Part shown: positions 1 to 64,000 of the stretch, piece by piece | Layout of the letters: every line of letters begins with the position of its first letter | How positions within the stretch are numbered: the stretch's first letter is position 1 | Assembly: GCA_022826685.1 (NCBI GenBank) | Contig: JAJDUL010000060.1 | Coordinates: forward strand, 1-64,000 | Length of the DNA stretch: 64,000 nucleotides | Direction: 5' to 3' | Origin: Gemmatimonadota bacterium | GTDB lineage: Bacteria; Gemmatimonadota; Gemmatimonadetes; Palauibacterales; Palauibacteraceae | Notes under the pieces: model-generated | The model's database searches: none | Told to the model about the DNA's origin: nothing | Seen by the model: the letters and a program-made list of their open reading frames with translations, nothing else | Program-made: the position numbers and the translations under genes

Positions 1-424
1 GGCGCTCGACGTCATCGAACTCCTGCGCCGGCAGGGCTCCGAGGTCTCATACCACGATCCGTTCGTGCCGCGGCTGGCACTGGAGGGAGGAGACCTCGAA
101 TCGCAGCCCCTGACGGCGGAGTCGCTCGCATCGAGCCACGCCACGGTCGTCATCACGGATCACCCGCAGGTGGACTACAGTCTCGTGCTCGAGAGGGCAC
201 GGATCATCGTCGACACGCGCAACGGCCTGCCGAAGCGGCCCGGGGAGCATGGGGAGCCGGGCGAGCCGGGCGGTGCGGTCCTCTATCCGCTGTCCGGCCC
301 CGCCCGCGAAGGCTCAGCGCCGGATCTCGAGCCGGTCGCCGGGGTGGATCCGGGTCGAGGAGAGGCGATTCCATTCGATGAGGTCGCGCGTCGATACCGA
401 ATGTCGGCGGGCGATCAGCCATAG
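1..424 (+). CDS. UDP-sugar 6-dehydrogenase, C-terminal end (partial)
   Basis: The gene is cut by the window edge; the frame enters at base 2 and stops at 422-424. The visible part resembles the UDP-binding C-terminal domain of the UDP-glucose/UDP-HexNAc 6-dehydrogenase family. It opens with a Rossmann-like stretch (ALDVIELLRRQG, then SYHDPFVP) and ends the core with IIVDTRNGL, the usual last strand of these enzymes. They oxidise the sugar C6 to a uronic acid. The WbpP/TviC-type 4-epimerase at 4308 suggests the pair makes UDP-HexNAc uronic acid for surface polysaccharide (WbpA/TviB plus WbpP/TviC), but substrate is inference. After the core about 70 residues of low-complexity tail follow, and the last 37 are antisense to the third LysM domain of the convergent gene, so the tail is probably not functional. 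Confidence 0.75.
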   Translation, partial: ALDVIELLRRQGSEVSYHDPFVPRLALEGGDLESQPLTAESLASSHATVVITDHPQVDYSLVLERARIIVDTRNGLPKRPGEHGEPGEPGGAVLYPLSGPAREGSAPDLEPVAGVDPGRGEAIPFDEVARRYRMSAGDQP

Positions 425-2041
425 CGAGTCACCCGGCCGGACCACGATCGTCACGGGCCCGGCGCCGTTGCTCGCGGACCCCGCCGAACCCGTTCCGGTC
501 GACCCGCCCGTCCGCGGAATCAGCAACTCCTGGCCGATCTGCAGGCGACGCGGATTCACGTTGCCGTTCGCGGCCCGCAACGCCGCCACCGACACGCCGT
601 ATCGCTGCGCGATCACGTCCAGCGTCTGTCCGCGCTGCACCGTGACGACGGTCGTCCCCTCGGCGTTCGTCCGCGCGTTGAGCGGGCGGGCGTTCGAGCT
701 GCGCGCGATCGAGACGCCGGGGGGCCGCGCCGATCGGGGAATGACGAGTTCCTGGCCGATCTGCAGGCGACGCGGGTTCAGGTTGCCGTTCGCCGCGCGC
801 AGCGCCGCCACCGACACGCCGTACTGCTGTCCGATCCACCCCAGCGTGTGACCGCGCTGGACCGTGTGGAACGTCCAGGTCACCCGCTCATCCACCGGCA
901 CGGCCGCATACCGCGCCGCGAACCGGGCGGCGCCCTCGACCGGGACCCGGACCTCGACCTCGCGGTTCGGCGGCGTCACGTCGCGCGGAAACTCGGGGTT
1001 GAGGAGGTTGATCGTCTCCTCGTCGGTCCCGGCAGCTTCCGCGAGGACGTCGAAGCTCGTCGCGTCGGGTACGAGTACCTTCGCGTACTCCGGCATCGTC
1101 TCTCTCTCCGGGTCCGGGAACCCGTAGCGCGCGGGGTCGTGCCCGATCATGGCCGCCGCGATGATCTTCGGCACGTAGTCCCGCGTCTCGCGCCGCAGCA
1201 GACGGCGGTCGGCGAGGTCCCAGAAGGTCCCGCCCGGCACGGTGCGGAGCCCGCGGCGAACCCGGTTGGGTCCTCCGTTGTAGCCCGCCGCCGCGAGGTA
1301 CCAGGAACCGAACTCGTCGTAGAGGTCCTTGAGGTGCCGGACCGCGGCGTCCGTCGCTTTCTCCGGATCTCTCCGTTCGTCGATCCAGTAGGATATTTCG
1401 AGGCCGTACTGGCGCCCCGTGCCCGAGATGAACTGCCATAGCCCCACCGCGCTCGCGCGGCTGTAGGCGTTCGGATTCATCCCGCTCTCGATGAGCGCGA
1501 GGTAGATGAGGTCCTGCGGCAGCCCCGCCTCGCGCAGCTTCCGGCGAATCATGGGTTCGTAACGGGTCTTGCGGCCGAGGTAGCTCGCGAAGCGTTCGCC
1601 GATGGCGGTCTGGAAGTAGTGGACCCACGACCGGACGCGCTCGTTCATCTCGAGCCTGAAGACGCGCGGATCCTCTCCTTCGTGCACCAGCCCCATCGGG
1701 TCGCCGCCGAGCATCTCGCGGATGGCTCGATCGATCTCTACCGGCGTCGGCTCGGCACCCGTGTCGCCTGCCGGAGCCGGCACGACCGGATCCTCCGGCA
1801 TCAACTCGTCGTCCGGAGCCAGCGCCGATGCGGGGGCGTCTCCCGGCTGCGGGGTCGTTTCAGGTGGATCCGCCGCGCCGGCCTCGGGCGCCCCCTGTTC
1901 GACGTTCGCGATCCCCGGGGTCGGACCGAGTTCGGGTGTACTCTGGGTGAGCGCGCAGCCGTGCAGAACGAACGCCGCGAGCACGAGGCTGGCTCGGTGA
2001 AGGCACGCACGGACGGGCGCTCTCGATGATCGATGGGTCAT
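314..2041 (-). CDS. LysM-domain lytic transglycosylase lipoprotein (MltD-like)
   Basis: A 575-residue cell-wall hydrolase expected to cleave peptidoglycan glycan strands in the periplasm. It starts with a lipoprotein signal (lipobox LHGC at about residue 28). An SLT/goose-lysozyme-like domain occupies roughly residues 165-275, with the catalytic Glu at about 185 in ALIESGMNP, followed by GLWQFI and AAGYNGG motifs. Three LysM peptidoglycan-binding domains close the protein (about 390-436, 462-508 and 529-573). This is the MltD layout. The ATG at 2041 is preferred over the GTG at 2110 because it directly precedes the signal peptide; a GGGG stretch lies upstream at a longer than usual distance. 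LysM1 and LysM2 are nearly identical, also at DNA level. The 3' end overlaps the convergent dehydrogenase frame by 111 bases. Confidence 0.9.
   Translation of the reverse strand: MTHRSSRAPVRACLHRASLVLAAFVLHGCALTQSTPELGPTPGIANVEQGAPEAGAADPPETTPQPGDAPASALAPDDELMPEDPVVPAPAGDTGAEPTPVEIDRAIREMLGGDPMGLVHEGEDPRVFRLEMNERVRSWVHYFQTAIGERFASYLGRKTRYEPMIRRKLREAGLPQDLIYLALIESGMNPNAYSRASAVGLWQFISGTGRQYGLEISYWIDERRDPEKATDAAVRHLKDLYDEFGSWYLAAAGYNGGPNRVRRGLRTVPGGTFWDLADRRLLRRETRDYVPKIIAAAMIGHDPARYGFPDPERETMPEYAKVLVPDATSFDVLAEAAGTDEETINLLNPEFPRDVTPPNREVEVRVPVEGAARFAARYAAVPVDERVTWTFHTVQRGHTLGWIGQQYGVSVAALRAANGNLNPRRLQIGQELVIPRSARPPGVSIARSSNARPLNARTNAEGTTVVTVQRGQTLDVIAQRYGVSVAALRAANGNVNPRRLQIGQELLIPRTGGSTGTGSAGSASNGAGPVTIVVRPGDSLWLIARRHSVSTRDLIEWNRLSSTRIHPGDRLEIRR
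528..823. repeat. Near-identical 74-bp direct repeat inside LysM domains 1 and 2
   Basis: Bases 528-601 and 750-823 are 74-base copies that differ at 5 positions by my alignment. They encode the second half of LysM2 and LysM1 respectively (ALRAANGN, NPRRLQIGQEL). Identity this high in a protein domain suggests a recent internal duplication or gene conversion. Confidence 0.85.
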
Positions 2042-2252
2042 CAGACGGCAAATCCCCCCTTGGTGCCACAACTCTGGTGCTGCTACCCCCAGGCCCCTCC
2101 ACCCCGCCAAGGCGTCGCTCCGGAAGCAGGACCGGACAACACGCGAATAATGGTACCGAACCGCATGTGCCGTGTCGAGATCGACCCGGCGGCGAAGCGT
2201 TTCAGGCGAGATGCATCGCCGCTCGAACGCAGCAGGGTTTTGCCACGGGCCG

Positions 2253-3719
2253 TTAGACGTGGTAGTTGGGGGCTTCGCGCGTGATCACGACATCGTGCGG
2301 ATGGGACTCGCGGAGTCCGCCGGAGGTGATGCGGAGGAAGCGGGCACCCCGGCGGAGTTCGTCGATGTCGGCGGCGCCGCAATACCCCATGCCGCTGCGA
2401 AGACCGCCGACGAGCTGGAACACGGTGTCCGCCACCGGCCCCTTGTAGGGCACCCGGCCTTCGATCCCCTCGGGGACCAGCTTCTGGGCGGACGATCCCT
2501 CCTGAAAATACCGGTCCGCCGAGCCGGCCTGCATGGCCGCCAGCGACCCCATGCCGCGGATCACCTTGAACCGCCGGCCCTCGAGGAGGAAGGTCTCCCC
2601 CGGGCTCTCGTCGGTGCCCGCGAACATGGACCCGAGCATGCACGTCTCCGCCCCCGCCGCGATCGCCTTCACGAGATCGCCGGAATACTTGATGCCGCCG
2701 TCGCCGATGACCGGCACCCGGCCCTCCGCCCCCGCCACGCTGTCCTCGATCGCGGTGATTTGAGGCACGCCGACACCCGTGACGACGCGCGTCGTGCAGA
2801 TGGATCCCGGCCCCACGCCGACCTTGACCGCGTTCACCCCCCGCTCGACGAGCGTCGCCGCCCCTTCGCGGGTCGCGACGTTGCCGGCAATGAGATCGAT
2901 GTCGGGGAGCGCCTCCCGGACGCGGGTGACGGCCTCGAGGACGCCCTCCGAGTGTCCGTGCGCGGTGTCGACGACGATGACGTCCACTCCGGCCCCGGCG
3001 AGTTCCCGCGCCCGCTCGAGCTCATTCCGGCTCGCTCCCACGGCCGCCCCCACCCGGAGCCGTCCGTGGCCGTCCTTCGTCGCGTTGGGGAACTGCCGAC
3101 GTTTGAAGATGTCCTTGACCGTGATGAGTCCGGCGAGCCGCCCGTCCTCTCCCACCACCGGGAGCTTCTCGATCTTGTGCCGGCGGAGAATCTCTTCGGC
3201 CTCCTCGAGCGAGGTCCCGGTGGGCGCCGTAACGAGATTCTCGCTCGTCATCACCTCCCGCACCGGCCGCGAGAGATCGGTCTCGAACACCAGGTCCCGG
3301 TTGGTCAGAATCCCGACGAGGGCGCCGTCGTCGCCCACGATCGGGACCCCGCTGATCGAGAAGTCCCTCATCCGCCTGCGGGCTTCGCCCAGCGTGGCGT
3401 CGGGTCCGAGCGTGACGGGGTCCAGAATCATCCCGCTCTCGGACCGCTTCACCCGGTCGACCTGCCGGGCCTGGGCTTCGATCGGCATGTTCTTGTGGAT
3501 GATGCCGATCCCGCCCTCGCGCGCGAGGGCGATGGCCATGCCGGATTCCGTCACCGTGTCCATGGCGGCGGAGAGCAGCGGAATCTGGAGTCGGATGCGC
3601 TGCGTCAGGCGAGTGGAGACGTCGACATCCGCCGGATGAACGAGCGCGTGCCCGGGGGCGAGCAGAACGTCGTCGAAGGTCAGCGCTTCGCGGCTGGAGC
3701 GCGGCGTGGGAGCTTCCAT
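2253..3719 (-). CDS. guaB: Inosine-5'-monophosphate dehydrogenase
   Basis: GuaB (488 residues, normal length) oxidises IMP to XMP with NAD+, the committed step of GMP synthesis in the cytoplasm. The TIM barrel begins with [11 protein letters not shown]. Two CBS domains interrupt it at about residues 95-205 ([27 protein letters not shown]). The catalytic cysteine is at about residue 308 in GPGSICTTR, the NAD/IMP loop is [12 protein letters not shown], and the mobile flap carries GSADRYFQE. The C-terminus holds the usual [12 protein letters not shown] segment. The gene lies downstream of the DUF2281-like gene on the same strand and upstream of the transglycosylase. The family assignment is unambiguous. 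Confidence 0.97.
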
Positions 3720-3772
3720 GCGCCATCGTAGGCGACGGCCCGCGCGACGTCAACGAGCGGCCGGCCTCCGAC

Positions 3773-4150
3773 CTAGGGGTCGACGACGATCTCGCGCGTC
3801 TCGGGCGGAGGGCGATCCTCCCGGGGTTCCGGTTCCGGGCTGCCCGCTTCGAGTTCGGCGAGGAATCCCCGCCCGGCTTCGCGGAACGAGTCGATCACGC
3901 GGTCGGCCGCACCGAGCACCTTCATCGTGCCCTTGACCGCGGTCGTCGAGGCCCTCGTCCTCCGCAGCCCCCGATGGACGGATTCGGCGAAGTGCTGGAA
4001 CGGATCCGCGCCGGCCGCCGGCCGGGAGGCGTACTTCGACGAGAGATAGTCGATGAAATCGACGACCTCGTACTGCTTATCCTCGGGCAGAGCCTGGAGC
4101 TTCCTCCAGATCTTCTTCCTCAGGATCTCGTTCATGCCTTCTTCGGCCAT
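3773..4150 (-). CDS. Small DUF2281-like protein
   Basis: A 125-residue protein with an N-terminal segment IWRKLQALPEDKQYEVVDFI followed by DYLSSKYA. This looks like the DUF2281 / antitoxin-associated helical module seen in many bacteria (LPxxxxxEVxDFxxxL). A basic linker and an acidic, proline-rich tail (EPEPREDRPPPE) follow. There is no signal peptide or membrane segment, so it is probably cytoplasmic. The ATG at 4150 is chosen because GGAAGG precedes it by about 5 bases; an upstream in-frame start at 4213 lacks this. No toxin partner is adjacent: guaB follows 53 bases downstream and the epimerase is divergent. Function unknown. Confidence 0.7.
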   Translation of the reverse strand: MAEEGMNEILRKKIWRKLQALPEDKQYEVVDFIDYLSSKYASRPAAGADPFQHFAESVHRGLRRTRASTTAVKGTMKVLGAADRVIDSFREAGRGFLAELEAGSPEPEPREDRPPPETREIVVDP

Positions 4151-4307
4151 GGCGCCTTCCGACTCCGTTGGTCGTCCGAACCCGCCCCGCGTTCCTTCGC
4201 CGGTCCCCCTCATACTCCGCCCGACAGGGGGCAGGTTTCAAGTATGCAGCGCGCGCAGCGGCGCGAGGGGTTCCGCCGTCCGCCGCCGCAAGCATAACAT
4301 GTAGCGC

Positions 4308-5327
4308 GTGAAAACGGCCTATGATCTCGCCTGCGAAGCACTCGCCGCGGCCCCTCGACGATGGCTGGTCACGGGGGGCGCCGGGTTCATCGGATCGCAC
4401 CTCGTCGAGCGGCTCCTGACGCTGGGACAGGAGGTCGTGGCGCTCGATGACCTCTCGACCGGAAACCGCGGTAACATCGACGAAGCCGTGGCGGCCTCGG
4501 GCGCCCCGGCGGACCGGTGCCGTTTCCTGGAGCGGGACGTCGTCGATGCCGACGCGGTCCTCGAGGCATGCCGCGATGTCGATATCGTGCTGCACCAGGC
4601 CGCGCTGGGTTCGGTGCCCCGATCCGTCAAGGAGCCGCAGGAGACGTATGCCCGCAACGTCGAGGGATTCATCAACGTGCTGGACGCGGCCCGCGACGCC
4701 GGCGTCTCCCGCCTCGTCTACGCCTCCTCGAGTTCGGTGTACGGGGACTCGCCCTACCTCCCGAAGGTGGAAGCCCGCATCGGAAACCCGGCATCCCCCT
4801 ATGCGGCCACGAAGCGCGTCAACGAGTTGTACGCGGAGATGTACCGCCGCAGCTACGACCTCGAGGTCGTCGGACTCCGCTACTTCAACGTCTTCGGCAG
4901 GAGGCAGGCGCCCAACGGACCGTACGCCGCGGTGATACCGCGCTGGACGCTGCGGATGCTCGCGGGCGAGCCGTGCCAGATCTACGGGGACGGGAAGACG
5001 ACCCGGGATTACTGCTACATCGACAACGTGGTACAGGCGAACCTGCTCGCCGCCACGACGGGGGCGGGGGCGGCGCTGGGCGTCTACAACGTCGCCGCGG
5101 GAGATCCGACGACGCTGAACGAGTTGTTCGCCCTCATCCGGTCGGGGCTCGCGAAGAAGCGGCCGGATGTGGGAAGCGTGGAACCGGTGTACGAGCGCTT
5201 CCGGGTCGGTGACGTGCGGCATTCCTACGCGGACATCTCGAAAGCTCGGGAACGGCTGGGATACGAACCCCGCTGGACGCTCATCGAAGGTCTTCAGTCC
5301 ACGCTCGACTGGTACGCCGCCCTCTGA
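4308..5327 (+). CDS. wbpP: UDP-N-acetylhexosamine (uronic acid) 4-epimerase, WbpP/TviC type
   Basis: A 339-residue extended short-chain dehydrogenase. The N-terminal extension before the Rossmann fold (MKTAYDLACEAL), then TGGAGFIGS at about 22-30, closely resembles TviC/WbpP, which interconvert UDP-GlcNAc(A) and UDP-GalNAc(A). Other family signatures are HQAALGSVPRS, the ASSSSVYGD serine motif, the catalytic Tyr165/Lys169 pair in SPYAATK, RYFNVFGRRQ, and GDGKTTRDYCYIDN. The start is GTG at 4308. A phosphopantetheinyl transferase frame begins at its stop codon. With the partial dehydrogenase at the window start it forms a split uronic-sugar pair for surface polysaccharide. Exact substrate is inferred from overall resemblance. 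Confidence 0.9.
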   Translation: MKTAYDLACEALAAAPRRWLVTGGAGFIGSHLVERLLTLGQEVVALDDLSTGNRGNIDEAVAASGAPADRCRFLERDVVDADAVLEACRDVDIVLHQAALGSVPRSVKEPQETYARNVEGFINVLDAARDAGVSRLVYASSSSVYGDSPYLPKVEARIGNPASPYAATKRVNELYAEMYRRSYDLEVVGLRYFNVFGRRQAPNGPYAAVIPRWTLRMLAGEPCQIYGDGKTTRDYCYIDNVVQANLLAATTGAGAALGVYNVAAGDPTTLNELFALIRSGLAKKRPDVGSVEPVYERFRVGDVRHSYADISKARERLGYEPRWTLIEGLQSTLDWYAAL

Positions 5328-6037
5328 ACGGCGGGGACTGGCCTGCGGGCGCCCGTCCCCCGGGGCTGCCGGGGTCCGACCTTCATGTCTGGAGAATCGA
5401 CCTCTCCGCCTGTGAGGGGTCCGGCGACGACGCCCTCCTGAGTCCGGACGAGCGGGCCCGTGCCGAGCGACTCGTCAACGCGAAGGCGCGCGCCCGGTTC
5501 CGGTGCGCTCGCATCGCGCTGCGACGTCTCCTCTCCGAGTACCTGCGCGCTCCGCCCGGCGAGTTGGCGCTGGAGTACGGAGAGCACGGAAAGCCACGGC
5601 TGGCGTTCGCACCAGGTAGCGACGGGGCCGGCGATGCTCCCCCGTTCTTCTTCAACCTCAGCCACTCGGGCGGACTCGCGCTCTGCGCGGTGGGCCAACT
5701 CGGCGAGATCGGCGTCGACATCGAACGCATCCGGCCGCTCAGCTACCCGGGGGGCCTCGCCCGCGACCACCTCTCCCCCGGGGAACGGCGCCTCCGGTCC
5801 GACTGGGAGACCCCGGCGGCGAGGCCGGAGTTCTTCCGGATCTGGGCCCGGAAGGAGTCGATCCTCAAGGCCGCCGGGCTCGGTCTTTCGCGTCCGCTCG
5901 GCCGCGTCGACACGATTCGCGGGGAACTCGACGGGCGTTCGTGGTGGTTGATGGACCTCTTCCCGGGGGAAGGTTTCACGGGCGCCGTGGCATGCGCCCG
6001 GAGGCCGGAAACCGTCCGGCGGTGGAGTTGGCGGTGA
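5324..6037 (+). CDS. 4'-phosphopantetheinyl transferase, Sfp type, apparent CTG start
   Basis: Transfers phosphopantetheine from CoA to carrier proteins. The Sfp-family layout is clear: LHVWRIDLS near the N-terminus, LLSPDERARAERL, FFFNLSHSGG, GVDIERI with the Mg-binding Asp at about residue 131, and the FFRIWARKESILKAAG helix carrying the WxxKE motif. The coding signal extends well upstream of the first ATG/GTG/TTG in frame (TTG at 5564), which would delete the first third of the domain. Back to the in-frame stop at 5210 there is no canonical start. The CTG at 5324-5326 overlaps the epimerase TGA as CTGA, like the common ATGA coupling, and gives 237 residues, the usual Sfp size. A second CTG at 5366 is the alternative. 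A sequencing error or pseudogene is also possible. Confidence 0.8.
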   Translation: MNGGDWPAGARPPGLPGSDLHVWRIDLSACEGSGDDALLSPDERARAERLVNAKARARFRCARIALRRLLSEYLRAPPGELALEYGEHGKPRLAFAPGSDGAGDAPPFFFNLSHSGGLALCAVGQLGEIGVDIERIRPLSYPGGLARDHLSPGERRLRSDWETPAARPEFFRIWARKESILKAAGLGLSRPLGRVDTIRGELDGRSWWLMDLFPGEGFTGAVACARRPETVRRWSWR

Positions 6038-6078
6038 CCGCGGCGGGGCCGCCGATGGTCGGGCAGCGGCGGGCAAGG

Positions 6079-6107
6079 TTGACGATGGCCGATCCGCTCC
6101 CCATAGT
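6079..6107 (+). promoter_or_regulatory. Sigma-70-like promoter for glnA
   Basis: TTGACG (6079-6084), a 17-base spacer, and CATAGT (6102-6107). This matches the vegetative consensus at 5/6 and 4/6 positions and lies about 100 bases before the glnA start. No sigma-54 GG-N10-GC element was seen. Inferred by inspection only. Confidence 0.45.
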
Positions 6108-6204
6108 GCCTCGCGACATTGCGGGTCGTGCCCGACCGCCAGGCGCGGAGCCGGACGTACGAACCCCCCCTCAGTACGCCCCCAAGTGACCCGGAGGTCG
6201 CGCC

Positions 6205-7605
6205 ATGTCCGACGCCGTTTTTGCGGCACCCAGTGAACACCCCTCGCACATTCGATACGACGACTACGGGAGCACCGTCGCCACGGGCGACCGGGACGCG
6301 ATCCTGAAGCTCTGCGAGGATCTGAACGTCCGTTTCCTTCGTCTCATCTTCATCGACATCGACGGCTTCGCGAAGAACGTCGAGGTTCCGGCGAGCAAGC
6401 TCGAAGACGGGTTCGACGCCAAGGTCATGTTCGACGGATCGTCGATCGGCGGCTACGTCCGCATCGAGGAGAGCGACATGCTCCTCAGGCCGGATCTCGA
6501 CACGTTCCGGGTCTTCCCGTGGGGGAACCCGGACGCCCGGGTGGCCCAGATGTACTGCGACGTGCGGCGCCCCTACAACAAGCCGTTCGGCGGCTGCCCG
6601 CGCGCGGCGCTCAAGCGCGTCGTAGCCAGGGCCGAAGCGATGGGATACACGATGTATTCCGCCGTCGAGGCGGAGTTCTTCCTCTTCAAGACGAACGAGG
6701 ACGGCAGCTGCAATTTCGTCACCGACGACGATGGCGGGTACTTCGACCTCACGCCGTCGGACCTCGCCGAGCGGGCGCGGCGGGAGATGGTCACCGCCAT
6801 GGAGGCGATGGGCCTCGATATCGAGGCCGCGCACCACGAAGTCGCCGAGGGCCAGCACGAGATCGACTACAAGTACGGCGAGGCGCTGCGCACCGCCGAC
6901 GACCTCATGACCTTCAAGTTCATCGTCCGGAACGTCGCGCACGCGCACGGGCTCCACGCGACGTTCATGCCGAAGCCGATCTTCGGCGCGAACGGCTCCG
7001 GCATGCACACGCACCAGTCGCTGTTCAAGGACGGGAAGAACATCTTCCACGACGCGAACGCCGACTACGAGCTGGCCGATGTGATGCTCCACTACATCGG
7101 CGGCCTGAAGAAGCACGCGCGGGCCATCGCGGCGGTCACGAACCCGATCGTGAACAGCTACAAGCGGCTCGTGCCCGGCTACGAGGCGCCGATCTCCATC
7201 GCCTGGTCGCAGCGGAACCGCTCCCCGATGATCCGCATCCCCGAGCAGCGCGGCGTCGGCACGCGGCTCGAGTTCCGCATGCCCGACCCGTCCTGCAACG
7301 GCTACCTGGCGACGGCCGTCCAGCTCGCCGCCGGTCTCGACGGCATCGAGAACGAGATCGATCCGGGGCCGCCGCTCGACACGAACGTGTGGCAGCTGAC
7401 GGACGAGCAGCGCGCGGAGATCGGGCTCGAGGTGCTGCCCGCCAACCTCGGCGAGGCGGTGGAGGAACTCGAGGCGAACGACGTGATGAAGGACGCGCTC
7501 GGCGACCACATCTTCGGGCAGTTCGTGAGCCGCAAGAAGTCCGAGTGGAGCGACTACGTGGCGTCGGTCTCCGAGTGGGAGCTCGAGCAGTACATCAACT
7601 ACTAG
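6205..7605 (+). CDS. glnA: Glutamine synthetase, type I
   Basis: Glutamine synthetase (466 residues) makes glutamine from glutamate, ammonia and ATP in a cytoplasmic dodecamer. The N-terminal beta-grasp domain carries FIDIDGFAKNVEVP and the latch DGSSI. The catalytic domain shows EAEFFLF, the metal/ammonium ligands in EVAEGQHEID, the ATP-binding FMPKPIFGANGSGMHTHQS, and NPIVNSYKRLVPGYEAP with RNRSP. The end (SEWELEQYINY) and length fit the GSI-alpha class. The NLYxLP-type adenylylation tyrosine motif of enteric enzymes is absent, so covalent control by GlnE is unlikely. GGAGG sits 7 bases before the ATG. It is convergent with the NAD-glutamate dehydrogenase gene, with a hairpin between them. 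Confidence 0.97.
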   Translation: MSDAVFAAPSEHPSHIRYDDYGSTVATGDRDAILKLCEDLNVRFLRLIFIDIDGFAKNVEVPASKLEDGFDAKVMFDGSSIGGYVRIEESDMLLRPDLDTFRVFPWGNPDARVAQMYCDVRRPYNKPFGGCPRAALKRVVARAEAMGYTMYSAVEAEFFLFKTNEDGSCNFVTDDDGGYFDLTPSDLAERARREMVTAMEAMGLDIEAAHHEVAEGQHEIDYKYGEALRTADDLMTFKFIVRNVAHAHGLHATFMPKPIFGANGSGMHTHQSLFKDGKNIFHDANADYELADVMLHYIGGLKKHARAIAAVTNPIVNSYKRLVPGYEAPISIAWSQRNRSPMIRIPEQRGVGTRLEFRMPDPSCNGYLATAVQLAAGLDGIENEIDPGPPLDTNVWQLTDEQRAEIGLEVLPANLGEAVEELEANDVMKDALGDHIFGQFVSRKKSEWSDYVASVSEWELEQYINY

Positions 7606-7616
7606 CCGCAGTTGAG

Positions 7617-7637
7617 GGCAGCCGCGCTCCGGCTGCC
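7617..7637. terminator. Hairpin between convergent glnA and gdh
   Basis: GGCAGCC (7617-7623), a 7-base loop, then GGCTGCC (7631-7637) form a perfect 7-bp stem between the two convergent stop codons. No T-run follows on either side, so it is a hairpin-type 3' end signal or Rho-assisted site rather than a textbook intrinsic terminator. Confidence 0.55.
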
Positions 7638-7645
7638 TGAGCCGA

Positions 7646-10600
7646 TCAGCGGTCCGGGGGTTCCAGGATCCCCGGATCGTTGACGGCATCGACGGCCACG
7701 ACGAGCCCGGGGAGTTCCGCGCCCGTGCTCCGAACGTCGGCGATCACGTTCCGAATCCGGCTCAACCCCACGGCGTTCCGGCGCCGGAAGGACCGCATCG
7801 CGTCTTCCGTCGTCGACGCCTCGGCACGGGCGATGATCTGCGCCGCCATGCGGGAACGGGCCAGCTCGAGTCGCGTGACGAGGATGCGCGCCGCCCTCTG
7901 GTCCCACGGATCGTCCGTGGCCTGCGAGTAGACGCGGCTCCGCAGCCAGGGGAAGTCGATCTCCTCCGCGAGGCCGAAGTACACGGCGCCGACCTCGCGC
8001 GTGCCGGCACCCGTCTCGCGGATGAGGCTGGCGATCGGCAGCAGTTCGTCCACGTAGCGGAAGGTCGCGAGTTGCGCCGCGCCCTCCGGATCGAGTCCGT
8101 CCATCTCGTGCAGCGAGCAGGTGGACTCGAAACGTTCCAGCCGCTCCGCGCTGAGCAGTTCCGGCAGGGCGTCGCGAACCGCCCGCACGGGGTCGTGCAG
8201 CCACTCGATCGCCTCGCTGATCGGCTCCGCGGGGTTGGTCCGCTGCAGGAGCCATCGAGTCGCGCGCGTCAGCGCGTCGGCCATGGCGAGGTAGCACTCG
8301 TTCTGCGCCCCGCTCCGCATCCGGACGTCGGCGACGCGCAGCCGCTCGTACAGGTCCTCGGCGTCCGCGATCCGTGACGCGACGTACCAGGTGCGGGCGA
8401 CGGTCGCGGCGGCGCGGCCGGTCTCCTCCATGAGCCGGATATGGCTCGTGGCGCCCATGCGGTCCACGAAGCGGTTCGTGAGCAGCATGCTCGAGATGTT
8501 CGGGCGCAGCCGGTGTTCCTCGAGGTCCGATGTCTCGACCTCCTTCAGCGCCCCGAAAGGGAAGTAGTCCTCCACCAGTTCCATCATGGCCGGGTCGCGG
8601 GACACGCTGGACTCCGTGAGCGCATGCTTGAGGTGGAGCTTCGAGTAGGCCATGACCGTCGCCAGTTCCGGCCTCGTGAGGTGCGCCCCGACGTTCTCCC
8701 GTTCGATGAGTTCCTCGCCCGCCGGCAGGTATTCGAGGGCCGGATCGAGGATCCCCTCCCGCTCGAAACGCTGGATCACCTCGCGGAATGCGGCGGGCGT
8801 GCGCCGCGCCCGAATGTAGTCGAGGCTGATCGCGAGGCTCTGGCTGTACGTGTTGCGGAGGACCTTCCACGCGACCTCATCCGTGCACTCCCGGAGCAGA
8901 TCGTTTCGCGCCTCGTAGTCGATCCCCCCGCGCGACAGCGGCGCGCCGAGGAGGATCTTGAGGTTGACCTCGTGGTCGGACATGTCGACCCCGGCGGAGT
9001 TGTCCACGGCATCGGTGTTGATGCTCCCCTCGCGGAGCGCGTATTCGACCCGGGCGCGCTGCGTGAAGCCGAGATTGCCGCCCTCGCCCACGACGCGCGC
9101 CCGAATGCCCGTCGCATCGACCCGCGTCGGATCGCCGCTCGGGTCGCCGACATCGGCGTGGCGTTCCGAACTCGCCTTCACGTACGTGCCGATGCCGCCG
9201 TTCCAGAGGAGGTCGACCGGCGCCGACAGGATCGCGCGGATCAGCTCGTTCCCGTTCATCTCCTCGTGATCGATGCCGAGGCGCTCCCGGATCTGCGGCG
9301 AGAGGTGGATCTGCTTCTCCGTGCGGTCGTAGACGCCACCCCCCTCGCTCAGCAGCTCGGCGTCGTAGTCGGCCCACGACGAGGCCGGGAGCTCGAACAG
9401 CCGGTTCCGTTCCTCCCACGACGCCTCCGGATCCGGGTTCGGATCGAGGAAGATGTCGCGGTGGTCGAAGGCGGCGACGAGCTGGATCTGCTTGCTGAGC
9501 AGCATCCCGTTGCCGAACACGTCGCCGCTCATGTCCCCGATGCCGACCGCCGTGAAGGGTTCGTTCTCGTAGTCGATGTCCGCTTCCCGGAAGTGGCGCT
9601 TCACGCATTCCCACGCACCGCGGGCCGTAATTCCCTCTTTCTTGTGGTCGTACCCCTGCGATCCGCCCGAGGCGAAGGCGTCGTCGAGCCAGAAGCCCGC
9701 TTCCGCCGCGAGTTCATTGGCCGTATCCGAGTTCTTCGCCGTCCCCTTGTCCGCCGCCACTACGAGGTACGGGTCGGGTCCGTCGTGGATCACCATCCCC
9801 CGGGGTTGCGTCACTTCGCCGTCGACGACGTCGTCGGAGACTTCCAGCAGCCCGCGAATGAAGTCGCGGTAGCTGTCCAGCCCTGCCGCAAGCCGCGCCT
9901 CGCGCTCATCGGGCAGGCCCTTCACGATGAAGGCGCCCTTCGCGCCGCCGGGCACGATGACGGCGTTCTTCACCCTCTGCGTCTTCACGAGCCCGAGCAC
10001 TTCCACCCGGAAGTCCCCGTAGCGGTCGCTCCACCTGATCCCGCCGCGCGCCACGTCGTCCATGCGCAGGTGGGCGGCCTCCGTGCGGGGGCCGCGCAGG
10101 TAGACCTCGTGCTTCGGCTTCGGCTTCGGAATGAAGTCGACGGGGAGGCTCGAGATCTTGAGCGCGAGGAGGGGCGACCGGCGCAACTCGCCCCGGTAGT
10201 GGTTCGTGCGCACGGTGGCGTGGACGAGTTCCATCATCCGCCGCAGCGTCCGGTCGTCCTCGATCCCGCGCACCGAAGCCAGCGCCCGCGCGAACTCGCG
10301 CTTCAGACGCCGCATCGTGTCGGCCGCCCCCTCCCGTGCCTCCGGATCGAAGCGCGCCTCGAAGGCCCGGAAGATGCAGCGTGCGATGTCGGGGTACGCC
10401 GTGAGCGGAAACTGGCCGCCGGTGGGGGCGGCGACGGCGCCGATGCGGAACGTGTAGCCCGCATAGGCCCGGAGGACGGACACCTCCCGCCATGTGAGAC
10501 CGGCGGTCACGATGAGTTCGTTCAGCCGGTCATCTTCGGCGATTCCCGCCCGGATGGCCCGCAGCATGTCTCCGATCCGGTCCTGCGCCGCCGCGATGTC

Positions 10601-12487
10601 GAGGTCGCCGGCGCGCCGCGCCTCGGCTTCGAAGGACTGGACGCGCGCCGCGAACGTCTCCTCCGTGGCGTCGGGCGTCTCGTCCTTGAGCTGGATCGTG
10701 AAGCGGAGCGAGTCGAGCACCCGGAGCCCCAGGTTCTCGAGCGTGGGGATCACGTCGCTCAGGACGTAGTGACCCTTCCGGGCGTACAGCCGCAACTGGT
10801 AGTGCCGTCCGTCCGCTTCCGCGAGGGACCGTTTGAGCAGCACCTGGCTCTCGCCCGTCTCGGCCAGCCGCGCGAGACACGCCACATCCTCGACGGCGGT
10901 GTCGATGTCCATCGCCGCCTGGTAGCCGGTCGAGAAACGCACGACGTGCGTCGCGAGTTCGTGGCCCCGCGAAGGGCCGTGGACGGCATCGAGCGCGTCC
11001 TCGAGACGCTCCTCCCAGGTGCGGACGATCGAGCGGACCTTGGCCTGGACGGCGTCGAGGTCGACCGACCCCACCTCGTCCGGGTCGTGGGCCAGATAGA
11101 AGTGGAGGCGCGCCTGATCGCCCTGGCCCAGCGCGAGGTGGTAGTTGAGGAGCGTCCCCCGGTAAGCCTCGATCAGCGCCGCCTGCAGCCGTCTCCGTAC
11201 CTGCCCGGAGAAATGCGTCCGGGGGAGGATGACCATGAGCTGGACGCCGCGGCCGAGCTGGTCGGGGCGCGCCGTGACCCGCACATCGTCCCCGCCTCCG
11301 GTCGCCATGACCGCGTCGACGACCGAGCGGATCTCCTCCACCGAGGCGAGGAACAGCTCCTCCTTCGGCATCGAGTTGAAGGTCCCCAGGATGACGTTGT
11401 AGTCGTGCGATCCCGGGGGCGCGGCTTCCAGCTGAAGGATCTCGCGCAGCTTGCGGCGCAGGATCGGGATGGAGGAGGCGTCCTGCGAGAACGCCTTCGC
11501 GGTGAACAGGCCGAGGAACCGGTGCTCGCCGTACACCGTCCCGTCCGGGCGCAGACGTTTGATGCCCACGTAGTCCATGCGGACGTTGCGCCGAATCGGA
11601 CTCTGGGCGTTGGTCTTGGAGATGATGAGAAGCGGGCCGCCCAGCACCCGGGCGCGTAGGTAGGCGGGGAGTTCGTCCAGGGGCCGGGGTTCGTGGTATT
11701 TCGATTTGTCGTCGTCCCGGAGGATCCCGAGCCCGCTCCCCTCGTCGACGCGGATCCAGTCGCGGCCCGCGTCATCCGTCTCGATGTGGTACGCGCGATA
11801 GCCGAGGAAGACGAACCCGGGGTCCACGAGCCAGCGGAGGAGGTCCTGGATCTCCTCGAATTCGGCGCTGCGCCACGGCGTCTCGACCCGCTTGGTCTCG
11901 AGTTCGCTGACGAGCGTCCCCACCCGCTCGATCATGGGGGAGAAGTCCGCGGTGACCGCCCTCACGAGTTCGAGGCGTTGCCGTACCTCGGCTTCCAGCG
12001 TCTCGCGGACTTCGGCGTGGTGCGCGTCGTCGAGCACGATGTGGACGACCGACACGCGCGTGCCTTCGGCGGAGTGGTCGCGGATGTCGAGCACGCGGCC
12101 GGAGGCGTCCCGGTCCACCACGACGACCGGGTGGAGCAGGTGCGGAATGTCGATCCCCGCCGAGTGGAGATACTCGCGCAGCGTGTCGACGATGAAGGGC
12201 CGGTCCTCCATCACCGTCTGAAGGACGCCGCGCGATGCGTCGTCCTCGTCCCAGGCGAGGCGGATCGCGATTTCGCCGTCGGCGGCGCCGGCCAGGAGGC
12301 GGTAGAGGGCGGCGACGTCGTCCGCCAGAGCGCGGACCGGACGTCCATCCGCGATGTGGGCGTAGCCGCGGCTGAAGAGACGGCGGGAGAGATTGCGGAC
12401 GGCTTCGCCGGGCGCGTCCGGGAGTCGCGATTCGACCTCGCGGATCAAGGGGCCAAGGTCCGACTGCTGCGCATGCTTGTTTTTCAT
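7646..12487 (-). CDS. gdh: NAD-specific glutamate dehydrogenase, large (GDH-180/1600) class
   Basis: A 1613-residue enzyme that oxidatively deaminates glutamate to 2-oxoglutarate with NAD+. Length and layout match the large bacterial GDH class: a long N-terminal regulatory half with ACT-like segments (e.g. MEDRPFIVDTLREYLHSAG) and the catalytic core in the middle. Core motifs include RGGIRWSDRYGDFR and KTQRVKNAVIVPGGAKGAF with the substrate lysines (about residues 840-860), then AADKGTA and GDMSGDVFGNGML of the nucleotide-binding part. The ATG at 12487 is preferred over the GTG at 12514; neither has a strong ribosome-binding site. Facing glnA directly, it makes this a nitrogen-assimilation/catabolism node. 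No sign of disruption over 4.8 kb. Confidence 0.95.
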   Translation of the reverse strand: MKNKHAQQSDLGPLIREVESRLPDAPGEAVRNLSRRLFSRGYAHIADGRPVRALADDVAALYRLLAGAADGEIAIRLAWDEDDASRGVLQTVMEDRPFIVDTLREYLHSAGIDIPHLLHPVVVVDRDASGRVLDIRDHSAEGTRVSVVHIVLDDAHHAEVRETLEAEVRQRLELVRAVTADFSPMIERVGTLVSELETKRVETPWRSAEFEEIQDLLRWLVDPGFVFLGYRAYHIETDDAGRDWIRVDEGSGLGILRDDDKSKYHEPRPLDELPAYLRARVLGGPLLIISKTNAQSPIRRNVRMDYVGIKRLRPDGTVYGEHRFLGLFTAKAFSQDASSIPILRRKLREILQLEAAPPGSHDYNVILGTFNSMPKEELFLASVEEIRSVVDAVMATGGGDDVRVTARPDQLGRGVQLMVILPRTHFSGQVRRRLQAALIEAYRGTLLNYHLALGQGDQARLHFYLAHDPDEVGSVDLDAVQAKVRSIVRTWEERLEDALDAVHGPSRGHELATHVVRFSTGYQAAMDIDTAVEDVACLARLAETGESQVLLKRSLAEADGRHYQLRLYARKGHYVLSDVIPTLENLGLRVLDSLRFTIQLKDETPDATEETFAARVQSFEAEARRAGDLDIAAAQDRIGDMLRAIRAGIAEDDRLNELIVTAGLTWREVSVLRAYAGYTFRIGAVAAPTGGQFPLTAYPDIARCIFRAFEARFDPEAREGAADTMRRLKREFARALASVRGIEDDRTLRRMMELVHATVRTNHYRGELRRSPLLALKISSLPVDFIPKPKPKHEVYLRGPRTEAAHLRMDDVARGGIRWSDRYGDFRVEVLGLVKTQRVKNAVIVPGGAKGAFIVKGLPDEREARLAAGLDSYRDFIRGLLEVSDDVVDGEVTQPRGMVIHDGPDPYLVVAADKGTAKNSDTANELAAEAGFWLDDAFASGGSQGYDHKKEGITARGAWECVKRHFREADIDYENEPFTAVGIGDMSGDVFGNGMLLSKQIQLVAAFDHRDIFLDPNPDPEASWEERNRLFELPASSWADYDAELLSEGGGVYDRTEKQIHLSPQIRERLGIDHEEMNGNELIRAILSAPVDLLWNGGIGTYVKASSERHADVGDPSGDPTRVDATGIRARVVGEGGNLGFTQRARVEYALREGSINTDAVDNSAGVDMSDHEVNLKILLGAPLSRGGIDYEARNDLLRECTDEVAWKVLRNTYSQSLAISLDYIRARRTPAAFREVIQRFEREGILDPALEYLPAGEELIERENVGAHLTRPELATVMAYSKLHLKHALTESSVSRDPAMMELVEDYFPFGALKEVETSDLEEHRLRPNISSMLLTNRFVDRMGATSHIRLMEETGRAAATVARTWYVASRIADAEDLYERLRVADVRMRSGAQNECYLAMADALTRATRWLLQRTNPAEPISEAIEWLHDPVRAVRDALPELLSAERLERFESTCSLHEMDGLDPEGAAQLATFRYVDELLPIASLIRETGAGTREVGAVYFGLAEEIDFPWLRSRVYSQATDDPWDQRAARILVTRLELARSRMAAQIIARAEASTTEDAMRSFRRRNAVGLSRIRNVIADVRSTGAELPGLVVAVDAVNDPGILEPPDR

Positions 12488-12574
12488 GCCCGTAGATACC
12501 CCATTGTGCCGCACACGGTCAACGGCGCAGGTGCCGGACTCGGAGTCGGGACCTTCGAGGCGCCGCGTTAGCCG

Positions 12575-12997
12575 TCAGCAGCCCTTCCGGCCGGCCCGTC
12601 CGTAGCGGTCCTCGAGGCGCACCAGGTCGTCCAGTTCCGGCGTGCTCACCTCGAGGATGACGCTGTCCTCGAGCGCCTCCATGCGATGCACGTTCCCCGG
12701 CGGAATGGAGACGACTTCGCCCGGGAGCCACTCGAAGACTTCATCGTTGAGCGTAAAAAGCATGCGCCCGGACTGGAGCAGCATCGTTTCGTGCTTCACG
12801 AGGTGCTTCTGCAGCGAGAGGACGTGCCCCTTTTCGACTTCGAGGACCTTCCCCGCGTAGCGGTCCGTGTGGGCGTACCACACCTCGCGCCCCCAGGGCT
12901 TGTCCACGATTCGGGGCTCGCCGCGGCCCGCCGCCGCCCGCTCTTCGGCGTGCATGGGTGCAGCGGCGCGCCCGTCCCCCGTCGTATGCCGTTCCAT
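12575..12997 (-). CDS. Mannose-6-phosphate isomerase type II-like cupin
   Basis: A 140-residue single cupin. It matches the C-terminal isomerase domain of type II phosphomannose isomerase/GDP-mannose pyrophosphorylase: KPWGREVWYAHT, then the metal-binding cupin signature LSLQKHLVKHETM, GRMLFTLND, PGEVVSIPPGNVHRMEAL, and SVILEVSTPELDDLVRLEDRYGR. Standalone domains of this kind interconvert mannose- and fructose-6-phosphate or act as related sugar isomerases. The ATG at 12997 is the first plausible start; the ATG at 12955 would give 126 residues and also keeps the domain. The gene is divergent from the DUF4377 lipoprotein. A role in GDP-mannose supply is inferred. Confidence 0.85.
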   Translation of the reverse strand: MERHTTGDGRAAAPMHAEERAAAGRGEPRIVDKPWGREVWYAHTDRYAGKVLEVEKGHVLSLQKHLVKHETMLLQSGRMLFTLNDEVFEWLPGEVVSIPPGNVHRMEALEDSVILEVSTPELDDLVRLEDRYGRAGRKGC

Positions 12998-13132
12998 GAT
13001 GTGACATGATACACCGGCGGCCGCCGCGACGCCGGACGCGGAATCGGGTCGGCACGATGTTCGCGGCGCGAGAACCCCCGAGCGGCTGACGGGTACGATT
13101 ATCGGTCGAATCGTCGGAGACCCGGTTGAGAA

Positions 13133-13138
13133 AGGAGA
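13133..13138 (+). promoter_or_regulatory. Shine-Dalgarno AGGAGA that selects an ATT start
   Basis: AGGAGA lies 6 bases before the ATT at 13145, ideal spacing. An in-frame TGA at 13127 limits the start to downstream positions, and no ATG/GTG/TTG occurs in frame before 13244, which lies past the signal peptide. This site therefore decides the start of the DUF4377 lipoprotein. Confidence 0.65.
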
Positions 13139-13144
13139 ACTCCC

Positions 13145-13939
13145 ATTCGCGGCAGAAGCTTCGCTTTCGTTCTGCTCCCGGCCCTGGTCCTTGCCGGCTG
13201 TGGCGGTCCCACGGGACCCGGCGAGCCCGCATACCTCGAGGTCGTGGAGGTGACCGTCGGCCCCACCCTCGCCAAGTGTTACGGCGTGGGCCTGCGGTCG
13301 TGCATGGTGGTCGACGGCGGGTTGTTCTACGACGGAATCGAAGGGTTCGAATACGAGGCCGGGTACGACTACCGACTGCGGATCGGCAAGTACGATCCCT
13401 GGGGTGGGAGGGAACCGCCGCAAGACGCCGGCGCGTACGCCTACCGCCTGCTGGAGCTACTGCAGAAGGCTCCGGCGCCATCCACCCCGGCAACCCTCTC
13501 CGTGGGTCCCGCGCGGGTCATATGCGCACCGAGCGATGATTTCTGTCCGGTGGTGGACGGTGCGCCGTACAACGACCTCATCAACCGTTTCGAATACGAG
13601 GGCGGCTACCACTATGTCCTGGAAGCCAACCGGTATGGCGATGGCCGGTACGTGCTGAGCGACGTCGTCTCCAGGACCAGGGCAGCCGGCACGGAAGTGG
13701 AGATCACCGTCGATCGCCACAGGGTCGAGTGCGGCGACGGCTATCCCGGGTACTGCAAGGTCTTCGACGGCGTCCCCTACCGCGGCGAGATCGTGGGCTT
13801 CCAGCCCCGGCACGAAGTCGACTACCGCCTGCGCGTCGAGCGGTTCGACATGTTCCCCGAAGGCATGACCGGATCGCCGAACGTCCCGACCCACGGCTAT
13901 CGCTGGCTGGAAACGCTCGAAGCTACGCCCGGCACCTGA
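13145..13939 (+). CDS. Lipoprotein with three tandem DUF4377 repeats, apparent ATT start
   Basis: A predicted 264-residue lipoprotein. From ATT at 13145 the frame gives a basic N-terminus, a hydrophobic stretch (FAFVLLPALV) and the lipobox LAGC. Three repeats of about 70 residues follow, beginning near VEVTVGP, ATLSVGP and VEITVDR. Each has a cysteine pair about 12-15 residues apart, a VDG/FDG motif, and in the first two FEYExGYxYxL, while the first and third end in YxYRLLE/YRWLETLE. This pattern matches DUF4377, a domain of unknown function found in secreted bacterial proteins and linked to HslJ-like folds. A GTG at 13244 would remove the signal peptide and part of repeat 1. It is convergent with the SUMF1-fold gene; 38 bases separate the stops. 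Function unknown. Confidence 0.8.
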   Translation: MRGRSFAFVLLPALVLAGCGGPTGPGEPAYLEVVEVTVGPTLAKCYGVGLRSCMVVDGGLFYDGIEGFEYEAGYDYRLRIGKYDPWGGREPPQDAGAYAYRLLELLQKAPAPSTPATLSVGPARVICAPSDDFCPVVDGAPYNDLINRFEYEGGYHYVLEANRYGDGRYVLSDVVSRTRAAGTEVEITVDRHRVECGDGYPGYCKVFDGVPYRGEIVGFQPRHEVDYRLRVERFDMFPEGMTGSPNVPTHGYRWLETLEATPGT

Positions 13940-13976
13940 CCTCCTCCACGACGCGGCCGCGCGCTCCGGCGCGACG

Positions 13977-15356
13977 TCAGGGGAGCGTCCGGGCCACGCG
14001 GAATCCGTAGTACATATCCCTGGTGTCCGGGAGATTTCCGGACCGGTTGGCGGAGCGGAGGAACCACGCAGTGACAAACCAGGATCCGCCGCGGAGGACG
14101 CGACGGTCGCAGTCCCCGGATTCCCAGGCGCTGCCATCCGTCGGAGCGCCCGCGTAGCTGTCGTTCCAGCAGTCCTGCGTCCACTCCGACACGTTCCCCA
14201 GCACGTCGTACAGCCCGAACGCGTTCGGTGCGAAGGATCCCACCGGCGCCGTGGTTCCGTAGTCATCGGCACACGGTCCGTCGCGTACGTAACCGGAGAG
14301 ACCCGCGACCCGGAGCCGTCCGGGGCGCCGCGCGGCGCCGTTCGCGTAGCGGCACAGGTCCGACAAGTCCTCCCCCCAATGCCGGGCCGTCACCGTGCCG
14401 GCCCGCGCCACGTACTCCCACTCCGCCTCGCTCAGAAGCCGGTACCGCTGTCCCGTCAGTCCTGAAAGCCATGACACGTACGCCTGCGCGTCCTCCCAAC
14501 TCACGTGGATCACCGGACGACGCCCCCGGCCCCAGCGCCGGTCGGCCGGCGTATAGCGGCACCCTCCCATCCGCACGCACGCATCCCACTCCGCGAACGT
14601 GACTTCGTGCACCCCGACCGCGAATGGAGCCTCGATCGTCACCGAGTGCTGCGGACCTTCGACGGCTCCCCGGAACTCCTCCGACTCCGGGGAGCCCATC
14701 GTGAACGTTCCCGGCGGCACCACGACCAGCTCCGGACAGAACGCGCAGTCGCGGAACGCGTCGAACACCTCGAATACCTGTGCCGGGGGCCGATCCGCCG
14801 TCCCGGGCGCCGCGCCGTCCTCGACGCCCCAGCTTTCGCGGGCGAGGACTTCGTAGCCGCCCCCGTCGTAGTACCTCGCAAAATGATCGTTGCCGGTCGT
14901 CGCGTTCGTCTCGGCCGCCTCGGCGCTCGGCCCGAATCCGATGGAAAGGCGCTGGAACGCGGAGCCGTCCGGATCGGACGTCGGGGCGAGACGGACCGCC
15001 GACGTGTACCTGATGATCGCGACGTGCTGGTCACCCCGGTTCGACCAGATACACGAAACTTCCGTGTGGTCGTCGAGCTCCGAGCGCAGGGCTCGTTCCA
15101 CGCGCTGCCGGCCGTCGAGCGGGACGCCGACCCGGTAGGCCAGCGCCACATCGGACCGGTAGACGACGGCCATGCCCTCCCAACCGAAGCGGCGGTCGGG
15201 ATCCGGGGTTCGCGGCGTGGACAGCTCGCTCCCCACGCACACCACCGTTCCCGCCTCGGACTGCGCGCTGGCCGGAACGCTCCCGGCGAGCAGCATGAGA
15301 CCCGCCGCCGCGCTCGCGACGGTCGCGACGACAAGGCTCCGTGGTCGCAGACCCAA
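13977..15356 (-). CDS. Secreted SUMF1/FGE-fold protein
   Basis: A 459-residue exported protein starting with a signal peptide (LVVATVASAAAGLMLLAG, then SVPASAQ). A non-conserved N-terminal half of about 200 residues is followed by a SUMF1-type (formylglycine-generating-enzyme sulfatase) domain: VVVPPGTFTMGSPESEE, VGVHEVTFAEWDACV, HVSWEDAQAYVSWLS, LLSEAEWEYVARAG, DVLGNVSEWTQDC, RVLRGGSWF, YGFRVAR. The C-terminal segment where true FGE carries its catalytic cysteines has none (RSANRSGN), so it is not expected to oxidise sulfatases; many such proteins are binding or unknown-function homologues. The start chosen is TTG at 15356 because GGAGG lies 7 bases upstream; a GTG at 15425 is the alternative. 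It lies downstream of dnaE2 on the same strand after 107 bases. Confidence 0.85.
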   Translation of the reverse strand: MGLRPRSLVVATVASAAAGLMLLAGSVPASAQSEAGTVVCVGSELSTPRTPDPDRRFGWEGMAVVYRSDVALAYRVGVPLDGRQRVERALRSELDDHTEVSCIWSNRGDQHVAIIRYTSAVRLAPTSDPDGSAFQRLSIGFGPSAEAAETNATTGNDHFARYYDGGGYEVLARESWGVEDGAAPGTADRPPAQVFEVFDAFRDCAFCPELVVVPPGTFTMGSPESEEFRGAVEGPQHSVTIEAPFAVGVHEVTFAEWDACVRMGGCRYTPADRRWGRGRRPVIHVSWEDAQAYVSWLSGLTGQRYRLLSEAEWEYVARAGTVTARHWGEDLSDLCRYANGAARRPGRLRVAGLSGYVRDGPCADDYGTTAPVGSFAPNAFGLYDVLGNVSEWTQDCWNDSYAGAPTDGSAWESGDCDRRVLRGGSWFVTAWFLRSANRSGNLPDTRDMYYGFRVARTLP

Positions 15357-15463
15357 TCCGTTGCCTCCATGCGCTGCGTCGTCCAGCCTCCGCCGCGGCC
15401 CAACTCGTGGCGGATCGTCAGACACGATACAACCGGCAAATCTCCGCGGCAGGTGTTTCCGGT

Positions 15464-18400
15464 TTAGCGGCAGCCGCCGCCGCGGCCCCAGCTCATGGTG
15501 GGGGGCGGGTCGCGTCTCAGCGCTTCCAGGTATGCGAACGGATCGGGTCCGGCGAGCCGGTTCGTCGCGGACGCGATCCGATGGCCGGCCGGAATCCGGT
15601 TCGGGGCGGGGTTCAGGGGATCCGGCTCCGGGTCCAGGTCGACTGGAGCAGGCGCGGTGTCCGCCTCTTCCTCCACGGCGGGGACCGTCTCGCGGCTCAG
15701 CCGGAGTTCGGGGCTCAGGCGCAGGGGATACACCCCCTCGGCGAGCACGTTGTACGTCGCGCCGTCCTTCTGGAGCGCGCCATCGATGTAGAGGAAGGGT
15801 TCGAGGCGGATCGCGGCGCGGCACTCCCGATAGACCTCGGGCCTCACGATCGCGTTGATGGGTCCGAACTCGTCCTCCATGAGGATGAAGATGTATCCGC
15901 GGGCCGTATGCGGGCGCTGGCGGGCCACCACGATCCCCGCCACCCGGACCCGGCTCCCGTTGGGGAGATCGGGGAAGCGCGCCGAGGAGACCGTGCGCTC
16001 GGGCAGGTGGTCTCCCACGAGCGCGAACGGGTGATGGAGCGAGGCGGCGAGGGAGAGGATGCGGTACTCCGCGATCATCTTCTCCATGTCGTGCGTGCCC
16101 GCGAACCGCAGATCCGCACAGGGGTCGTCGAGCGCGAGTTCGATCTGGCTCTGGTCGGCGCGGTCGGCGCTTCGGCGTCCGCGGACGGGCGGCGCGTCCC
16201 CGCCCAGCCCCGCGGCGTTCGTTGCGAGTTCGCGGCGCCGGCGCTCTGCCTCCGTCTCGGCCTCCGGACCCAGCCAGAGCCCCGTCTGCCACAGCAGGTC
16301 GCGGCGTTCGATCCCCAGCGAGTCGAGCCCCCCGACCCAGATCAGGTTCTCGATCGCGGCCCGCTTGAGCGCGGCCGGGGTGCGGCGCAGAAAGTCGGGC
16401 AGCGACGCGAACGGTCCGCCGCGCTCGCGCTCGGCCACCACGAGTTCGGCCGCCTCCGTCCCCCAGTCGCGGACCATGCCGAGCCCGATCCGGACATCGT
16501 CTCCCTCGGCGGTGCAGGCGACCCGGCTGACGTTCAGGTCCGGCAGCAGGATGCCGACCCCGTGCCGGCGCGCGTCGCGCCCGATCGCGTCGAGGGAATA
16601 GAACCCCATCGGCTGGTTGTTGAAGAGCCCCACGTAGTACTCGGCCGGATAGCGGTCGCGGAGCCAGGCGGACTGGAAGGCGAGGAGCCCGAACGCCACC
16701 GCGTGCGACTTCGGGAACCCGAATTCCGAGAACGCGACGACCTGCTCGAACACCTTCTTCGCCGTGGGGCCGCCGACCCCCTTCGCCGCCGCGCCGTCCC
16801 GGAACGCCGTCCAGTATCCGAGCAGAGCCTCGCGCGAGCGCTTGCGGCTCATGGCGCGCCGCAGTCCCTCGGCCTGCCCGTCGCTGAAGCCCGCGAGCGC
16901 CTTGCACACCTGCAGCACCTGGTCCTGGAAGATGATCACGCCCAGGGTCTCGCCGAGCACCTCCTCGAGCAGCGGATGGTCGTAGGGGACGACGTAGTCC
17001 GGGTCCTTGCGCAGCTGCTCGCGCCGCCGGACGTAGGGGTTGACCGCCCCGCCGACGATCGGACCCGGCCGGACGATCGCGACCTGGACCGCGAGGTCGC
17101 CCAGGTTCCGGGGCCGCACTCGCCGCAGCATCTGGATCTGCGCGCGACTTTCGACCTGGAAGAGGCCCACCGTGTCTCCCGAACAGATACGGTCGTAGAT
17201 CTTCTCGTCCTCGTAGTCGATGCGGGAGAGGTCGGGGGCCTCGCCGTGGCGCGCGTGGATCGTCTCCACCGCCTCCTCGACGAGCGACAGCATTCCGAGC
17301 GCGAGAAAGTCGATCTTGATGAACCGCGCGTCGTCGCAGGAATCCTTGTCCCACTGGCAGAGGACGCGCCCCTCCCACGCGGCGGGCTCGAGGGGGACAA
17401 TCTCCACCAGCGGCCGGCTCGAGATGATCATCCCGCCCACGTGCTGGGAGATGTGCCGCGGGAGCCCCTTGATCTCCTCGGCCAGTTCGGCGAAAGCGCG
17501 CCAGATCCGCGAGTTCGCGCGCACCTCGAGGCCGGGGATGCGCTCCAGTTCGGCCATGAACCCGTCCTCTCCGGGTTCGGCGAGCTTGGCCAGCTTCTCC
17601 ACGTCGCCGGCCGGGAGGCTGAGCGCCTTGCCGAGTTCGCGCACGATCGAGCGTGTGCGGTAGGTGGGGAAGGTGCATACGAGCCCGACGTGGTCGTGCC
17701 CGTAGCGCTCGTAGACGGCGAGGATCAATTCCTCTCGAATGTCGCGCGCAAAATCGATGTCGATGTCCGGGACGCTCTCCATGGCGTCGTTCAGGAACCG
17801 GCCGAGAAAGAGGTTCGTCCGCACCGGATCCACGTGGGAGAGCCCGATCAGATAACAGATGATGGAGGAGACCGAGGATCCGCGACCGCGGCCGGGGGGG
17901 AGCAGTTGGCGCGGCATCGAGTCGCCCCGCACGCGGTGCGCGACCTCCCGGGCGAGTTCGAGGATGTCGTGATAGACGAGGAAGAACCCGGCCAGGTCGT
18001 GGCGGTCGACGAGCGCGAGTTCGGTGGCGAGCCGTTCCTCGGCTTCGCGGCGGTATCGGCTGCCGGGGGGATAGCGGATCTCGAACGCCCCGCGGCAGAC
18101 CTGGTGGAGTACGCGCATGGCGGGGGCGAAGCCGCTCCCCTTGAAGTCGGGGAAGCGGTAGCCGAGATCGGCCGTGAGATCGAACGCCCGGCAGCGCTCG
18201 GCGATCGCGCGCGTGTTGCGGAGCGCGTCGGGCCGCGACGCAAATCGCCACGCCATCTCCCGGGGCGAGGCGAGATGGAAGCAGGCGTTGGGGCGGCGGA
18301 GTTCGTGCGAATCGTCGACCGTCGTCCGGTTCCGGATCGCGACCAGGATGTCCTGGAGACGGTGCCGGTCGGCGACGTGGTAGTGGACGTTGCCCGTGGC

Positions 18401-19018
18401 CACGACCGGGATGCGGAGCCGGTCGGCCAGCGCGCTCAGCGCCCGGCCGCGCGCGAGGTCGCCGTGGACCGCGTTGTTCTGGAGTTCGACGAAGAGGCTG
18501 CCGGGACCGAAGGCGTCGCGCAGGCGGCCCGCCAGTCGCTCGGCTTCGTCCGTCCCCCGTTCGAGCGCCGCGAGGAGGGGACTCCGGCGGCACCCGGTGA
18601 GGAGGATGAGCCCCTCGGGCCGCTCGAGGAGCGCGTCGAGGTCGAGCCGGGGTTCCCCGCGCGGACTCTCCATGTGCGCCCGGGTGATGAGCCGGCACAG
18701 GTTCGCATATCCCGCCGCGCTCTCCGCCAGCACCGTGACGTGGCAGTCCTCGACCGCTTCGTCGGACCCCTCCTCCGCGAACGGCGAGGCGAGGGTGAGT
18801 TCGGCGCCCGTGATCGGCTGAAGTCCGTGGGCGCGGGCGAACTGCGCGAACTCCATCGAGCCGTACAGTCCGTCGTGGTCGGTGAGCGCGAGCGCGGGAT
18901 AGCCCAGTTCGAGCGCGCGCGCCGCGAGTTCCTCGGGCCGCGACGCCCCATCGAGAAAGGAGTAGGCGGAGTGCGCATGCAGTTCGACGTAGTCGACGCT
19001 TCGCGAAGGGGTGACCAC
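15464..19018 (-). CDS. dnaE2: Error-prone DNA polymerase III alpha subunit
   Basis: DnaE2 (1184 residues) is the C-family polymerase of the mutagenic translesion cassette. The N-terminal PHP domain shows ELHAHSAYSFLDGAS and ALTDHDGLYG. The palm catalytic aspartates are in SVPDIDIDFARD at about residue 418; the motif GRGRGSSVSS and the helix-hairpin region follow, and an OB fold lies near the C-terminus (RVRVAGIVVARQRP, about 1020-1080). The start is GTG at 19018, placed by homology to the DnaE2 N-terminus and by position 5 bases after the DUF6504 stop. Order imuB-DUF6504-dnaE2 on one strand with essentially no gaps indicates one operon, probably damage-inducible. It lacks the extra C-terminal regions of DnaE1. 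Confidence 0.93.
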   Translation of the reverse strand: MVTPSRSVDYVELHAHSAYSFLDGASRPEELAARALELGYPALALTDHDGLYGSMEFAQFARAHGLQPITGAELTLASPFAEEGSDEAVEDCHVTVLAESAAGYANLCRLITRAHMESPRGEPRLDLDALLERPEGLILLTGCRRSPLLAALERGTDEAERLAGRLRDAFGPGSLFVELQNNAVHGDLARGRALSALADRLRIPVVATGNVHYHVADRHRLQDILVAIRNRTTVDDSHELRRPNACFHLASPREMAWRFASRPDALRNTRAIAERCRAFDLTADLGYRFPDFKGSGFAPAMRVLHQVCRGAFEIRYPPGSRYRREAEERLATELALVDRHDLAGFFLVYHDILELAREVAHRVRGDSMPRQLLPPGRGRGSSVSSIICYLIGLSHVDPVRTNLFLGRFLNDAMESVPDIDIDFARDIREELILAVYERYGHDHVGLVCTFPTYRTRSIVRELGKALSLPAGDVEKLAKLAEPGEDGFMAELERIPGLEVRANSRIWRAFAELAEEIKGLPRHISQHVGGMIISSRPLVEIVPLEPAAWEGRVLCQWDKDSCDDARFIKIDFLALGMLSLVEEAVETIHARHGEAPDLSRIDYEDEKIYDRICSGDTVGLFQVESRAQIQMLRRVRPRNLGDLAVQVAIVRPGPIVGGAVNPYVRRREQLRKDPDYVVPYDHPLLEEVLGETLGVIIFQDQVLQVCKALAGFSDGQAEGLRRAMSRKRSREALLGYWTAFRDGAAAKGVGGPTAKKVFEQVVAFSEFGFPKSHAVAFGLLAFQSAWLRDRYPAEYYVGLFNNQPMGFYSLDAIGRDARRHGVGILLPDLNVSRVACTAEGDDVRIGLGMVRDWGTEAAELVVAERERGGPFASLPDFLRRTPAALKRAAIENLIWVGGLDSLGIERRDLLWQTGLWLGPEAETEAERRRRELATNAAGLGGDAPPVRGRRSADRADQSQIELALDDPCADLRFAGTHDMEKMIAEYRILSLAASLHHPFALVGDHLPERTVSSARFPDLPNGSRVRVAGIVVARQRPHTARGYIFILMEDEFGPINAIVRPEVYRECRAAIRLEPFLYIDGALQKDGATYNVLAEGVYPLRLSPELRLSRETVPAVEEEADTAPAPVDLDPEPDPLNPAPNRIPAGHRIASATNRLAGPDPFAYLEALRRDPPPTMSWGRGGGCR

Positions 19019-19023
19019 GGCGG

Positions 19024-19293
19024 CTATTCCGGCTGGAGGAACCAGCGATCCAGCATCAGATCGTGGTAGGCGGTGAGGTGGGCGCCGTTCTCGAGCAGGA
19101 TCGAGAAGTAGACGCGCGAGATCGGTTCCCTCCACCACTCGTCGTCGATCCGCCACTGGTCGAACACGTCGCCGATCCGTCGCCAGCGCCCCCGGATCTC
19201 GAGGCTCACGGGCACCCCGGCGCCGCCGAGCCGGACCCGCACCGGCCGCGGGCGGTTGAGCGGACGCAGCTTCCCCGCAGGCGGCCTCGCCAC
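19024..19293 (-). CDS. DUF6504 family protein of the ImuB cassette
   Basis: An 89-residue protein whose second half carries DVFDQWRIDDEWWREPISRV, then YFSILLENG and MLDRWFLQPE. This is the pattern I recognise as DUF6504, a small protein often encoded with Y-family polymerase/ImuB genes in Actinobacteria and others. The GTG start at 19293 shares one base with the imuB TAG (TAGTG), so translation is coupled. dnaE2 starts 5 bases after its stop. Its position between the two proteins that must interact in the mutasome suggests an accessory or adaptor role, but no function is established to my knowledge. Too small and basic at the N-terminus for an enzyme. Confidence 0.8.
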   Translation of the reverse strand: MARPPAGKLRPLNRPRPVRVRLGGAGVPVSLEIRGRWRRIGDVFDQWRIDDEWWREPISRVYFSILLENGAHLTAYHDLMLDRWFLQPE

Positions 19294-20582
19294 TACGCGA
19301 TTTCCATGAGCGCGTGCCGGCGCTCGGGGAGCCGGGAGTTCGGCTCGAGTTCGAGCACCCGGTACAGCGCGGCGGCGCCCAGCCGCAGCCGCAGCACGCG
19401 CGCCGCGCGCCGGAACGGGGGCAGCAGTTCGCCATCCTTCGTCTCCAGCGAACCGAAGGCACGGGGCGCGCCTGCCTTCGGGTCGAAGAGCCCGGTCTGC
19501 GCGCTCGCCGGGCCGAAGCGGAAGAGTTCGAGCCGCAACGTCTCGACCGCGCGGCGGGGCCGGTCGAGCGCGATCCGCGAGCGGAGGAACGCCCCGAGCC
19601 GTTCGGGCTCGCTCGTGGGTTCCCGGGCAATCGCGCGAATGGACCAGGAGCCGCCATCCTCGAGGCTCGCCGACACCCTGAGGCCGCGGACGCTCTTGCC
19701 TCGACGCCGCGGATGCTCGAGCGCGCGACCGATGAGCCGATCGAGCGCGGCGTGCAGCAGTTCGAGCTGCCCGATCGGGCTCGGGAAGTCGAGCGCGACG
19801 CAAATCGGCCGGGCCGGCGCCTCCGGCCGCACACGATCGATGCGCGTCCCCCGCGCCCAGGCGAGCGCCCGGCGCCCATCGGCCCCGAACTGCGACACGA
19901 GCGCCGGCTCGGGCATGCGCACGATCCCCGCCAGCCGCCCGACCCCGAGCCGCTTCAGCCGCTCGACCATGCGCGGCGACACCGGCAGCACATCGACCGG
20001 CTGCAGGGCCAGAAACGCGGCGAGGTCGGCCGGCGCCACGCAGACGGCCGCGCCCGGCCGCCCGGAGCCCGCCGACCGGGCAGACTCCGCAGACCGCGCC
20101 GCGACCCAGGCCGCGAACTTCCCCGGCGCGCAGCCGATCCGGGCGCTCGCCGCGAGCCACGGCGACAGCGCCTCGAGCCGCGCCCGGAGCCCCGCAATCT
20201 GACGCTCCGGCGGGCCGTACAGGCGTTCGAGCCCGTCGACCCCCACGAACATCCGGCCCCGCTCGGCCGAGCACTCAACGACCGGACTCCAGCCGCGGAG
20301 GACTTCCGCGATCCGGTCGCGCGCCGCGTCGTGGAAATCCGGATCCGGTTCGCAGAGGACGAGCGAGGGACAGAGCGCGATCGCCTGCGAGACGATCATC
20401 CCCGGCTCGACTCCGAAGGAGGCCGCGAGCGCGCACCCCATCTCGATGCGGCGGCGGTCCCCCACCGTCGGCAGCGCGAGCGGCAGGTCCGCGAGCGACG
20501 GCGTCCGGACCCGCTCCAGCTCCAGTTCGAACCCCGGCCACCAGAGGCAGAGCGCCATCCGGCTCCCGCGACCTGCGTCCAT
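19293..20582 (-). CDS. imuB: Catalytically dead Y-family polymerase homologue ImuB
   Basis: ImuB (429 residues, or 421 from the ATG at 20558) is the clamp-binding hub that recruits DnaE2 to stalled forks. The Y-family palm and little-finger are recognisable: ALCLWWPGFELELERV at the start, a helix-hairpin-helix near VDVLPVSPRMVERLKRLGV, and the PIGQLELLHAALDRLIGRAL little-finger start. The acidic active-site residues of true polymerases are missing: the first motif reads LWWPGFEL without Asp, and the SxDE motif is replaced (FVGVDGLERLYG). This loss is typical of ImuB. No imuA (RecA-like) gene precedes it; upstream is a tandem repeat that may be an operator. The start at 20582 has GGAAG 6 bases upstream, but homologues favour 20558. 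Confidence 0.9.
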   Translation of the reverse strand: MDAGRGSRMALCLWWPGFELELERVRTPSLADLPLALPTVGDRRRIEMGCALAASFGVEPGMIVSQAIALCPSLVLCEPDPDFHDAARDRIAEVLRGWSPVVECSAERGRMFVGVDGLERLYGPPERQIAGLRARLEALSPWLAASARIGCAPGKFAAWVAARSAESARSAGSGRPGAAVCVAPADLAAFLALQPVDVLPVSPRMVERLKRLGVGRLAGIVRMPEPALVSQFGADGRRALAWARGTRIDRVRPEAPARPICVALDFPSPIGQLELLHAALDRLIGRALEHPRRRGKSVRGLRVSASLEDGGSWSIRAIAREPTSEPERLGAFLRSRIALDRPRRAVETLRLELFRFGPASAQTGLFDPKAGAPRAFGSLETKDGELLPPFRRAARVLRLRLGAAALYRVLELEPNSRLPERRHALMEIA

Positions 20583-20599
20583 GCGACTCTTCCAAACCC

Positions 20600-20621
20600 A
20601 AAAACCGAAGAAAAACCGAAG
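20600..20621. repeat. Tandem 11-bp direct repeat upstream of imuB
   Basis: AAAAACCGAAG occurs twice in immediate succession (20600-20610 and 20611-20621). Read on the imuB strand it is CTTCGGTTTTT twice, 18-40 bases before the start. An 11-bp period is about one helical turn, as expected for a repressor binding tandem half-sites. Confidence 0.7.
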
Positions 20622-20677
20622 ATCGGGCCGGCTAACCTAGTGGGTCAGGGAAGAAATGCAAGAGAACAGCAGCCGCG

Positions 20678-22972
20678 TCAGCCGCCGAGCGCGACCCGGG
20701 CCACGCGGGCGGGACCGAAGGATTCGTCGGCGAACTCCCACGTCGCGAGCGCGCCATGCAGATGCTCCCCGGCACGCGCGACATCTCCTCGTGCCCGCAG
20801 AATCAGCGCCAGCTCCAAATGCGCCTGCGGATCGGCCGGACTGATGCGGAGCGCTTCCTTCAACTCCGATTCCGCTTCCTCCAGGCGACCCGCCTTCCTC
20901 AGCGCGGCGCCGGTCTGTCCGTGGAGGCTGAGATGGGAATCCAGCGCCATCGCCTCGCGGTAGTTTCGGACGGCGGACTGGTAGTCTCCGGCGAGTTCGT
21001 CGATCCGCCCGAGGTTCCGGATCAGGGCGGGGAGGAGCGAGCCGAACTCGTTCGCATTGACCGCCCGCACCGCACGTTGGTATGCAGCGCGAGCCGCTTC
21101 TTCGTCCTCCGCCGCCAGGGCGGCGTGGATCTCCCAGAGGGGGACGAGACAGTCGCTCAACGGCGGCCGGAGTTGTTCTTTCGGGGTTTCGAACACGGCG
21201 CTGGCGTCATCGCGCCCCGCATTGTAGAAGAATTGGATATCGTCGAACTGCCGCTGCGCGATCTCGAACGGAGTCATGAAGGTGGAAACCTCGGCAAGCC
21301 AGGCGTTCGACGCTCGAACCGCACTTTCCGTCTCCCCGCGGAACACGTGGTATTCCTTGAGGCCATCCAGAGCATCCGCTCTCTGCGCCGGCGAGCGCGC
21401 CAGCGCCAGCGCTCGCTCATGGCCGGCCAGGGCGTCCTCGAATCGTCCGATGCTTGCGTCGAGCGACGCGAGCGCGGTTACCGGCTCCGGACGTAGCGGC
21501 GCCATGCCGATGGCAATCTCAAGCTGCTTGCGGGCACCGTCGTGCTCGCCCCGACGCCGGAGGATGTCCGCCAGACGCACACGACCGGAGGGGTCATCCG
21601 GAGACCGCTCCACATACTCGGTCTGAACCGCCAGCGCCTTATCGTCGTCGCCCAGCCTTCCGTGAGCCTCCGCGATCCGGCTCAGGATAAGGTGATTCTT
21701 CGGATTCAGCCGATACAGCGTCTCCAGCGTGCGCAGCAGCCCCCACCAATCCCCCCTCGTCTCCTGCGCCCGGGCATGGGGGCGGAGCGCAACCAGATCC
21801 CAGGGATGACGCTCGACCCATAGATCCAGCACCGACCACGCCTTCGTCATCTGCCCCGTCATGAAATAGTAACCGGACCTGATCTTGAAGCGGACGCGTT
21901 CCGGCACTCGGTAAAGGTGGTTGAGCGCCGCCCGCATGGGGCCGACGGCCTCCTCGATCTGGTTGTTCGCCGCAAGTGCCTGCGAGAGCGTGTACTGCGC
22001 CAGCGCGAACGTCGGATCGAGCGAGGTCGCGGCCTCCAGCCGGGAGATCGAGTCTTCGAAATCCTCGGCGATCATGCTCTCGAAGCCCCGTCCGAACTCC
22101 TCCCAGGCCGCGCCGTTCGCCGTCAGCAATTCGCGAACGGGAACAGCTTCGACCGTCTCCCGGGCGGGGATCTCCAGAGCATCCCTGACCGCCTCCGACA
22201 TTTCGTCCACCAGCGCAAGCAGGTCCGGCCCCTCGTGAACGTTCTCGCTCACCCGCGAGCCGCTCCCGGTCTCGAAAAGGATCCATCTCACTCGATACCG
22301 GTCACCGATCCTGTGGATCTCTCCGCCAGCGAAGAACGCTGCATAAAGCTCCTTGGAGACCTCGCGTTTCAGCGGCAGCGGCAGATCGCGCAGGTCGGCC
22401 GGACGGTGCTCCGAAAAACGCCTGCTGAAGACCCCGAAACCGACGAGATCGACGAAGTCGTCCCGCACCAGATCCATCTCGAGTGCGAGTGGAGCGGCGT
22501 ATCTGGCCCAGGCGTCGTTTTCCTCCAGCCCGGCCCCCGCATCAAAGGGGAAGAGCACGACTCGCTTTCGGAATTCCGGCTTGACCACAACGCGCTCGAC
22601 GGTCTCCCCGTTTTCCGTCTCGACCGACACGGGCATCGTCGCAACCCCGAGGTCGGCGCCGCCGAAGCCGGTCACCAGAATCGCCCCCAGAATCGCGAGG
22701 TTCAGCGGGATCCCGATCTTTTCCGCCACCGGCACATCGTCCCGACCCGGACGACCATGAAACCAGGCCAGCATGAAAACGCTCGGAACCAGCGTCAGCA
22801 CCGCGGTCAGCGCTACCCGCGTCCAGTGAGGGGAGAGGAGAAACTCGTCAACCGCGAACGCGACGAACTCGACGAAGCCCCACGACGCACCGGCGTAGAT
22901 GGCGAGCACCTGGGGAACGCGGCGCTCGATGAGGCCCCTGAGTTTACCCGTCATGTGGCTGTCGTCCGGCAC
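20678..22972 (-). CDS. Membrane TolB-like/TPR protein
   Basis: A 764-residue protein. The N-terminus has a short cytoplasmic segment and three membrane helices (about residues 18-45, 50-70 and 88-105; e.g. VALTAVLTLVPSVFMLAW). A TolB/FlgO-like segment follows (VVLFPFDAGAGLEENDAWAR, about 140-260), then from about residue 300 to the end a long array of tetratricopeptide repeats (e.g. DPTFALAQYTLSQALAANNQ, DPQAHLELALILRARGD). The same membrane-TolB-TPR arrangement follows kinase or winged-helix modules in many Gemmatimonadota and Acidobacteriota proteins; here that output domain is absent. Probably a scaffold or sensor; function unknown. It is divergent from the DoxX gene. Start ATG at 22972, or ATG at 22954. 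Confidence 0.8.
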   Translation of the reverse strand: MPDDSHMTGKLRGLIERRVPQVLAIYAGASWGFVEFVAFAVDEFLLSPHWTRVALTAVLTLVPSVFMLAWFHGRPGRDDVPVAEKIGIPLNLAILGAILVTGFGGADLGVATMPVSVETENGETVERVVVKPEFRKRVVLFPFDAGAGLEENDAWARYAAPLALEMDLVRDDFVDLVGFGVFSRRFSEHRPADLRDLPLPLKREVSKELYAAFFAGGEIHRIGDRYRVRWILFETGSGSRVSENVHEGPDLLALVDEMSEAVRDALEIPARETVEAVPVRELLTANGAAWEEFGRGFESMIAEDFEDSISRLEAATSLDPTFALAQYTLSQALAANNQIEEAVGPMRAALNHLYRVPERVRFKIRSGYYFMTGQMTKAWSVLDLWVERHPWDLVALRPHARAQETRGDWWGLLRTLETLYRLNPKNHLILSRIAEAHGRLGDDDKALAVQTEYVERSPDDPSGRVRLADILRRRGEHDGARKQLEIAIGMAPLRPEPVTALASLDASIGRFEDALAGHERALALARSPAQRADALDGLKEYHVFRGETESAVRASNAWLAEVSTFMTPFEIAQRQFDDIQFFYNAGRDDASAVFETPKEQLRPPLSDCLVPLWEIHAALAAEDEEAARAAYQRAVRAVNANEFGSLLPALIRNLGRIDELAGDYQSAVRNYREAMALDSHLSLHGQTGAALRKAGRLEEAESELKEALRISPADPQAHLELALILRARGDVARAGEHLHGALATWEFADESFGPARVARVALGG

Positions 22973-23088
22973 ATGTGCGCGCGCTGGTCGATCTTATCCT
23001 TCAGATGGTACGTCCCCGCGGATGGTTGGCCCGAAGCTGGAGCACGCAAGCTCGTACAAGGCCTCCGTCCCGAGAGGCTGAGACGGCC

Positions 23089-23110
23089 ATTACGCTTAAC
23101 ACAACGTAAT
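23089..23110. promoter_or_regulatory. Inverted repeat in the TPR/doxX divergent region
   Basis: ATTACG (23089-23094) and CGTAAT (23105-23110) are separated by 10 bases. The spacing places half-sites 16 bases centre to centre, plausible for a dimeric repressor. It lies about 80 bases before doxX and 117 bases before the divergent TPR gene. Local sequence is AT-richer than the surroundings. Confidence 0.35.
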
Positions 23111-23191
23111 CGTCGTTCGCGTCACATGCATCGTATCGGCTGAACGCCCGGATGCGTCGCAGGCCATGCCGACTCCGGGTACTTTCGACTC

Positions 23192-23647
23192 ATGAACCGG
23201 GAATCCGACACGGGAGAGGCGCTCGCGCCGAGGAGTTGGGCCGCGTTCACGGTGCGGACGATCCTCGGCCTCATCTTCTTCATGGCCGGGTTCTGGAAGG
23301 TGTTCGAACTCGGGGCCGTCCAGCACGCGCGGGGCCTGTTCGTGGAGGCCTACGCCGACACGTTCCTCCCCGCCTGGTCGCTGTGGGCCGCCGGGGTCGC
23401 GATCCCGTTCATCGAACTCGTCTGCGGGGCGCTGCTGCTGGCGGGCTGGCGGCGCCGGATCGCGGCGCTGGGGCTGGGCGGGATCCTCATCCTCGTCACC
23501 TTCGGCCACCTGCTTGCCGAACCCCTCTACGTCTTCAGCGCGCACGTGATCCCGCGCACGCTCCTGCTCGTCATCGTCCTCCTCCTGTTCGAGGACGACC
23601 GCCTCAGCCTGGACAGCTGGCTCGCGCGCCGCGCCATCCCCCGCTGA
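23192..23647 (+). CDS. DoxX family membrane protein
   Basis: A 151-residue inner-membrane protein with four predicted helices: TILGLIFFMAGFWKVFEL, WAAGVAIPFIELVCGALLLA, IAALGLGGILILVTFG, and TLLLVIVLLLF. The G-F-x-K-x-F/FxELxCG pattern is that of the DoxX/MauE-like family, whose members take part in thiol/quinone redox or methylamine-dehydrogenase maturation. No cysteine pair of the VKOR type is present, and no redox partner lies next to it, so the physiological role is open. A beta-propeller gene follows 117 bases downstream. Confidence 0.8.
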   Translation: MNRESDTGEALAPRSWAAFTVRTILGLIFFMAGFWKVFELGAVQHARGLFVEAYADTFLPAWSLWAAGVAIPFIELVCGALLLAGWRRRIAALGLGGILILVTFGHLLAEPLYVFSAHVIPRTLLLVIVLLLFEDDRLSLDSWLARRAIPR

Positions 23648-23732
23648 CCAACCCGGTCTCGCCTTGAGGAGCTTCCCTGACCCGTGCCAGCTCGTCGACA
23701 GCGCGGGGACCCAATCGCGAGTCGGCGGTTAC

Positions 23733-23749
23733 GAAGGTTGACGACCTTC
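23733..23749. promoter_or_regulatory. Inverted repeat before the propeller gene
   Basis: GAAGGT (23733-23738), 5 bases, ACCTTC (23744-23749): a perfect 6-bp inverted repeat ending a few bases before the GGAG ribosome-binding site of the gene at 23765. It could be an operator or an RNA hairpin near the start. Confidence 0.3.
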
Positions 23750-23764
23750 AGCCGGAGATGGAGC

Positions 23765-25045
23765 ATGCCCGGAACCGCGCGCGCCTCGAGAAGAGTCCCG
23801 AACGCACTCCTGTCGACCACGATCGCGGGGCTGACCCTGATCGCACCCGCCGGCGCCCAGGAGCGGCCGGGGGATACCGGCGGGATCACAACCCGGGAGA
23901 CGCTGCCATCGGGCGTTGAGCGCGTTACCAACGTGGTCCCCGACGATCCGTCTCCGACGTGGACGCTCATCGAGGAACTACGCGTCGGATCCTTCGACGG
24001 AGATGGTCACGATGTTTTCGGCGAGTTGAGGGGCCTCGTCGTGCTCCCCGACGGCGGCTTTGCCGTCCTCGACTCGCAGGCGCAGGAAGTCCGCGTCTTC
24101 GCGGCCGATGGCTCCCACCGGGCGACCTACGGAGGAGAGGGAGAAGGCCCCGGGGAACTCCGGGACGCCCACGGGCTCATGCTCGATCCGCGCGGCCGCA
24201 TCTGGGTCACGGATCCGGCGAACGACCGCATGTCGGTGTTCGACCCCGATAACGGGTTCGTGGAGTCCTTCCGCTACCACTTCTCGTTCTACAGCTATAT
24301 CTGGCAGGGAACCATGACGGCGGCTGGCCGCATCGTTCGTCCTACCCGATCGCGGCAGGGTTTCGAGGTGTACGACCTGAACATGGAGTTGGTGGAATCG
24401 ATCTCTCCGCCCAGCGATCCCGGCAGGGGGATTACTCCCGAGGAGGCCCTGCAGCGAAGGGGACGCGGGACTCCCTCCGGCTTCGCCTGGCAGTCGCGTG
24501 ACGGGCGGCGCCAGGGGTTCATGAGCGTACCCTTCTACCCCCGCGGTGTCCGGTACTACGACCGCGAGGGGATGGCCTGGGCAGGCGATCACGAAGCTGA
24601 CCCGCCGGGTTATCGCATGAGACGGCAGCACCTGACTGGAGATACGACTCTGATCGTCGTTGCGCGGAAGCCTCACGTCCCCGTCACGCGGGAAGATCGT
24701 GACGCGGCGATTGAAGGAATCCGGGAACGCCTACGGGAACGGGGTGCGGACACCGACCGCGACTGGTCGAAGATCCCGGACGTCAAGCCCGCCATCGCCA
24801 ACCTCTTCACCTCGGTGGAGGGCAACATCTGGGTTCGCACGCCCCCGGCCAACGCCAGTAGCGCCGAAGCCACCTGGGATCTCTTCTCGTCGGACGGCGC
24901 CTATGTCGGACGGGTGACCTCTCCGGAGTTGAGCCCCCTGCCGTTCCTGCCGCCCGTCGTCCAGGGCGACGAGTTCTGGGCCGTCGCGACCGACGCCTTC
25001 GATGTCCAGTACGTCGTTCGAGCGAGGATCACGCCCTCCGGCTGA
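23765..25045 (+). CDS. Secreted 6-bladed beta-propeller protein
   Basis: A 426-residue exported protein. The ATG at 23765 is chosen because a signal peptide follows (LLSTTIAGLTLIAPAGAQ) and GGAG lies 7 bases upstream. The body shows NHL/6-bladed propeller motifs: LRGLVVLPDGGFAVLDSQAQ, EVRVFAADGSHRATYGGEGE, GPGELRDAHGLMLDPRGRI, WVTDPANDRMSVFD, and near the end NIWVRTPPAN and DGAYVGRVTSP. Such proteins are abundant in Gemmatimonadota and Bacteroidota and are thought to bind ligands or act as scaffolds in the periplasm; no catalytic residues can be assigned. It follows doxX on the same strand and is convergent with the FG-GAP lipoprotein, only 10 bases apart. Confidence 0.82.
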   Translation: MPGTARASRRVPNALLSTTIAGLTLIAPAGAQERPGDTGGITTRETLPSGVERVTNVVPDDPSPTWTLIEELRVGSFDGDGHDVFGELRGLVVLPDGGFAVLDSQAQEVRVFAADGSHRATYGGEGEGPGELRDAHGLMLDPRGRIWVTDPANDRMSVFDPDNGFVESFRYHFSFYSYIWQGTMTAAGRIVRPTRSRQGFEVYDLNMELVESISPPSDPGRGITPEEALQRRGRGTPSGFAWQSRDGRRQGFMSVPFYPRGVRYYDREGMAWAGDHEADPPGYRMRRQHLTGDTTLIVVARKPHVPVTREDRDAAIEGIRERLRERGADTDRDWSKIPDVKPAIANLFTSVEGNIWVRTPPANASSAEATWDLFSSDGAYVGRVTSPELSPLPFLPPVVQGDEFWAVATDAFDVQYVVRARITPSG

Positions 25046-25055
25046 AGCGGGGAGC

Positions 25056-28000
25056 TCAGGGCGGGCCGATGGTGACCTCGCGCGCGCCGGGGGGGACTTG
25101 GACGCGCTCGACGACGCCGCCCGGCCAGCGGACCTCGATGGCGACGGGGTCGTCTGAGAGTCCCAGGACCTGAACCGGGTCGTCGTGGGAGCCGGTCCCG
25201 GACCCGGCCCTTACTTCGCGTGCGGGGCCCATGCCGTCGGCGTACGCGACGCGCAGGACGGCTCCGATTCCGTGGGGGTTCCCGGCCGGTCCCGCGAGGC
25301 GGACCCGCAGGCCTGGAGAGGTGCCAGCTCCGCGGAAGAGGCGCGCCGCGCCGCCGTTGATCCCGAGCACGAAATCGAGGCGGCCGTCGCCGTCGATGTC
25401 CGCGGCCGCGGCGCCACGCTGATCGCCGTAGGCGGCGACCCCGGACTCCTGCCCCGGCACCGCTCGGAACCCCCCGCGTCCGTCCCCCTCCAGCCACAAT
25501 CCGCGGCCGGCGTCATAACGCGGAGTGTCCTCGTCCGTGGCGAAGAAGTTCTGGGACAGGAACAGGTCCTCGCGGCCGTCTCCGTTCGCGTCCGCCACCA
25601 GAACTCCGAGCGAAGGGGCTTGCTGCGCCTCGCGCGGCAGCGGTGCCGCTTCGAAGCGGTCGCCCCGGTTCAGGAACACCGTGTGCCGCAGTTCCGCCGC
25701 CTCCAGCCGACCCTCCGGCCACGCCCCCAGCGCCTCGCCCACATCCGCTTCGGCGTAGGCCGCGCGCGTCGGCATGCGCGCGCCGACGGGCTGGATGTGT
25801 TCGGCGAGGCGGCCCAGCGCGGCCAGCGGCGCCACGGCGCCGAGGCGTTCATCCCGCTGCGCCTCCACGAGGTCGAGGGTGCCGTTGCGGTCCACGTCGC
25901 CGAAATGGAGTTCGAGCGGGGCCCCGGGCGTCGGGCGGTACTCGGTGTTGTCTCCCCACGAGACCGCCACCAGGTCCGGACGCCCGTCCCCGTCAAAGTC
26001 GCCCGCGGACACGCCGTTCCAGCGCCCGACGTGCGCGGACAGGCCGACCGCCTCCGTGACGTCCGAGAAGCGCCCCCGGTCGTTCCGCAGCAGCCGGACG
26101 GGGCCCCACTCGACGGAGAGCGCGAGGTCGGGGTCGCCGTCCGCGTCGTAGTCGGTGAACACGGCGCCGGTCACCATGCCGAGTCGCTCGAAGACCGCCG
26201 CGTCCCGCGCGTCCTCTTCGAAGCCGCCGCCCGGACGGCCCCGGAAGAGCCGGGAGGGGCCGGAGAGCGGGTAGCCGCCCGGCATGACCCGCGAGCCGGC
26301 GAAGAGGTCGAGCCGGCCGTCGAGGTCGTAGTCCGCGACGGCCAACGGGCCCACCGACCCCGATGTCCCAGGCGCGACGCCGCGGTTGACCGGCGTCACC
26401 GCCACGCCCGCCATGGCGCCCGCAGGCCACGCCGCCGACACGACGGCCGGCACCTGCGTCACCTCCGCCGGCGGCGCCTCGTAGCTCGACAGCCCGAGCA
26501 GCACCCTGGCCGTGTCCGCCGCCGGGAGCGGGATCACGGCGGTCTGGTCGACGGGCGCTCGCGGTCCGGCCAGCGTCACGCGGACCAGCACCCCTCCGTC
26601 GTTCCGGAACAGCACCGGCGCCGCGTTCGCCCCGGAACTCATGAGCAGGTCGGGATCCCCATCGCCGTCCAGATCGTGCCACGCCACGCTCGGCCCCATC
26701 CGCGACAGCCGCAGCGGGAGGAGCGGCTGCCGCGTCGCCTCGGCGAACGGCGGCTCGTCGTGGATCGGCCCGAAGCTCTCGTCGAGTTCGAACCACGGGG
26801 TCGACGCGGGGGTGGGCGCGGGCGTCCCGCCCACCGATGCCTCCGCCTCGAACACTTCGTACAGCCGGTTCGGGCCCTCGACGTGCACCACCGACCGGCC
26901 TCCGCCACGCCACTCCACACCCAGCGTGCCCTCGGCGGCGTCCCCCATCGCGAACGAGACGATCGCCTCCGAACCCGAGAGATATCCGCCGCCGGCCGCG
27001 ACCTCCTTCGTCTGGCGCGGCAGACCCTCGACCTCGAGCCACACCATGGCCCCGACCCCGGCCGTATTGGGGGCTTCCCCCCGTAGGCGGACGGCGAGCC
27101 GCGGGGCCGCGGCGTCGTTGCGCAGCAGCAGCGCCGGGCTACCCAGCCGGTTCACGACCGCGTCCAGATCGCCGTCCCCGTCGAAATCCGCCAGCGCCGC
27201 TCCGTGCGATACGTCCGGCTCCGGCGCCACGCCCCACGCCCGTCCCACCTCCTCGAACCCGGTCCCGCCCAGGTTCCGGAAGGCCACGTTGTGTAATGGC
27301 AGCGGACGGTACAGGAGGGTGGACTCGCGCTCGCCGGAGAGCCCGGCCTCCCGGATCGAGATCTGTGTGTCCGCGTCCATGAGGTCCCGGATGTGGCCGT
27401 TCGGAATGATGAGGTCTTCGAATCCGTCCAGGTCCACGTCGAGGAAGAGCGCCGACCACGACCACCCGGACGCCTCGACCCCCGCCTGGCGCCCGATCTC
27501 CGCCCACGTGCCGTCCCCGCGGCTGGCGAGCAGCGTGTTGCGGTTCACCTGCTGCGCCCCGGCCGCCTCGCCGGGCGGCGTGTGCTCCACGCGCGACACC
27601 GGATCCTGCGTTTTCCGTGAGCGCGAGTCGCGGGCCAGCATGTCGAGCACGAAGACGTCCGCGTCCCCGTCCCGGTCGACGTCGGAGAAGTCCACCGCCA
27701 TGGAGGAGGCGCTCGTCGTGGGAAGCGCGTGCGGCGGCGGCAGGCGGAAGGTGCCGTCCCCCCGGTTGATCCAAAGCCGGTCGGGGCTGTGCAGGTCGTT
27801 CGCCACGTAGAGGTCCGGGTCCCCGTCCGCATCCAGATCCCCGAAGCGGGCCGCCAGTCCCCACTCGGTCGGAGCCGTCTCCAGCGGCGTGCCGTCGGCA
27901 TCGAGGAAGGCACCGGAGGAGAAAGGGACGTGCCGAAAGCCGACGCCGTCTCCTCCGCCGCCCTCGTTGAACTCGTTCAGATAGAGTTCGTCGGCCTCCC

Positions 28001-28832
28001 CCCTTTCGAGCCGCACGACGCCGTCCGCCCGCCACGCAAGTTCGTAGTGGTCGGCGAAGCGCTCCACGACCTCGAATTCCCGGCCCACGCGCCGCACCGT
28101 GTTCGGAAAGGCGACCTCGTCCCCGCGAAAGAGATCGAGCACGGAGCGGCTCTTGTACCGCGTGAGATAGAGGTCGAGATCCCCGTCCCCGTCGATGTCG
28201 GCCAGCGCGCTCGACATCCCTCCCCGCGAGTCCAGGAGTCCGGCCGCCGGTGCCTCCGCGAATCGCCCCGCTCCGTCGTTGAGGAAGAGGGACTTCGGAC
28301 CCTCGATGGAGGTGAGCAGGAGGTCGAGGTCGCCGTCTCCATCCACGTCCACGAGCGTGGCGCCGGTCGAGAAGCGGTCCTCCGCGGCGACGCCGTTCTC
28401 CGCAGCCGCCTCACGGAACCGCCAGTCGCCCAGGTTGAGGTAGAGGGCGTTGGGCCCATCGAGACGAGCGAGGTAGAGGTCCGGCCGACCGTCCCCGTTC
28501 ACGTCGCCCGCCGCCACTCCCGAGCCGTTGCCCCGCATCTGGTTCTCGATGAAGCTCGAATCCGGGAGCGCGTTGCCGAAGTCGACCCCGGACCAGGAGG
28601 GCGGAAGGGAGGTGAACCCGGCTCCGTCCCCGTCGACCGCCAGGGGCCGCCAGCGGGCGCCCGGCGCCTCCGTCCACTCCACCGGCTGCGTGGGGGCGGT
28701 GAAGTCGGTCGGACCGCAGGCGCCGGCCGCGGCCACCAGCAAGCTGTAGGCGCGACGGCTGGCGATCCGGGGCCCTGTGAACCGTGACGGGTGCGACGCG
28801 GGCTTTCGCCGCGGGCTGCCGGGGCGGTTCAT
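25056..28832 (-). CDS. Giant FG-GAP/VCBS repeat lipoprotein with two ASPIC/UnbV domains
   Basis: A 1258-residue exported protein. The N-terminus has a short basic and hydrophobic signal (YSLLVAAAGACG), with a likely but imperfect lipobox. Many FG-GAP/VCBS calcium-binding blades follow (GDVNGDGRPDLYLARLDG, VDVDGDGDLDLLLTS, DLDADGDPDLYVAND), in two propeller-like sets. Each set ends in an ASPIC/UnbV domain: near residues 560-680 (NTAGVGAMVWLEV, GGGYLSGSE) and at the C-terminus (NPHGIGAVLRVAYAD, GSGTGSHDDP, VEVRWPGG-like). These CRTAC1-like proteins are surface- or secretion-associated and presumably adhesive or ligand-binding. It is the third gene of an operon with the S9 peptidase and a small membrane protein; the ATG at 28832 is 16 bases after the preceding stop. 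Confidence 0.85.
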   Translation of the reverse strand: MNRPGSPRRKPASHPSRFTGPRIASRRAYSLLVAAAGACGPTDFTAPTQPVEWTEAPGARWRPLAVDGDGAGFTSLPPSWSGVDFGNALPDSSFIENQMRGNGSGVAAGDVNGDGRPDLYLARLDGPNALYLNLGDWRFREAAAENGVAAEDRFSTGATLVDVDGDGDLDLLLTSIEGPKSLFLNDGAGRFAEAPAAGLLDSRGGMSSALADIDGDGDLDLYLTRYKSRSVLDLFRGDEVAFPNTVRRVGREFEVVERFADHYELAWRADGVVRLERGEADELYLNEFNEGGGGDGVGFRHVPFSSGAFLDADGTPLETAPTEWGLAARFGDLDADGDPDLYVANDLHSPDRLWINRGDGTFRLPPPHALPTTSASSMAVDFSDVDRDGDADVFVLDMLARDSRSRKTQDPVSRVEHTPPGEAAGAQQVNRNTLLASRGDGTWAEIGRQAGVEASGWSWSALFLDVDLDGFEDLIIPNGHIRDLMDADTQISIREAGLSGERESTLLYRPLPLHNVAFRNLGGTGFEEVGRAWGVAPEPDVSHGAALADFDGDGDLDAVVNRLGSPALLLRNDAAAPRLAVRLRGEAPNTAGVGAMVWLEVEGLPRQTKEVAAGGGYLSGSEAIVSFAMGDAAEGTLGVEWRGGGRSVVHVEGPNRLYEVFEAEASVGGTPAPTPASTPWFELDESFGPIHDEPPFAEATRQPLLPLRLSRMGPSVAWHDLDGDGDPDLLMSSGANAAPVLFRNDGGVLVRVTLAGPRAPVDQTAVIPLPAADTARVLLGLSSYEAPPAEVTQVPAVVSAAWPAGAMAGVAVTPVNRGVAPGTSGSVGPLAVADYDLDGRLDLFAGSRVMPGGYPLSGPSRLFRGRPGGGFEEDARDAAVFERLGMVTGAVFTDYDADGDPDLALSVEWGPVRLLRNDRGRFSDVTEAVGLSAHVGRWNGVSAGDFDGDGRPDLVAVSWGDNTEYRPTPGAPLELHFGDVDRNGTLDLVEAQRDERLGAVAPLAALGRLAEHIQPVGARMPTRAAYAEADVGEALGAWPEGRLEAAELRHTVFLNRGDRFEAAPLPREAQQAPSLGVLVADANGDGREDLFLSQNFFATDEDTPRYDAGRGLWLEGDGRGGFRAVPGQESGVAAYGDQRGAAAADIDGDGRLDFVLGINGGAARLFRGAGTSPGLRVRLAGPAGNPHGIGAVLRVAYADGMGPAREVRAGSGTGSHDDPVQVLGLSDDPVAIEVRWPGGVVERVQVPPGAREVTIGPP

Positions 28833-28848
28833 GAAGCGGGGGAAGCGC

Positions 28849-29466
28849 TCAGAATCCGGAGAGGATCGCATCCGCGCGGCCGACGAGGGCCCGGTTGAGC
28901 GACAGCCAAGCCTCCACCGTCGCGGGATCCGCCCAGCCCGAGGCGGTGGCCGCCGCCAGCCCCGAACCGTCCGGCCAGGGGCGGCGTTCGACGAACTCGA
29001 GCACGTCCTCGAAGGCGGAAAACACGGTGGGGTCGACCTCGGCCCCGACCGAGGCGAGACGTTCGGCGACGGCGCGCCACTCCGCCCTCGTCGCCCCGTC
29101 CACGGCCAACTGCGGCAGGCGGACGGCGCCGGCCAGAGAGCCGCCCAGCGGGTCGGCGGAGCCCGCCGAAGCCCCGGGTACGACCCAGGTGACGATCTGC
29201 CCCTCGAGCCCGAAGCGCCGGAACTCCTGCAGGCGGTAGAAGAGGGCGAGCGCGAGTTCGCGCTGCAGCTGCGCGGATTCATCCGCGGCCTGCGCGAGTT
29301 GTCCGAGGCGCTCGTCCTGCCGCTCCACCATCCCCGCCAGGATGTCCGCCGCGGCGCCACCGCCGTCCGCACCTTCACCGCCGAAGCCACCCAGCGCGAC
29401 CCCGCCGGCCCCGCCCACGACGACGCCGATCAGAAGACCCAGCGCCGCGGCGCGGGCCGCCTTCAC
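28849..29466 (-). CDS. Small membrane-anchored protein of unknown function
   Basis: A 205-residue protein starting at GTG 29466, which overlaps the TGA of the peptidase gene as GTGA, so translation is coupled. An N-terminal membrane anchor (AALGLLIGVVVGGAGGVALG, about 6-25) is followed by a helical domain with a heptad-like stretch (AGMVERQDERLGQLAQAADE) and a C-terminal globular part rich in Ala, Trp and Leu. No domain recognised. Its place between a secreted serine peptidase and a surface FG-GAP lipoprotein suggests it works with one of them at the envelope. Confidence 0.65.
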   Translation of the reverse strand: MKAARAAALGLLIGVVVGGAGGVALGGFGGEGADGGGAAADILAGMVERQDERLGQLAQAADESAQLQRELALALFYRLQEFRRFGLEGQIVTWVVPGASAGSADPLGGSLAGAVRLPQLAVDGATRAEWRAVAERLASVGAEVDPTVFSAFEDVLEFVERRPWPDGSGLAAATASGWADPATVEAWLSLNRALVGRADAILSGF

Positions 29467-31994
29467 GGCGAGTCGGTCGTCGTGCGCGCGTCGCCCTTCC
29501 CCACGCCCTTTACGTACTGGTCGAACCAGTCGATCCAGCGCGCCCACATGTCGAGGTTGTTCTCGATCGCGCGCGGCGTGTGCGACTCGAAGGGGTACTC
29601 GAACAGCGCCGCCGTCTTCCCGAGCCCGGTGAGCGCCTGGATCATGCGCCTCGACTGGATGGGATAGGTGCCCGAGTTGTTGTCGTCCGCCCCGTGGTAC
29701 AGGAGGAGCGGGGTGTTGATCTGGTCCGCCTTGAAGAACGGGGACATCTCCATGTACACGTGGGGTGCCTCCCAGATGTCGCGCGGCTCGGCCTGGAAGC
29801 CCATCGGCGTGAGCGAGCGGTTGTAGGCGCCGTCCCCCGCGATCCCCGCCTTGAAGAAGGGCGTGTGGGCGAGGAAATTCGCGGTCGCGAAGGCGCCGTA
29901 GCTGTGGCCGCCGTGCCCGATCCGGTCCATGTCGACGACGCCGAGCGCGTCGACGGCCCGCATCGCCGCGTACATCCCGTCGACCATGTTCGAGATGTAG
30001 TAGTCGTTGTAGTTCTCGCCCACGATCGGGATATCGGGGTAGACGAGCGCGTACCCCTGCGTGAGCCAGATGTCGGACCAGCGCAGCCAGGTCACGTTCG
30101 TGTACGCGTTGAGGTTGCGCGCGCGGATCGTCGCGTTGTCGAAGTCGTCCTCGCTCCGGTACTCGCGGGGATAGGTCCAGAAGATGGCGGGTACCTGCGT
30201 GCCTTCGACGTAGTCGACGGGCAGCGACACCCTCCCCTGGATCTCGAGCCCGTCGCGCCGGGTGAACTCGAAGTCAATGCGGCGCGCGGCGGTGAGCTGC
30301 GGGAACGGATCCACGTTCCGCGTCAGATTCTCCATCCCGCCGCCCCGGGCCCACAGGTAGCTGTCCGGGAACGTGTTCTTCCCTTCCCGACTCACGACCA
30401 TGCGCTCCAGATCGGCGTCGAGCGGGACCAGCGGCTGGTCGAAGCTGTCGCGCGCCCCCTCGAACAGGCGCTCCGTGGCCCCGTCGGGGATCGACAGCCG
30501 GTCGACGAAGGGCTGCGGCCGGAAGTCCTCCTTCCAGCCGTCGCCGCGCAGGTAGGCGCTGCCCCCATCGGCAGACACCCACGCGTACTCGATCCCGTTC
30601 CCGCTCCGCGCCGTGAGGAGGTCGCCCGGGAGTTCGAGTGCGTCGCCGGGATCGTGGAAGGGGACGAGCGTGTGTCCTTCCGGATCGCTCCCGCCCAGCC
30701 CGTAGTGCACGAGCGCGGCATCGCCGCCCCGGCGCAGGGCGGCGAAGGCGTGGCGGCCGTCCGCGGAGTAGGTGACGTCCGAGATCTGGTCCTCGCTCGT
30801 CGCCACGACCTCCGCATCTCCATCGAACGGCGCGCGCAGCAGCATGATCCGGTCGGGACGGTCCTCGTCGCCGTCCCCGGCCTCCGCGCGCTGCAGGTAG
30901 GAGATCCCACTCCCGTCCGGACGCCATGACCATGCGCGCGGGTCGCTGCCTCCGCCTCCCGGTCCGCCTCCGCGACCGCTCTCCCGCAGTTCGCGCTCCT
31001 CCAGCGTGGCGAGCACGTCCCCGCTCTCCACGTCGAGTACCTCGGTGACGCGCGGAAAGCCGGTGTAGCTCGCGATGTAGGAGAAGGGACGGGAAAGGCG
31101 TGTCGCGATCACATGACGTCCGTCGGGACTCACCGACACCGACTCCCACATGCCCGGCTCGCCGACCGCCCGGGGCGACCGGCCGGGCGCTAGTTCCACG
31201 ATCTGGCTGCGCGTGTAGTGCTCGAACAGGTCCCCACCGTGCGCGTCCTCCAGCAGGAAAGGCATCGTGCGCGTCGGCGTCGCCTCCGCCCGCGTGTGGC
31301 GGATCGTCGGTCCCGACGGCAGCCCCGGAGCCGGCGGCGGAGATCCGCGGTCCGCCGGCGCCGCCAGCGTGAGGACCGAACCCGAAGGCGTCCACTGCAG
31401 CATGCGGGAGGGGGCGGATCCCTGGTCCCGCGACGAGGTCCCGATGGAGCTGATCACATGAACGTCGCCGGCCGGCGTCACGCTGCCGTCGGCTGTTTCG
31501 GCGATCCACACCTCCGTGCGCTCCTCGAGGTGCGCGAGGAAGGCGAGCCGGGACCCGTCCAGCGACCACATGAGGTCGCTCACGTAGATCCCCTCGGGCA
31601 GATCCACGTCCGTAAAGGCGCGGGCGCTCAGCGAGTAGAAGCGGAAGCCGTACAGGCCGTAGATGTCGAGGTGCCACGGGCGGTCCGTACGCGCCCGGAG
31701 TTCCAGCATCCCCAGGCGGAGCGTCTCCTCCCCCACCTCGGCCAGCGTCGAGAGCTCCGTCGTGAGCGGGACGACGAAGTGGTCGCCGTCCGGACTCACA
31801 TGGTCCAGCGTCGCGTAGTTGGGGTCGGTCGCGAAGAGGTCCTGCACCGCCGCATCCGGCAGGATGTACCCCTGCGAGATGTCGAGCCCGGCCTTCTCCT
31901 CCTCCTCCTGGGCTGCGAGAGGCGCCGTCAGCGATACCGGAACCGCCACCGCGAGGACCAACAGAACCGGACGAAGATCGCAGAAGAGCCTCAT
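29463..31994 (-). CDS. Secreted S9-family prolyl-oligopeptidase-type serine peptidase
   Basis: An 843-residue exported peptidase with a signal peptide (LLVLAVAVPVSLTAPLAAQ). The N-terminal two-thirds form a WD/TolB-like beta-propeller (LDHVSPDGDHFVVPL, SLDGSRLAFLAHL, SPDGRHVIATR). The C-terminal alpha/beta-hydrolase carries the nucleophile in GHGGHSYGAF (Ser about 698), Asp in YHGADDNN (about 770) and His in ESHTPRA (about 805). This is the S9 (prolyl oligopeptidase/dipeptidyl peptidase/acylaminoacyl peptidase) arrangement, acting on oligopeptides in the periplasm. AGGAGG lies 7 bases before the ATG. First gene of a three-gene operon; its TGA overlaps the next GTG. Confidence 0.93.
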   Translation of the reverse strand: MRLFCDLRPVLLVLAVAVPVSLTAPLAAQEEEEKAGLDISQGYILPDAAVQDLFATDPNYATLDHVSPDGDHFVVPLTTELSTLAEVGEETLRLGMLELRARTDRPWHLDIYGLYGFRFYSLSARAFTDVDLPEGIYVSDLMWSLDGSRLAFLAHLEERTEVWIAETADGSVTPAGDVHVISSIGTSSRDQGSAPSRMLQWTPSGSVLTLAAPADRGSPPPAPGLPSGPTIRHTRAEATPTRTMPFLLEDAHGGDLFEHYTRSQIVELAPGRSPRAVGEPGMWESVSVSPDGRHVIATRLSRPFSYIASYTGFPRVTEVLDVESGDVLATLEERELRESGRGGGPGGGGSDPRAWSWRPDGSGISYLQRAEAGDGDEDRPDRIMLLRAPFDGDAEVVATSEDQISDVTYSADGRHAFAALRRGGDAALVHYGLGGSDPEGHTLVPFHDPGDALELPGDLLTARSGNGIEYAWVSADGGSAYLRGDGWKEDFRPQPFVDRLSIPDGATERLFEGARDSFDQPLVPLDADLERMVVSREGKNTFPDSYLWARGGGMENLTRNVDPFPQLTAARRIDFEFTRRDGLEIQGRVSLPVDYVEGTQVPAIFWTYPREYRSEDDFDNATIRARNLNAYTNVTWLRWSDIWLTQGYALVYPDIPIVGENYNDYYISNMVDGMYAAMRAVDALGVVDMDRIGHGGHSYGAFATANFLAHTPFFKAGIAGDGAYNRSLTPMGFQAEPRDIWEAPHVYMEMSPFFKADQINTPLLLYHGADDNNSGTYPIQSRRMIQALTGLGKTAALFEYPFESHTPRAIENNLDMWARWIDWFDQYVKGVGKGDARTTTDSP

Positions 31995-32090
31995 TGCCTG
32001 CCTCCTGGGAAAGTGGGGGGACGAAAGTCAAGCTGGACCGCCGTGACGACTCGCCGCAAGCGGCTGTCCCGGGCGCGTCGCGCTACGGCG

Positions 32091-32468
32091 TCAGCCGTCC
32101 GCACCCTCTCGCTGCAACCGTTCAAGAATCGCTCGATCGAGCACGGACCGAACCTCGGGGGAAACGGTCCGCAAGCGGAGCGCGGCCATGAACCGCAACG
32201 CCCCCATCCGAAGGAACAGTTTCCCCAGGAATTCGTCCGCAAAGCCGCTCGAGACGACGGATATGCCACCAAAGTCCACGTTGACCGGGGAATCCGGACA
32301 GGTGGAAACGAGGTTTTCGAGCTTCAACCGGACCTGTTTGCCGGCGGACCTGGATCCGACCGACGCGGCCTCCCGCCTAACGACGAAGTTAGGGACATCC
32401 TTCGTGTCGTCGCCGTGGCGGCCTTCCACAACGGTCTCGGCGCGATCCTGTAGATTCTCGGGACTCAT
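32091..32468 (-). CDS. STAS-like DUF4325 protein
   Basis: A 125-residue cytoplasmic protein. The core VNVDFGGISVVSSGFADEFL followed by GKLFLRMGALRF, and a C-terminal helix SVLDRAILERL, matches DUF4325, a STAS-like domain usually paired with an ATP-binding (anti-sigma-kinase-like) protein. In known STAS antagonists the residue after the central strand is a phosphorylatable Ser; here the SSG serines occupy that place. No histidine-kinase-fold partner is adjacent: the S9 peptidase follows 96 bases downstream and the divergent gene is an NTF2-like lipoprotein. Start ATG at 32468 has no clear ribosome-binding site, so the first residues are uncertain. Confidence 0.75.
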   Translation of the reverse strand: MSPENLQDRAETVVEGRHGDDTKDVPNFVVRREAASVGSRSAGKQVRLKLENLVSTCPDSPVNVDFGGISVVSSGFADEFLGKLFLRMGALRFMAALRLRTVSPEVRSVLDRAILERLQREGADG

Positions 32469-32574
32469 GGCCGCAGTGTGAGAGACGATGGTTCGGCTCG
32501 TACGGGGCGGGCCCGAAACGGCCTGCGAGCTTTCGCCGTTTACGCGTACAGGTCAACATATCGATCCGAATCGT

Positions 32575-32587
32575 GATCATCATGATC
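32575..32587. promoter_or_regulatory. 13-bp palindrome before the NTF2-like lipoprotein
   Basis: GATCAT-C-ATGATC (32575-32587) is a perfect palindrome flanked by two direct copies of ATCGTGA (32570-32576 and 32584-32590). It lies 10 bases before the ATG at 32598, so a bound repressor would block that start. The region is notably AT-rich for this genome. Confidence 0.35.
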
Positions 32588-32597
32588 GTGAGGGAAT

Positions 32598-33089
32598 ATG
32601 ACCAACATGGCGAAGTTGTGCCTGTGCTTCGCCGTGTGGGCGGGCTCGGGGTGCGGATCGGACGCCGCGCGGTTGACGGAAGCGCACGCCGCGGCGATTC
32701 GCGACAGCGTGTCGGCGACGATGGAGGAGTTTCGGAACCTCGGCGCGGCGTCGGCCTGGGAGGCCGCGGGTGATTTCTATTCGGACTCGCCCTCGTTCCG
32801 CTTCTACGAGAACGGCGAATTGCGCTACAAGTCCGCCGACGATGTACGCGCCGCCTTGGCGGATCTCGGTCCGGGGATGCGGGTCACGACGGAGTACTCG
32901 GAGACGGACATCGAGCCGCTGGCACCCGGCCTCGCCCAGCTGCGGTCCCGCTTCGAGAGCACGCTCAGCGGGGAGGGCGGATTCGAGGTCAGCTACGGGG
33001 GCGCCGTGACCATGCTGTGGGTCCACGAGACGGGAGGGTGGCGGATCCTGTCCGGCCACTCCTCGGCTCCCGTTCCACGCGGAGGGTAG
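32598..33089 (+). CDS. NTF2-like (SnoaL/DUF4440) lipoprotein
   Basis: A 163-residue predicted lipoprotein. It has a short signal and lipobox (VWAGSGCGSD, Cys about 19). The mature part is an NTF2-like alpha+beta fold: an N-terminal helix with a basic-acidic pattern (AAAIRDSVSATMEEF), then FYSDSPSFRFYENGELRY, and the terminal strands GGAVTMLWVHETGGWRILSGHSS typical of DUF4440/SnoaL-like ketosteroid-isomerase relatives. The family includes isomerases, hydrolases and non-catalytic binding proteins; no active site can be named. GAGGG precedes the ATG by 4 bases. A small TPR gene follows 5 bases after its stop, so the two are probably cotranscribed. Confidence 0.8.
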   Translation: MTNMAKLCLCFAVWAGSGCGSDAARLTEAHAAAIRDSVSATMEEFRNLGAASAWEAAGDFYSDSPSFRFYENGELRYKSADDVRAALADLGPGMRVTTEYSETDIEPLAPGLAQLRSRFESTLSGEGGFEVSYGGAVTMLWVHETGGWRILSGHSSAPVPRGG

Positions 33090-33094
33090 GCCCC

Positions 33095-33664
33095 ATGCCG
33101 GACGGGGTTTCTCCGGAAAGTGGCGATGCGCCCCGGGATGTCGTCGAGTCGCTCGTCCGGCAGGGGATGGCGGCGCGGCGCGCGGAGCAGGCGGACGAGG
33201 CGATGCGGCACATGAAGGCGGCCGTGGCGCTCGCCCGCTTCGGCGAGGACCCCGTCGCGCTCGCCCGCGCCCTTCACGGACAGGCGAACGTCGAGCGGGA
33301 CATGGGGCGGACGCGCGCGGCGCTTGATCTCTACCTCGAAGCGGTCCCGCTCTGCCGGCGGGGGGACGATCCGCTCGTTCACGCCCACACGGTGCGCCAC
33401 CTGGGGGATGTCCTCCGAGAGATGGGCGAACTCGAGAAGGCGGGCCGGTGTTATGCGGAGGCGCTGGCGCTGTACCGGGCGGATCCGGCCGCCCCGCCGC
33501 TCGATGTGGCCAATGCCGTGCGGTCCACGGCGATCCTGTGCGAAGCGCTCGACGAGGCCGACCAGGCCCGCCTGCTGTGGCGCGAGGCCCACGACCTGTA
33601 CCGGGAGGCGGGCGTCGAGGCCGGCGTGGCGGAGAGTTCGGCCCGCCTCGGGCGCCTCGACTGA
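33095..33664 (+). CDS. Small cytoplasmic TPR protein
   Basis: A 189-residue all-helical protein of four to five tetratricopeptide repeats (e.g. GMAARRAEQADEAMRHMKAA, RALHGQANVERDMGRTRAAL, TVRHLGDVLREMGELEKAGR). There is no signal peptide or membrane segment. The ATG at 33095 is chosen because GGAGGG lies 7 bases upstream; an earlier in-frame start at 33017 overlaps the preceding gene. TPR proteins of this size act as protein-protein adaptors. It probably shares a transcript with the NTF2-like lipoprotein. No specific partner can be named. Confidence 0.8.
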   Translation: MPDGVSPESGDAPRDVVESLVRQGMAARRAEQADEAMRHMKAAVALARFGEDPVALARALHGQANVERDMGRTRAALDLYLEAVPLCRRGDDPLVHAHTVRHLGDVLREMGELEKAGRCYAEALALYRADPAAPPLDVANAVRSTAILCEALDEADQARLLWREAHDLYREAGVEAGVAESSARLGRLD

Positions 33665-33775
33665 CGGGTCGGCCGATACGCCGCAAGTCTTGCCTGAGCG
33701 GGATATTTCGACCACCCTGAATCGGATTGGCGGCCTCGATCCGCCGCGACGGAAATATCCGAGGAGGGCTTGCAA

Positions 33776-35137
33776 ATGCTGCGGAATCACGGTCTGAACC
33801 GTCGAGCGTTTCTCAAGAGCACGGGAGCCACCGCCGTGCTGGGCGCCGTGGGCGCGCGTTCGGCGCTCGCGAGCGAGGTGGCCGCGACCGGTGTCGCCCC
33901 GGCCGGGCTCGGCGCCCGCGAGGATTTCGACTTCGACGAGATCTACGACCGGCGCGGGACCGACTGCGTCAAGTGGGACCGCGCCATCGAGCAGTTCGGC
34001 CCGGAGATCGAGGTCGGCATGGGGATCGCCGACATGGACTTCCGCGCCGCGCCGTGCATCACCCGGGCGATCGCCGAGCGCTCCGCACACGAGAACTGGG
34101 GCTACCAGCACCGCGACAGCTCCTTCACGGATGCCGTCGTGGCCTGGAACCAGCGCCGCTACGACCTCGACATCGACCCCTCGACGATCGTCTGGACCAG
34201 CGGGGTCCACCCGGGAATCATCGCGGGACTGCACACCTTCGCGCCTCCCGGCAGCCGGGTCCTCATGACGACGCCGACCTACAACGGCTTCTACTCGGAC
34301 CTGCGCTTCGCGCGGAACGTCGCCGAGGACAGCGAGATGAAGGTGGTCGACGGCGTCTACGAGATCGACTGGGACGACTTCGAGCGCCGCGTGCAGCGCG
34401 TCCACGCCTTCATCCTCTGCAACCCGCAGAACCCGACCGGAAACTGCTGGTCGGCGGAAGACATGACGCGCATGGGCGAGATCTGTCTCGAGCACGGCGT
34501 GCCGGTGCTCTCCGACGAGATCCACTGTGATTTCGTGACGAAGGGACAGAAGTACACGCCGTTCGCCAGCCTCGACCCGAAGATCGCCGACAACAGCGTC
34601 ACCTTCAAATCCAACAGCAAGACCTTCAGCCTCGCGGCCAACAAGGTCGCCTGGTACTTCTCGACCAACCCATCCTTCATGACGCGCCTGCGCCAGTACA
34701 CGCGGGCGGACCTCAGCACGCTGGGCATGTACGCCGCCCGCGCCGCCAACAACGAGGGCGATGAATGGCTCGACCAGCTCCTCGTCTACCTCGACGACAA
34801 CCATGACCTCACCGAGTCGTACATTCGCGACAACGTGCCGGGCGTGAAGTACACGAAGGCGGAGGGCACCTTCCTCGCGTGGCTCGACATGAGCGGGTTG
34901 ATGGACCGCATCGACGCGCAGGGGAAGGCGGATTACGAGAACCGGACGGCCGCGGAGCCGGTGTCGCCTGAGAGCATCCTGCAGCGCTGGCTCGCCGAGA
35001 ACGCACGCATCTATCTCAACAACGGGCCCAGCTACGGGACCGGCGGCGAGGGGCACATGCGGATGAACATCGCGACCTCGCGCACGCTCGTGCAGCGCGC
35101 CCTCGACAACCTGTCCACCGCCGTCGCGGAGCTCTAG
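33776..35137 (+). CDS. MalY/PatB-type PLP C-S lyase or aminotransferase with Tat signal
   Basis: A 453-residue fold-type I PLP enzyme closest to the MalY/PatB group (cystathionine beta-lyase activity). Seen: WNQRRYDLDIDPSTIVWTSG, TPTYNGFY, the NPQNPTG motif, SDEIHCDFV with the PLP-pyridine Asp, the Schiff-base Lys at about 282 in SNSKTFSLA, and Arg near the end in GGEGHMRMN, which binds the substrate carboxylate. The N-terminus begins with a twin-arginine motif (NRRAFLKST, Arg9-Arg10) and an Ala-rich stretch, so the folded, cofactor-loaded enzyme is probably exported, unlike classical MalY. GGAGGG lies 7 bases before the ATG at 33776. Alternative: an anchored aminotransferase of unknown substrate. 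Confidence 0.88.
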   Translation: MLRNHGLNRRAFLKSTGATAVLGAVGARSALASEVAATGVAPAGLGAREDFDFDEIYDRRGTDCVKWDRAIEQFGPEIEVGMGIADMDFRAAPCITRAIAERSAHENWGYQHRDSSFTDAVVAWNQRRYDLDIDPSTIVWTSGVHPGIIAGLHTFAPPGSRVLMTTPTYNGFYSDLRFARNVAEDSEMKVVDGVYEIDWDDFERRVQRVHAFILCNPQNPTGNCWSAEDMTRMGEICLEHGVPVLSDEIHCDFVTKGQKYTPFASLDPKIADNSVTFKSNSKTFSLAANKVAWYFSTNPSFMTRLRQYTRADLSTLGMYAARAANNEGDEWLDQLLVYLDDNHDLTESYIRDNVPGVKYTKAEGTFLAWLDMSGLMDRIDAQGKADYENRTAAEPVSPESILQRWLAENARIYLNNGPSYGTGGEGHMRMNIATSRTLVQRALDNLSTAVAEL

Positions 35138-35180
35138 CGGGAGCCCGGCGGCAACACGGAAGGCAACAGAGAAGTCCGGC

Positions 35181-35594
35181 ATGGCGCGCGCGGTCGCCTC
35201 TTTCGAGGTCACCGGCTGGGACCAGGGCGAACCCGAGTCCGGCGACGGGGGGCCGACCCTCTCGCACGCCACCGTCCTGAAGCGGTTCGGCGGGGACCTC
35301 GTGGCGGAGAGCGAGGCCCGTCTCCTCATGTGTCAGGCGGATGTGGCGGACATCACCGCCGGAGCGGGCTACATCGCTCGCGAGGTCGTGCGGGGAGCGC
35401 TCGGCGGACGGGAGGGGACGTTCGTCATGCAGCACTGGGGGCTGAGCGCGAGCGGCCGCGAACAGACGGGCGGACAGATCGTGCCGGGGTCGGCGACCGG
35501 CGATCTGAAGGGACTGACGGGTTCCGTCGAGATCGCCGTCGACGGCGACGGAGCGCACACTCTGACGATCGACTACGAACTTCCGGACGCGTGA
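35181..35594 (+). CDS. DUF3224 family protein
   Basis: A 137-residue protein with the DUF3224 pattern: ASFEVTGWDQGEP, GPTLSHATVLKRF, an acidic core VAESEARLLMCQAD, GYIAREVVRGALGGREGTFV, MQHWG, and a final strand pair HTLTIDYELP. The fold is a small allene-oxide-cyclase-like beta barrel; members are annotated as unknown-function cytoplasmic proteins, sometimes linked to stress. It follows the PLP enzyme on the same strand after 43 bases, which may reflect cotranscription. No active site can be assigned. Confidence 0.85.
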   Translation: MARAVASFEVTGWDQGEPESGDGGPTLSHATVLKRFGGDLVAESEARLLMCQADVADITAGAGYIAREVVRGALGGREGTFVMQHWGLSASGREQTGGQIVPGSATGDLKGLTGSVEIAVDGDGAHTLTIDYELPDA

Positions 35595-35715
35595 GGTGGC
35601 GGGCGACGCCGCGCCGGCGTGACGCCTTGCCGCCCGCTTCTGGTTTTGACACCGTGATTTCAGTGCAGTACCGGACGATACAGGCCGGCGTTTCTTTCCT
35701 GAGAGGGATAGTACG

Positions 35716-37323
35716 ATGAAAAGATGGTCCATGATGCTTCCGGCGTTCCTCCTCGGCGCGATGCTGTCGGCGGTTCCCGCGCAGGTCGAGGCGCAGTTCG
35801 ACGAGGTCGGATCGATCACCTTCCCGACCTCCGCGACGGGCGAGGCGCAGGAGCGCTTCCTCCGGGGCGTGGCGATCCTGCACAGCTTCGGCTGGAAGCA
35901 GGCGCGCGAGCAGTTCCACGCGGCACAGGAACTGGATCCGGACTTCGCGATGGCCTACTGGGGCGAGTCGCTCGCCTACAATCACCCGCTCGTGTCCCAG
36001 ATGGACCCCACGGATCCGCGCAAGGCGCTCGAGCGACTGGGTGCCACACCCGCGGAGCGGCTGGCCAAGGCGCCGACGGATCGGGAGAAGGGCTTCATCA
36101 AGGCGGTCGAGATCCTGTGGAGCGAGGCCGATCACGTCGACCGGCGCGTGGGATACATGGAGGCGATGCGCGACCTGTACAACGCCTATCCGGAGGACCC
36201 GGAGATCGCGGCCTTCTACGCGCTGTCCCTCCTGAGCGCGACGGCGGCGACGCGCGACCTGAGCCAGCGCTGGAACGTGATGGCGGGGGCGATCGCGCTC
36301 CGGCTGTTCAACGCCAACCCGATGCACCCGGGCGCGGCGCACTACACGATCCACTCCTTCGACAATCCGATCATGGCTCCGCTCGCCCTGGACGCGGCGT
36401 ACGCCTTCGCGGACATCGCGCCGGCGGTTTCCCATGCGCGGCACATGCCGACGCACATCTTCATCCAGCACGGGATGTGGGAGCGCGTGTCCGGCAACAA
36501 CCAGTCCGCCTACGACGTGGCGCAGGAGCTGTGGCAGCCGGGCGACGCGGTGGGCGACGCGGTGCACTCGCTCGACTGGGGCCAGTACGGCGACCTCCAG
36601 CGCGGCGACTACGACAAGGCGCGGCTGTGGATGGATCGGCTCGCGGACATGGTCGACAACGAGGGCTTCGCGACGACGGGCGGGGCGCGCGGCGCGGCCG
36701 GCATCGCGCGGGCACAGAACGCGGTCTCGCTCCTCAAGGCGCGCTACATCGTCGAGACCGAGCAGTGGGAGACGCAGCCGATCACCGAAGACTCTCCGGC
36801 GCACGAACTCCTCGCGACGGGACTCAGCGCCCACCGCATGGGCGACCAGGCGATCGTCACCGAGGCGGAGGCCGCCCTGAAGGAACTGTCGGACGGCGAG
36901 GGCTACACCCACGTCATGCACAAGCAGGTCGGGGCGCTGCGGCACGCCGCGATGGGCCATCCGGACGTGGCGACCGGCCTCATGGACGAGGCCGAGGCGG
37001 AGGTCATGAGCATGGCGCCGCCGCGCGGCTCCGCAAGCCCGGTCAAGCCGTTGCACGAACTCTACGGCGAGCTGCTGCTCGAACTCGGGATGCCGGACAA
37101 GGCGGTCGAGAAGTTCGAGACGTCGCTGCTGCGGATGCCGAACCGGCCGCGTTCGCTCCTCGGCCTGGCTCGCGCGCACGCCGCCAACGGCGACGCGGTG
37201 CTCGCCGCCGAGGCCTACGCCAAGGTCGCCGACCTGTGGAGCGGCCTTGCGCACGCCGGTCTGATGGAGGCCGAGGCCTTCCTGAACGAGGCCGAAAGCG
37301 AGGGGAACCAGGGGAACCGGTAG
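35716..37323 (+). CDS. Secreted TPR protein
   Basis: A 535-residue exported protein. A signal peptide (MMLPAFLLGAMLSAVPAQVEA) is followed by GEAQERFLRGVAILHSFGWK and QAREQFHAAQELDPDFAMAY, the start of a TPR array that continues to the C-terminus. A conserved segment with histidines, HPGAAHYTIHSFDNP and HARHMPTHIFIQHG, recurs in this family of periplasmic TPR proteins and may bind metal. A last set (KAVEKFETSLLRMPNRPRSL) closes the protein. GAGAGG lies 9 bases upstream of the ATG. Its role is unknown; the histidine block is the most distinctive feature. Confidence 0.82.
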   Translation: MKRWSMMLPAFLLGAMLSAVPAQVEAQFDEVGSITFPTSATGEAQERFLRGVAILHSFGWKQAREQFHAAQELDPDFAMAYWGESLAYNHPLVSQMDPTDPRKALERLGATPAERLAKAPTDREKGFIKAVEILWSEADHVDRRVGYMEAMRDLYNAYPEDPEIAAFYALSLLSATAATRDLSQRWNVMAGAIALRLFNANPMHPGAAHYTIHSFDNPIMAPLALDAAYAFADIAPAVSHARHMPTHIFIQHGMWERVSGNNQSAYDVAQELWQPGDAVGDAVHSLDWGQYGDLQRGDYDKARLWMDRLADMVDNEGFATTGGARGAAGIARAQNAVSLLKARYIVETEQWETQPITEDSPAHELLATGLSAHRMGDQAIVTEAEAALKELSDGEGYTHVMHKQVGALRHAAMGHPDVATGLMDEAEAEVMSMAPPRGSASPVKPLHELYGELLLELGMPDKAVEKFETSLLRMPNRPRSLLGLARAHAANGDAVLAAEAYAKVADLWSGLAHAGLMEAEAFLNEAESEGNQGNR

Positions 37324-37372
37324 CGGCTCTCCGCCTGCCCGGCCCCGCGGAGGGTCCCGGACCGGAATCGGC

Positions 37373-38179
37373 TCAGTAGAGTTCGAGCAGGTCCAGGATC
37401 GGGACCCTCAGTAGCGCCGACCGGCCCGTCCGGACCCTCACGAGCACGTCGAGGGTCTGGAGGGGCCGGAGTTTTTCGGCCGCGGCCAGCAAGTCGGGAG
37501 GGACGGCGATGTAGACCAGGCCGTCCCCGGGGTCGGGGGCCCGCGCGAGCAGGAAGGGCTCCCCCTCGTAGAAGTCGATCCGTTCCGCTTCGGCCCGTTC
37601 CAGCGACAGGAACCGGACGGTCCAGCGGAGGCGCGCGCCGGCATGGTCATCCGGGTTCGCGCGCAGATCCGCGGCCGAGACGCCGGCCAGGACGCCGGCT
37701 TCGCCACCGGCGGCGTCGGTCGCCCCGAGCGCGGCCTCGCGTACCCAGCCCGAGCGGCGAATGCGGCTCCAGTCCCCCCGCTCCTCGAGCCGGTCGACGA
37801 GGAAGCCTTCGAGGAGAAGCCCGGTCACGGATCCGGCGGGTTCGGATCTGAGACGTTCGCCTCCCCGGCTGGCGATCACGCCGTTGTGGCCCTCGCGCGT
37901 GGAAGCGGCGACCGAGCCGGACGGGACCCAGCCCTCGATCTCCACCTCCGCCCAGATCCCTTCAGTACGCTTGAGGATGACCGGCGTGCGCAGCGCGAGT
38001 TCGGCCAGCCGGCGGCCGTCCGCCGTCCTCCGAAAGACCTCGCCATCGATGACGACCTCGCGCACCTGTGCGGCCGCGTGGGGCGGCGGGTACGCACACA
38101 CCAGGACGACCGGCAGGAGAAGCCGGTGTCGCAGGCGACCGCGACGAGACGTTTTTCTGGTTAGGACCCGGTCCTCCAC
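37373..38179 (-). CDS. Secreted protein with two SH3-like domains
   Basis: A 268-residue protein with a signal peptide (LRHRLLLPVVLVCAYP). Two bacterial SH3-like stretches follow: one around TPVILKRTEGIWAEVEIEGW and one around GSVTGLLLEGFLVDRLEERG, DWSRIRRSGWVREAALG. The C-terminal third (RWTVRFLSLERAEAERIDFY, LRPLQTLDVLVRVRTG) matches nothing I know. SH3-like repeats typically bind peptidoglycan stem peptides or partner proteins. The start is GTG at 38179, at the head of a short intergenic region shared with the divergent beta-barrel gene. Convergent with the secreted TPR gene. Confidence 0.7.
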   Translation of the reverse strand: MEDRVLTRKTSRRGRLRHRLLLPVVLVCAYPPPHAAAQVREVVIDGEVFRRTADGRRLAELALRTPVILKRTEGIWAEVEIEGWVPSGSVAASTREGHNGVIASRGGERLRSEPAGSVTGLLLEGFLVDRLEERGDWSRIRRSGWVREAALGATDAAGGEAGVLAGVSAADLRANPDDHAGARLRWTVRFLSLERAEAERIDFYEGEPFLLARAPDPGDGLVYIAVPPDLLAAAEKLRPLQTLDVLVRVRTGRSALLRVPILDLLELY

Positions 38180-38279
38180 CTACATTCCCCGCGCCGTGAC
38201 CCCGTCGCGAGGCTCGCGAGTTGGGGCCGTTCCCGTTCGAGATCCGACTCATCCAAGATATGGAATCCGCGTCAACCCA

Positions 38280-39002
38280 GTGTCAAACAGACTGATCCTC
38301 GTCGTCGGACTCGCCCTGCTCGCCGCAGCCCCGGCGACGCTCGAGGCGCAGGCCGAACGCATCGACTCACCCTTCCGCTGGCGCGAGAAGGGCTTCCGCG
38401 TCGGCCTTTTCGGGGGCCATCACGCGGGGAACCGGGGGCGGCTCGAGTTCGCACAGGGGCCCACCAACGTCGCGGGCGCCAGAATGCGCGTCCGGGCATC
38501 GAGTCCCCTTTCCCTCGAGCTTGGCGCAACGTACGGGGCGGCGGACCGATGGACGCTGGACGTCCTCGACCCGGCGGGACCGATGGTCGTCGACACCGTC
38601 GCCGCGGGCTGGCTGCGGGCCGACCTCGGCGCGCAGATCGGCCTCACCGGAGCGCGGACCTGGAACGGGATCCACCCCTACGGGCTCATCGGCGGCGGCT
38701 TCGTGTTCGGGGTCGACGAGGGCGCCTCCGAGTTCCTCGCCGACCAGGCGCTCGAACCCTTCAGGTACGACATCTCCACCGCACCGCACATCTTCGTGGG
38801 GCTGGGGTTCGAGATCTTTCCGTCGGAGACGATCGGGATCGGCTTCGAGGTCCGCGACTACCTGGTCCGCGTCACGTCTCCGGACGGATTCCTCTTCGGG
38901 ACCACCCTGGACCTGTTCGAGGCCTCCGGGGCGCCGGCGCCGCAGGGTTCCGTGTGGGGCCACAACCCGGAGTTCAGCATCTCCATCTGGTACTATTTCT
39001 AG
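38280..39002 (+). CDS. Small outer-membrane beta-barrel protein
   Basis: A 240-residue predicted outer-membrane protein. The signal peptide (LILVVGLALLAAAPATLEAQ) is followed by alternating hydrophobic strands (FRVGLFGGHHAG, LSLELGATYGAADRWTL, YGLIGGGFVFGVD, HIFVGLGFEIF, TIGIGFEVRDYLVRV), and the last residues are SIWYYF, ending in Phe as expected for BAM-recognised barrels. About eight strands would fit. The GTG at 38280 is the only in-frame start that precedes the signal peptide closely, but no ribosome-binding site is visible, so the start is uncertain. moeA begins 32 bases after its stop. Confidence 0.75.
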   Translation: MSNRLILVVGLALLAAAPATLEAQAERIDSPFRWREKGFRVGLFGGHHAGNRGRLEFAQGPTNVAGARMRVRASSPLSLELGATYGAADRWTLDVLDPAGPMVVDTVAAGWLRADLGAQIGLTGARTWNGIHPYGLIGGGFVFGVDEGASEFLADQALEPFRYDISTAPHIFVGLGFEIFPSETIGIGFEVRDYLVRVTSPDGFLFGTTLDLFEASGAPAPQGSVWGHNPEFSISIWYYF

Positions 39003-39034
39003 TCTCCCGTGACGAACCCCCTCGGCGGCCGGGC

Positions 39035-40285
39035 ATGAACGACGCGGACTGGATCTCCTTCGACGAGGCACTCGCTCTCGTGCTCGACGCCGTGTCGCCG
39101 CTGGAGACGGAGCGCGTTCCGCTCTCCGCCGCCCTCGGCCGCTCCCTCGCACGCGACGCGAAAGCCGTCGCCCCGCACCCGCCCTGGGACAACAGCGCCA
39201 TGGACGGATTCGCGGTGCGGATCGACGAGGTTCGCGGCGCGAGCCCGGAACGGCCCGTGGTCCTTCCGATCTCCGACGACATCCCGGCCGGCGCCTTTCC
39301 GAGCGGGCCGCTGAAGCCCGGCTCCGTAGCGCGCGTGATGACGGGGGCGCCGGTGCCGGAGGGCGCCACGGGCGTCGTCCGCGTGGAGCACACGGACGGA
39401 GGCCCGGACGAGCGCGTGAGCATATTCGACGATGCGGACGGGGAGCGGCACATCCGTTTCCTCGGGGAGGACGTGAAGGCAGGCGACACGGTGGTGGAGC
39501 GTGGCGAGGAGCTTGGGGCGGCAGCGGTGGCGCTGCTCGCGTCGGCCGGCCTCGACCAGGTGGATGTGGGCCGGCGACCCCGCGTCGGCGTGCTCGCGAA
39601 CGGAGACGAACTCGCGGATTTCGATGAATTCGACGAGGTGCGGGCCGGGCGGAAGATCATGAACTCGAACGGGCACGCGCTGGCCGCCCAGATCGCGGAT
39701 TCCGGGGCGGAAGCGGTGCCGCTCGGCATCGCCCGGGACGATCCCGACGACCTGCACCGTTGTCTCGCGCGGGCCGGAGCCTGCGACGCGATCGTCTCCG
39801 CGGCCGGCGTGAGCGTCGGCGAACACGACTACGTGAAGCAGGTACTCGACGAACTCGGCTTCGAGCGCTCCTTCTGGCGCCTGCGGATGCGCCCGGGCAG
39901 CGCCGCCGTCTTCGGCCTGCTCGGCGGCCGGCCGTTTTGGGGCGTCCCGGGCAATCCGGCCTCGGCGCTCGTCACCTACGAAACGCTCGTAAGGCCGGCG
40001 ATCCGCAAGATGGCGGGGTTCGCGCGCCCCTGCCGGCGACCGCTGCAGTGCGTCGCGGCACACGACCTGCGCGGGCCCCGGGACGTGCTCTCGTTCGTGC
40101 GCGTGCTCATCGGATCCGCCGAGTCCGGCGTGCTCACAGCTCGCCTGAGCGGTCCGCAGGGTTCGGGCAACCTGGGGTCCATGCTGGCCGACGGGCTCCT
40201 CGCGATCCCGGTCGGGACCGACGCCATAGGCGCCGGGGATCGCGTCGACGTGATTCCGCTCAGGGAGTGGGCGAGTCCCGCCTGA
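39035..40285 (+). CDS. moeA: Molybdopterin molybdenumtransferase
   Basis: MoeA (416 residues, normal length) inserts molybdate into adenylylated molybdopterin to form the molybdenum cofactor. The domain I/II start shows ISFDEALALVLDAVSPLETE and PLSAALGRSLARD, then HPPWDNSAMDGFAVR with the conserved Asp, GSVARVMTGAPVPEGATGVV, KAGDTVVERGEEL, the MPT-binding loop GVSVGEHDYVK, and the GVPGNPASALVTYE segment. An XdhC-like gene lies 4.5 kb away; no other cofactor genes are visible. The ATG at 39035 begins the canonical N-terminus; no strong ribosome-binding site is evident. Confidence 0.95.
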   Translation: MNDADWISFDEALALVLDAVSPLETERVPLSAALGRSLARDAKAVAPHPPWDNSAMDGFAVRIDEVRGASPERPVVLPISDDIPAGAFPSGPLKPGSVARVMTGAPVPEGATGVVRVEHTDGGPDERVSIFDDADGERHIRFLGEDVKAGDTVVERGEELGAAAVALLASAGLDQVDVGRRPRVGVLANGDELADFDEFDEVRAGRKIMNSNGHALAAQIADSGAEAVPLGIARDDPDDLHRCLARAGACDAIVSAAGVSVGEHDYVKQVLDELGFERSFWRLRMRPGSAAVFGLLGGRPFWGVPGNPASALVTYETLVRPAIRKMAGFARPCRRPLQCVAAHDLRGPRDVLSFVRVLIGSAESGVLTARLSGPQGSGNLGSMLADGLLAIPVGTDAIGAGDRVDVIPLREWASPA

Positions 40286-40324
40286 CGCGGGGTTCCGCCA
40301 CGGGCGACCGGACCGCCCGTCGAA

Positions 40325-41407
40325 TCAGATGCGGACGACCGCCGCCGCCATCGTGTAGCCGCCGCCGATCGAGGTGAGTACGATCGTGGCCGGGTCCGGC
40401 ACGGGTCCGTGCTTTCCGCGGACGACCTCATCGAGCGTCACGGCGACGGTCGAGGCGGACATGTTGCCGTAGTTGACGATGTTGTGGACGACGCGCCCTT
40501 TCGGGAGTTCCAGCCTCTGCTCGAGGCCCTGCGTGATCCGCGCGTTCGCCTGGTGAGGAATCACGAAGTCCACGTGGGACCAGTCGAGACCCGCCTTCTG
40601 AAGCGCCTGATCACCCACTTCGGCCATCTTGACGATCGCGTTGCGGACGATCCTTGGCCCGCCTTCCATGTGGAGAATGGGGATCCGGTCCCGATCGTCC
40701 CGCCAGCTCTGCCCGACGAGGTACAGCGGGTCGCGCGCGAACCAGCCGGACGCCGCCATCGGACCGAGCACGCCGTGGTCCGTTTCGCTCCGCTCGAGCA
40801 CGACCGCCCCGGCGCCGTCGCCGAAGAGCACGGCCGTCCGCACGTCCGTGTAGTCCACGAGGCGCGTGAGGGCATCGCCCGAAACCACCAGGACCCGCTC
40901 CGCCATGCCGCTGACGATCGCCGACCAGGCCGCCCCCACGCCGTACACGAAGCCGGCGCAGGCCGCGTTGATCGCGAAGCCCCCCAATCGTGGATTCCCG
41001 ATCTTCGTCGCCACGGTACAGGCACTGTTCGGAACTTCGTCGGAGGGCGACACGGTCGCGACGTAGAGCTGATCGATCTCGTCCGGCTCGCGTCCCGCCG
41101 CCTCCAGCGCGGCGAGCCCCGCCCGGGCACACATGTCCTCGGTCGTCAGATCGCTTTCCGGCGGGATCCGCCGGCGGGACCGGATGCCGGTCAACTGGTA
41201 GGCCCACTGATCGAAGACCTCGGGGGCCGATAGCCCGTTGACACCCTCGACACCCCTGAGCGCGGATCGCGCCTGACCGGCGTCGAACGACTCGCGCAGC
41301 GTACCCATGGCGAGAAGCTGGAAGTTGTCGATGCTGTCCGGCGGCAGGTAGCTCCCGGTACCCGTGACCGCCGCGGTCACTCTGGCTGCCAAGGCCCTCT
41401 CCATCAT
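40325..41407 (-). CDS. 3-oxoacyl-ACP synthase III-type ketosynthase
   Basis: A 360-residue FabH-fold thiolase-superfamily enzyme. Catalytic residues are visible: Cys at about 150 in NAACAGF, His at about 285 in IPHQANAR, and Asn at about 315 in NYGNMSAS. Other features are TGIRSRRRI near the N-terminus and GDGAGAVVLE. It condenses an acyl-CoA or acyl-ACP primer with malonyl-ACP. The N-terminal insert before TGIRS (about 40 residues longer than in FabH) resembles FabH-like enzymes of secondary or alternative lipid pathways rather than the housekeeping FabH, and no other fatty-acid gene is adjacent. Two ATGs in tandem (41407 and 41404) begin it; TTG and GTG codons just downstream are alternatives. 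Confidence 0.88.
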   Translation of the reverse strand: MMERALAARVTAAVTGTGSYLPPDSIDNFQLLAMGTLRESFDAGQARSALRGVEGVNGLSAPEVFDQWAYQLTGIRSRRRIPPESDLTTEDMCARAGLAALEAAGREPDEIDQLYVATVSPSDEVPNSACTVATKIGNPRLGGFAINAACAGFVYGVGAAWSAIVSGMAERVLVVSGDALTRLVDYTDVRTAVLFGDGAGAVVLERSETDHGVLGPMAASGWFARDPLYLVGQSWRDDRDRIPILHMEGGPRIVRNAIVKMAEVGDQALQKAGLDWSHVDFVIPHQANARITQGLEQRLELPKGRVVHNIVNYGNMSASTVAVTLDEVVRGKHGPVPDPATIVLTSIGGGYTMAAAVVRI

Positions 41408-41523
41408 CCGTGGGCGAGATCCGCGGGCGAGATCCGTGGGCCAGCAGCCCATGGCGAAACCCTGCGTCGGCGGGCTCGGCCGCCGGAAAGTCCGAGAGTA
41501 TACGGCAGAGACCGGGAGGGCTG

Positions 41524-42261
41524 CTAGTGTGGTGTCGCGGAAATCCGCCAGCTGCGGGGAGGCGGGGAACGGGCCAGCAGGAGCCGCGCCGCGGCCGAGC
41601 GGGCCGCCTCCGCAAGCGTTCGAGTCGGGCACGGCCGCGTCGGCATCACGCGGGCGCACTCCCTCATGCTCGCCTGCGACCAGCAGGAGTCGGGCTGACC
41701 GTCGCCGCACTCCCGAATGAGCAGTTTCACGCTGGCGGGCAGTCGGAGGACCGCGTCGCTGTCGAACTCCTCGGCCACCGCGTAGCGCAGGAGGTCTTCG
41801 GCCAGACCCCGTTCCACGCCGGCGTCCAGCAACTCCTCGAGGGAGACGACCAGGAGAGCAAAATCGGCGCGATCACGTCCCAGCCGCATCAGAAGCTCGC
41901 GCCCCACGCCGCGGCGAAGGGCATCCGCGGCTTTCTCGAGCGCGATCGGCGCCGCCCCCGGACCGACGACGGACGCCGCATCCCGCAACTCCGCGGCGAA
42001 GGTGTCGACGGCGGCGAGGACGACCTCCGGAGACATCCCCTTCGCCACGCCCTCCATCGCCTTGTCGATCAGCAGACCTCGGGGCAGACCGTCCTGGACA
42101 CCCGCCTCTATGACGGAAAGGGTACGCGCTGCATAAACCGCGCCCAGATGACGGCTGAAGCGCGCGCGCGTGTCCTGACCCGCAAGCGGCATCGCGAGCC
42201 CGAGTAGGATGGCGCCGAGGCACACGGCCGCGGGAGCACGGCGCCACAGGGCTTTTGCCAC
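41524..42261 (-). CDS. Secreted helical protein downstream of the sigma/CBM48 pair
   Basis: A 245-residue predicted exported protein with a signal peptide (AAVCLGAILLGLAMPLAGQ). The mature part is helical, with loose repeats of the type GLPRGLLIDKAMEGVAKGM, GVGRELLMRLGRD, and GVERGLAEDLLRYAV, each a G-hydrophobic pair followed by a Leu-rich helix. A cysteine-rich patch near the C-terminus (ECGDGQPDSCWSQ, MRECARVMPTRPCP) contains four cysteines. No domain recognised. It begins 16 bases after the stop of the CBM48 anti-sigma-like gene on the same strand, so it is probably the third gene of that operon. Confidence 0.7.
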   Translation of the reverse strand: MAKALWRRAPAAVCLGAILLGLAMPLAGQDTRARFSRHLGAVYAARTLSVIEAGVQDGLPRGLLIDKAMEGVAKGMSPEVVLAAVDTFAAELRDAASVVGPGAAPIALEKAADALRRGVGRELLMRLGRDRADFALLVVSLEELLDAGVERGLAEDLLRYAVAEEFDSDAVLRLPASVKLLIRECGDGQPDSCWSQASMRECARVMPTRPCPTRTLAEAARSAAARLLLARSPPPRSWRISATPH

Positions 42262-42277
42262 GGGCTGCCTGCTCTGG

Positions 42278-42919
42278 CTAGGGGGCCAGCGAGCGGGCGC
42301 CCGCGCCGCCCGTGATGGCGATCACGGCATTCTGGTTGCCGTAACCGTCCTCCACATAACGTTCCGCGTGCGGATCCGTGATCCAGGTCTCGCCGTCCAC
42401 GAGGAACATGTACTTGTGCACGCCGGGCGGGAGCTTCACCCGGCCGGTCCACACGCCGGTCCCGTAGGGATCGGCCAGCGCGACCTCCGGCTGCCAGTCG
42501 TTGAAGTCGCCCGCAACGTGGACCGACGCCGCGCCGGGCGCCTCTAGACGGAACTGCACGTAGTGGACTTCTTCACCCACGAGCGCCGTCGCCGCCCCCG
42601 CCGGCTCGGTGTACACGTTCTCCCGCGGCAACAGGAAGAACGTTGCAAGCACTGCGGCAGCAGCGAGTCCCAGCCAAGGCCGGACGCGCACGGAGCGGGG
42701 ATGCACCCACCAGTCCACGAGACTCGGCAAGGGCCGGCGCCTCTCCTGGCGAACCTCGGCCATGACCCTCGACTCGAGTCCGACCGGAGCTCCCTGCACC
42801 CCCGAATCCCGCACGTCCGACAGGAGGGCATCCCACCGCTCGGCTTCCCTGCGAAACTCCCGCGAGAGTTCCGACCGGTCGATTTCTCCATCCAGGTACA
42901 GCTTCAGATCGTCGTTCAT
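42278..42919 (-). CDS. Anti-sigma-like membrane protein with periplasmic CBM48/AMPK glycogen-binding domain
   Basis: A 213-residue bitopic protein. Residues 1-75 are charged and helical (LKLYLDGEIDRSELSREFRR), resembling cytoplasmic anti-sigma segments. A membrane helix follows at about 80-98 (WLGLAAAAVLATFFLL). The rest is an early-set CBM48/AMPK-beta-type glycogen-binding domain: VHYVQFRLEAPGAASVHVAG, DFNDWQ, GVWTGRVKLPPGVHKYMFLV, DGETWITDPHAERY. By topology the sugar-binding domain lies in the periplasm. The ATG overlaps the sigma-factor TGA (ATGA), so the two are translationally coupled as sigma/anti-sigma pairs usually are. It has no zinc-finger HxxxCxxC motif, so sigma binding is inferred from position. 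The CBM is normally found in cytoplasmic glycogen enzymes. Confidence 0.85.
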   Translation of the reverse strand: MNDDLKLYLDGEIDRSELSREFRREAERWDALLSDVRDSGVQGAPVGLESRVMAEVRQERRRPLPSLVDWWVHPRSVRVRPWLGLAAAAVLATFFLLPRENVYTEPAGAATALVGEEVHYVQFRLEAPGAASVHVAGDFNDWQPEVALADPYGTGVWTGRVKLPPGVHKYMFLVDGETWITDPHAERYVEDGYGNQNAVIAITGGAGARSLAP

Positions 42920-43506
42920 CGGTAGTTCTCTAACAGCACCTGTAACTGATCCCGAGCCCGATGGACGCGCATCTTCAACGCGGACACCGAAGCTCCAAGT
43001 CTCTCAGCCATCTCTTCGTACGACCAGCCCTCGACGTGCTTGAGGACGAAAGCTTCACGCTGTTCTTCGCTCAGTGACTGCAAGGCCCGGTATATCTGTT
43101 CCCGTATTTCCGCCCGTTCGGCGCGCGCCTCGGGAAGACCCCGCGTCGCCGTCAGCGGGCCGGCCGCCTCCAGCGATACTTCCCGCCGCGCCCGCCCCTT
43201 CAACTGATCCTTGCACAGGTTGACGGCGATTCGAAACAACCAGCCTCCCACCCGTTCCCGGTCACGGCAGCGGTCGAGGCTCCGAAAGCCGCGAATGAAC
43301 GTGCGCTGCACGATATCCGCGGCGTCGTCCGCGCGCCCGGTCATGCGCTCCGCGTAGCGGTACAGCACGTCCTTGTACCGGCGCACGAGAACCCCGTACG
43401 CCTCGCGATCGCCTTCGATTACGGCGGTCACGACATCCGCGTCGCTCGGTTCATCGTCCGGAACCCGACCCTCCGGCCCGATCCGAAAGATCTTCTCTTC
43501 GTGAAT
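42916..43506 (-). CDS. ECF RNA polymerase sigma factor, apparent ATT start
   Basis: A 196-residue sigma-70 family factor of the ECF type. Region 2 is clear (AYGVLVRRYKDVLYRYAERM, DAADIVQRTFIRGFRSL) and so is region 4 (LSEEQREAFVLKHVEGWSYE, EMAERLGASVSALKMRVHRA). The first in-frame ATG/GTG/TTG, GTG at 43431, gives only 171 residues and cuts into the usual N-terminus. Coding-like sequence continues upstream (PSDADVVTAVIEGDREAY) to an ATT at 43506, preceded by GAGGT 6 bases away; the in-frame stop is at 43531-43533. I therefore place the start at ATT 43506, giving a normal ECF length. It ends in ATGA overlap with the CBM48 anti-sigma-like gene, its probable regulator. Confidence 0.85.
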   Translation of the reverse strand: MHEEKIFRIGPEGRVPDDEPSDADVVTAVIEGDREAYGVLVRRYKDVLYRYAERMTGRADDAADIVQRTFIRGFRSLDRCRDRERVGGWLFRIAVNLCKDQLKGRARREVSLEAAGPLTATRGLPEARAERAEIREQIYRALQSLSEEQREAFVLKHVEGWSYEEMAERLGASVSALKMRVHRARDQLQVLLENYR

Positions 43507-43628
43507 AAGACGACCTCTATGGCTTCGCGGTCACTCGACCCGCCATCGGCCCGCAACCCTTTTCGTTCGTGATCAGGATCGGCAGTTCCAACTTAGCGGA
43601 ACGGTGATCCCCCAACTACCTTTGAGGC

Positions 43629-44744
43629 GTGAACGCCGGGAACGCTGCCACCCACGCGCCGGACCTTTCCGATCTCCGCACTCCGGCGCTTGTCCTCGAT
43701 CTCGATGTCCTGGAGAACAACCTCCGGGTCATGCAGGAACGCACGGACGCCCTCGGCGTTCGGCTTCGCCCCCACGTGAAGACGCACAAATGCGTGGAGA
43801 TCGCCGAACTACAGCGATCGCGCGGCGCGTCGGGCATCGCCGTTTCCACGCTCGCGGAGGCCCGGATCTTCGCGGAGGCGGGCTTCGACGACATCCTGTG
43901 GGCCTTTCCCCTCAATCTCTCACGGATCGGCGAGGCGGCCGCCCTCTCCCGGCGCATCGAACTCGGCGTGACGGTGGACTCCCTCACGGCCGTCGAGGCG
44001 CTCGAAGCCGCGGGCGTTTCCTTCCCGGTGTGGCTCGAAATCGACTGTGGCTACGGGCGCTCCGGCGTCCCGCACGGCAGCGGCCGGGTCGTCGAGATCG
44101 CGAGGCGGATCTCACGCGCGGGCCGGCTCTCGCTGCGCGGCTGCCTCACCCACGCCGGCCACACCTACCATGCGGATTCGCCCGCCGCCATCGCCGCGCT
44201 GGCGGAGGAGGAGCGGCGGGTGATGGTCGAGGTAGGACGCGCGCTCCGCGCGGCGGGGCTCGAACCGGGGGTGCTCTCGCTCGGTTCGACCCCCGGGATG
44301 AGCCGGGTCGAGACGCTGGAGGGGGTCGACGAAGCCCGGCCGGGAAACTACGCGCTCTACGACTACACCCAGACGCGGCTGGGGTCGTGCGCGGTGAGCG
44401 ACTGCGCGGTCACGGTGCTCGCGACGGTCGTCTCCGCGCGCCAAGGATCCGACGGGGCGATCGCGGACTGCGGCGCGCTCGCCCTGTCCAAGGATGTAGG
44501 GCCGGACGACCCGCCTCACTACGGCCGCCTCTTCCGCGACACGTCCGGACGGGAGCTGAGCGAGCATCGCGTGAGCTCCGTGAGCCAGGAACACGGGCGC
44601 CTGTCCGGGCGGTTCGCCGTCGGCGAGAAGGTCCGCGTCCTTCCGAATCACGCCTGCCTCACGGTCGCGCACTTCGATCGCTTCGAGGTCGTGCGGGGGC
44701 GGCGCGTGGTGGACCGGTGGAAGATCCGGCGCGCGCGCGACTGA
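43629..44744 (+). CDS. D-threonine aldolase/D-serine dehydratase-type PLP enzyme
   Basis: A 371-residue fold-type III PLP enzyme of the alanine-racemase-N/DSD1 group. The PLP lysine is about residue 51 in RPHVKTHKC after LRTPALVLDLDVLENN. Other motifs are GIAVSTLAEARIFAEAGFDD, EIDCGYGRSGV, and the C-terminal domain with SVSQEHGRLSG and PNHACLTV, whose His-x-Cys binds the divalent metal in this family. Such enzymes cleave D-threonine/D-3-hydroxyamino acids or dehydrate D-serine. The start GTG at 43629 has TTGAGG a few bases upstream. Divergent from the ECF sigma factor. Substrate not assignable from sequence. Confidence 0.88.
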   Translation: MNAGNAATHAPDLSDLRTPALVLDLDVLENNLRVMQERTDALGVRLRPHVKTHKCVEIAELQRSRGASGIAVSTLAEARIFAEAGFDDILWAFPLNLSRIGEAAALSRRIELGVTVDSLTAVEALEAAGVSFPVWLEIDCGYGRSGVPHGSGRVVEIARRISRAGRLSLRGCLTHAGHTYHADSPAAIAALAEEERRVMVEVGRALRAAGLEPGVLSLGSTPGMSRVETLEGVDEARPGNYALYDYTQTRLGSCAVSDCAVTVLATVVSARQGSDGAIADCGALALSKDVGPDDPPHYGRLFRDTSGRELSEHRVSSVSQEHGRLSGRFAVGEKVRVLPNHACLTVAHFDRFEVVRGRRVVDRWKIRRARD

Positions 44745-44780
44745 ACGCGACTGAACCGGCGGCGCGATCCCGCGCCGGCG

Positions 44781-45821
44781 TCAGGGCGCTCTGTCGAGGG
44801 CGATGAGCTGCGCGAGGATGGAGACGGCGATCTGCGCGGGTGAGCGGGCGCCGATCCGCAGTCCGACCGGACCGTGGACGCGGTCGCATGCCGCCTCGTC
44901 CAGCCCGCGCGCGAGGAGCGCGGCTCGACGTTGCTGCTGCGTCCGGCGTCCACCGAGGAGGCCGATGTAGCCGCAGCGGGAGGCGAGCGCCGTCTTGAGC
45001 GCGGGCTCATCCAGCTTCTCGTCGTGCGTGAGGATGACGACGCTCGTTCGGGGGTCGAGATCGAGCGCGGCCATTGCCTCGTCCGGCCAGCGCGCATCGA
45101 GCGACGCGGCATCCGGAAACCGCTCCGGCCGCAGGAAGGCCTCGCGCGGATCCACGACCACGACCTCGAAGCCGGTTCGGTGCGCCATGGCGCACAGCGC
45201 ATGCCCGATCGGGGTCGCCCCCACGATGACGAGCCGCGGGGGAGGGGCGAAGGACTCGACGAAGACGAGGCTGTCCGGATCGTCCCGCACGAGTTCGACG
45301 ACCCGGGCGTCCGACCGGCCGAGCCAATCGTCGACGCGGGAGCGGGCCGCCCGGTCGAGTTCGGCGGACCCGAGCGTTCCCAGCGACCGGTCCGGTTCGA
45401 GGAGGAGTTGCCGCGAGCGCGTGGGCGGCGCCGCGCCGGTGAGGAGGACGCCCGGGGCGCCGGCCTCCTGGAGCTGCCAGAGGCGATGCCAGACGGGGTC
45501 GCCGGGATCGTAGTGGTCGAGGAGGACGTCGATCTCCCCGCCGCAGGAGAGGCCCACACCCGCGGCCATCTCGTCCGTGATCCCGTACGTGACGGAGGCC
45601 GGCGCGCCGCCGCCCAGCAGCGCGGAGAGCCGTTCGTGCAGGTCGCCCTCGACGCACCCGCTCGAGATCGAGCCGCTCAGCTCCCCGGTGGCCGAGATCG
45701 CGAACCGCGCGCCCGGCGGCAGCGGGGCCGAACGGCGCACGGCGATGAGCGTCGCCACGGCGATGGGATCGCCCTGCTCCGCCCAACGCGCGATGTCCTC
45801 GCGCACGGCCCGGAGACTCAT
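44781..45821 (-). CDS. XdhC/CoxI family protein
   Basis: A 346-residue member of the XdhC/CoxI family, which delivers and sulfurates molybdenum cofactor for xanthine dehydrogenase-type enzymes. The N-terminal XdhC domain shows VATLIAVRRSAPLPPGARFA, SGSISSGCVEGDL with the conserved cysteine, and GVGLSCGGEIDVLLD. The C-terminal Rossmann-like domain has LVIVGATPIGHALCAMAHR, VVVVDPREAFL and CGYIGLLGGRRT. No molybdenum hydroxylase subunits are in the window; the nearest cofactor gene is moeA. It lies 16 bases downstream of etfA on the same strand. ATG at 45821 is chosen because it precedes the conserved N-terminus. Confidence 0.9.
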   Translation of the reverse strand: MSLRAVREDIARWAEQGDPIAVATLIAVRRSAPLPPGARFAISATGELSGSISSGCVEGDLHERLSALLGGGAPASVTYGITDEMAAGVGLSCGGEIDVLLDHYDPGDPVWHRLWQLQEAGAPGVLLTGAAPPTRSRQLLLEPDRSLGTLGSAELDRAARSRVDDWLGRSDARVVELVRDDPDSLVFVESFAPPPRLVIVGATPIGHALCAMAHRTGFEVVVVDPREAFLRPERFPDAASLDARWPDEAMAALDLDPRTSVVILTHDEKLDEPALKTALASRCGYIGLLGGRRTQQQRRAALLARGLDEAACDRVHGPVGLRIGARSPAQIAVSILAQLIALDRAP

Positions 45822-45837
45822 GCCGGCCGATCCGGAC

Positions 45838-46821
45838 TCAACTGCCCTGGCGGGCTTCGCGAACCGCCTCGGTGAGCGCGGGCAGCACCTCGAACACGTC
45901 CCCCACGAGACCGTAGTCCGCGACCCCGAAGATCGGCGCATCCGCATCGCGGTTGATCGCCACGATGACCTTGGCCGTGCGCATCCCGGCCAGGTGCTGG
46001 ATCGCGCCGCTGATCCCGACCGCGAAGTACAGGTTGGGCGACACGGTCTTGCCGGTCTGGCCCACCTGTTCGCCATGCGGCCGCCAGCCCGCATCCACCA
46101 CCGCCCGGCTCGCGCCGAGCGCCGCCTCGTCGCCGAGCGCTTCCACGAGCCCCTCGAGCAGCGGCCAGTGCTCCGGCCCCTGCATCCCGCGGCCGCCCGA
46201 GACGATCGTCGTCGCCTCGCTCACATCGAGCCGGTCGCGATCCCCCTGCTCCAGGGCGGTCGTCCGCACCCGGCCCTCGAGACCCTCGAGATCCAGGCTC
46301 GACATCTGCCCCGCCGTGCTCTCCTCGACCGGCGCGAAGACGTTGGCCCGGATCGTCATCACGGCCGGACCCGGGGTGAAGCGCAGGGTCGCGATCGCCT
46401 TCCCTGCGTACATGGGCCGACGGACGACGATGGCGCCGTCCTCCCGCCGGCATTCGATGACTTCCGAGGCCACGCTCCGCCCGAGCCGCGCACCGACGCG
46501 GGGAGCGATGTCCCTCCCCTGAGCGGTCGCCGCGAAGATCACGGCGTCGTAGTCCCCGGCCTCGACGAGCCGGGCGATGGCCGCCGCGGCGATGTCCGGC
46601 TGGCTCAGCGCGAGAGTCTCGGACTCGCCGACCCAGGTGCGGTCGGCGCCGAAGCCGGCGAGTTGCGCGGCCGCCTCCTCAGTACCGGGGGGACCGAGCG
46701 CGACGACGTGGGTCTCTCCTCCCGCGTCGGCGGCGATCCGCCGCGCGAGCCCGACCGCCTCCCGCGAGGCCCGGCTCACCGTTCCCTCGCGGATCTCGGC
46801 GTACGCCAGCGCCCCGGACAT
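45838..46821 (-). CDS. etfA: Electron transfer flavoprotein subunit alpha
   Basis: EtfA (327 residues) carries the FAD and passes electrons from acyl-CoA dehydrogenases and related flavoenzymes to the quinone pool. The C-terminal FAD domain shows VSGGRGMQGPEHWPLLEGLV, GASRAVVDAGWRPHGEQVGQ, TGKTVSPNLYFAVGISGAIQ, HLAGM and NRDADAPIFGVADYGLVGDV, the family signature. The N-terminal domain has the ETF fold (ATAQGRDIAPRVGARLG). Its ATG overlaps the etfB stop by one base (TGATG), so the two subunits are translationally coupled. The XdhC-like gene follows. Confidence 0.95.
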   Translation of the reverse strand: MSGALAYAEIREGTVSRASREAVGLARRIAADAGGETHVVALGPPGTEEAAAQLAGFGADRTWVGESETLALSQPDIAAAAIARLVEAGDYDAVIFAATAQGRDIAPRVGARLGRSVASEVIECRREDGAIVVRRPMYAGKAIATLRFTPGPAVMTIRANVFAPVEESTAGQMSSLDLEGLEGRVRTTALEQGDRDRLDVSEATTIVSGGRGMQGPEHWPLLEGLVEALGDEAALGASRAVVDAGWRPHGEQVGQTGKTVSPNLYFAVGISGAIQHLAGMRTAKVIVAINRDADAPIFGVADYGLVGDVFEVLPALTEAVREARQGS

Positions 46822-47570
46822 CAGAGCACCCCCGCTTCGTCGCGCAACGCCCTCACCAGCTCCGGCACGGCGTCCACACCCTCTCCGACGATCCGGCCCG
46901 CGGCCGGCGCCGGCGGTTCGTCGAGGCGGAGGAATTCCATGGTCGGCACGTCGAGGGTCACCTCCCGTTCCTCGAGAGGCTTCCGCTTCGCCGCCATGAT
47001 TCCCTTGAGGCTCGGATACCGCGGCTCGTTGAGCCCCTTCTGCGTCGACACGACGGCCGGCAGCGAGAACTCGACGACCTCGTGGCCGCCTTCGACCTCG
47101 CGGCGGGCCGTCGCATCCCTTCCGGAGATCTCGAGGCCGACGACGACGGTCGCGCAGGGAAGGCCCAGAAACTCGGCCACCATCTGCGGGACCTGCATGT
47201 TGTCGTCATCGATCGCCTGCTTCCCGAACAGCACGAGGTCGACTTCGCGGCCTCGAATCTCGTCGGCGAGCGCCCGCGCGACGGAAAGCGCGTCGTGCGA
47301 GCCCGCGCACACGAGCAGGATGCCCTCATCCGCCCCCATCGCGAGCGCCTGGCGGATCGATTCGGCGGTCTCCGGGGGGCCGAGCGCGACGACCGTCACC
47401 TTCCCCTCCCCCGCCTCTTCCTTGCGCCGGATCGCATCCTCGAGCGCGAACTCGTCGTAGGGGTTCACGACATACTTGACGCCGGCCGGGTCCAGTCCCG
47501 CGCCGTCGGGGGTCACTCTCACCCGCGTGGCCGAGTCCGGCACGCGCTTCATGCAGACGATCGTATTCAT
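46821..47570 (-). CDS. etfB: Electron transfer flavoprotein subunit beta
   Basis: EtfB (249 residues) forms the heterodimer with EtfA and holds AMP. Signatures are VCMKRVPDSATRVRV, VNPYDEFALEDAIR, GPPETAESIRQALAMGADEG, and LFGKQAIDDDNMQVPQMVAE. The segment GLNEPRYPSLKGIMAAKRKP is the conserved recognition loop for partner dehydrogenases. First gene of the etfB-etfA pair; the stop overlaps the etfA start. An unknown acidic gene lies 22 bases downstream on the + coordinate side, transcribed in the same direction and so upstream of etfB. Confidence 0.95.
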   Translation of the reverse strand: MNTIVCMKRVPDSATRVRVTPDGAGLDPAGVKYVVNPYDEFALEDAIRRKEEAGEGKVTVVALGPPETAESIRQALAMGADEGILLVCAGSHDALSVARALADEIRGREVDLVLFGKQAIDDDNMQVPQMVAEFLGLPCATVVVGLEISGRDATARREVEGGHEVVEFSLPAVVSTQKGLNEPRYPSLKGIMAAKRKPLEEREVTLDVPTMEFLRLDEPPAPAAGRIVGEGVDAVPELVRALRDEAGVL

Positions 47571-47592
47571 CCGTCTTTTCTTCGAATGGAAT

Positions 47593-48141
47593 TCAGGCGT
47601 TCTGGTAGGTCTCGATCTCGTCGGAAGTCAGTGCGCACACGCGAAACGCGATGAGGTCGATGAGGGCGTCGGTCACGTTCTTCTGGCGGAGGTTCCGCGC
47701 CCTCGCGTCCTCCGCGACGGGTCGCGCCTCGCGCAGGGTCACGAGCCGGGCGGCCAGCCAGTCAAGAAAATCGTGGACGACGTCGCGGTGCTCGCGGTCT
47801 CGATCCGGCTCCCCGTTCGGAGCCTTCGGAAGGAACGCGTCGATGAGCGCGAGCAGCCCGGGAAAGATCATCTCCGTGAGTTCCTCATCTCCGATGAGTT
47901 CCTCCTGGGTGATCTCCTCCCAACTCATCTCGTTCCAGTAGAGCTCGCACGCTTCCTCGAAGAGGTGGCGCCGCACTTCGGGAGGCGCCTTCCTGAGGAC
48001 GATGTCGCCGGGCGAGAGCCTCCGCCCCACGACCTTTTTCATGCCGCGGATGCGTTCCTGGATGAGGGTTCGGCCGGCCAGAGCGTGGGCTCGATCGGGC
48101 GTTTCGGCGGCGGCGGGCCGGGCTTGCGTTTCGTTGTTCAC
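47593..48141 (-). CDS. Unknown acidic protein upstream of etfBA
   Basis: A 182-residue protein from GTG 48141; an in-frame GTG/ATG further up (48189) or the ATG of MKKVVGRRLSPGD would give longer or shorter forms. The conserved-looking core is APPEVRRHLFEEACELYWNE, MSWEEITQEELIGDEELTEM, IFPGLLALIDAFLP, then a helical C-terminus (DVVHDFLDWLAARLVTLREA, KNVTDALIDLIAFRV). It is acidic, soluble and without a signal peptide. I do not recognise a family. It stops 22 bases before etfB and probably shares its transcript. Confidence 0.65.
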   Translation of the reverse strand: MNNETQARPAAAETPDRAHALAGRTLIQERIRGMKKVVGRRLSPGDIVLRKAPPEVRRHLFEEACELYWNEMSWEEITQEELIGDEELTEMIFPGLLALIDAFLPKAPNGEPDRDREHRDVVHDFLDWLAARLVTLREARPVAEDARARNLRQKNVTDALIDLIAFRVCALTSDEIETYQNA

Positions 48142-48242
48142 GGAGCCGAAGATGCGACGGCCACGGTGAAGGAACAAGCGCCGGGGCAAACGCCGCCCGG
48201 AGCCGGTGCAACGGCCGGCATCGAGGGCGTGTTACCCAAGCG

Positions 48243-48902
48243 ATGGGGATGCCTTTGGCGGAGGAAACGCGAACGCGTAACGGATCGCCGGGCGACGCGA
48301 CCGGCCCCGGCTCCGGACCTGTGGAGCCGCCGGATCCCGGCGCGGACGAGCCCGGCCTCGTGGAGGCCGTGCAGGCCGGCGATTCGCGGGCGTTCTCCCT
48401 GTTCGTGACGAGATACACGGACCCGGCCTACGCGGTGGCGCTGTCGATTCTGCGCCACGAGCAGGACGCGGAAGACGCGGTGCAGGCCGCGTTCATTCGC
48501 GCCCTGGAGCGGATCGGGCAGTTGCGGCCGGGAAGCCGCTTCGGTCCGTGGTTCTATCGCGTGCTGAGGAGCACGTGCCTGAACCTCCGGCGGCGTGAGC
48601 TTCTGCGGACCCATTCGGAGCTGACGGACACGGCGGCGTCGCGGGACGATCCGCATCGCGAATTCGAGCGGAGGCACGCCCGGAAACAGGTGCTCGACGC
48701 GCTTGGGCAGCTGCCGGAACGACAGAGAACAGCAGTCATGATGTACGACCTTGAGGGGTACGATCACGCGGAGATCGCAAAGATTCTCGGGATCGCGGTC
48801 GGAACTTCGAGGGCGAACCTTCATCACGGCAGGCACGCGCTGCGCCGGCTTCTCGGCGAAGCGTCCGCCTCCGGCGCCGGAGGAGCAGATGAGGACGAAT
48901 AG
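48243..48902 (+). CDS. RNA polymerase sigma factor, ECF-like, with long N-terminal extension
   Basis: A 219-residue sigma-70 family protein. After a low-complexity Gly/Pro/Glu N-terminus of about 37 residues, region 2 appears (GDSRAFSLFVTRYTDPAYAV, DAEDAVQAAFIRALERI), then region 4 (LGQLPERQRTAVMMYDLEGY, DHAEIAKILGIAVGTSRANL). It would direct polymerase to the promoters of its regulon. The next gene, a short membrane protein overlapping its end by 14 bases, is the probable anti-sigma factor. Downstream lie a CpxP/Spy-like gene and a tripartite exporter, which suggests an envelope-stress role. Start ATG at 48243 or 48249. Confidence 0.9.
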   Translation: MGMPLAEETRTRNGSPGDATGPGSGPVEPPDPGADEPGLVEAVQAGDSRAFSLFVTRYTDPAYAVALSILRHEQDAEDAVQAAFIRALERIGQLRPGSRFGPWFYRVLRSTCLNLRRRELLRTHSELTDTAASRDDPHREFERRHARKQVLDALGQLPERQRTAVMMYDLEGYDHAEIAKILGIAVGTSRANLHHGRHALRRLLGEASASGAGGADEDE

Positions 48903-49299
48903 GCGAGATCAGAGTCGGGACGGCGGGCGCGGGCCCGCGTGGGCCGAGTATCTCGAGCCCCTGCGGCCCGATGACGTCACGCGGCGCCGCCTGCGCCGGA
49001 GCGTGATGGCCGCGGCGGAGGCGCTGTTCGAGCGGCGACCCCTCTCCTGGCTCGACGTGACCGCAAGCTGGTCCGCGGCGCTCGCGCCGCTGGCCGCGGG
49101 CCTGCTCGTCGCGGCCGGCGTTCTGTTGTACCGCATCTCCCTGCCGGATGCGCCCGAGTTCGCCGCAGGCGTGGATTCGGAGCCGGTCGGGCTGGTGCGC
49201 TCGCTGGCGCCGGACGCCGAAGCCCCGCCCGCGCTGCTCATCGACCTGGCCGAGCCGAGCCGCGACGCGGTGCTGACGGCCGCACTCATCAATCCGTAA
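48889..49299 (+). CDS. Probable anti-sigma membrane protein
   Basis: A 136-residue protein whose ATG lies inside the sigma-factor gene (14-base overlap) with AGGAG 3 bases upstream. A cytoplasmic N-terminus of about 60 residues (EYLEPLRPDDVTRRRLRRSV, MAAAEALFERRPLSWLDV) precedes one membrane helix (SAALAPLAAGLLVAAGVLLY, about 65-85) and a short periplasmic tail with acidic and Leu/Ala residues. Overlap with the sigma gene and one-helix topology are typical of anti-sigma factors. No zinc-binding motif or known family is visible, so the role is inferred from position. Confidence 0.65.
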   Translation: MRTNRRDQSRDGGRGPAWAEYLEPLRPDDVTRRRLRRSVMAAAEALFERRPLSWLDVTASWSAALAPLAAGLLVAAGVLLYRISLPDAPEFAAGVDSEPVGLVRSLAPDAEAPPALLIDLAEPSRDAVLTAALINP

Positions 49300-49330
49300 C
49301 TTGCTGAAACGCGACACGAACCGGGTGCGT

Positions 49331-49798
49331 ATGGACACTTCAAGATTCCGGGCGACGCTGCTCCTGACGCTCGTCTTCGCGACGGGCGCCGCGGTCGGCG
49401 TCGCGGCGGACCGCCTCGATATGTTCGCCGGCGCGGACGAGGCAGAGCCGGCGGCGGAGACCGTCTCTCCGGACACGCGTGAGCGCGATGACCGATCGCG
49501 GGGGCGGCAGACCACGATCGAGCAGTTCGCCGATGAACTGGGCCTTACGGCCGAGCAGCGGTCTCGGATTGAAGGTTTCCTCGACCACTACCGCGACGAG
49601 GCGCGCGCGTTGCGCGAGGCGGTTCAGCCGCAATACCGGGCGCTGCTGGACTCGGTCCGGACTCAGATCGAGTCGGTGCTGACGGAGGAGCAGGGTGAGG
49701 ACTACCGGGAGTTGCTGCGGCAGCAATACGGGAACGGGCGCGAGCGCGGCGGGGAACGGGGATCCCAGGGGCGTGAGGACCCGCAGCGAAACAACTGA
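49331..49798 (+). CDS. Periplasmic CpxP/Spy-like protein
   Basis: A 155-residue protein with an N-terminal signal or anchor (ATLLLTLVFATGAAVGVAA) and a helical domain of the CpxP/Spy/heavy-metal-resistance type: FADELGLTAEQRSRIEGFLD, HYRDEARALREAVQPQYRAL, LDSVRTQIESVLTEEQ. These helices form cradle-like chaperones that bind unfolded periplasmic proteins or metals. The tail is rich in Arg, Gly, Glu and Gln. Start ATG at 49331 is preferred over TTG at 49301. It lies between the sigma/regulator pair and the TolC-type exporter, which fits an envelope-stress unit. Confidence 0.75.
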   Translation: MDTSRFRATLLLTLVFATGAAVGVAADRLDMFAGADEAEPAAETVSPDTRERDDRSRGRQTTIEQFADELGLTAEQRSRIEGFLDHYRDEARALREAVQPQYRALLDSVRTQIESVLTEEQGEDYRELLRQQYGNGRERGGERGSQGREDPQRNN

Positions 49799-49842
49799 CA
49801 ACCGAGAGACGTCAAGTCAGCCCCTCAGGGGGCGAGGAAACG

Positions 49843-51204
49843 ATGACCATTCGACATAGATCAGGGTGCGGAGGCCGGCCGAGCGCCGGTCTTCGTCGAT
49901 GGGGGTTTGTCCTGCTGCCGGCGATCCTGCTTGCGGGAGCGTCGCCCCGGATGGCCGAGGCGCAGGTGCAGGCGAGCGACAACGTTCGCCAGATCACGGT
50001 CGATGAAGCGGTCGAGATCGCGCTGCGCCGCAACCCTCAGCTGCTCCAGGCCTACTCGCAGATCGAGATGGCCGAGCACAACCAGTTGAGCGCGATCGGC
50101 CAGCTCCTCCCGTCAGTCAACATGAGCTTTGGTTACTCGAACTCATCGACGGGACGGCTCGACGCTCTCAGCCAGGGGATCGTCGCGACGAGCTACTCCA
50201 CTCAGATCAACGCCGGATACACGCTCTTCAACGGCTGGAGCCGGTTCACGGACCTGAAGGGCGCCCGCCTGGGAATCGTCGAACAGAACGCCCGCTATCG
50301 CGAGGCCGAATTCCAGGTCATCCAGGCGGTGAAGCAGGCGTACTCAGCGAACGTCGCCGCGCGCGAACTCGTCGCCGTCGAGGAACGCCGCGTCCAGCGG
50401 CAGGCGGACCAGCTGGAGTTCGTCAGGCAGCAGCTGGAGCTGGGACGGGCGACGCGCTCGGACTCCCTCCGCTCGCAAGTGGACCTCAACAACGCGCAAC
50501 TGGCGCTTCTGAACGCGGAGAACAACGCGCGCACGCGGACCTTCGAACTCACCGAGGTCGTCGGCTCCGAAACCCTCGTGGGACCGACCGCCGAGGCGGA
50601 ACTCGCGATGGCCGCGATCCCCTTCACGCGCGACGAACTGTTCGCGATGGCCGATGTGACGGCTCCAGCGCTGCAGGCCGCCTCCGCGGCCGTCGAGGCC
50701 GCCGAGGCGGCGGTGTCGAGCGCGCGCTCCAGCTACCTGCCGTCGATCACGGTCGGCGCGGGCTACGGCTGGGCAAATCAGGAGTTCCCTCCATCCAACC
50801 GCTCCTGGTCGTTCTCGCTGCGCGGCAGCTATCCCCTCTTCAACGGCTTCCAGCGCGAGACGCAGGTGTTTCGCGCCCGGGCCTCGGCGGACCAGGCCCG
50901 GCAATCCGAACGGGCGGCGCGACTGAACATCAGCTCGCTGCTCGACGCACGCTACGCGACGGCCCAGTCCGCGCTCGCGGGGGTGGATCTCGCAGAGCGG
51001 AACGTCGAACTCAGCGAGGAGAGCCTCCGGGTCGTGCAGGAGCGGTACCAGCTCGGCCTCGCCACCATCCTCGAACTCCAGGACGCGCAGATCACGCTCA
51101 CGCAGGCGGAGGTCGATCTCGTCAGCGGCCGGTTCCAATACGAGGCGGCGCTCGCGGGGATCGAGGCCCTCCTCGGCCGGAGGCTCGACCAGCCGCAGCC
51201 CTGA
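49843..51204 (+). CDS. TolC-family outer-membrane efflux protein
   Basis: A 453-residue outer-membrane channel. A signal peptide (FVLLPAILLAGASPRMAEAQ) precedes two OEP repeats: ITVDEAVEIALRRNPQLLQA, YSQIEMAEHNQLSAIGQLLP, SVNMSFGYS, and later VTAPALQAASAAVEAAEAAV, SSARSSYLPSITVGAGYGW, QERYQLGLATILELQDAQIT. This is the TolC fold with helical barrel and beta-barrel. It would form the outer part of the exporter whose adaptor and permease follow within 1.7 kb. Distance to the adaptor start is 130 bases. Confidence 0.93.
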   Translation: MTIRHRSGCGGRPSAGLRRWGFVLLPAILLAGASPRMAEAQVQASDNVRQITVDEAVEIALRRNPQLLQAYSQIEMAEHNQLSAIGQLLPSVNMSFGYSNSSTGRLDALSQGIVATSYSTQINAGYTLFNGWSRFTDLKGARLGIVEQNARYREAEFQVIQAVKQAYSANVAARELVAVEERRVQRQADQLEFVRQQLELGRATRSDSLRSQVDLNNAQLALLNAENNARTRTFELTEVVGSETLVGPTAEAELAMAAIPFTRDELFAMADVTAPALQAASAAVEAAEAAVSSARSSYLPSITVGAGYGWANQEFPPSNRSWSFSLRGSYPLFNGFQRETQVFRARASADQARQSERAARLNISSLLDARYATAQSALAGVDLAERNVELSEESLRVVQERYQLGLATILELQDAQITLTQAEVDLVSGRFQYEAALAGIEALLGRRLDQPQP

Positions 51205-51334
51205 CTGCCCGCGTCGCGTGGCGTAATCTCTTCAACGTCGGACCCGCGCGGGGTGTCCTCTCAGCGTGCTACCACGGCGCGGTTTCGCCGCACCGCTAGC
51301 CCGTTCACGGACCCCGACACGAGACGAGATTCCG

Positions 51335-52807
51335 ATGTCCATATTCGAACGCTGCCGGCGTCGCTTCCGCCTGCGAGGCGGTTCCCCGGGCCACGCCACG
51401 GTCCTCACGGCGCTTGGACTCGCGGCCGCCGGTTGTGCGACCGGCGAGGCCAACGAGCCCGAGCAGACGCTCCAGACGCTGACCGCCGGGCGCCAGACCA
51501 TCGTCTCCAGCGTCGAGGCGACCGGGACGGTCGAGCCGATCCGCGTGATCGAGGTCAAGTCGCAGGCGGGGGGCGAGGTTCTCCAGCTGCCCGTCGAACT
51601 CGGGGACAACGTCGAACAGGGCACGCTCCTCGTGCGGATCGACCCGCGCGATGTGAATAACGCGCACGCCCAGGCCCAGGCCGACCTCGACGTCGCGGAG
51701 GCCCAGAACGACGTCGCGGGGCGCCAACTCGAGCGGGTCGAGGCGCTTCACGAGTCCGACATCGTGACCTCGGAGGAGCTGGAGAACGCGATCCTCTCGG
51801 CGGCGAACGCGAGAGCTTCCCTGGTCCGCGCGACGACCAACCTCGAACTGGCCGAGGACAAGCTGGACGACGTGACGCTCCGGGCGCCGATCACCGGCAC
51901 CATCGTGGAACGGACGGTGGAGCAGGGGCAGGTCGTCACGGGGACGCGCGACCTCACCGGCGGCACCGTGCTGATGCGGATGGCCGACCTCACCGAGGTC
52001 CAGGTGCGCATGCTCGTCGACGAGACGGACATCGGCCGGCTCCAGCCGGGACTGCCCGCCGACATCACCGTGGAAGCGTATCCCAACCGCACCTTCCGGG
52101 GGTCCGTCCTCAAGATCGAACCGCAGGCGGTGGTCGAACAGAACGTGACGATGTTCGCCGTGCTCACGCGCATCTCCAACGAAGAGGATCTGCTGCGGCC
52201 GGGGATGAACGCGGACGTCGAGGTCGTGATCGGGCGGCAGGAGGACGTGCTGGCGGTGGCGAACAGCGGCATCAAGTCCCAGCAGGAGGCCGTCCAGATC
52301 GTCCGGGCTCTCGAGATCGACGCCGATGTCAACGCGCTGCTGCGCGACTTCCAGAGCCAGGATCGGCCGGAGGGTGCGGCGGAGGAGGATGGAGCGGCGG
52401 AGGGCGAGGAGGAGGCGATGATCGGCGGGGTTCCGATGTCGGAGTTCCAGTCGATGTCGCAGGAAGAGCGGATGCGGGTCTTCCAGAACATGTCCGACGA
52501 GGAGCGGAGGCGGATGATGCAGCAGTTCCGCAACCAGGGAGGCGGCGGACCCGGGGGCGGCCGGGGCGGCCCGGCGCGGCGGCCCGATGAGCCCCGCCCG
52601 GCCTTCGTGTTCAGGTACGATGCGAACGGCCTCCTCGACCTGAAGCCCGTCATGATCGGCCTCAGCGACTTCGATCACACGCAGATCGTCCGCGGGCTCG
52701 AGGAGGGCGAGGAGATCGTCGCCGTCCCCACCTCGCTCATCGCGCAGCAGGAGTTCCTGGACCGAATCCGCAGCCGGACGGGGCTGCCGGGCGTCGGGGG
52801 AAGGTGA
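51335..52807 (+). CDS. MacA-type efflux adaptor lipoprotein with Met/Glu-rich insert
   Basis: A 490-residue periplasmic adaptor. A lipoprotein signal (LAAAGC, Cys34) leads to the HlyD/RND-MFP layout: barrel-sandwich half (GTVEPIRVIEVKSQAGGEVL, PVELGDNVEQGTLLVRID), coiled-coil hairpin (QADLDVAEAQNDVAGRQLER, TTNLELAEDKLDDVTLRAPI), ITGTIVERTVEQGQVV, and beta barrel (MADLTEVQVRMLVDETDIGR). Near residues 345-430 an unusual insert interrupts the membrane-proximal domain: an acidic run, then MSEFQSMSQEERMRVFQNMS, DEERRRMMQQFRNQ, and a Gly-rich linker. The membrane-proximal strand resumes (FVFRYDANGLLDLKPVMIGL). ATG at 51335 precedes the signal. The permease starts 10 bases downstream. Confidence 0.9.
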   Translation: MSIFERCRRRFRLRGGSPGHATVLTALGLAAAGCATGEANEPEQTLQTLTAGRQTIVSSVEATGTVEPIRVIEVKSQAGGEVLQLPVELGDNVEQGTLLVRIDPRDVNNAHAQAQADLDVAEAQNDVAGRQLERVEALHESDIVTSEELENAILSAANARASLVRATTNLELAEDKLDDVTLRAPITGTIVERTVEQGQVVTGTRDLTGGTVLMRMADLTEVQVRMLVDETDIGRLQPGLPADITVEAYPNRTFRGSVLKIEPQAVVEQNVTMFAVLTRISNEEDLLRPGMNADVEVVIGRQEDVLAVANSGIKSQQEAVQIVRALEIDADVNALLRDFQSQDRPEGAAEEDGAAEGEEEAMIGGVPMSEFQSMSQEERMRVFQNMSDEERRRMMQQFRNQGGGGPGGGRGGPARRPDEPRPAFVFRYDANGLLDLKPVMIGLSDFDHTQIVRGLEEGEEIVAVPTSLIAQQEFLDRIRSRTGLPGVGGR

Positions 52808-52817
52808 TAACGGCCCG

Positions 52818-54029
52818 ATGATCTTCTTCGAGATTCTCCGGGTCGCGATGGATGCGATCCGCGCCAACAAGCTGCGCTCGTTCCTGACCATGCTCGGGAT
52901 CGTGATCGGGGTCGGGGCCGTGATCACGATGGTCGCCCTCGGGGAGGGCGCCCAGCGGCAGGTCGAGAGCCAGATCGAGTCGCTCGGGACCAACGTGCTC
53001 ACGGTTCGCCCCGGGCAGGGGATGTTCCGCGGCGTGCGTGGCGGGTCGAACGCCCGGTTGACGACCGAAGATGTCGAGGCGGTGCGGCGGGGAGCCCCGG
53101 CTCTGATGGAGGTCGCCCCGGAGATGCAGGGGCAGCTGCAGGTCCAGTTCGGACGCAACAACGCGAGCGTGCGGATTCTCGGGACGACGCCGAACTACGT
53201 GGATGTCGAGAATCACACGCTTCAACTCGGCCGCTTCTTCGATGAGTCCGAGAACCGCGGCCGGCGGCGCGTCGCCGTGCTCGGGGGCGCGGTCCCGGCG
53301 GTGCTGAACACCGAAGCCGCCGAACTCGTCGGTCGGACGATCTCCATCCGGAACATCTCGTTCGAAGTCGTGGGAGTGCTGGAGGAGAAGGGAGGATCGG
53401 GCTGGTTCAACCAGGACGAGCAGATCTTCGTCCCGCTGGAGACGGCGCAGTTCCGATTGCTCGGGACCGACCGCGTGAGCCAGTTCAAGGTCGTCGTCGA
53501 GAGTGAGGCGGCGATCCCCGTGGCGATGGTGCAGATCGAAGACGTGCTCCGGCGTGAGCACCGCCTTCCCCTCGGACGGGAGAACGACTTCTGGATCTCG
53601 GACAGCGTGCAGTTTCTCGAGATTGCACAGGAAAATTCGCAGACATTCACCCTGCTGCTCGGCGGGATCGCCGCGGTCAGCCTCCTCGTCGGGGGCATCG
53701 GGATCATGAACATCATGCTGGTGTCGGTCACCGAGCGGACGAAGGAGATCGGCGTGCGCAAGGCGCTCGGCGCCACGAGGAGGGCGGTCCTGCTCCAGTT
53801 CCTGCTCGAAGCCACGACCCTCTGCATGACGGGCGGGATTCTCGGGGTTGCGTTCGCCTACGGCGCGGCGGAGATGCTCTCGCGCTCGGCGGGCTGGACG
53901 ATGGCCATTGCGCCGGAGACCATCGGCCTCGCCGTGGTGTTCGCCGCCGCCGTCGGCGTGTTCTTCGGCCTCTGGCCCGCCCGGCGCGCGGCCCGGCTCG
54001 ATCCGATCGTGGCGCTCCGGTACGAATAG
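52818..54029 (+). CDS. MacB/FtsX-type ABC transporter permease
   Basis: A 403-residue inner-membrane permease of the MacB/FtsX group. The first helix (RSFLTMLGIVIGVGAVITMV) follows DAIRANKL, then the large MacB-PCD periplasmic domain, and three C-terminal helices (FTLLLGGIAAVSLLVGGIGI, MNIMLVSVTERTKEIGVRKA, LGATRRAVLLQFLLEATTLC, then FAAAVGVFFGLWPARRAARL). It lacks the N-terminal nucleotide-binding domain that MacB has, and no ATPase gene follows, so the ATP-binding subunit must be encoded elsewhere. With TolC and the adaptor it should form a tripartite pump for substrates such as peptides, lipids or macrolides. A hairpin follows its stop. Confidence 0.92.
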   Translation: MIFFEILRVAMDAIRANKLRSFLTMLGIVIGVGAVITMVALGEGAQRQVESQIESLGTNVLTVRPGQGMFRGVRGGSNARLTTEDVEAVRRGAPALMEVAPEMQGQLQVQFGRNNASVRILGTTPNYVDVENHTLQLGRFFDESENRGRRRVAVLGGAVPAVLNTEAAELVGRTISIRNISFEVVGVLEEKGGSGWFNQDEQIFVPLETAQFRLLGTDRVSQFKVVVESEAAIPVAMVQIEDVLRREHRLPLGRENDFWISDSVQFLEIAQENSQTFTLLLGGIAAVSLLVGGIGIMNIMLVSVTERTKEIGVRKALGATRRAVLLQFLLEATTLCMTGGILGVAFAYGAAEMLSRSAGWTMAIAPETIGLAVVFAAAVGVFFGLWPARRAARLDPIVALRYE

Positions 54030-54046
54030 CGGGCTGCCAGCCCGCA
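54030..54046. terminator. Hairpin directly after the permease stop
   Basis: GCGGGCT (54030-54036), loop GCC, AGCCCGC (54040-54046): a perfect 7-bp GC-rich stem with a three-base loop, touching the stop codon. No T-run follows. It may end the sigma/exporter operon by Rho-dependent or 3'-processing means. Confidence 0.5.
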
Positions 54047-54092
54047 CACACACGGGTTGGCGGGAGGTCGCGGGCCGACGTATGGTCCCGGC

Positions 54093-54602
54093 ATGAGTCT
54101 GCCGCTGACATCCCTTCCGGACTCCGCCCGCGTCTGGATCTACGGGACGGATCGTCCGCTGACGCCCGAGGAGCGCGAGGCGCTGATGGTCGACCTGCGC
54201 GCGTTCGTCGACATCTGGACCGCGCACGGGGCGGCACTCCGGGCGGGCGTGGAGTGGGTCGAAGACCGGTTCGCGGTGGTCGCCGTGGATGAAGCTTCGG
54301 CGCCCGCGTCCGGGTGCTCGATCGACGCGATGTCCCGGCGGCTGGGCGCGCTCGAGGAACGCCTGGGCTGCTCGCTTCTCGACAGCACACGCGTGTTCTA
54401 CCGGGACGAGTCCGGCGCGATCGAGAGTTGCGCGCGACCGGAGTTCCGGGCGCGGGCGCTGACCGGAGCGATCGGCGACGCGACCCCCGTCTTCGATCCG
54501 ACCATCGACACTCTGGCGGCGCTCAGGGCGGGCGAACTCGAGCGGCCGGCCGCCCGTTCCTGGCACCGGCAACTCCTGGGCCGCCCCGGCGGACGGTCCT
54601 GA
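54093..54602 (+). CDS. Conserved protein of the Bacteroidota 'ABC transporter ATPase' type, without ATPase motifs
   Basis: A 169-residue cytoplasmic protein. LPDSARVWIYGTDRPLTPEE, FVDIWTAHGAALRAGVEW, DRFAVVAVDEASAPASGCSI and DAMSRRLGALEERLGCSLLD match a small family I know from Bacteroidota, where it is often labelled 'ABC transporter ATPase' although it contains no Walker motifs. The invariant-looking Trp-Tyr, His-Gly and Ser-Gly-Cys-Ser-Ile-Asp residues suggest a conserved site, possibly a thiol. Function unknown. The patatin gene starts 13 bases downstream. ATG at 54093 precedes the conserved start; an in-frame ATG at 54057 is less likely. Confidence 0.78.
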   Translation: MSLPLTSLPDSARVWIYGTDRPLTPEEREALMVDLRAFVDIWTAHGAALRAGVEWVEDRFAVVAVDEASAPASGCSIDAMSRRLGALEERLGCSLLDSTRVFYRDESGAIESCARPEFRARALTGAIGDATPVFDPTIDTLAALRAGELERPAARSWHRQLLGRPGGRS

Positions 54603-54615
54603 CGCGGGGACCGGC

Positions 54616-55776
54616 GTGACGGGAGCCCCTGGGAGCGGCGCTTCCGGCGCCGCGCGGGGGAAGCTGGCCTTCGCCCTCTCGGGCGGCGGCGCGAGGGCCG
54701 CCTACCAGACCGGCGTGCTGAGCCATATCGGCCGGCGGCTGCCCGGGCTTCGGATCCCCCTCCTCACCGGCGTCTCCGCGGGTGCGATCAACGTGGGGTT
54801 CCTCGCCGCCTACAACGGGAATCTGCGCGGCGCGACGCAGGCCCTGAAGCGCCGCTGGCTCTCGCTCACGACCGAAGAAGTGCTGCGCACGAACCCCGCT
54901 TCCCTGCTCAAGGTGGGCCTGCGGATGGGAGGATCCCTGCTGGGTGGCGGGACCGGGCTGAGTCCCCGTTTCCAGAGCCTCGTCGACACGTCGCCGCTGC
55001 GCGAGTTCATCGAGCGCGACGTCGGCCGCGGAGAGATCGACGCCAGGATCCGGGCGGGGGAGCTCGAAGCGGTGGGTCTCACGGCGATGTCCTACCAGAC
55101 GGGACGCACGGTCCTCTTCGTGCAGGGCGAACCGCAGTCGGGGCCCGAGCGCGCGAGCGCACACTACCGACTCGTGCGGACGAACATTTCGGTGGACCAC
55201 ATCCTGGCCTCGGCGTCGATCCCGCTCGTGTTTCCGGCGATCAAACTCGGTCAGCAGTATTACGGAGACGGGAGCTTCCGCACCGCCGCGCCGCTGGCGC
55301 CCGCGATTCACATGGGGGCGGACCGCATCTTCACGATCTCGGCCCGTTACCGGCGGTCCGAACTGGAGGCGCGGGCGCCGGACACGACCGGGTATCCACC
55401 GCCGGCGAGAGTCCTGGGCCTGCTGCTGAACTCGGTCTTTCTCGACACGCTGGACTGGGACGCCGCCGCGCTGCGCCGGATCAACCTCCTCGTCGACCGA
55501 CTCCCCCGAGAGGTCTCCGAGAGCCAGGGCCTGCGCCGCGTCGACCTGCTCATCCTGAGACCCTCCCGCGACATCGGGAAGCTGGCCCGCGACTTCGAGA
55601 TCGAACTTCCGCCGGCGCTGAGGTTCCTCGTGCGAGGTCTGGGAACGCCGGACATCAAGACGGCCGACTTCCTGAGTTATCTCCTGTTCGAGAGCGAGTA
55701 CATCCGGGCGCTCGTGGAACTCGGAGCCTCCGACGCGGAGGCGAACTGGGGCCGCATCGAGGCGTTTCTCACCTGA
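54616..55776 (+). CDS. Patatin-like phospholipase
   Basis: A 386-residue patatin-fold lipid acyl hydrolase. The oxyanion loop is LSGGGARAAYQTGVL, the nucleophile Ser lies in GVSAGAINVG at about residue 58, and the dyad Asp is in YYGDGSFRTAAPL. IPLVFPAIKLG is also typical. Bacterial patatins hydrolyse acyl esters of phospholipids, with roles ranging from membrane turnover to secreted effectors. No signal peptide is evident. Start GTG at 54616. It lies in a close-packed run with the SbcCD-like genes, which may be by chance. A long C-terminal helical region (DIKTADFLSYLLFESEYIR) is part of this subgroup. Confidence 0.9.
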   Translation: MTGAPGSGASGAARGKLAFALSGGGARAAYQTGVLSHIGRRLPGLRIPLLTGVSAGAINVGFLAAYNGNLRGATQALKRRWLSLTTEEVLRTNPASLLKVGLRMGGSLLGGGTGLSPRFQSLVDTSPLREFIERDVGRGEIDARIRAGELEAVGLTAMSYQTGRTVLFVQGEPQSGPERASAHYRLVRTNISVDHILASASIPLVFPAIKLGQQYYGDGSFRTAAPLAPAIHMGADRIFTISARYRRSELEARAPDTTGYPPPARVLGLLLNSVFLDTLDWDAAALRRINLLVDRLPREVSESQGLRRVDLLILRPSRDIGKLARDFEIELPPALRFLVRGLGTPDIKTADFLSYLLFESEYIRALVELGASDAEANWGRIEAFLT

Positions 55777-55778
55777 CC

Positions 55779-56894
55779 GTGCAACGGACGATCGTCCACT
55801 TCGCCGACCTCCATCTCGACTCCCCGTTCGCGTGGTGCGAGGCGACGGGCGACGTGGCGCGGCGGCGGCGCGAGGCGCTTCGCGATACCCTGCTCGCGAT
55901 CGTGGAACTCGTGCGCTCGACCGGCGCGGACGCGCTCTTCTGCGGAGGCGATCTGTACGAGCACGATCGCGTCACGCTCGACACGGCGAACTTCCTAAGG
56001 CAGACCTTCGCCTCCCTCGACCCGGTGCCCGTCTACATCGCGCCCGGCAATCACGACTGGTACGGGCCGACGAGCGTCTACGCGACCGAGGGATGGAGCG
56101 GGAACGTCCACATCTTTCGCGATGCGGCGCTCCAGGCGGTCTCCCTCGCGCCCGGCATCACGCTGTGGGGGGGCGCGCATTGCGCTCCCGCCAACACGGA
56201 CAACTTCCTCGGCGACGGCTTCAGGGTCTCCGGGGCGGGGGCGCACGTGGCGCTCTTTCACGGAGCGGAACGGTCGTGGCTCGCGGCACAGGGTGAAGGG
56301 AAGGCGCCGCACGCCCCCTTCGAGACGGCCGAGATCCCGGACAGCGGGCTGAATCACGCGTTCCTCGGCCACTATCACCGGCCGGCGGACGGCGCCCATC
56401 ACACCTATCCCGGCAACCCCGACCCTCTGCAGTTCGGAGAGGAAGGGGAGCGCGGCCCCGTCGTGGCGACGATCGACGCGGAGGGCGAGGTCGCGCGCGA
56501 GCGCCACGTCGTGGCGGTCACCCCGGTTCATGACCTGCGGCTCGATGTCACGGGCCTCAAGAGCCGCCAGCAGATCCGGGACACGCTGCGCGCGAAGACG
56601 GAGAGCCTCCCGGGACTCGCGCGCCTCACGGTGTGCGGAGACCTCGAGCCGTCGCTCGACCTCCAGGAGGACACGATCCGCGAGCAGCTGCTCGAAACGT
56701 TCGACGCCGTGCAGATCCGGAAATCCGAACTGCACCTGGCGTACGACCTCGAAGAGATCCGCGGGGAGCCCACCGTGCGGGGACGATTCGTCGAGGATGT
56801 GATGGGAGCGGAGTTGGCGGAAGATGAGAAGCGCCGTGTGCTGCGGATGGGACTCCGGGCGCTCGACGGACGCGACGACCTCGAGGTGCTGTGA
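55779..56894 (+). CDS. SbcD/YhaO-like DNA repair metallophosphoesterase
   Basis: A 371-residue calcineurin-like phosphoesterase. Metal ligands appear in order: FADLHLD (Asp10, His12), FCGGDLYEHD, PGNHDWYG, ALFHGAE and GHYHRP. This is the Mre11/SbcD/YhaO arrangement that acts as a nuclease on DNA ends together with an SMC-like ATPase. A C-terminal capping domain follows. The start GTG at 55779 is 3 bases after the patatin stop, and its TGA overlaps the ATPase ATG (TGATG). Coupling to the YhaN-like gene strongly supports a nuclease/ATPase pair. Confidence 0.93.
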   Translation: MQRTIVHFADLHLDSPFAWCEATGDVARRRREALRDTLLAIVELVRSTGADALFCGGDLYEHDRVTLDTANFLRQTFASLDPVPVYIAPGNHDWYGPTSVYATEGWSGNVHIFRDAALQAVSLAPGITLWGGAHCAPANTDNFLGDGFRVSGAGAHVALFHGAERSWLAAQGEGKAPHAPFETAEIPDSGLNHAFLGHYHRPADGAHHTYPGNPDPLQFGEEGERGPVVATIDAEGEVARERHVVAVTPVHDLRLDVTGLKSRQQIRDTLRAKTESLPGLARLTVCGDLEPSLDLQEDTIREQLLETFDAVQIRKSELHLAYDLEEIRGEPTVRGRFVEDVMGAELAEDEKRRVLRMGLRALDGRDDLEVL

Positions 56895-59788
56895 TGCGCT
56901 TCGAGTCCGTGACGGCCCATCGCTTCGGTCCCTTCCGGGATGAGACGCTGGAACTGGCGCCGGGAATGAACGTCGTCTTCGGCCGCAACGAGGCGGGGAA
57001 ATCCTCCTGGCACGCGGCGCTGTACGCCGGGCTCTGCGGCATGCGGCGCGGCAAGGGGGCGATGCGGAAGGAGGAGAAGCGGTTCGCGGAGCGCCACAAG
57101 CCGTGGGACGACGACGCGTGGGAGGTCGGAGCCATCGTCGCGCTCGAAGACGGGCGGCGCGTGGAATTGAGGCACGATCTCGCGGGAAGGGTCGAGAGTT
57201 CGGCGGAGGACGTGAGCGTCGCGGGACGGGACTATTCGGGCGAGATCCTGTTCGACGGGGCGCCGGACGGCTCGCGGTGGCTGGGCCTGAACCGCCGCTC
57301 GTTTCTCGCCACCGCCTGTGTGCGTCAGACGGACATCCTCAGGGTCCGGGACGATCCGGAATCGCTGCAGGAGGACATGCAGCGCGCGGCGGCGACGGCG
57401 GGCGTGGACCAGACGGCGGCCGCCGCGCTGCAACGGCTCGAGGAGGTTCTCCGGGAACGCGTCGGATCGACCCGGGCTCCGACGAAGCCGCTCATGACGA
57501 CCGCGCGGCGGGTCGCGGAGGCGCGTGAGGCCCTGGAGGCGGCCCGCGAGGCGCACCGGGACTTTCAGGAGCGTCGCGCCAAGGTCGAAACGCTGGAGCG
57601 GGCGGCGAGGAAAGCCCGCCGCCGCGTGGAGGCGGCGGAGGCCGCGCTCGAGAGAGCCGAGGCGGAGGCGCTCGCGGAACGGCTGCGGGAGGCACGGGCC
57701 CTGCACGAGGAGTTCCCCGAGGGGGCGCCCCACCCGGTCCCCGAGGGTGGCGGCCTCACGCGGGCGGTCACCGAAGCGCTCACGACGTGGCGCAACCTCC
57801 CCGATCCGGTGGAACTGACGGGGCCTTCGGCGCGCGAGCTCGAGGAGACGATCGAGGGCGCCGATGCGGAGCTGGCGGCCGCGCGGGCGGTCGTCGCGGA
57901 GGCCGCTGCCGTGGACGCCGAGGCTCGCCTTGCCGCTGCCCGTGAACTTCAGGCGCTCTTCCCGGAGGGCGGCCCCCGGGTTTCCCCGGAAGAGGATACG
58001 CGTCTGGCGGAGATCCGCGACGCGCTCCGCGCCTGGGAGTCGCTTCCCGAGGTCGGGCCGCCTGCGGGGCGGAGCCTGGAGGAAATCGAGGGGGATCTGG
58101 CCGATCTCGAAGAGCGGCGGCCGGCGACCTCCCGGAAACGTTCGCCCGCGCGAGCCGCGGCGTGGCTGGCTTCTTCGGCGGCCGCGGCGATCGGAGGTCT
58201 CGTCCTTGCGCTGCTGGCGCCGGAGTCGCGCTCCGCGGGGCTGATCCTGTTCGCGGTCGGGGCGGGAGGCGTCCTGTCTCACCGACTGGCGAGAACGCGG
58301 GCCGACCGCTCGGAGATCGCGCTCGCGCTGGACGTGCGGCGCGACAGTCTCCGGCGCGAACTCGAGACCGGACGCTCGGCCCACGAGCGGTACGAGGCTG
58401 AACTCCGGACCCGGCGCGACGCGATCGACCGCCTTCGTGAATTCTCCGGCGGGGAGGATGCGGTTTCGCTCGAACCTGAAGCGCTCGCGGAGTCGCTGCA
58501 CCGCCAGGTCGAGTCCCGGCAGGCGGGAAGGAAAGAGGCGGCGCGACGGGGTTCGCAGTGGGATGAGCTTCAGGGGCTGCTTGCCGGTTCGTCTTTCGAC
58601 GCACTCGCCGCCGAGACGGATCGGCTGCGCACCGCGGCCGATTCCCTCCTCGCGTACGCGCCCGGAGCCCCGCTCGCGGAGTTGAGGACCCGGGGCATCA
58701 CGCGGAGCGAGTTGGACGAACTCGAACGGCGGACCGCGGAGCAGCGCCGAGAGTGGAGCGACGAACGGGGTCGGCGTCTGGCGGCGGAGACGCGGCACGC
58801 ACATCGGGCGGAGCGGGCCGATGATGCCGTGAACGCGCTGCGTGAAGCCGGCTCTCGCGTCGGGGTGACCGACGACGACCCCGAGGAGCTTACGGCCGCA
58901 TTGGAGGAGTGGCGCGCGGGCCGGGAGCGGATGCTCGAGGAAGCCGGCGAACGCAACGAATCGTGGGATCGCCTGCAACAGTTGCTCGGCGAGCGCACGC
59001 TGGAAGAGTTCGCCGACGAAGTGGAGCAACGCCGTCTCCGGGCCGGCCGGCTCGTCGACCGGCTCGGGGCGGACCTCCTCGTCGAAGCTCGGGCGGGGCG
59101 GCCCACCGGGGAGACGGTGGAGAGTCTCGGACGGGAAGCGGAGGTCGCCCGCGAGGAAGTGCTGCGCGCCGGCGGCCAGCTCACCGAACGCGAACACCAT
59201 CTCCCCAGCGTCGCGGACGCGGAGGACGCGCTGGCGGCGGCCGAGCGGGAGCAGGAGAGGATCGCGCGCCTCAAGGACACGCTGGACTGCACGATCGGAT
59301 TCCTCGAAGAGGCGCAGGAGCGAGTGCTGCGCGACATCGCGCCCGTTCTGAGGCAGACGGTCCTCGAATGGCTTCCCGGGGTGACGGACGGCCGCTACAC
59401 CAGGTGCCGAATCGACCCGGAGAATCTGCTCGTCGAGGTCCGCACCCCGGGGGGACGCTGGCGCTCCGCCCACCTGCTCTCCCACGGCACGGCGGAGCAG
59501 ATCTACCTGCTGCTCAGGTTCGCGCTCTCACGGCACCTCACCCGGGAGGGCGAGACCTGTCCTCTCATCCTCGACGATGTCGTGGGCGCGTCCGACGCGG
59601 TCCGGAAACAGGCGGTGCTGCAGACGCTGCACGCGCTCGCGCGCTCGACCCAGGTCATCCTCTTCACGCACGAGGAGGATGTACGGGACTGGGCGAGGGA
59701 GAACCTCGCGGGATCCGGTGCCCGCCTCATCGAACTCGCCGGGCGGCGGGGCGAGCGCGGAGGAAACGGACTGGCTCCCGCTACTTGA
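56894..59788 (+). CDS. SbcC/YhaN-like SMC-type ATPase
   Basis: A 964-residue ABC-type ATPase. Walker A is GRNEAGKSS (about residues 30-38). Long coiled-coil arms fill the middle (e.g. EAREALEAAREAHRDFQERR), interrupted by two hydrophobic segments near 422-465 (LASSAAAAIGGLVLALLAP, GLILFAVGAGGVLS), a feature of YhaN-like proteins that may anchor it to the membrane. The signature region is HGTAEQIYLLLRFALSRHL and Walker B is CPLILDDVV (about 889-897). With the upstream phosphoesterase it should process DNA ends or hairpins. Its 3' end overlaps the convergent reductase gene by 8 bases. Confidence 0.92.
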   Translation: MRFESVTAHRFGPFRDETLELAPGMNVVFGRNEAGKSSWHAALYAGLCGMRRGKGAMRKEEKRFAERHKPWDDDAWEVGAIVALEDGRRVELRHDLAGRVESSAEDVSVAGRDYSGEILFDGAPDGSRWLGLNRRSFLATACVRQTDILRVRDDPESLQEDMQRAAATAGVDQTAAAALQRLEEVLRERVGSTRAPTKPLMTTARRVAEAREALEAAREAHRDFQERRAKVETLERAARKARRRVEAAEAALERAEAEALAERLREARALHEEFPEGAPHPVPEGGGLTRAVTEALTTWRNLPDPVELTGPSARELEETIEGADAELAAARAVVAEAAAVDAEARLAAARELQALFPEGGPRVSPEEDTRLAEIRDALRAWESLPEVGPPAGRSLEEIEGDLADLEERRPATSRKRSPARAAAWLASSAAAAIGGLVLALLAPESRSAGLILFAVGAGGVLSHRLARTRADRSEIALALDVRRDSLRRELETGRSAHERYEAELRTRRDAIDRLREFSGGEDAVSLEPEALAESLHRQVESRQAGRKEAARRGSQWDELQGLLAGSSFDALAAETDRLRTAADSLLAYAPGAPLAELRTRGITRSELDELERRTAEQRREWSDERGRRLAAETRHAHRAERADDAVNALREAGSRVGVTDDDPEELTAALEEWRAGRERMLEEAGERNESWDRLQQLLGERTLEEFADEVEQRRLRAGRLVDRLGADLLVEARAGRPTGETVESLGREAEVAREEVLRAGGQLTEREHHLPSVADAEDALAAAEREQERIARLKDTLDCTIGFLEEAQERVLRDIAPVLRQTVLEWLPGVTDGRYTRCRIDPENLLVEVRTPGGRWRSAHLLSHGTAEQIYLLLRFALSRHLTREGETCPLILDDVVGASDAVRKQAVLQTLHALARSTQVILFTHEEDVRDWARENLAGSGARLIELAGRRGERGGNGLAPAT

Positions 59789-60797
59789 AGACCTTGTAGT
59801 CGGTCGAGTGGCCCGGGTTCACCTTCGCGGTCGGGTCGATGTGGTGGACTGCGTTGTTCACCGCGATCGCGGCCTCTCCGAAACCGGTCGAGATCAACTC
59901 CAGCTTCCCGTCGTAGGTGGCGATGTCGCCCGCCGCATAGACGCCGGGGATGTTCGTGCGCATGCGCGAGTCCACGACAATGCACCTCTTCCGCAGTTCG
60001 AGCCCCCATTCGGCGATCGGCCCGATGTTCGGAACGAAGCCGATCAGCGCGACGACGTCGTCCACCTCGATTCGCTCCGTTTCCTTCGTCTTCGTGTGCC
60101 GGATCGTCGCGGCCTCGACCCGGTCGCTGCCGTGGATCTCCGTTACGGTGTAGAAGGTGCGGAGCTGCAGTTCGCCCCGTTCATGCGCACCCTCGACCTG
60201 CGCGACCGTGCTCTCGTGAGCCCGATAGCGGTCTGTGCGGTGGATATGCGTGAGTTCACCGGCGATCTCGCGCAGCCCCCAACTCCAGTCGAATGCGGAG
60301 TCGCCCCCGCCGACAAGGAGAACGCGTTTCCCGCGGAACATCTCTGGCTCTTTCACGTTCGTCACGAGGCCCCGGTTCAGGAACTCATCCCACCCCGGCA
60401 CGCGCAGCGTCCGGCTCTTGAAAGCGCCCTTGCCCCCGGCAATGACGACGGTGCGCGTGGGCCGCGGCCCCTTGTTCGTGCGAAGATCGAAGCCGCCGTT
60501 CCCCGGATTGAGTTCGAGGACGCGCTCCTCGAGGCAGACCTCCGCGTCGAACTGCAGGCCCTGCGTGACGAGTTCCCGCGCGAGATCCTTGGCGAGCACC
60601 CGGGGGAAGCCGGCGACGTCGAAGACATCCTTCTCGGGGTACAGCGCCGTCAGCTGACCTCCGAGTTCGGGGAGGACATCAATGATGCGGGCCGAGACGC
60701 CGCGCATGCCGGCATAGAACGATCCGTAGAGTCCGGTCGGACCGCCGCCGATGATCGTTATGTCGACCGTTTCGTTCTTCAAACCCGAACCGTTCAA
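59781..60797 (-). CDS. Ferredoxin-NADP reductase, thioredoxin-reductase-like (YumC type)
   Basis: A 338-residue FAD/NADPH flavoenzyme. The FAD-binding motif is IIGGGPTGLYGSFYAGMRG and the NADPH-binding loop LLVGGGDSAFDWSWGL; GGQLTALYPEKDVFDVAGFP, GGKGAFKSR and the terminal VYAAGDIATYDGK plus STGFGEAAIAVNNAV are characteristic of YumC-type reductases. The active-site CxxC of thioredoxin reductase is absent, so it reduces ferredoxin or flavodoxin. TTG at 60797 is the first start; the TTG at 60782 may be used instead. Convergent with the ATPase gene. The phosphatidyltransferase lies upstream, 15 bases away. Confidence 0.93.
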   Translation of the reverse strand: MNGSGLKNETVDITIIGGGPTGLYGSFYAGMRGVSARIIDVLPELGGQLTALYPEKDVFDVAGFPRVLAKDLARELVTQGLQFDAEVCLEERVLELNPGNGGFDLRTNKGPRPTRTVVIAGGKGAFKSRTLRVPGWDEFLNRGLVTNVKEPEMFRGKRVLLVGGGDSAFDWSWGLREIAGELTHIHRTDRYRAHESTVAQVEGAHERGELQLRTFYTVTEIHGSDRVEAATIRHTKTKETERIEVDDVVALIGFVPNIGPIAEWGLELRKRCIVVDSRMRTNIPGVYAAGDIATYDGKLELISTGFGEAAIAVNNAVHHIDPTAKVNPGHSTDYKVFK

Positions 60798-60812
60798 GCC
60801 ATCCGGCGATCG

Positions 60813-61472
60813 TCAGGTCGCGCTCTTCCACTTCCGCCGGAGGCAGTGAGTTCCGTAATCGATGATCGCCCATGCCGACGTCACGCCGACGAGCAAAACG
60901 AGTGCGGGAACATACCGAGGGTTGAAAATGAGGGCGAGCAGCGTGAGAAACTGCAGGCCGGTCGCGATTTTTCCCGGCCACCGGGGCCTGAAGGGGATGA
61001 TGATGGAGACGAGCCGGGCCAGGAGATAGCACCCGGCGGTATAGAGATCCCTGAGGATCAGGATCAGGAACGACACCGCGTCGAGCCCGCCCGCCGCCAG
61101 GAAGCCGGAGAGAGCGAGCAGGACGAAGAGCTTGTCGCAGAGCGGGTCGAGCAGGAGTCCGACCTGTGAGCGCGTCCCGCTCACCCGGGCGATGAACCCA
61201 TCGAGGACGTCCGTCGCGCCGGCCGTGGCTACGAGCACGGCCATCATGCCGGGGTCCGAGACCACGATGAAGGCGAGGCCGAGCGGTATGCGGCTCAGGG
61301 ACAGAAGATTCGACAGGGTCAGAAACCCCGGATCGTGTGTCTGTATCGGATGCCTCCGCTTCGAGCTGGTGGACGGACCCGCCCCACGCACGGGAAGATG
61401 CACGTTCCTGGGGCGGGTCTCCAGTGCGCCGGCGAGCGTCGCCGATGGCTCGCCGATTGCGGCGCGGTGCAC
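60813..61472 (-). CDS. CDP-alcohol phosphatidyltransferase
   Basis: A 219-residue inner-membrane enzyme. The catalytic signature DG-x2-AR-x8-G-x3-D-x3-D is complete: LDGFIARVSGTRSQVGLLLD, then PLCDKLFV. Six hydrophobic segments are visible (NLLSLSRIPLGLAFIVV, MAVLVATAGATDVL, FVLLALSGFLAAGG, AVSFLILILRDLYTAGCYL, and others). Such enzymes transfer phosphatidyl from CDP-diacylglycerol to glycerol-3-phosphate (PgsA), inositol phosphate or other alcohols; the acceptor cannot be read. The basic, non-membrane first 50 residues are atypical. Start GTG at 61472, 5 bases after the ssb stop, so the two are coupled. Confidence 0.88.
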   Translation of the reverse strand: MHRAAIGEPSATLAGALETRPRNVHLPVRGAGPSTSSKRRHPIQTHDPGFLTLSNLLSLSRIPLGLAFIVVSDPGMMAVLVATAGATDVLDGFIARVSGTRSQVGLLLDPLCDKLFVLLALSGFLAAGGLDAVSFLILILRDLYTAGCYLLARLVSIIIPFRPRWPGKIATGLQFLTLLALIFNPRYVPALVLLVGVTSAWAIIDYGTHCLRRKWKSAT

Positions 61473-61477
61473 GAGGT

Positions 61478-61846
61478 CTACTGCGGAAGTTCGGCGCTGT
61501 CGGCCGCCGCGTCGTCCGGTCGCGGATCCAGCATCACCATGTCCTCCACGACCACGTCCACGGTGGGGATCGCGATTCCGTCACGCTCGAACGACCCGTA
61601 CTCGAGATGGCCCTCGACGTAGAGGCGCGAACCCTTGTGCACATACTCGCCGACGGTCTCGGCCTGACGACGCCAGAAGGTGAGCCGGTGCCAGTCGGTA
61701 CGACGCTGGGTCTCCCCGTTCTTGCGGAACACGCGGTTGGTCGCGAGCGACAGATGTGCGACGGCGGTGCCGGAAGCGGTCTCGCGCACATCGGGGTCGC
61801 TGCCGGCGTTCCCGACGAGAATGACCCGGTTCACGGTTCTCGACAT
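61478..61846 (-). CDS. ssb: Single-stranded DNA-binding protein, short form
   Basis: A 122-residue SSB with a complete OB fold: VNRVILVGNAGSDPDVRETA, SGTAVAHLSLATNRVFRK, TDWHRLTFWRRQAETVGEYV, HKGSRLYVEGHLEYGSFERD. After the fold only about 15 residues remain (PRPDDAAADSAELPQ). The usual acidic tip with Asp-Ile-Pro-Phe that recruits repair proteins is missing, so this is probably a specialised or secondary SSB. The ATG at 61846 has AAGGAG 8 bases upstream. A divergent MlaD-like gene starts 147 bases away. The phosphatidyltransferase follows on the same strand. Confidence 0.92.
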   Translation of the reverse strand: MSRTVNRVILVGNAGSDPDVRETASGTAVAHLSLATNRVFRKNGETQRRTDWHRLTFWRRQAETVGEYVHKGSRLYVEGHLEYGSFERDGIAIPTVDVVVEDMVMLDPRPDDAAADSAELPQ

Positions 61847-61993
61847 GGTTCCTCTCCTTTGTGATGCGTGAGTGGGCGCAGCAAGGCACGCGAATCTTCG
61901 GTACGGGGAGGTCACCTCAAACCGCATCTCCCCCACCGCCCGAGCTGGCGCGTTCCTCCTTGACGCCGCGACCGGAAATGGGTCTGCTCAGGG

Positions 61994-62977
61994 ATGATCC
62001 GGACGGACCTCACTTCCGACGCCGCACGCACCCGGGCCCGACGGGGCCTGGTCCTGATTGCCTGCGCGATCGTCCTTTCGGCCGCGATCTCCGTCGTCGA
62101 GCTCATCGTCCGCGCGACGCTCGAGGGCCCGCGAATCACGGCGCTGGCCCATTCGGCGGAGGGGCTCGGGCCGGGTTCCGCGGTCTGGGTGGCGGGGAGG
62201 TCGGTGGGGCGCGTGCTGTCGGTCTCCTTCCAGCCCCCCGAAGAGAGCGACCGCGATGGGCCGTTCGAGAGCCATGTCATCATCGACGCCGTCATCGACC
62301 GGGTCGCCGAGCCCATCCTGCGGGCGGATGCCACCGCCGATGTCCGGCCGTCGGATCTGGTCGCGCCCGTCGTCCTCTCCGTGAACCCGGGTTCAGGCTC
62401 CGCGCCCCCCTGGAATTACGCGGACACCCTGCGCGCTTCCGGTCCGCCGATCGATCCGGAGACGGTCATGGCGCTGTCGGATTCGCTGCTACAGGCGGTG
62501 CGCACGCTCGAAGTCGACGCCTCCGAGGCGCGGGACGTGCTCGGTTCGGATCAGGGCTCGCTCGCCCGCTTTCGCGAGGATCCGGGCACGCTCGCCGGAC
62601 TGCAAGGCAGTCTCGAGTCGCTGGCGGAACTGCTCGAGAGAGACCTTCAGCGCTCCTCTCTCGTCGGGCTCGCGACGGACACGCTGGTGAGCGCGGCCGC
62701 GCGACGGGTGCAGGGACGGCTCGCGACCTGGGAGGCCGCCCCCCAAATGGCGAGCGCCGTTCAGAATCTCGAAGCCACGCTCGAGGCGCTGGACGCGGCG
62801 ATGTCGCGACTCTCGGCGATCACCGAGCGGCTGCACCGCGGTGAGGGGACCGCGGGCCGGGCGCTGATGGATGAGGAAATCCGACGCCAACTCGCCGCCC
62901 TCCGCACCGCGGCCGCCGGGCTGGCGGAAGATCTCGGCTACAACCCCTCGCGCTGGCTGCGCGTCCGCATCTTCTAG
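61994..62977 (+). CDS. MlaD/MCE-domain membrane-anchored protein
   Basis: A 327-residue protein with an N-terminal membrane helix (GLVLIACAIVLSAAISVVEL, about 18-37) and a periplasmic MCE domain: SAEGLGPGSAVWVAGRSVGR, VLSVSF, and VIIDAVIDRVAEPILRADAT. MCE proteins form hexameric rings or tubes that shuttle phospholipids between membranes (MlaD, PqiB, Mce). The second half is helical with a coiled-coil feel (LQGSLESLAELLERDLQRSS, VQNLEATLEALDAAMSRLSA). No MlaE/MlaF genes are in the window. Start ATG at 61994, with an upstream ATG at 61861 in another frame. Divergent from ssb. Confidence 0.85.
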   Translation: MIRTDLTSDAARTRARRGLVLIACAIVLSAAISVVELIVRATLEGPRITALAHSAEGLGPGSAVWVAGRSVGRVLSVSFQPPEESDRDGPFESHVIIDAVIDRVAEPILRADATADVRPSDLVAPVVLSVNPGSGSAPPWNYADTLRASGPPIDPETVMALSDSLLQAVRTLEVDASEARDVLGSDQGSLARFREDPGTLAGLQGSLESLAELLERDLQRSSLVGLATDTLVSAAARRVQGRLATWEAAPQMASAVQNLEATLEALDAAMSRLSAITERLHRGEGTAGRALMDEEIRRQLAALRTAAAGLAEDLGYNPSRWLRVRIF

Positions 62978-63002
62978 CCCGCGTCTTCCAGCCCCCGGCT
63001 TC

Positions 63003-63356
63003 CTAGATCCTCCGCTTCGGCAGGCCGCCGTGGACGGCGAACTTGAGCAGTTCCGTCTTCCTGCCGCGCTTTCGGCGAATCCCGATGATGACATGGTCGA
63101 CGACCTGGTCGCGGTCCTCGATGGAAACCGCCACATCGACGGACCCATCCGCAGCCGTGATCCGCGTCCGCACGGATCGGCCGGGTTCCGCGTCCGCCGT
63201 GCGCGCCGGATTGCGGCACAGCGTGCGGGAGGAGCGGCGCCCGCCGGGCACCGGCCGCGACAACTTCAACAGACGGAACCAGTCGGGCTGATAGCTTATC
63301 CGCCAGAGATTGCCGAGCTGGTCGAGTCCCCTTCCTTCGCGATTGTGTCTGGCCAT
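63003..63356 (-). CDS. Conserved small basic protein divergent from rho
   Basis: A 117-residue basic protein. The start is MARHNREGRGLDQLGNLWRI followed by SYQPDWFRLLKLSRPV, a region with Arg/Asn, then VDVAVSIEDRDQVVDHVIIG and a basic C-terminus with PKRR. I recognise a similar N-terminus from Gemmatimonadota genomes, where it is also found near rho. No domain of known function. It contains two cysteine-free beta-rich parts and no signal peptide. It is transcribed away from rho with 184 bases between the starts. A nucleic-acid-related role is a guess from its charge. Confidence 0.65.
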   Translation of the reverse strand: MARHNREGRGLDQLGNLWRISYQPDWFRLLKLSRPVPGGRRSSRTLCRNPARTADAEPGRSVRTRITAADGSVDVAVSIEDRDQVVDHVIIGIRRKRGRKTELLKFAVHGGLPKRRI

Positions 63357-63398
63357 CCGGCGCTCGAGGGTCGCAGTTATCGTTGAGGCGCGGTCGCC

Positions 63399-63427
63399 TT
63401 GACCGTGCCCGGCGGCACCATTATGGT
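63399..63427 (+). promoter_or_regulatory. Sigma-70-like promoter for rho
   Basis: TTGACC (63399-63404), a 17-base spacer (63405-63421), and TATGGT (63422-63427). It matches the vegetative consensus at 5/6 and 4/6 positions with ideal spacing. Transcription from about 63434 would give a rho leader of about 107 bases, long enough for autoregulation, which is known for rho elsewhere. Confidence 0.5.
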
Positions 63428-63540
63428 CGGTGGGTCCACCTCGGACCACATCCCCCGGCCGCAAGCAGGACACCTCACGAACCGATCATGCCGCACGCGG
63501 CATGGCTGCAGCCCGGCTCACTCTCTTCCGGAGGAAGGCG

Positions 63541-64000
63541 ATGGACATCGCCGAACTCAAGTCGAAGTCGATCGGCGAACTTCATGACATGGCCGAAGAA
63601 CTCGACATTCACAACTTTTCGGGCCTTCGAAAACAGGACCTGATCTTTCGGATCGAGCAGAATCTCCTCGATTCCGACATCGTCCTCCGGGGCGAGGGCG
63701 TCCTCGAGATTCTGCCGGAAGGTTACGGCTTTCTGAGGAGCCAGGACTGGAACTACCTGTACGGCCCGGACGACATCTACGTCTCCCCGTCGCAGATCAA
63801 GCGCTTCGACATGCGGACGGGGGACACGATCCAGGGCCGCGTGCGGCCGCCGAAGGAGGGAGAGCGCTACCTCGCCCTGCTGAAGGTGGAGACGCTGAAC
63901 GGCGTGGACCCGGACAAGGCGAAACACCGGATCGCGTTCGACAACCTCCGGCCGCGCTATCCGGAGGAACGGCTCGTCCTCGAGCAGGAAGACGGCGACG
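63541..64000 (+). CDS. rho: Transcription termination factor Rho, N-terminal part (runs off window)
   Basis: The first 153 residues of Rho. The N-terminal SAP-like helices are MDIAELKSKSIGELHDMAEE, LDIHNFSGLRKQDLIFRIEQ, and the RNA-binding cold-shock-like domain begins with LRGEGVLEILPEGYGFLRSQ, DWNYLYGPDDIYVSPSQIKR, FDMRTGDTIQGRVRPPKEGE. This is the primary RNA-binding site; the motor domain lies outside the window. GGAGG ends about 9 bases before the ATG at 63541. A good promoter lies 140 bases upstream. Rho ends transcription at most non-intrinsic sites, consistent with the lack of T-run terminators here. Confidence 0.96.
   Translation, partial: MDIAELKSKSIGELHDMAEELDIHNFSGLRKQDLIFRIEQNLLDSDIVLRGEGVLEILPEGYGFLRSQDWNYLYGPDDIYVSPSQIKRFDMRTGDTIQGRVRPPKEGERYLALLKVETLNGVDPDKAKHRIAFDNLRPRYPEERLVLEQEDGD

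Follow-up and report, generated by a model that had tools for sequence, protein, structure and literature searches.

The question raised by this locus is whether a reading frame for a lipoprotein is started at ATT, and whether such a start is peculiar to this gene or a sign of relaxed start selection in the lineage. The window, the whole stretch of 64,000 nucleotides analysed here, forms part of a contig of 115 kb; the draft genome to which this contig belongs (3.28 Mb, 73 contigs, 90.85% complete) is that of an uncultured marine bacterium of the genus Candidatus Palauibacter, Gemmatimonadota. The genomes of this genus are MAGs. With a probability of roughly 0.92, judged from sequence comparison, the region 13145-13939 is an intact gene that starts at ATT and encodes a lipoprotein in which a DUF4377-like repeat occurs three times.

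The reading frame and its product

The sequence was read directly across positions 12600-14800 of the window. The features of the locus are as follows.

13127..13129, plus strand: in-frame stop TGA by which the frame is closed, 18 bases ahead of ATT (read directly; G013 and G014 have it at this position too)
13131..13138, plus strand: Shine-Dalgarno (SD) sequence AAAGGAGA, with the core AGGAG at 13133-13137, 7 bases before ATT (read directly)
13145..13147, plus strand: proposed ATT start codon (comparison of the column with relatives)
13145..13198, plus strand: predicted lipoprotein signal peptide MRGRSFAFVLLPALVLAG, the initiator presumably being Met (translation and ortholog comparison)
13190..13201, plus strand: lipobox LAGC, with the Cys codon at 13199-13201 (Cys invariant in 26 aligned rows)
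13241..13480, plus strand: repeat 1, DUF4377 (PF14302) (Pfam)
13244..13246, plus strand: GTG, the first canonical in-frame codon (ORF list and frame scan of relatives)
13481..13699, plus strand: repeat 2, DUF4377-like, under the Pfam cut-off (Pfam on the cut piece and profile-profile comparison)
13694..13936, plus strand: repeat 3, DUF4377-like, without a Pfam match but resembling repeat 1 by profile (profile-profile comparison)
13937..13939, plus strand: stop codon TGA (read directly)

The frame from ATT at 13145 to TGA at 13937-13939 consists of 264 codons and encodes I/M-RGRSFAFVLLPALVLAGC. AGGAGA is read directly at 13133-13138, 6 bases ahead of ATT at 13145-13147, as stated in the original prediction, and the other coordinates of that prediction that were checked are also correct: the frame is closed by the stop at 13127, contains no ATG, GTG or TTG before 13244, and gives upon translation from ATT a full lipoprotein signal that ends in LAGC. 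When inspected by eye, MRGRSFAFVLLPALVLAGC contains a positive n-region, a hydrophobic core and the lipobox L-A-G-C near the N-terminus, as expected for a lipoprotein. The properties looked for at an AUU start are likewise found at 13145, namely a frame without a canonical alternative and an AGGAG SD sequence with a 7-base spacer. GTG at 13244 is located past the lipobox, and a start at this codon would remove the signal peptide. Coupling to an upstream gene fails as an explanation of the ATT start, because the called genes that flank the lipoprotein gene are both on the opposite (minus) strand.

The product would be a membrane-anchored protein that faces the periplasm or the outside. When the whole protein is compared with Pfam, DUF4377 (PF14302) is detected at residues 37-108, in repeat 1 only, with a score of 64 bits against a cut-off of 25. 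When the repeats are searched separately, a score of 12.1 bits is obtained for repeat 2 and no match for repeat 3. The predicted triple DUF4377 architecture is borne out by profile-profile comparison, which joins all three repeats where Pfam alone detects the first: the E-values, obtained with shallow profiles, are 2.8e-11 and 1.5e-11 for repeat 1 against repeats 2 and 3, and 2.4e-06 for repeat 2 against repeat 3. The AlphaFold2 model is all beta with a mean pLDDT of 85 (below 50 for residues 1-26), and a Foldseek search of the PDB with this model gives no match at E <= 0.001, the best being 0.27. CipA of Acinetobacter baumannii, as described in PMC9361855, is composed of two META domains and one DUF4377 domain. 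It resembles the lipoprotein in having DUF4377 and an all-beta structure, but differs from it in that the latter contains the DUF4377-like unit three times and is not matched by META in Pfam, and no function is transferred from CipA.

The start column in the genus and in other relatives

When 17 genus genomes are searched, 13 are found to hold a full-length ortholog with 80-100% identity; the partial matches of G015 and G016 (40-43% identity) and the second matches of G004 and G005 are not counted as orthologs, and L080-L082 (31-39% identity) are left out of the start-column comparison. The column is occupied by ATT, ATG or GTG behind the same SD sequence and spacer in 12 of the 13 orthologs, which is above chance. 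It is ATT in eight (G000, G004, G005, G013, G014, G008, G001 and G003), ATG in three (G002, G007 and G009) and GTG in one (G006), while the remaining ortholog, that of G010, starts with ATG within a different leader. AAGGAG or GAGGAGG is present at the SD site of all these orthologs except that of G010, and the spacer of the other 12 is of one pattern throughout (ctcccATTcg, ctccaATGcg, ctccaGTGcg). Because G004 and G005, and likewise G001 and G008, are near-copies, the eight ATT rows represent about six lineages.

The codon that precedes the start is CCC in 8/8 ATT rows (in G003, before the first of two ATT) and CCA in the four ATG/GTG rows that share the leader. This linkage may reflect a single segment that was inherited or exchanged. 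In G003 (L010, about 1486-1512), a 12-base tandem duplication across the start generates two in-frame ATT codons. No canonical codon is present between the upstream stop and +99 in G000, G004, G005, G013 and G014, and in-frame GTG codons are located at −87 or further upstream in the ATT rows G008, G001 and G003. Among 17 further close relatives outside the genus set, the column is ATG in 13 and ATT in one (L063, in which TAG precedes it in frame at −15 and TTG follows at +24), and the start is moved in three (L068, L070 and L078). The contigs of the relatives are labelled Candidatus Palauibacter or other Gemmatimonadota MAGs, with a few Latescibacterota or Gammaproteobacteria, and come from separately named MAG series.

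A tree was constructed from 27 rows with the start codon excluded from the data; L068, L070 and L078, in which the start is moved, and eight contigs that double genus rows (L055-L061 and L077) were left out. The rows carry ATT in 9 cases, ATG in 17 and GTG in one, and at least four start-codon changes are required. A single ATT clade is rejected on this 27-row tree (AU p 7.8e-05), and every row outside the group formed by Palauibacter and L063 has ATG. The changes may be gains, reversions or exchange of the 5' end, which are alike on the tree. ATT is very probably a working start that took the place of ATG and lasted.

Probable translation from ATT and its alternatives

Within the clade to which the window belongs, the four species with ATT give a pN/pS ratio of 0.25 for codons 2-19 (10 synonymous against 6 non-synonymous differences when all pairs are added up) and of 0.26 for codons 34-264. 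The corresponding values are 0.36 and 0.23 for seven ATT rows of the genus, and 0.70 and 0.17 for five canonical rows of the genus, all from small counts of changes. The signal peptide is most likely translated and used in the ATT lineages, because codons 2-19 are under purifying selection there.

This selection bears on the possibility that translation starts at GTG 13244 and produces a cytoplasmic protein, the signal peptide having been lost in the ATT lineages. No canonical codon precedes GTG 13244 in the frame, and the ORF list takes it as the start, but no SD sequence lies at a usable distance from it, whereas the one ahead of ATT is retained and the lipobox Cys is invariant, so that such a start is highly improbable. 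Entry into the frame from upstream, either by readthrough of the stop, by a frameshift from TTG 13126 or from an upstream GTG, is less probable still. An overlapping frame does start at TTG 13126, and the frame is open with upstream GTG codons in G008, G001 and G003. However, TTG 13126 is replaced by TCG in G004 and G005, where the upstream open frame contains no canonical codon, TGA is present at −18 in G000, G013 and G014, and it is the spacing from SD sequence to start that stays conserved.

The view that ATT is a sequencing or assembly error for ATG, raised in the original prediction as recurrent base errors, is almost certainly wrong. The draft state of the genome and the ATG of most outside relatives would fit an error, but alignment of close relatives at 13145, which had been proposed as a check, reveals the same ATT in seven other genus assemblies and in L063, from several MAG series. 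ATT is instead taken as the real start, because the column is kept across separately assembled species and interchanges there with ATG and GTG.

In initiation at ATT, the strong SD sequence would set the initiator tRNA on AUU, and AUU would be decoded as fMet at reduced efficiency, perhaps a tenth of that of AUG by analogy with the non-canonical starts tested in Staphylococcus aureus (PMC13009471). The low output would keep the lipoprotein scarce, and its translation may be sensitive to IF3, which is encoded in 17/17 genus genomes. A hairpin that sequesters the SD sequence was considered and rejected: the SD sequence pairs with signal-peptide codons in the folds, but downstream shuffles do so equally (25 rows, 23 with a scorable SD sequence). 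No RNA structure above chance is found at the start when these 25 rows, 23 of them scored, are folded and compared with shuffles. The infC gene of some other bacteria starts with AUU, AUA or AUC, and that of E. coli is autoregulated through IF3. The E. coli AUU loop is absent at infC here, because infC starts with GTG in 17/17 genus genomes (loci L018-L034), and autoregulation of the infC type via AUU is rejected on the same ground.

Rarity of ATT starts and known counterparts

The original prediction had suggested that two ATT starts in 64 kb may point to relaxed start selection in the lineage. The other start meant is probably that of an ECF sigma gene, the best candidate found in the window.

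42916-43506, minus strand: ECF sigma gene, candidate ATT start at 43506-43504, in-frame TGA 27 bases upstream, preceded by TAGAGGTCGTCTT

Of the 17 genus genomes, 16 retain this ATT, some of them at 76-82% identity. A second conserved candidate therefore exists, but its start is ambiguous. The same block can be read as GTGACC-N16-CGTCTT, which resembles an ECF promoter; the GTGACC/CGTCTT pattern with spacers of 15-18 gives four matches in the own genome and none for the reversed control. If this element is a promoter, the 5' end of the transcript would lie at ATT or downstream of it. The codon may otherwise be an AUU start comparable to that of Streptomyces sigR, where GTC serves as the start and is repressed by IF3 (PMC5472188). 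That both candidates fall within the same 64 kb appears to be clustering by chance.

The survey of start selection covered the window and, from 60 of the 73 contigs, up to 20 kb at the beginning of each (1,019,119 bases, 31% of the genome), in which a codon-usage caller gives 773 genes. Codons anchored by a strong SD sequence near gene starts are far more frequent in frame than in the two other frames together for ATG (97/7) and GTG (31/9), with 12/8 for TTG, whereas ATT is not enriched (3 in frame against 5). AAG (19/9), ATC (16/15) and CTG (14/14) are somewhat raised in frame, possibly as an effect of codon usage. When the set of SD sequences is widened, 12 ATT sites are obtained in frame; another canonical codon is located in the vicinity of 10 of these, in several cases an ATG directly ahead. 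The two others are the ECF gene, with GTG at +75, and 13145, the sole site without any canonical codon from −150 to +75. Comparison with G010 (839,247 bases, 229 ortholog pairs) gives the lipoprotein and ECF genes as the only ones that stand out by eye among ATT columns. The ECF candidate and several CTG codons overlapping a stop in CTGA, without a nearby canonical codon, are in favour of lineage-wide relaxation, of which ATT at 13145 would be one sign. However, the lack of ATT enrichment and the uniqueness of 13145 among the 773 gene calls render this reading very unlikely, and the proposed search for further genes of this kind yields, for SD-linked ATT lacking a canonical codon nearby and within 31% of the genome, 13145 alone.

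In an ab initio list, a canonical codon nearby is lacking for 57 of 729 genes; these are mostly noise and useful as leads only. A survey of conservation change-points was set aside, because neighbouring genes overlap and 139 of 229 pairs were left unresolved. A third ATT candidate, a DHFR-like gene (L100 near 19030), has matches in only 2 of the 16 other genus genomes, at 31% identity, and was set aside as too sparsely matched for a comparison of its start. The gene at 5324-6037 of the window, plus strand, which by eye is phosphopantetheinyl-transferase-like, begins at a CTG overlapping the stop of the preceding gene (CTGA) and has no ATG, GTG or TTG for some 80 codons thereafter. The CTG is kept in 6/6 genomes shown, including the own one, but its C may follow from the upstream gene. 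CTG also overlaps an upstream TGA at the apparent starts L083:9025 (minus), L127:11626 (plus; TTGA in the G010 counterpart) and window 55773 (plus). In the L103:18259 region (minus), a gene that by eye is pyrF-like has ACG where G010 has ATG, and an ATC behind GGAGG is common to both genomes.

AUU initiation, with low output expected, occurs on chromosomal genes of E. coli, infC and pcnB. The Palauibacter lipoprotein gene shares this start with them, but the infC gene of Palauibacter itself starts with GTG. In S. aureus, AUU of cvfC1 and AUA of ccpN and infC were identified as starts by retapamulin profiling and reporters, and the non-canonical starts tested give about 10% of AUG output (PMC13009471). 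These genes resemble the Palauibacter gene in that a conserved AUN start behind a strong SD sequence was overlooked by annotation, but they encode a small protein and regulators, not a lipoprotein, and are proven experimentally. The presence of ATG and GTG at the same column in sister species is a feature of Palauibacter, unlike the S. aureus cases. In Streptomyces, according to PMC5472188, the IF3-repressed GTC start of sigR lies behind a strong RBS, is kept in 32 of 34 species and holds translation down. The sigR gene is similar to the lipoprotein gene in its rare conserved start behind a strong RBS, but differs in the codon and in encoding a sigma factor, and it is a closer precedent for the ECF gene at 43506. 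The existence in Palauibacter of a small set of AUU-controlled genes (the lipoprotein and the ECF sigma factor at 43506), tuned by IF3 and switched by species between AUU, AUG and GUG at a fixed column, is a tentative and rather unlikely proposal.

No paper on an AUU start codon in Gemmatimonadota was found in the open-licence literature. The lipoprotein gene is a new AUU-start gene within an already known kind (infC, pcnB, cvfC1). Gene-calling programs in common use recognise no starts other than ATG, GTG and TTG, and would thus truncate an ATT gene such as this one, remove its signal peptide and file the lipoprotein as cytoplasmic. The most useful feature of the gene is the switching between ATG, GTG and ATT at one column. 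The three codons behind one SD sequence in sister species form a natural series, in which the effect of start-codon strength and the frequency of its change may be followed.

Follow-up and report, generated by a model that had tools for sequence, protein, structure and literature searches.

A predicted class I anti-sigma factor with a periplasmic CBM48 domain is encoded between an ECF sigma factor and an exported helical protein in Gemmatimonadota

What could a domain of the glycogen-binding type do on a membrane protein whose gene overlaps the gene of an ECF sigma factor, and what would such a pair sense? This question is raised by a locus of a sponge-symbiont bacterium, Candidatus Palauibacter or a very close relative (Gemmatimonadota), and the locus lies in a window of 64,000 nucleotides, which is the whole stretch of DNA that was analysed. 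The locus is a three-gene set on the minus strand in the order sigma factor, CBM48 anti-sigma factor, and a third gene, HPP. The preliminary description placed the locus at 42278-43506. The lower end is the end of the anti-sigma open reading frame, and no ATG, GTG, or TTG start is found at the upper end, 43506. The HPP gene (41524-42261) and the promoter (43508-43534) were both absent from that description. The features of the locus are as follows.

43508 to 43534, minus strand: candidate ECF-type promoter (-35 GTGACC at 43534-43529, 15-base spacer, -10 TCGTCT at 43513-43508)
42916 to 43491, minus strand: ECF sigma factor, regions 2 and 4 (Sigma70_r2, Sigma70_r4_2; frame kept upstream of 43431)
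42278 to 42919, minus strand: predicted membrane anti-sigma factor with periplasmic CBM48, 213 amino acids (Pfam, profiles, model, Foldseek)
42728 to 42919, minus strand: predicted class I anti-sigma domain, residues 1-64, zinc-less (RsiW profile matches, model helices)
42629 to 42679, minus strand: single transmembrane helix, residues 81-97 (model helix, hydropathy, positive-inside counts)
42311 to 42565, minus strand: predicted periplasmic CBM48/AMPK-beta-type domain, residues 119-203 (Pfam, Foldseek 1z0m, residue mapping)
41524 to 42261, minus strand: third gene, HPP, predicted exported all-helical protein (locus counts 55/61, reciprocal 29/30)

The first gene product was matched by Sigma70_r4_2 (5e-19) and Sigma70_r2 (7e-17) of Pfam and by TIGR02937 above cut-off. 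It has sigma-70 regions 2 and 4 only, as in ECF sigma factors. The sigma open reading frame ends at 42916 and the anti-sigma open reading frame starts at 42919, and both overlap by ATGA as described earlier. The sole common start codon in the sigma frame is GTG at 43431, and this codon is not kept in relatives. The sigma start is probably a non-standard ATC at 43491 because the reading frame is conserved upstream of the GTG. A normal start codon seems to be missing in the sigma gene (43485-43513), and the shared candidates are only ATC or ATT codons. A purine-rich stretch precedes these candidate starts, as in locus L055 where it reads AAAGGAGGG-ATT.

The N-terminal part of the second protein is assigned to the class I anti-sigma domains (ASDIs) by its homology to known ASDIs, an assignment that holds in the profile searches and from which sigma binding is predicted. 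The profile of 50 homologues matched RsiW of the SigW-RsiW crystal structure (6e-5) over positions 5-64. The profile of 24 N-termini, from which the zinc-bearing members had been left out, matched RsiW (1.8e-9), RsrA (0.0013), and DdvA (0.0095) as the top PDB matches, and MucA (0.13), RseA (0.16), and another RseA (0.18) at ranks four to six. All six best PDB matches are anti-sigma factors. The HxxxCxxC zinc-finger motif is found in two distant homologues, L081 and L137, and zf-HC2 is over the Pfam cut-off in L081 (an Atribacteria record, 33 bits). The Hx3Cx2C zinc motif is absent from the sequence of the window protein. This motif is optional in the class, and about 44% of ASDIs are without it (PMC7406223).

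Residues 1-64 contain the SRVMAEV helix and the LDGE motif, and D10 in the LDGE motif is the sole invariant residue of the N-terminal alignment. The LDGE stretch is missing in several distant Gemmatimonadota anti-sigma factors. In RseA, D11 is a conserved helix-1 position in contact with sigma4, and helix 4 contacts sigma2 (PMC7406223). By our reading, D10 would correspond to RseA D11. The model of the protein exhibits helices at 3-9, 20-40, and 48-60, followed by one in the membrane (81-96) and by a domain of beta structure. The N-terminus had been called anti-sigma-like in the preliminary description and sigma binding had been expected of it. Both points are upheld, the former by the RsiW match and the zinc-finger versions in L081 and L137, and the latter, as a prediction, by the 24-homologue profile and the position of D10.

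The protein has one transmembrane helix at about residues 81-97. The N-terminus is predicted inside and the CBM48 domain in the periplasm because K/R residues are more abundant before the helix than after it (3.0 vs 1.28 in 90 homologues), which agrees with the location outside the inner membrane that had been proposed. The C-terminal domain is of CBM48/AMPK type by both fold and Pfam, also as proposed. AMPK1_CBM (5e-13, residues 129-203) and CBM_48 (1.6e-6) are both above cut-off, and the 1z0m chains of the AMPK beta glycogen-binding domain were matched by Foldseek with TM scores of 0.78-0.88 by target length.

Residue mapping placed W142, W179, Y193, and N197 on the sugar face. The reference was a list of six residues that we take to be the sugar contacts of AMPK beta1 (1Z0N). 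Among 84 anti-sigma factors, the W100 place is occupied by W in 84, the W133 place by W in 75, the N150 place by N in 63, and the L146 place by an aromatic residue in 80. The exception is the K126-equivalent, which is not kept and is replaced in most cases by Met or Ala. The aromatic sugar-binding residues that had been asked of this face are thus present, with the AMPK tryptophan pair kept in 84/84 and 75/84, and sugar binding by the CBM48 domain is plausible from these residues.

The source genome has no other AMPK1_CBM match, and GlgB is the sole other carrier of CBM_48. A divergent glgB/glgA pair is located in the source genome (L203; G000:C39, about 66-68 kb), which probably makes cytoplasmic glycogen apart from the sigma system. 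The possibility that the CBM48 domain senses the cell's own cytoplasmic glycogen was rejected on topology and on the location of glgA/glgB elsewhere.

The observation is real and not a product of chance because all 16 congeners searched carry the CBM48 membrane protein gene and the protein is matched in 43 of 60 relatives. Other carriers, according to record titles, include Myxococcales, Nitrospirota, Thermodesulfovibrionales, Atribacteria, Rhodothermaceae, Salinivenus, Balneolales, Deltaproteobacteria, and Eisenbacteria. When the anti-sigma factor alone was used as query, 79 loci were found, and the sigma gene is followed by the CBM48 protein gene in 61 of them. Both genes overlap or nearly overlap in most of the 61 loci. 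The pairing that was to be checked in Gemmatimonadota is kept there and also across other phyla.

The third gene accompanies this pair. HPP adjoins the CBM48 anti-sigma gene in nearly all Gemmatimonadota loci examined. It is found in 55 of the 61 loci with sigma and CBM48 anti-sigma genes, which represent several phyla, and in none of the 14 CBM48 loci that lack sigma (Fisher 7e-11, an indicative value given the phylogenetic relatedness of the loci). With HPP alone as query, the family was found in 80 of 121 Gemmatimonadota genomes. Among the 30 best-scoring loci, which are no random draw, a CBM48 open reading frame lies beside HPP in 29, the remaining one is at a contig end, and a sigma gene lies within a short flank in 25. 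HPP as a chance neighbour was rejected on the reciprocal count (29/30) and on 55/61 vs 0/14.

The start of HPP is signal-peptide-like, the family core is P..PL..K..EG.AK, and the AlphaFold model is all-alpha and solenoid-like (pLDDT 89). No Pfam or NCBIfam family was found for HPP. The structure search of the PDB returned mainly designed helical proteins with no significant match, and in the sequence matches to designed PPR/TPR proteins, supported stretches were few or absent. HPP appears to be a new family of exported all-helical proteins. Its role is read from gene order alone, by which HPP may be an accessory regulator in a position like that of RseB in the RseA system, although these searches gave no similarity between the two proteins. 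The gene order differs in some Gemmatimonadales (L083, L121, and L136), where CBM48 genes are followed by sigma and HPP. Bipolaricaulota/Acetothermia-type loci (L106, L110, L132, L133, and L139) have sigma and CBM48 anti-sigma genes with no recognisable HPP. The anti-sigma factor of L132, a record titled Thermotoga, is identical to that of L133.

Another open reading frame with CBM48 at its extreme C-terminus is found in 30 of the 61 loci. This second CBM48 protein has a signal peptide followed by beta-barrel-like sequence, with about 300 residues before the CBM48 domain. The barrel call is based on sequence reading and on a weak match of one member to OMP_b-brl of Pfam (0.006, below cut-off). 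If the protein is a barrel, its C-terminal CBM48 domain would face the periplasm. N150 is kept in 12 of the 30 second CBM48 proteins. No second exported CBM48 protein was found in the Palauibacter genome, where it is lost.

The sequence GTGACC-N15-TCGTCT is located at 43534-43508 upstream of sigma and is kept in 10/10 aligned congeneric or near sequences. A relaxed motif is found 21 times upstream of sigma in related loci vs 1.45 expected from shuffles. This sequence is a candidate autoregulatory promoter of the ECF type. It has a single exact copy within the window. The second exact copy in the source genome is located 24 bases before a gene for a 387-amino-acid lipoprotein, and this promoter is kept in nine Palauibacter genomes. 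With one mismatch allowed, the source genome has 21 sites, a count that is uninformative by itself (51 for a wrong-spacing control) and becomes informative with the position of the sites relative to genes. The N15 sites are intergenic in 10/21 vs 1/30 for a control with these hexamers at a 10-base spacing (P=2e-4), and both intergenic and followed by a signal-peptide gene in 5/21 vs 0/30 (P=0.009), by an automatic position test that misfiles some sites such as the 387-amino-acid lipoprotein site.

The candidate regulon is defined by the promoter pattern only. The genes after promoter copies include those for lipoproteins, carboxypeptidase-regulatory-like proteins, and a barrel-like protein. 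These genes are candidates only because at least one further ECF factor is encoded in the genome, and there may be more with similar promoters. Three exact promoter copies are found in G035, one of them before HPP. An exported protein with FecR and DUF6600 domains is also a candidate regulon gene product (L213 1598-3025, G000:C35). DUF4382 lipoproteins were also noted (L032 4959-6095, L146 265-933). One sister lineage has such a gene directly before sigma, and similar-looking lipoproteins are found in others. In G039, a DUF4382 lipoprotein gene is preceded by a sequence identical to the promoter of sigma.

Taken as a whole, the locus can be read as follows. The class I anti-sigma domain would hold the ECF sigma factor at the inner membrane. 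The anti-sigma factor would cross the membrane once, and its periplasmic CBM48 domain would act as the receptor together with HPP. In many lineages outside Palauibacter, the outer-membrane barrel-like CBM48 protein would complete a trans-envelope set. The trigger would be a change in the periplasm, either a glycan bound to the CBM48 face or contact lost or gained with HPP or with the outer-membrane CBM48 protein. The sigma factor would then be freed, probably via regulated proteolysis that ends at RseP, which is present in the source genome. Free sigma would transcribe its own operon from GTGACC-N15-TCGTCT and also genes for lipoproteins, outer-membrane proteins, and other exported proteins. 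We consider this mechanism as a whole, with an ECF sigma factor, a CBM48 anti-sigma receptor, an HPP accessory, and an output of envelope proteins, to be rather probable.

Domain-domain contact or an envelope signal is a serious alternative to a sugar signal because of HPP and the second, outer-membrane-type CBM48 protein. The CBM48 domain may be a protein-contact module that pairs with the outer-membrane CBM48 domain, with HPP, or with both, and in this way reports on the spacing or assembly of the envelope with no sugar taking part. This is possible, at less than even weight, and it is consistent with two CBM48 proteins of one operon predicted in two membranes, with the nearly exceptionless tie of HPP to the CBM48 anti-sigma factor, and with the abundance of envelope proteins in the candidate regulon. 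However, surface tryptophans of the sugar-stacking kind are conserved though the fold should not need them, and the anti-sigma CBM48 domain of Palauibacter must work without the second exported protein. It is a tentative and somewhat doubtful proposal that both periplasmic CBM48 domains, on the inner-membrane anti-sigma factor and the outer-membrane barrel, report glycan or envelope state to sigma together with HPP in many phyla.

The preliminary description had proposed a sugar- or glucan-sensing sigma switch, of which the sigma switch is supported and the glucan part is not. In a glucan switch, the periplasmic CBM48 domain would bind an alpha-glucan or maltodextrin-like sugar and sigma would induce genes for its use. 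The conserved W100, W133, L146, and N150 places, the sugar-binding CBM48/AMPK domains among the best sequence and fold matches, and RsgI as a precedent for a CBM as anti-sigma receptor (PMC4711584) all speak for it. However, the K126-equivalent is lost, N150 is kept in a minority of the second CBM48 proteins, and no glucan enzyme or transporter was found in the operon or the candidate regulon. The glgA/glgB pair acts in the cytoplasm, and neither an exact nor a one-mismatch promoter copy was found there. We regard this reading as unlikely. Glucan use is disfavoured because lipoproteins and other exported proteins, and not glucan enzymes, abound in the candidate regulon, and envelope control is better supported than glucan sensing. 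It is highly improbable that the CBM48 membrane protein is a translationally coupled, sigma-controlled effector and no anti-sigma factor, since anti-sigma factors hold the six best places of the N-terminal profile, L081 has the zinc-finger version, and most of the 61 loci exhibit overlap or near-overlap with sigma, even though some homologues have so short or divergent an N-terminus that no anti-sigma domain is clear in it.

The preferred mechanism was compared with known systems. In RsgI of Clostridium thermocellum, a membrane anti-sigma factor has a CBM as its outside receptor (PMC4711584). SigI/RsgI is the closest working analogue, though of a different family. In both systems, the outside part of the membrane anti-sigma factor is a carbohydrate-binding module. 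SigI activates its own operon, as the sigma factor here may do. However, SigI is no standard ECF factor, RsgI-N is no class I anti-sigma domain, and the outside parts of RsgI are CBM3, CBM42, PA14, or GH10 on a Gram-positive surface with cellulosome genes as regulon. SigI/RsgI also has no HPP or outer-membrane partner. The window proteins have no match to the RsgI model and the sigma factor is of the ECF type, which places them outside the RsgI family. ASDIs of the RsiW/RseA type share the homologous N-terminal domain, one transmembrane helix with the N-terminus inside, and the overlap with the sigma gene, but the extracytoplasmic region of RseA/RsiW is replaced here by CBM48. AMPK beta/CBM48 domains share the fold and most sugar-contact residues, whereas the domain here belongs to an anti-sigma factor, is predicted to lie outside the inner membrane, and has Met or Ala in place of the K126-equivalent. 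In trans-envelope signalling of the FecR/FecA type, a sigma factor, an inner-membrane anti-sigma factor, and an outer-membrane protein are encoded together. By prediction, these three kinds of protein are co-encoded in the loci with a second CBM48 protein and periplasmic contact is possible, but a TonB receptor and the FecR C-terminal domain are both absent, and the paired domains are CBM48.

No description of a CBM48/AMPK-type anti-sigma factor was found in the open literature searched, a scope that leaves the main ECF classification outside. Within that scope, the earlier remark that no described case of this fusion was known agrees with our search. Within the same literature, we judge that the ECF/class I anti-sigma switch occurs here in an undescribed and widespread variant, which looks like envelope-state sensing by an undescribed route. 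If this is true, the AMPK/CBM48 energy-sensing fold, known inside cells, has been reused as a periplasmic receptor. The switch would then have a marker family in some two thirds of the Gemmatimonadota genomes sampled and in several other phyla, and an unannotated protein family (HPP) would be tied to a function. It would also account for membrane-anchored or exported CBM48 proteins that are unlike glucan enzymes, and GTGACC-N15-TCGTCT would be a simple promoter to follow.

The window also contains a second ECF sigma operon (48243-51204) with its sigma gene at 48243-48902. An open reading frame without Pfam match (48751-49299) overlaps this sigma gene and may hold its anti-sigma factor. The operon further encodes an LTXXQ protein (Spy/CpxP-like, weak) at 49301-49798, followed by a TolC-like gene from 49843.
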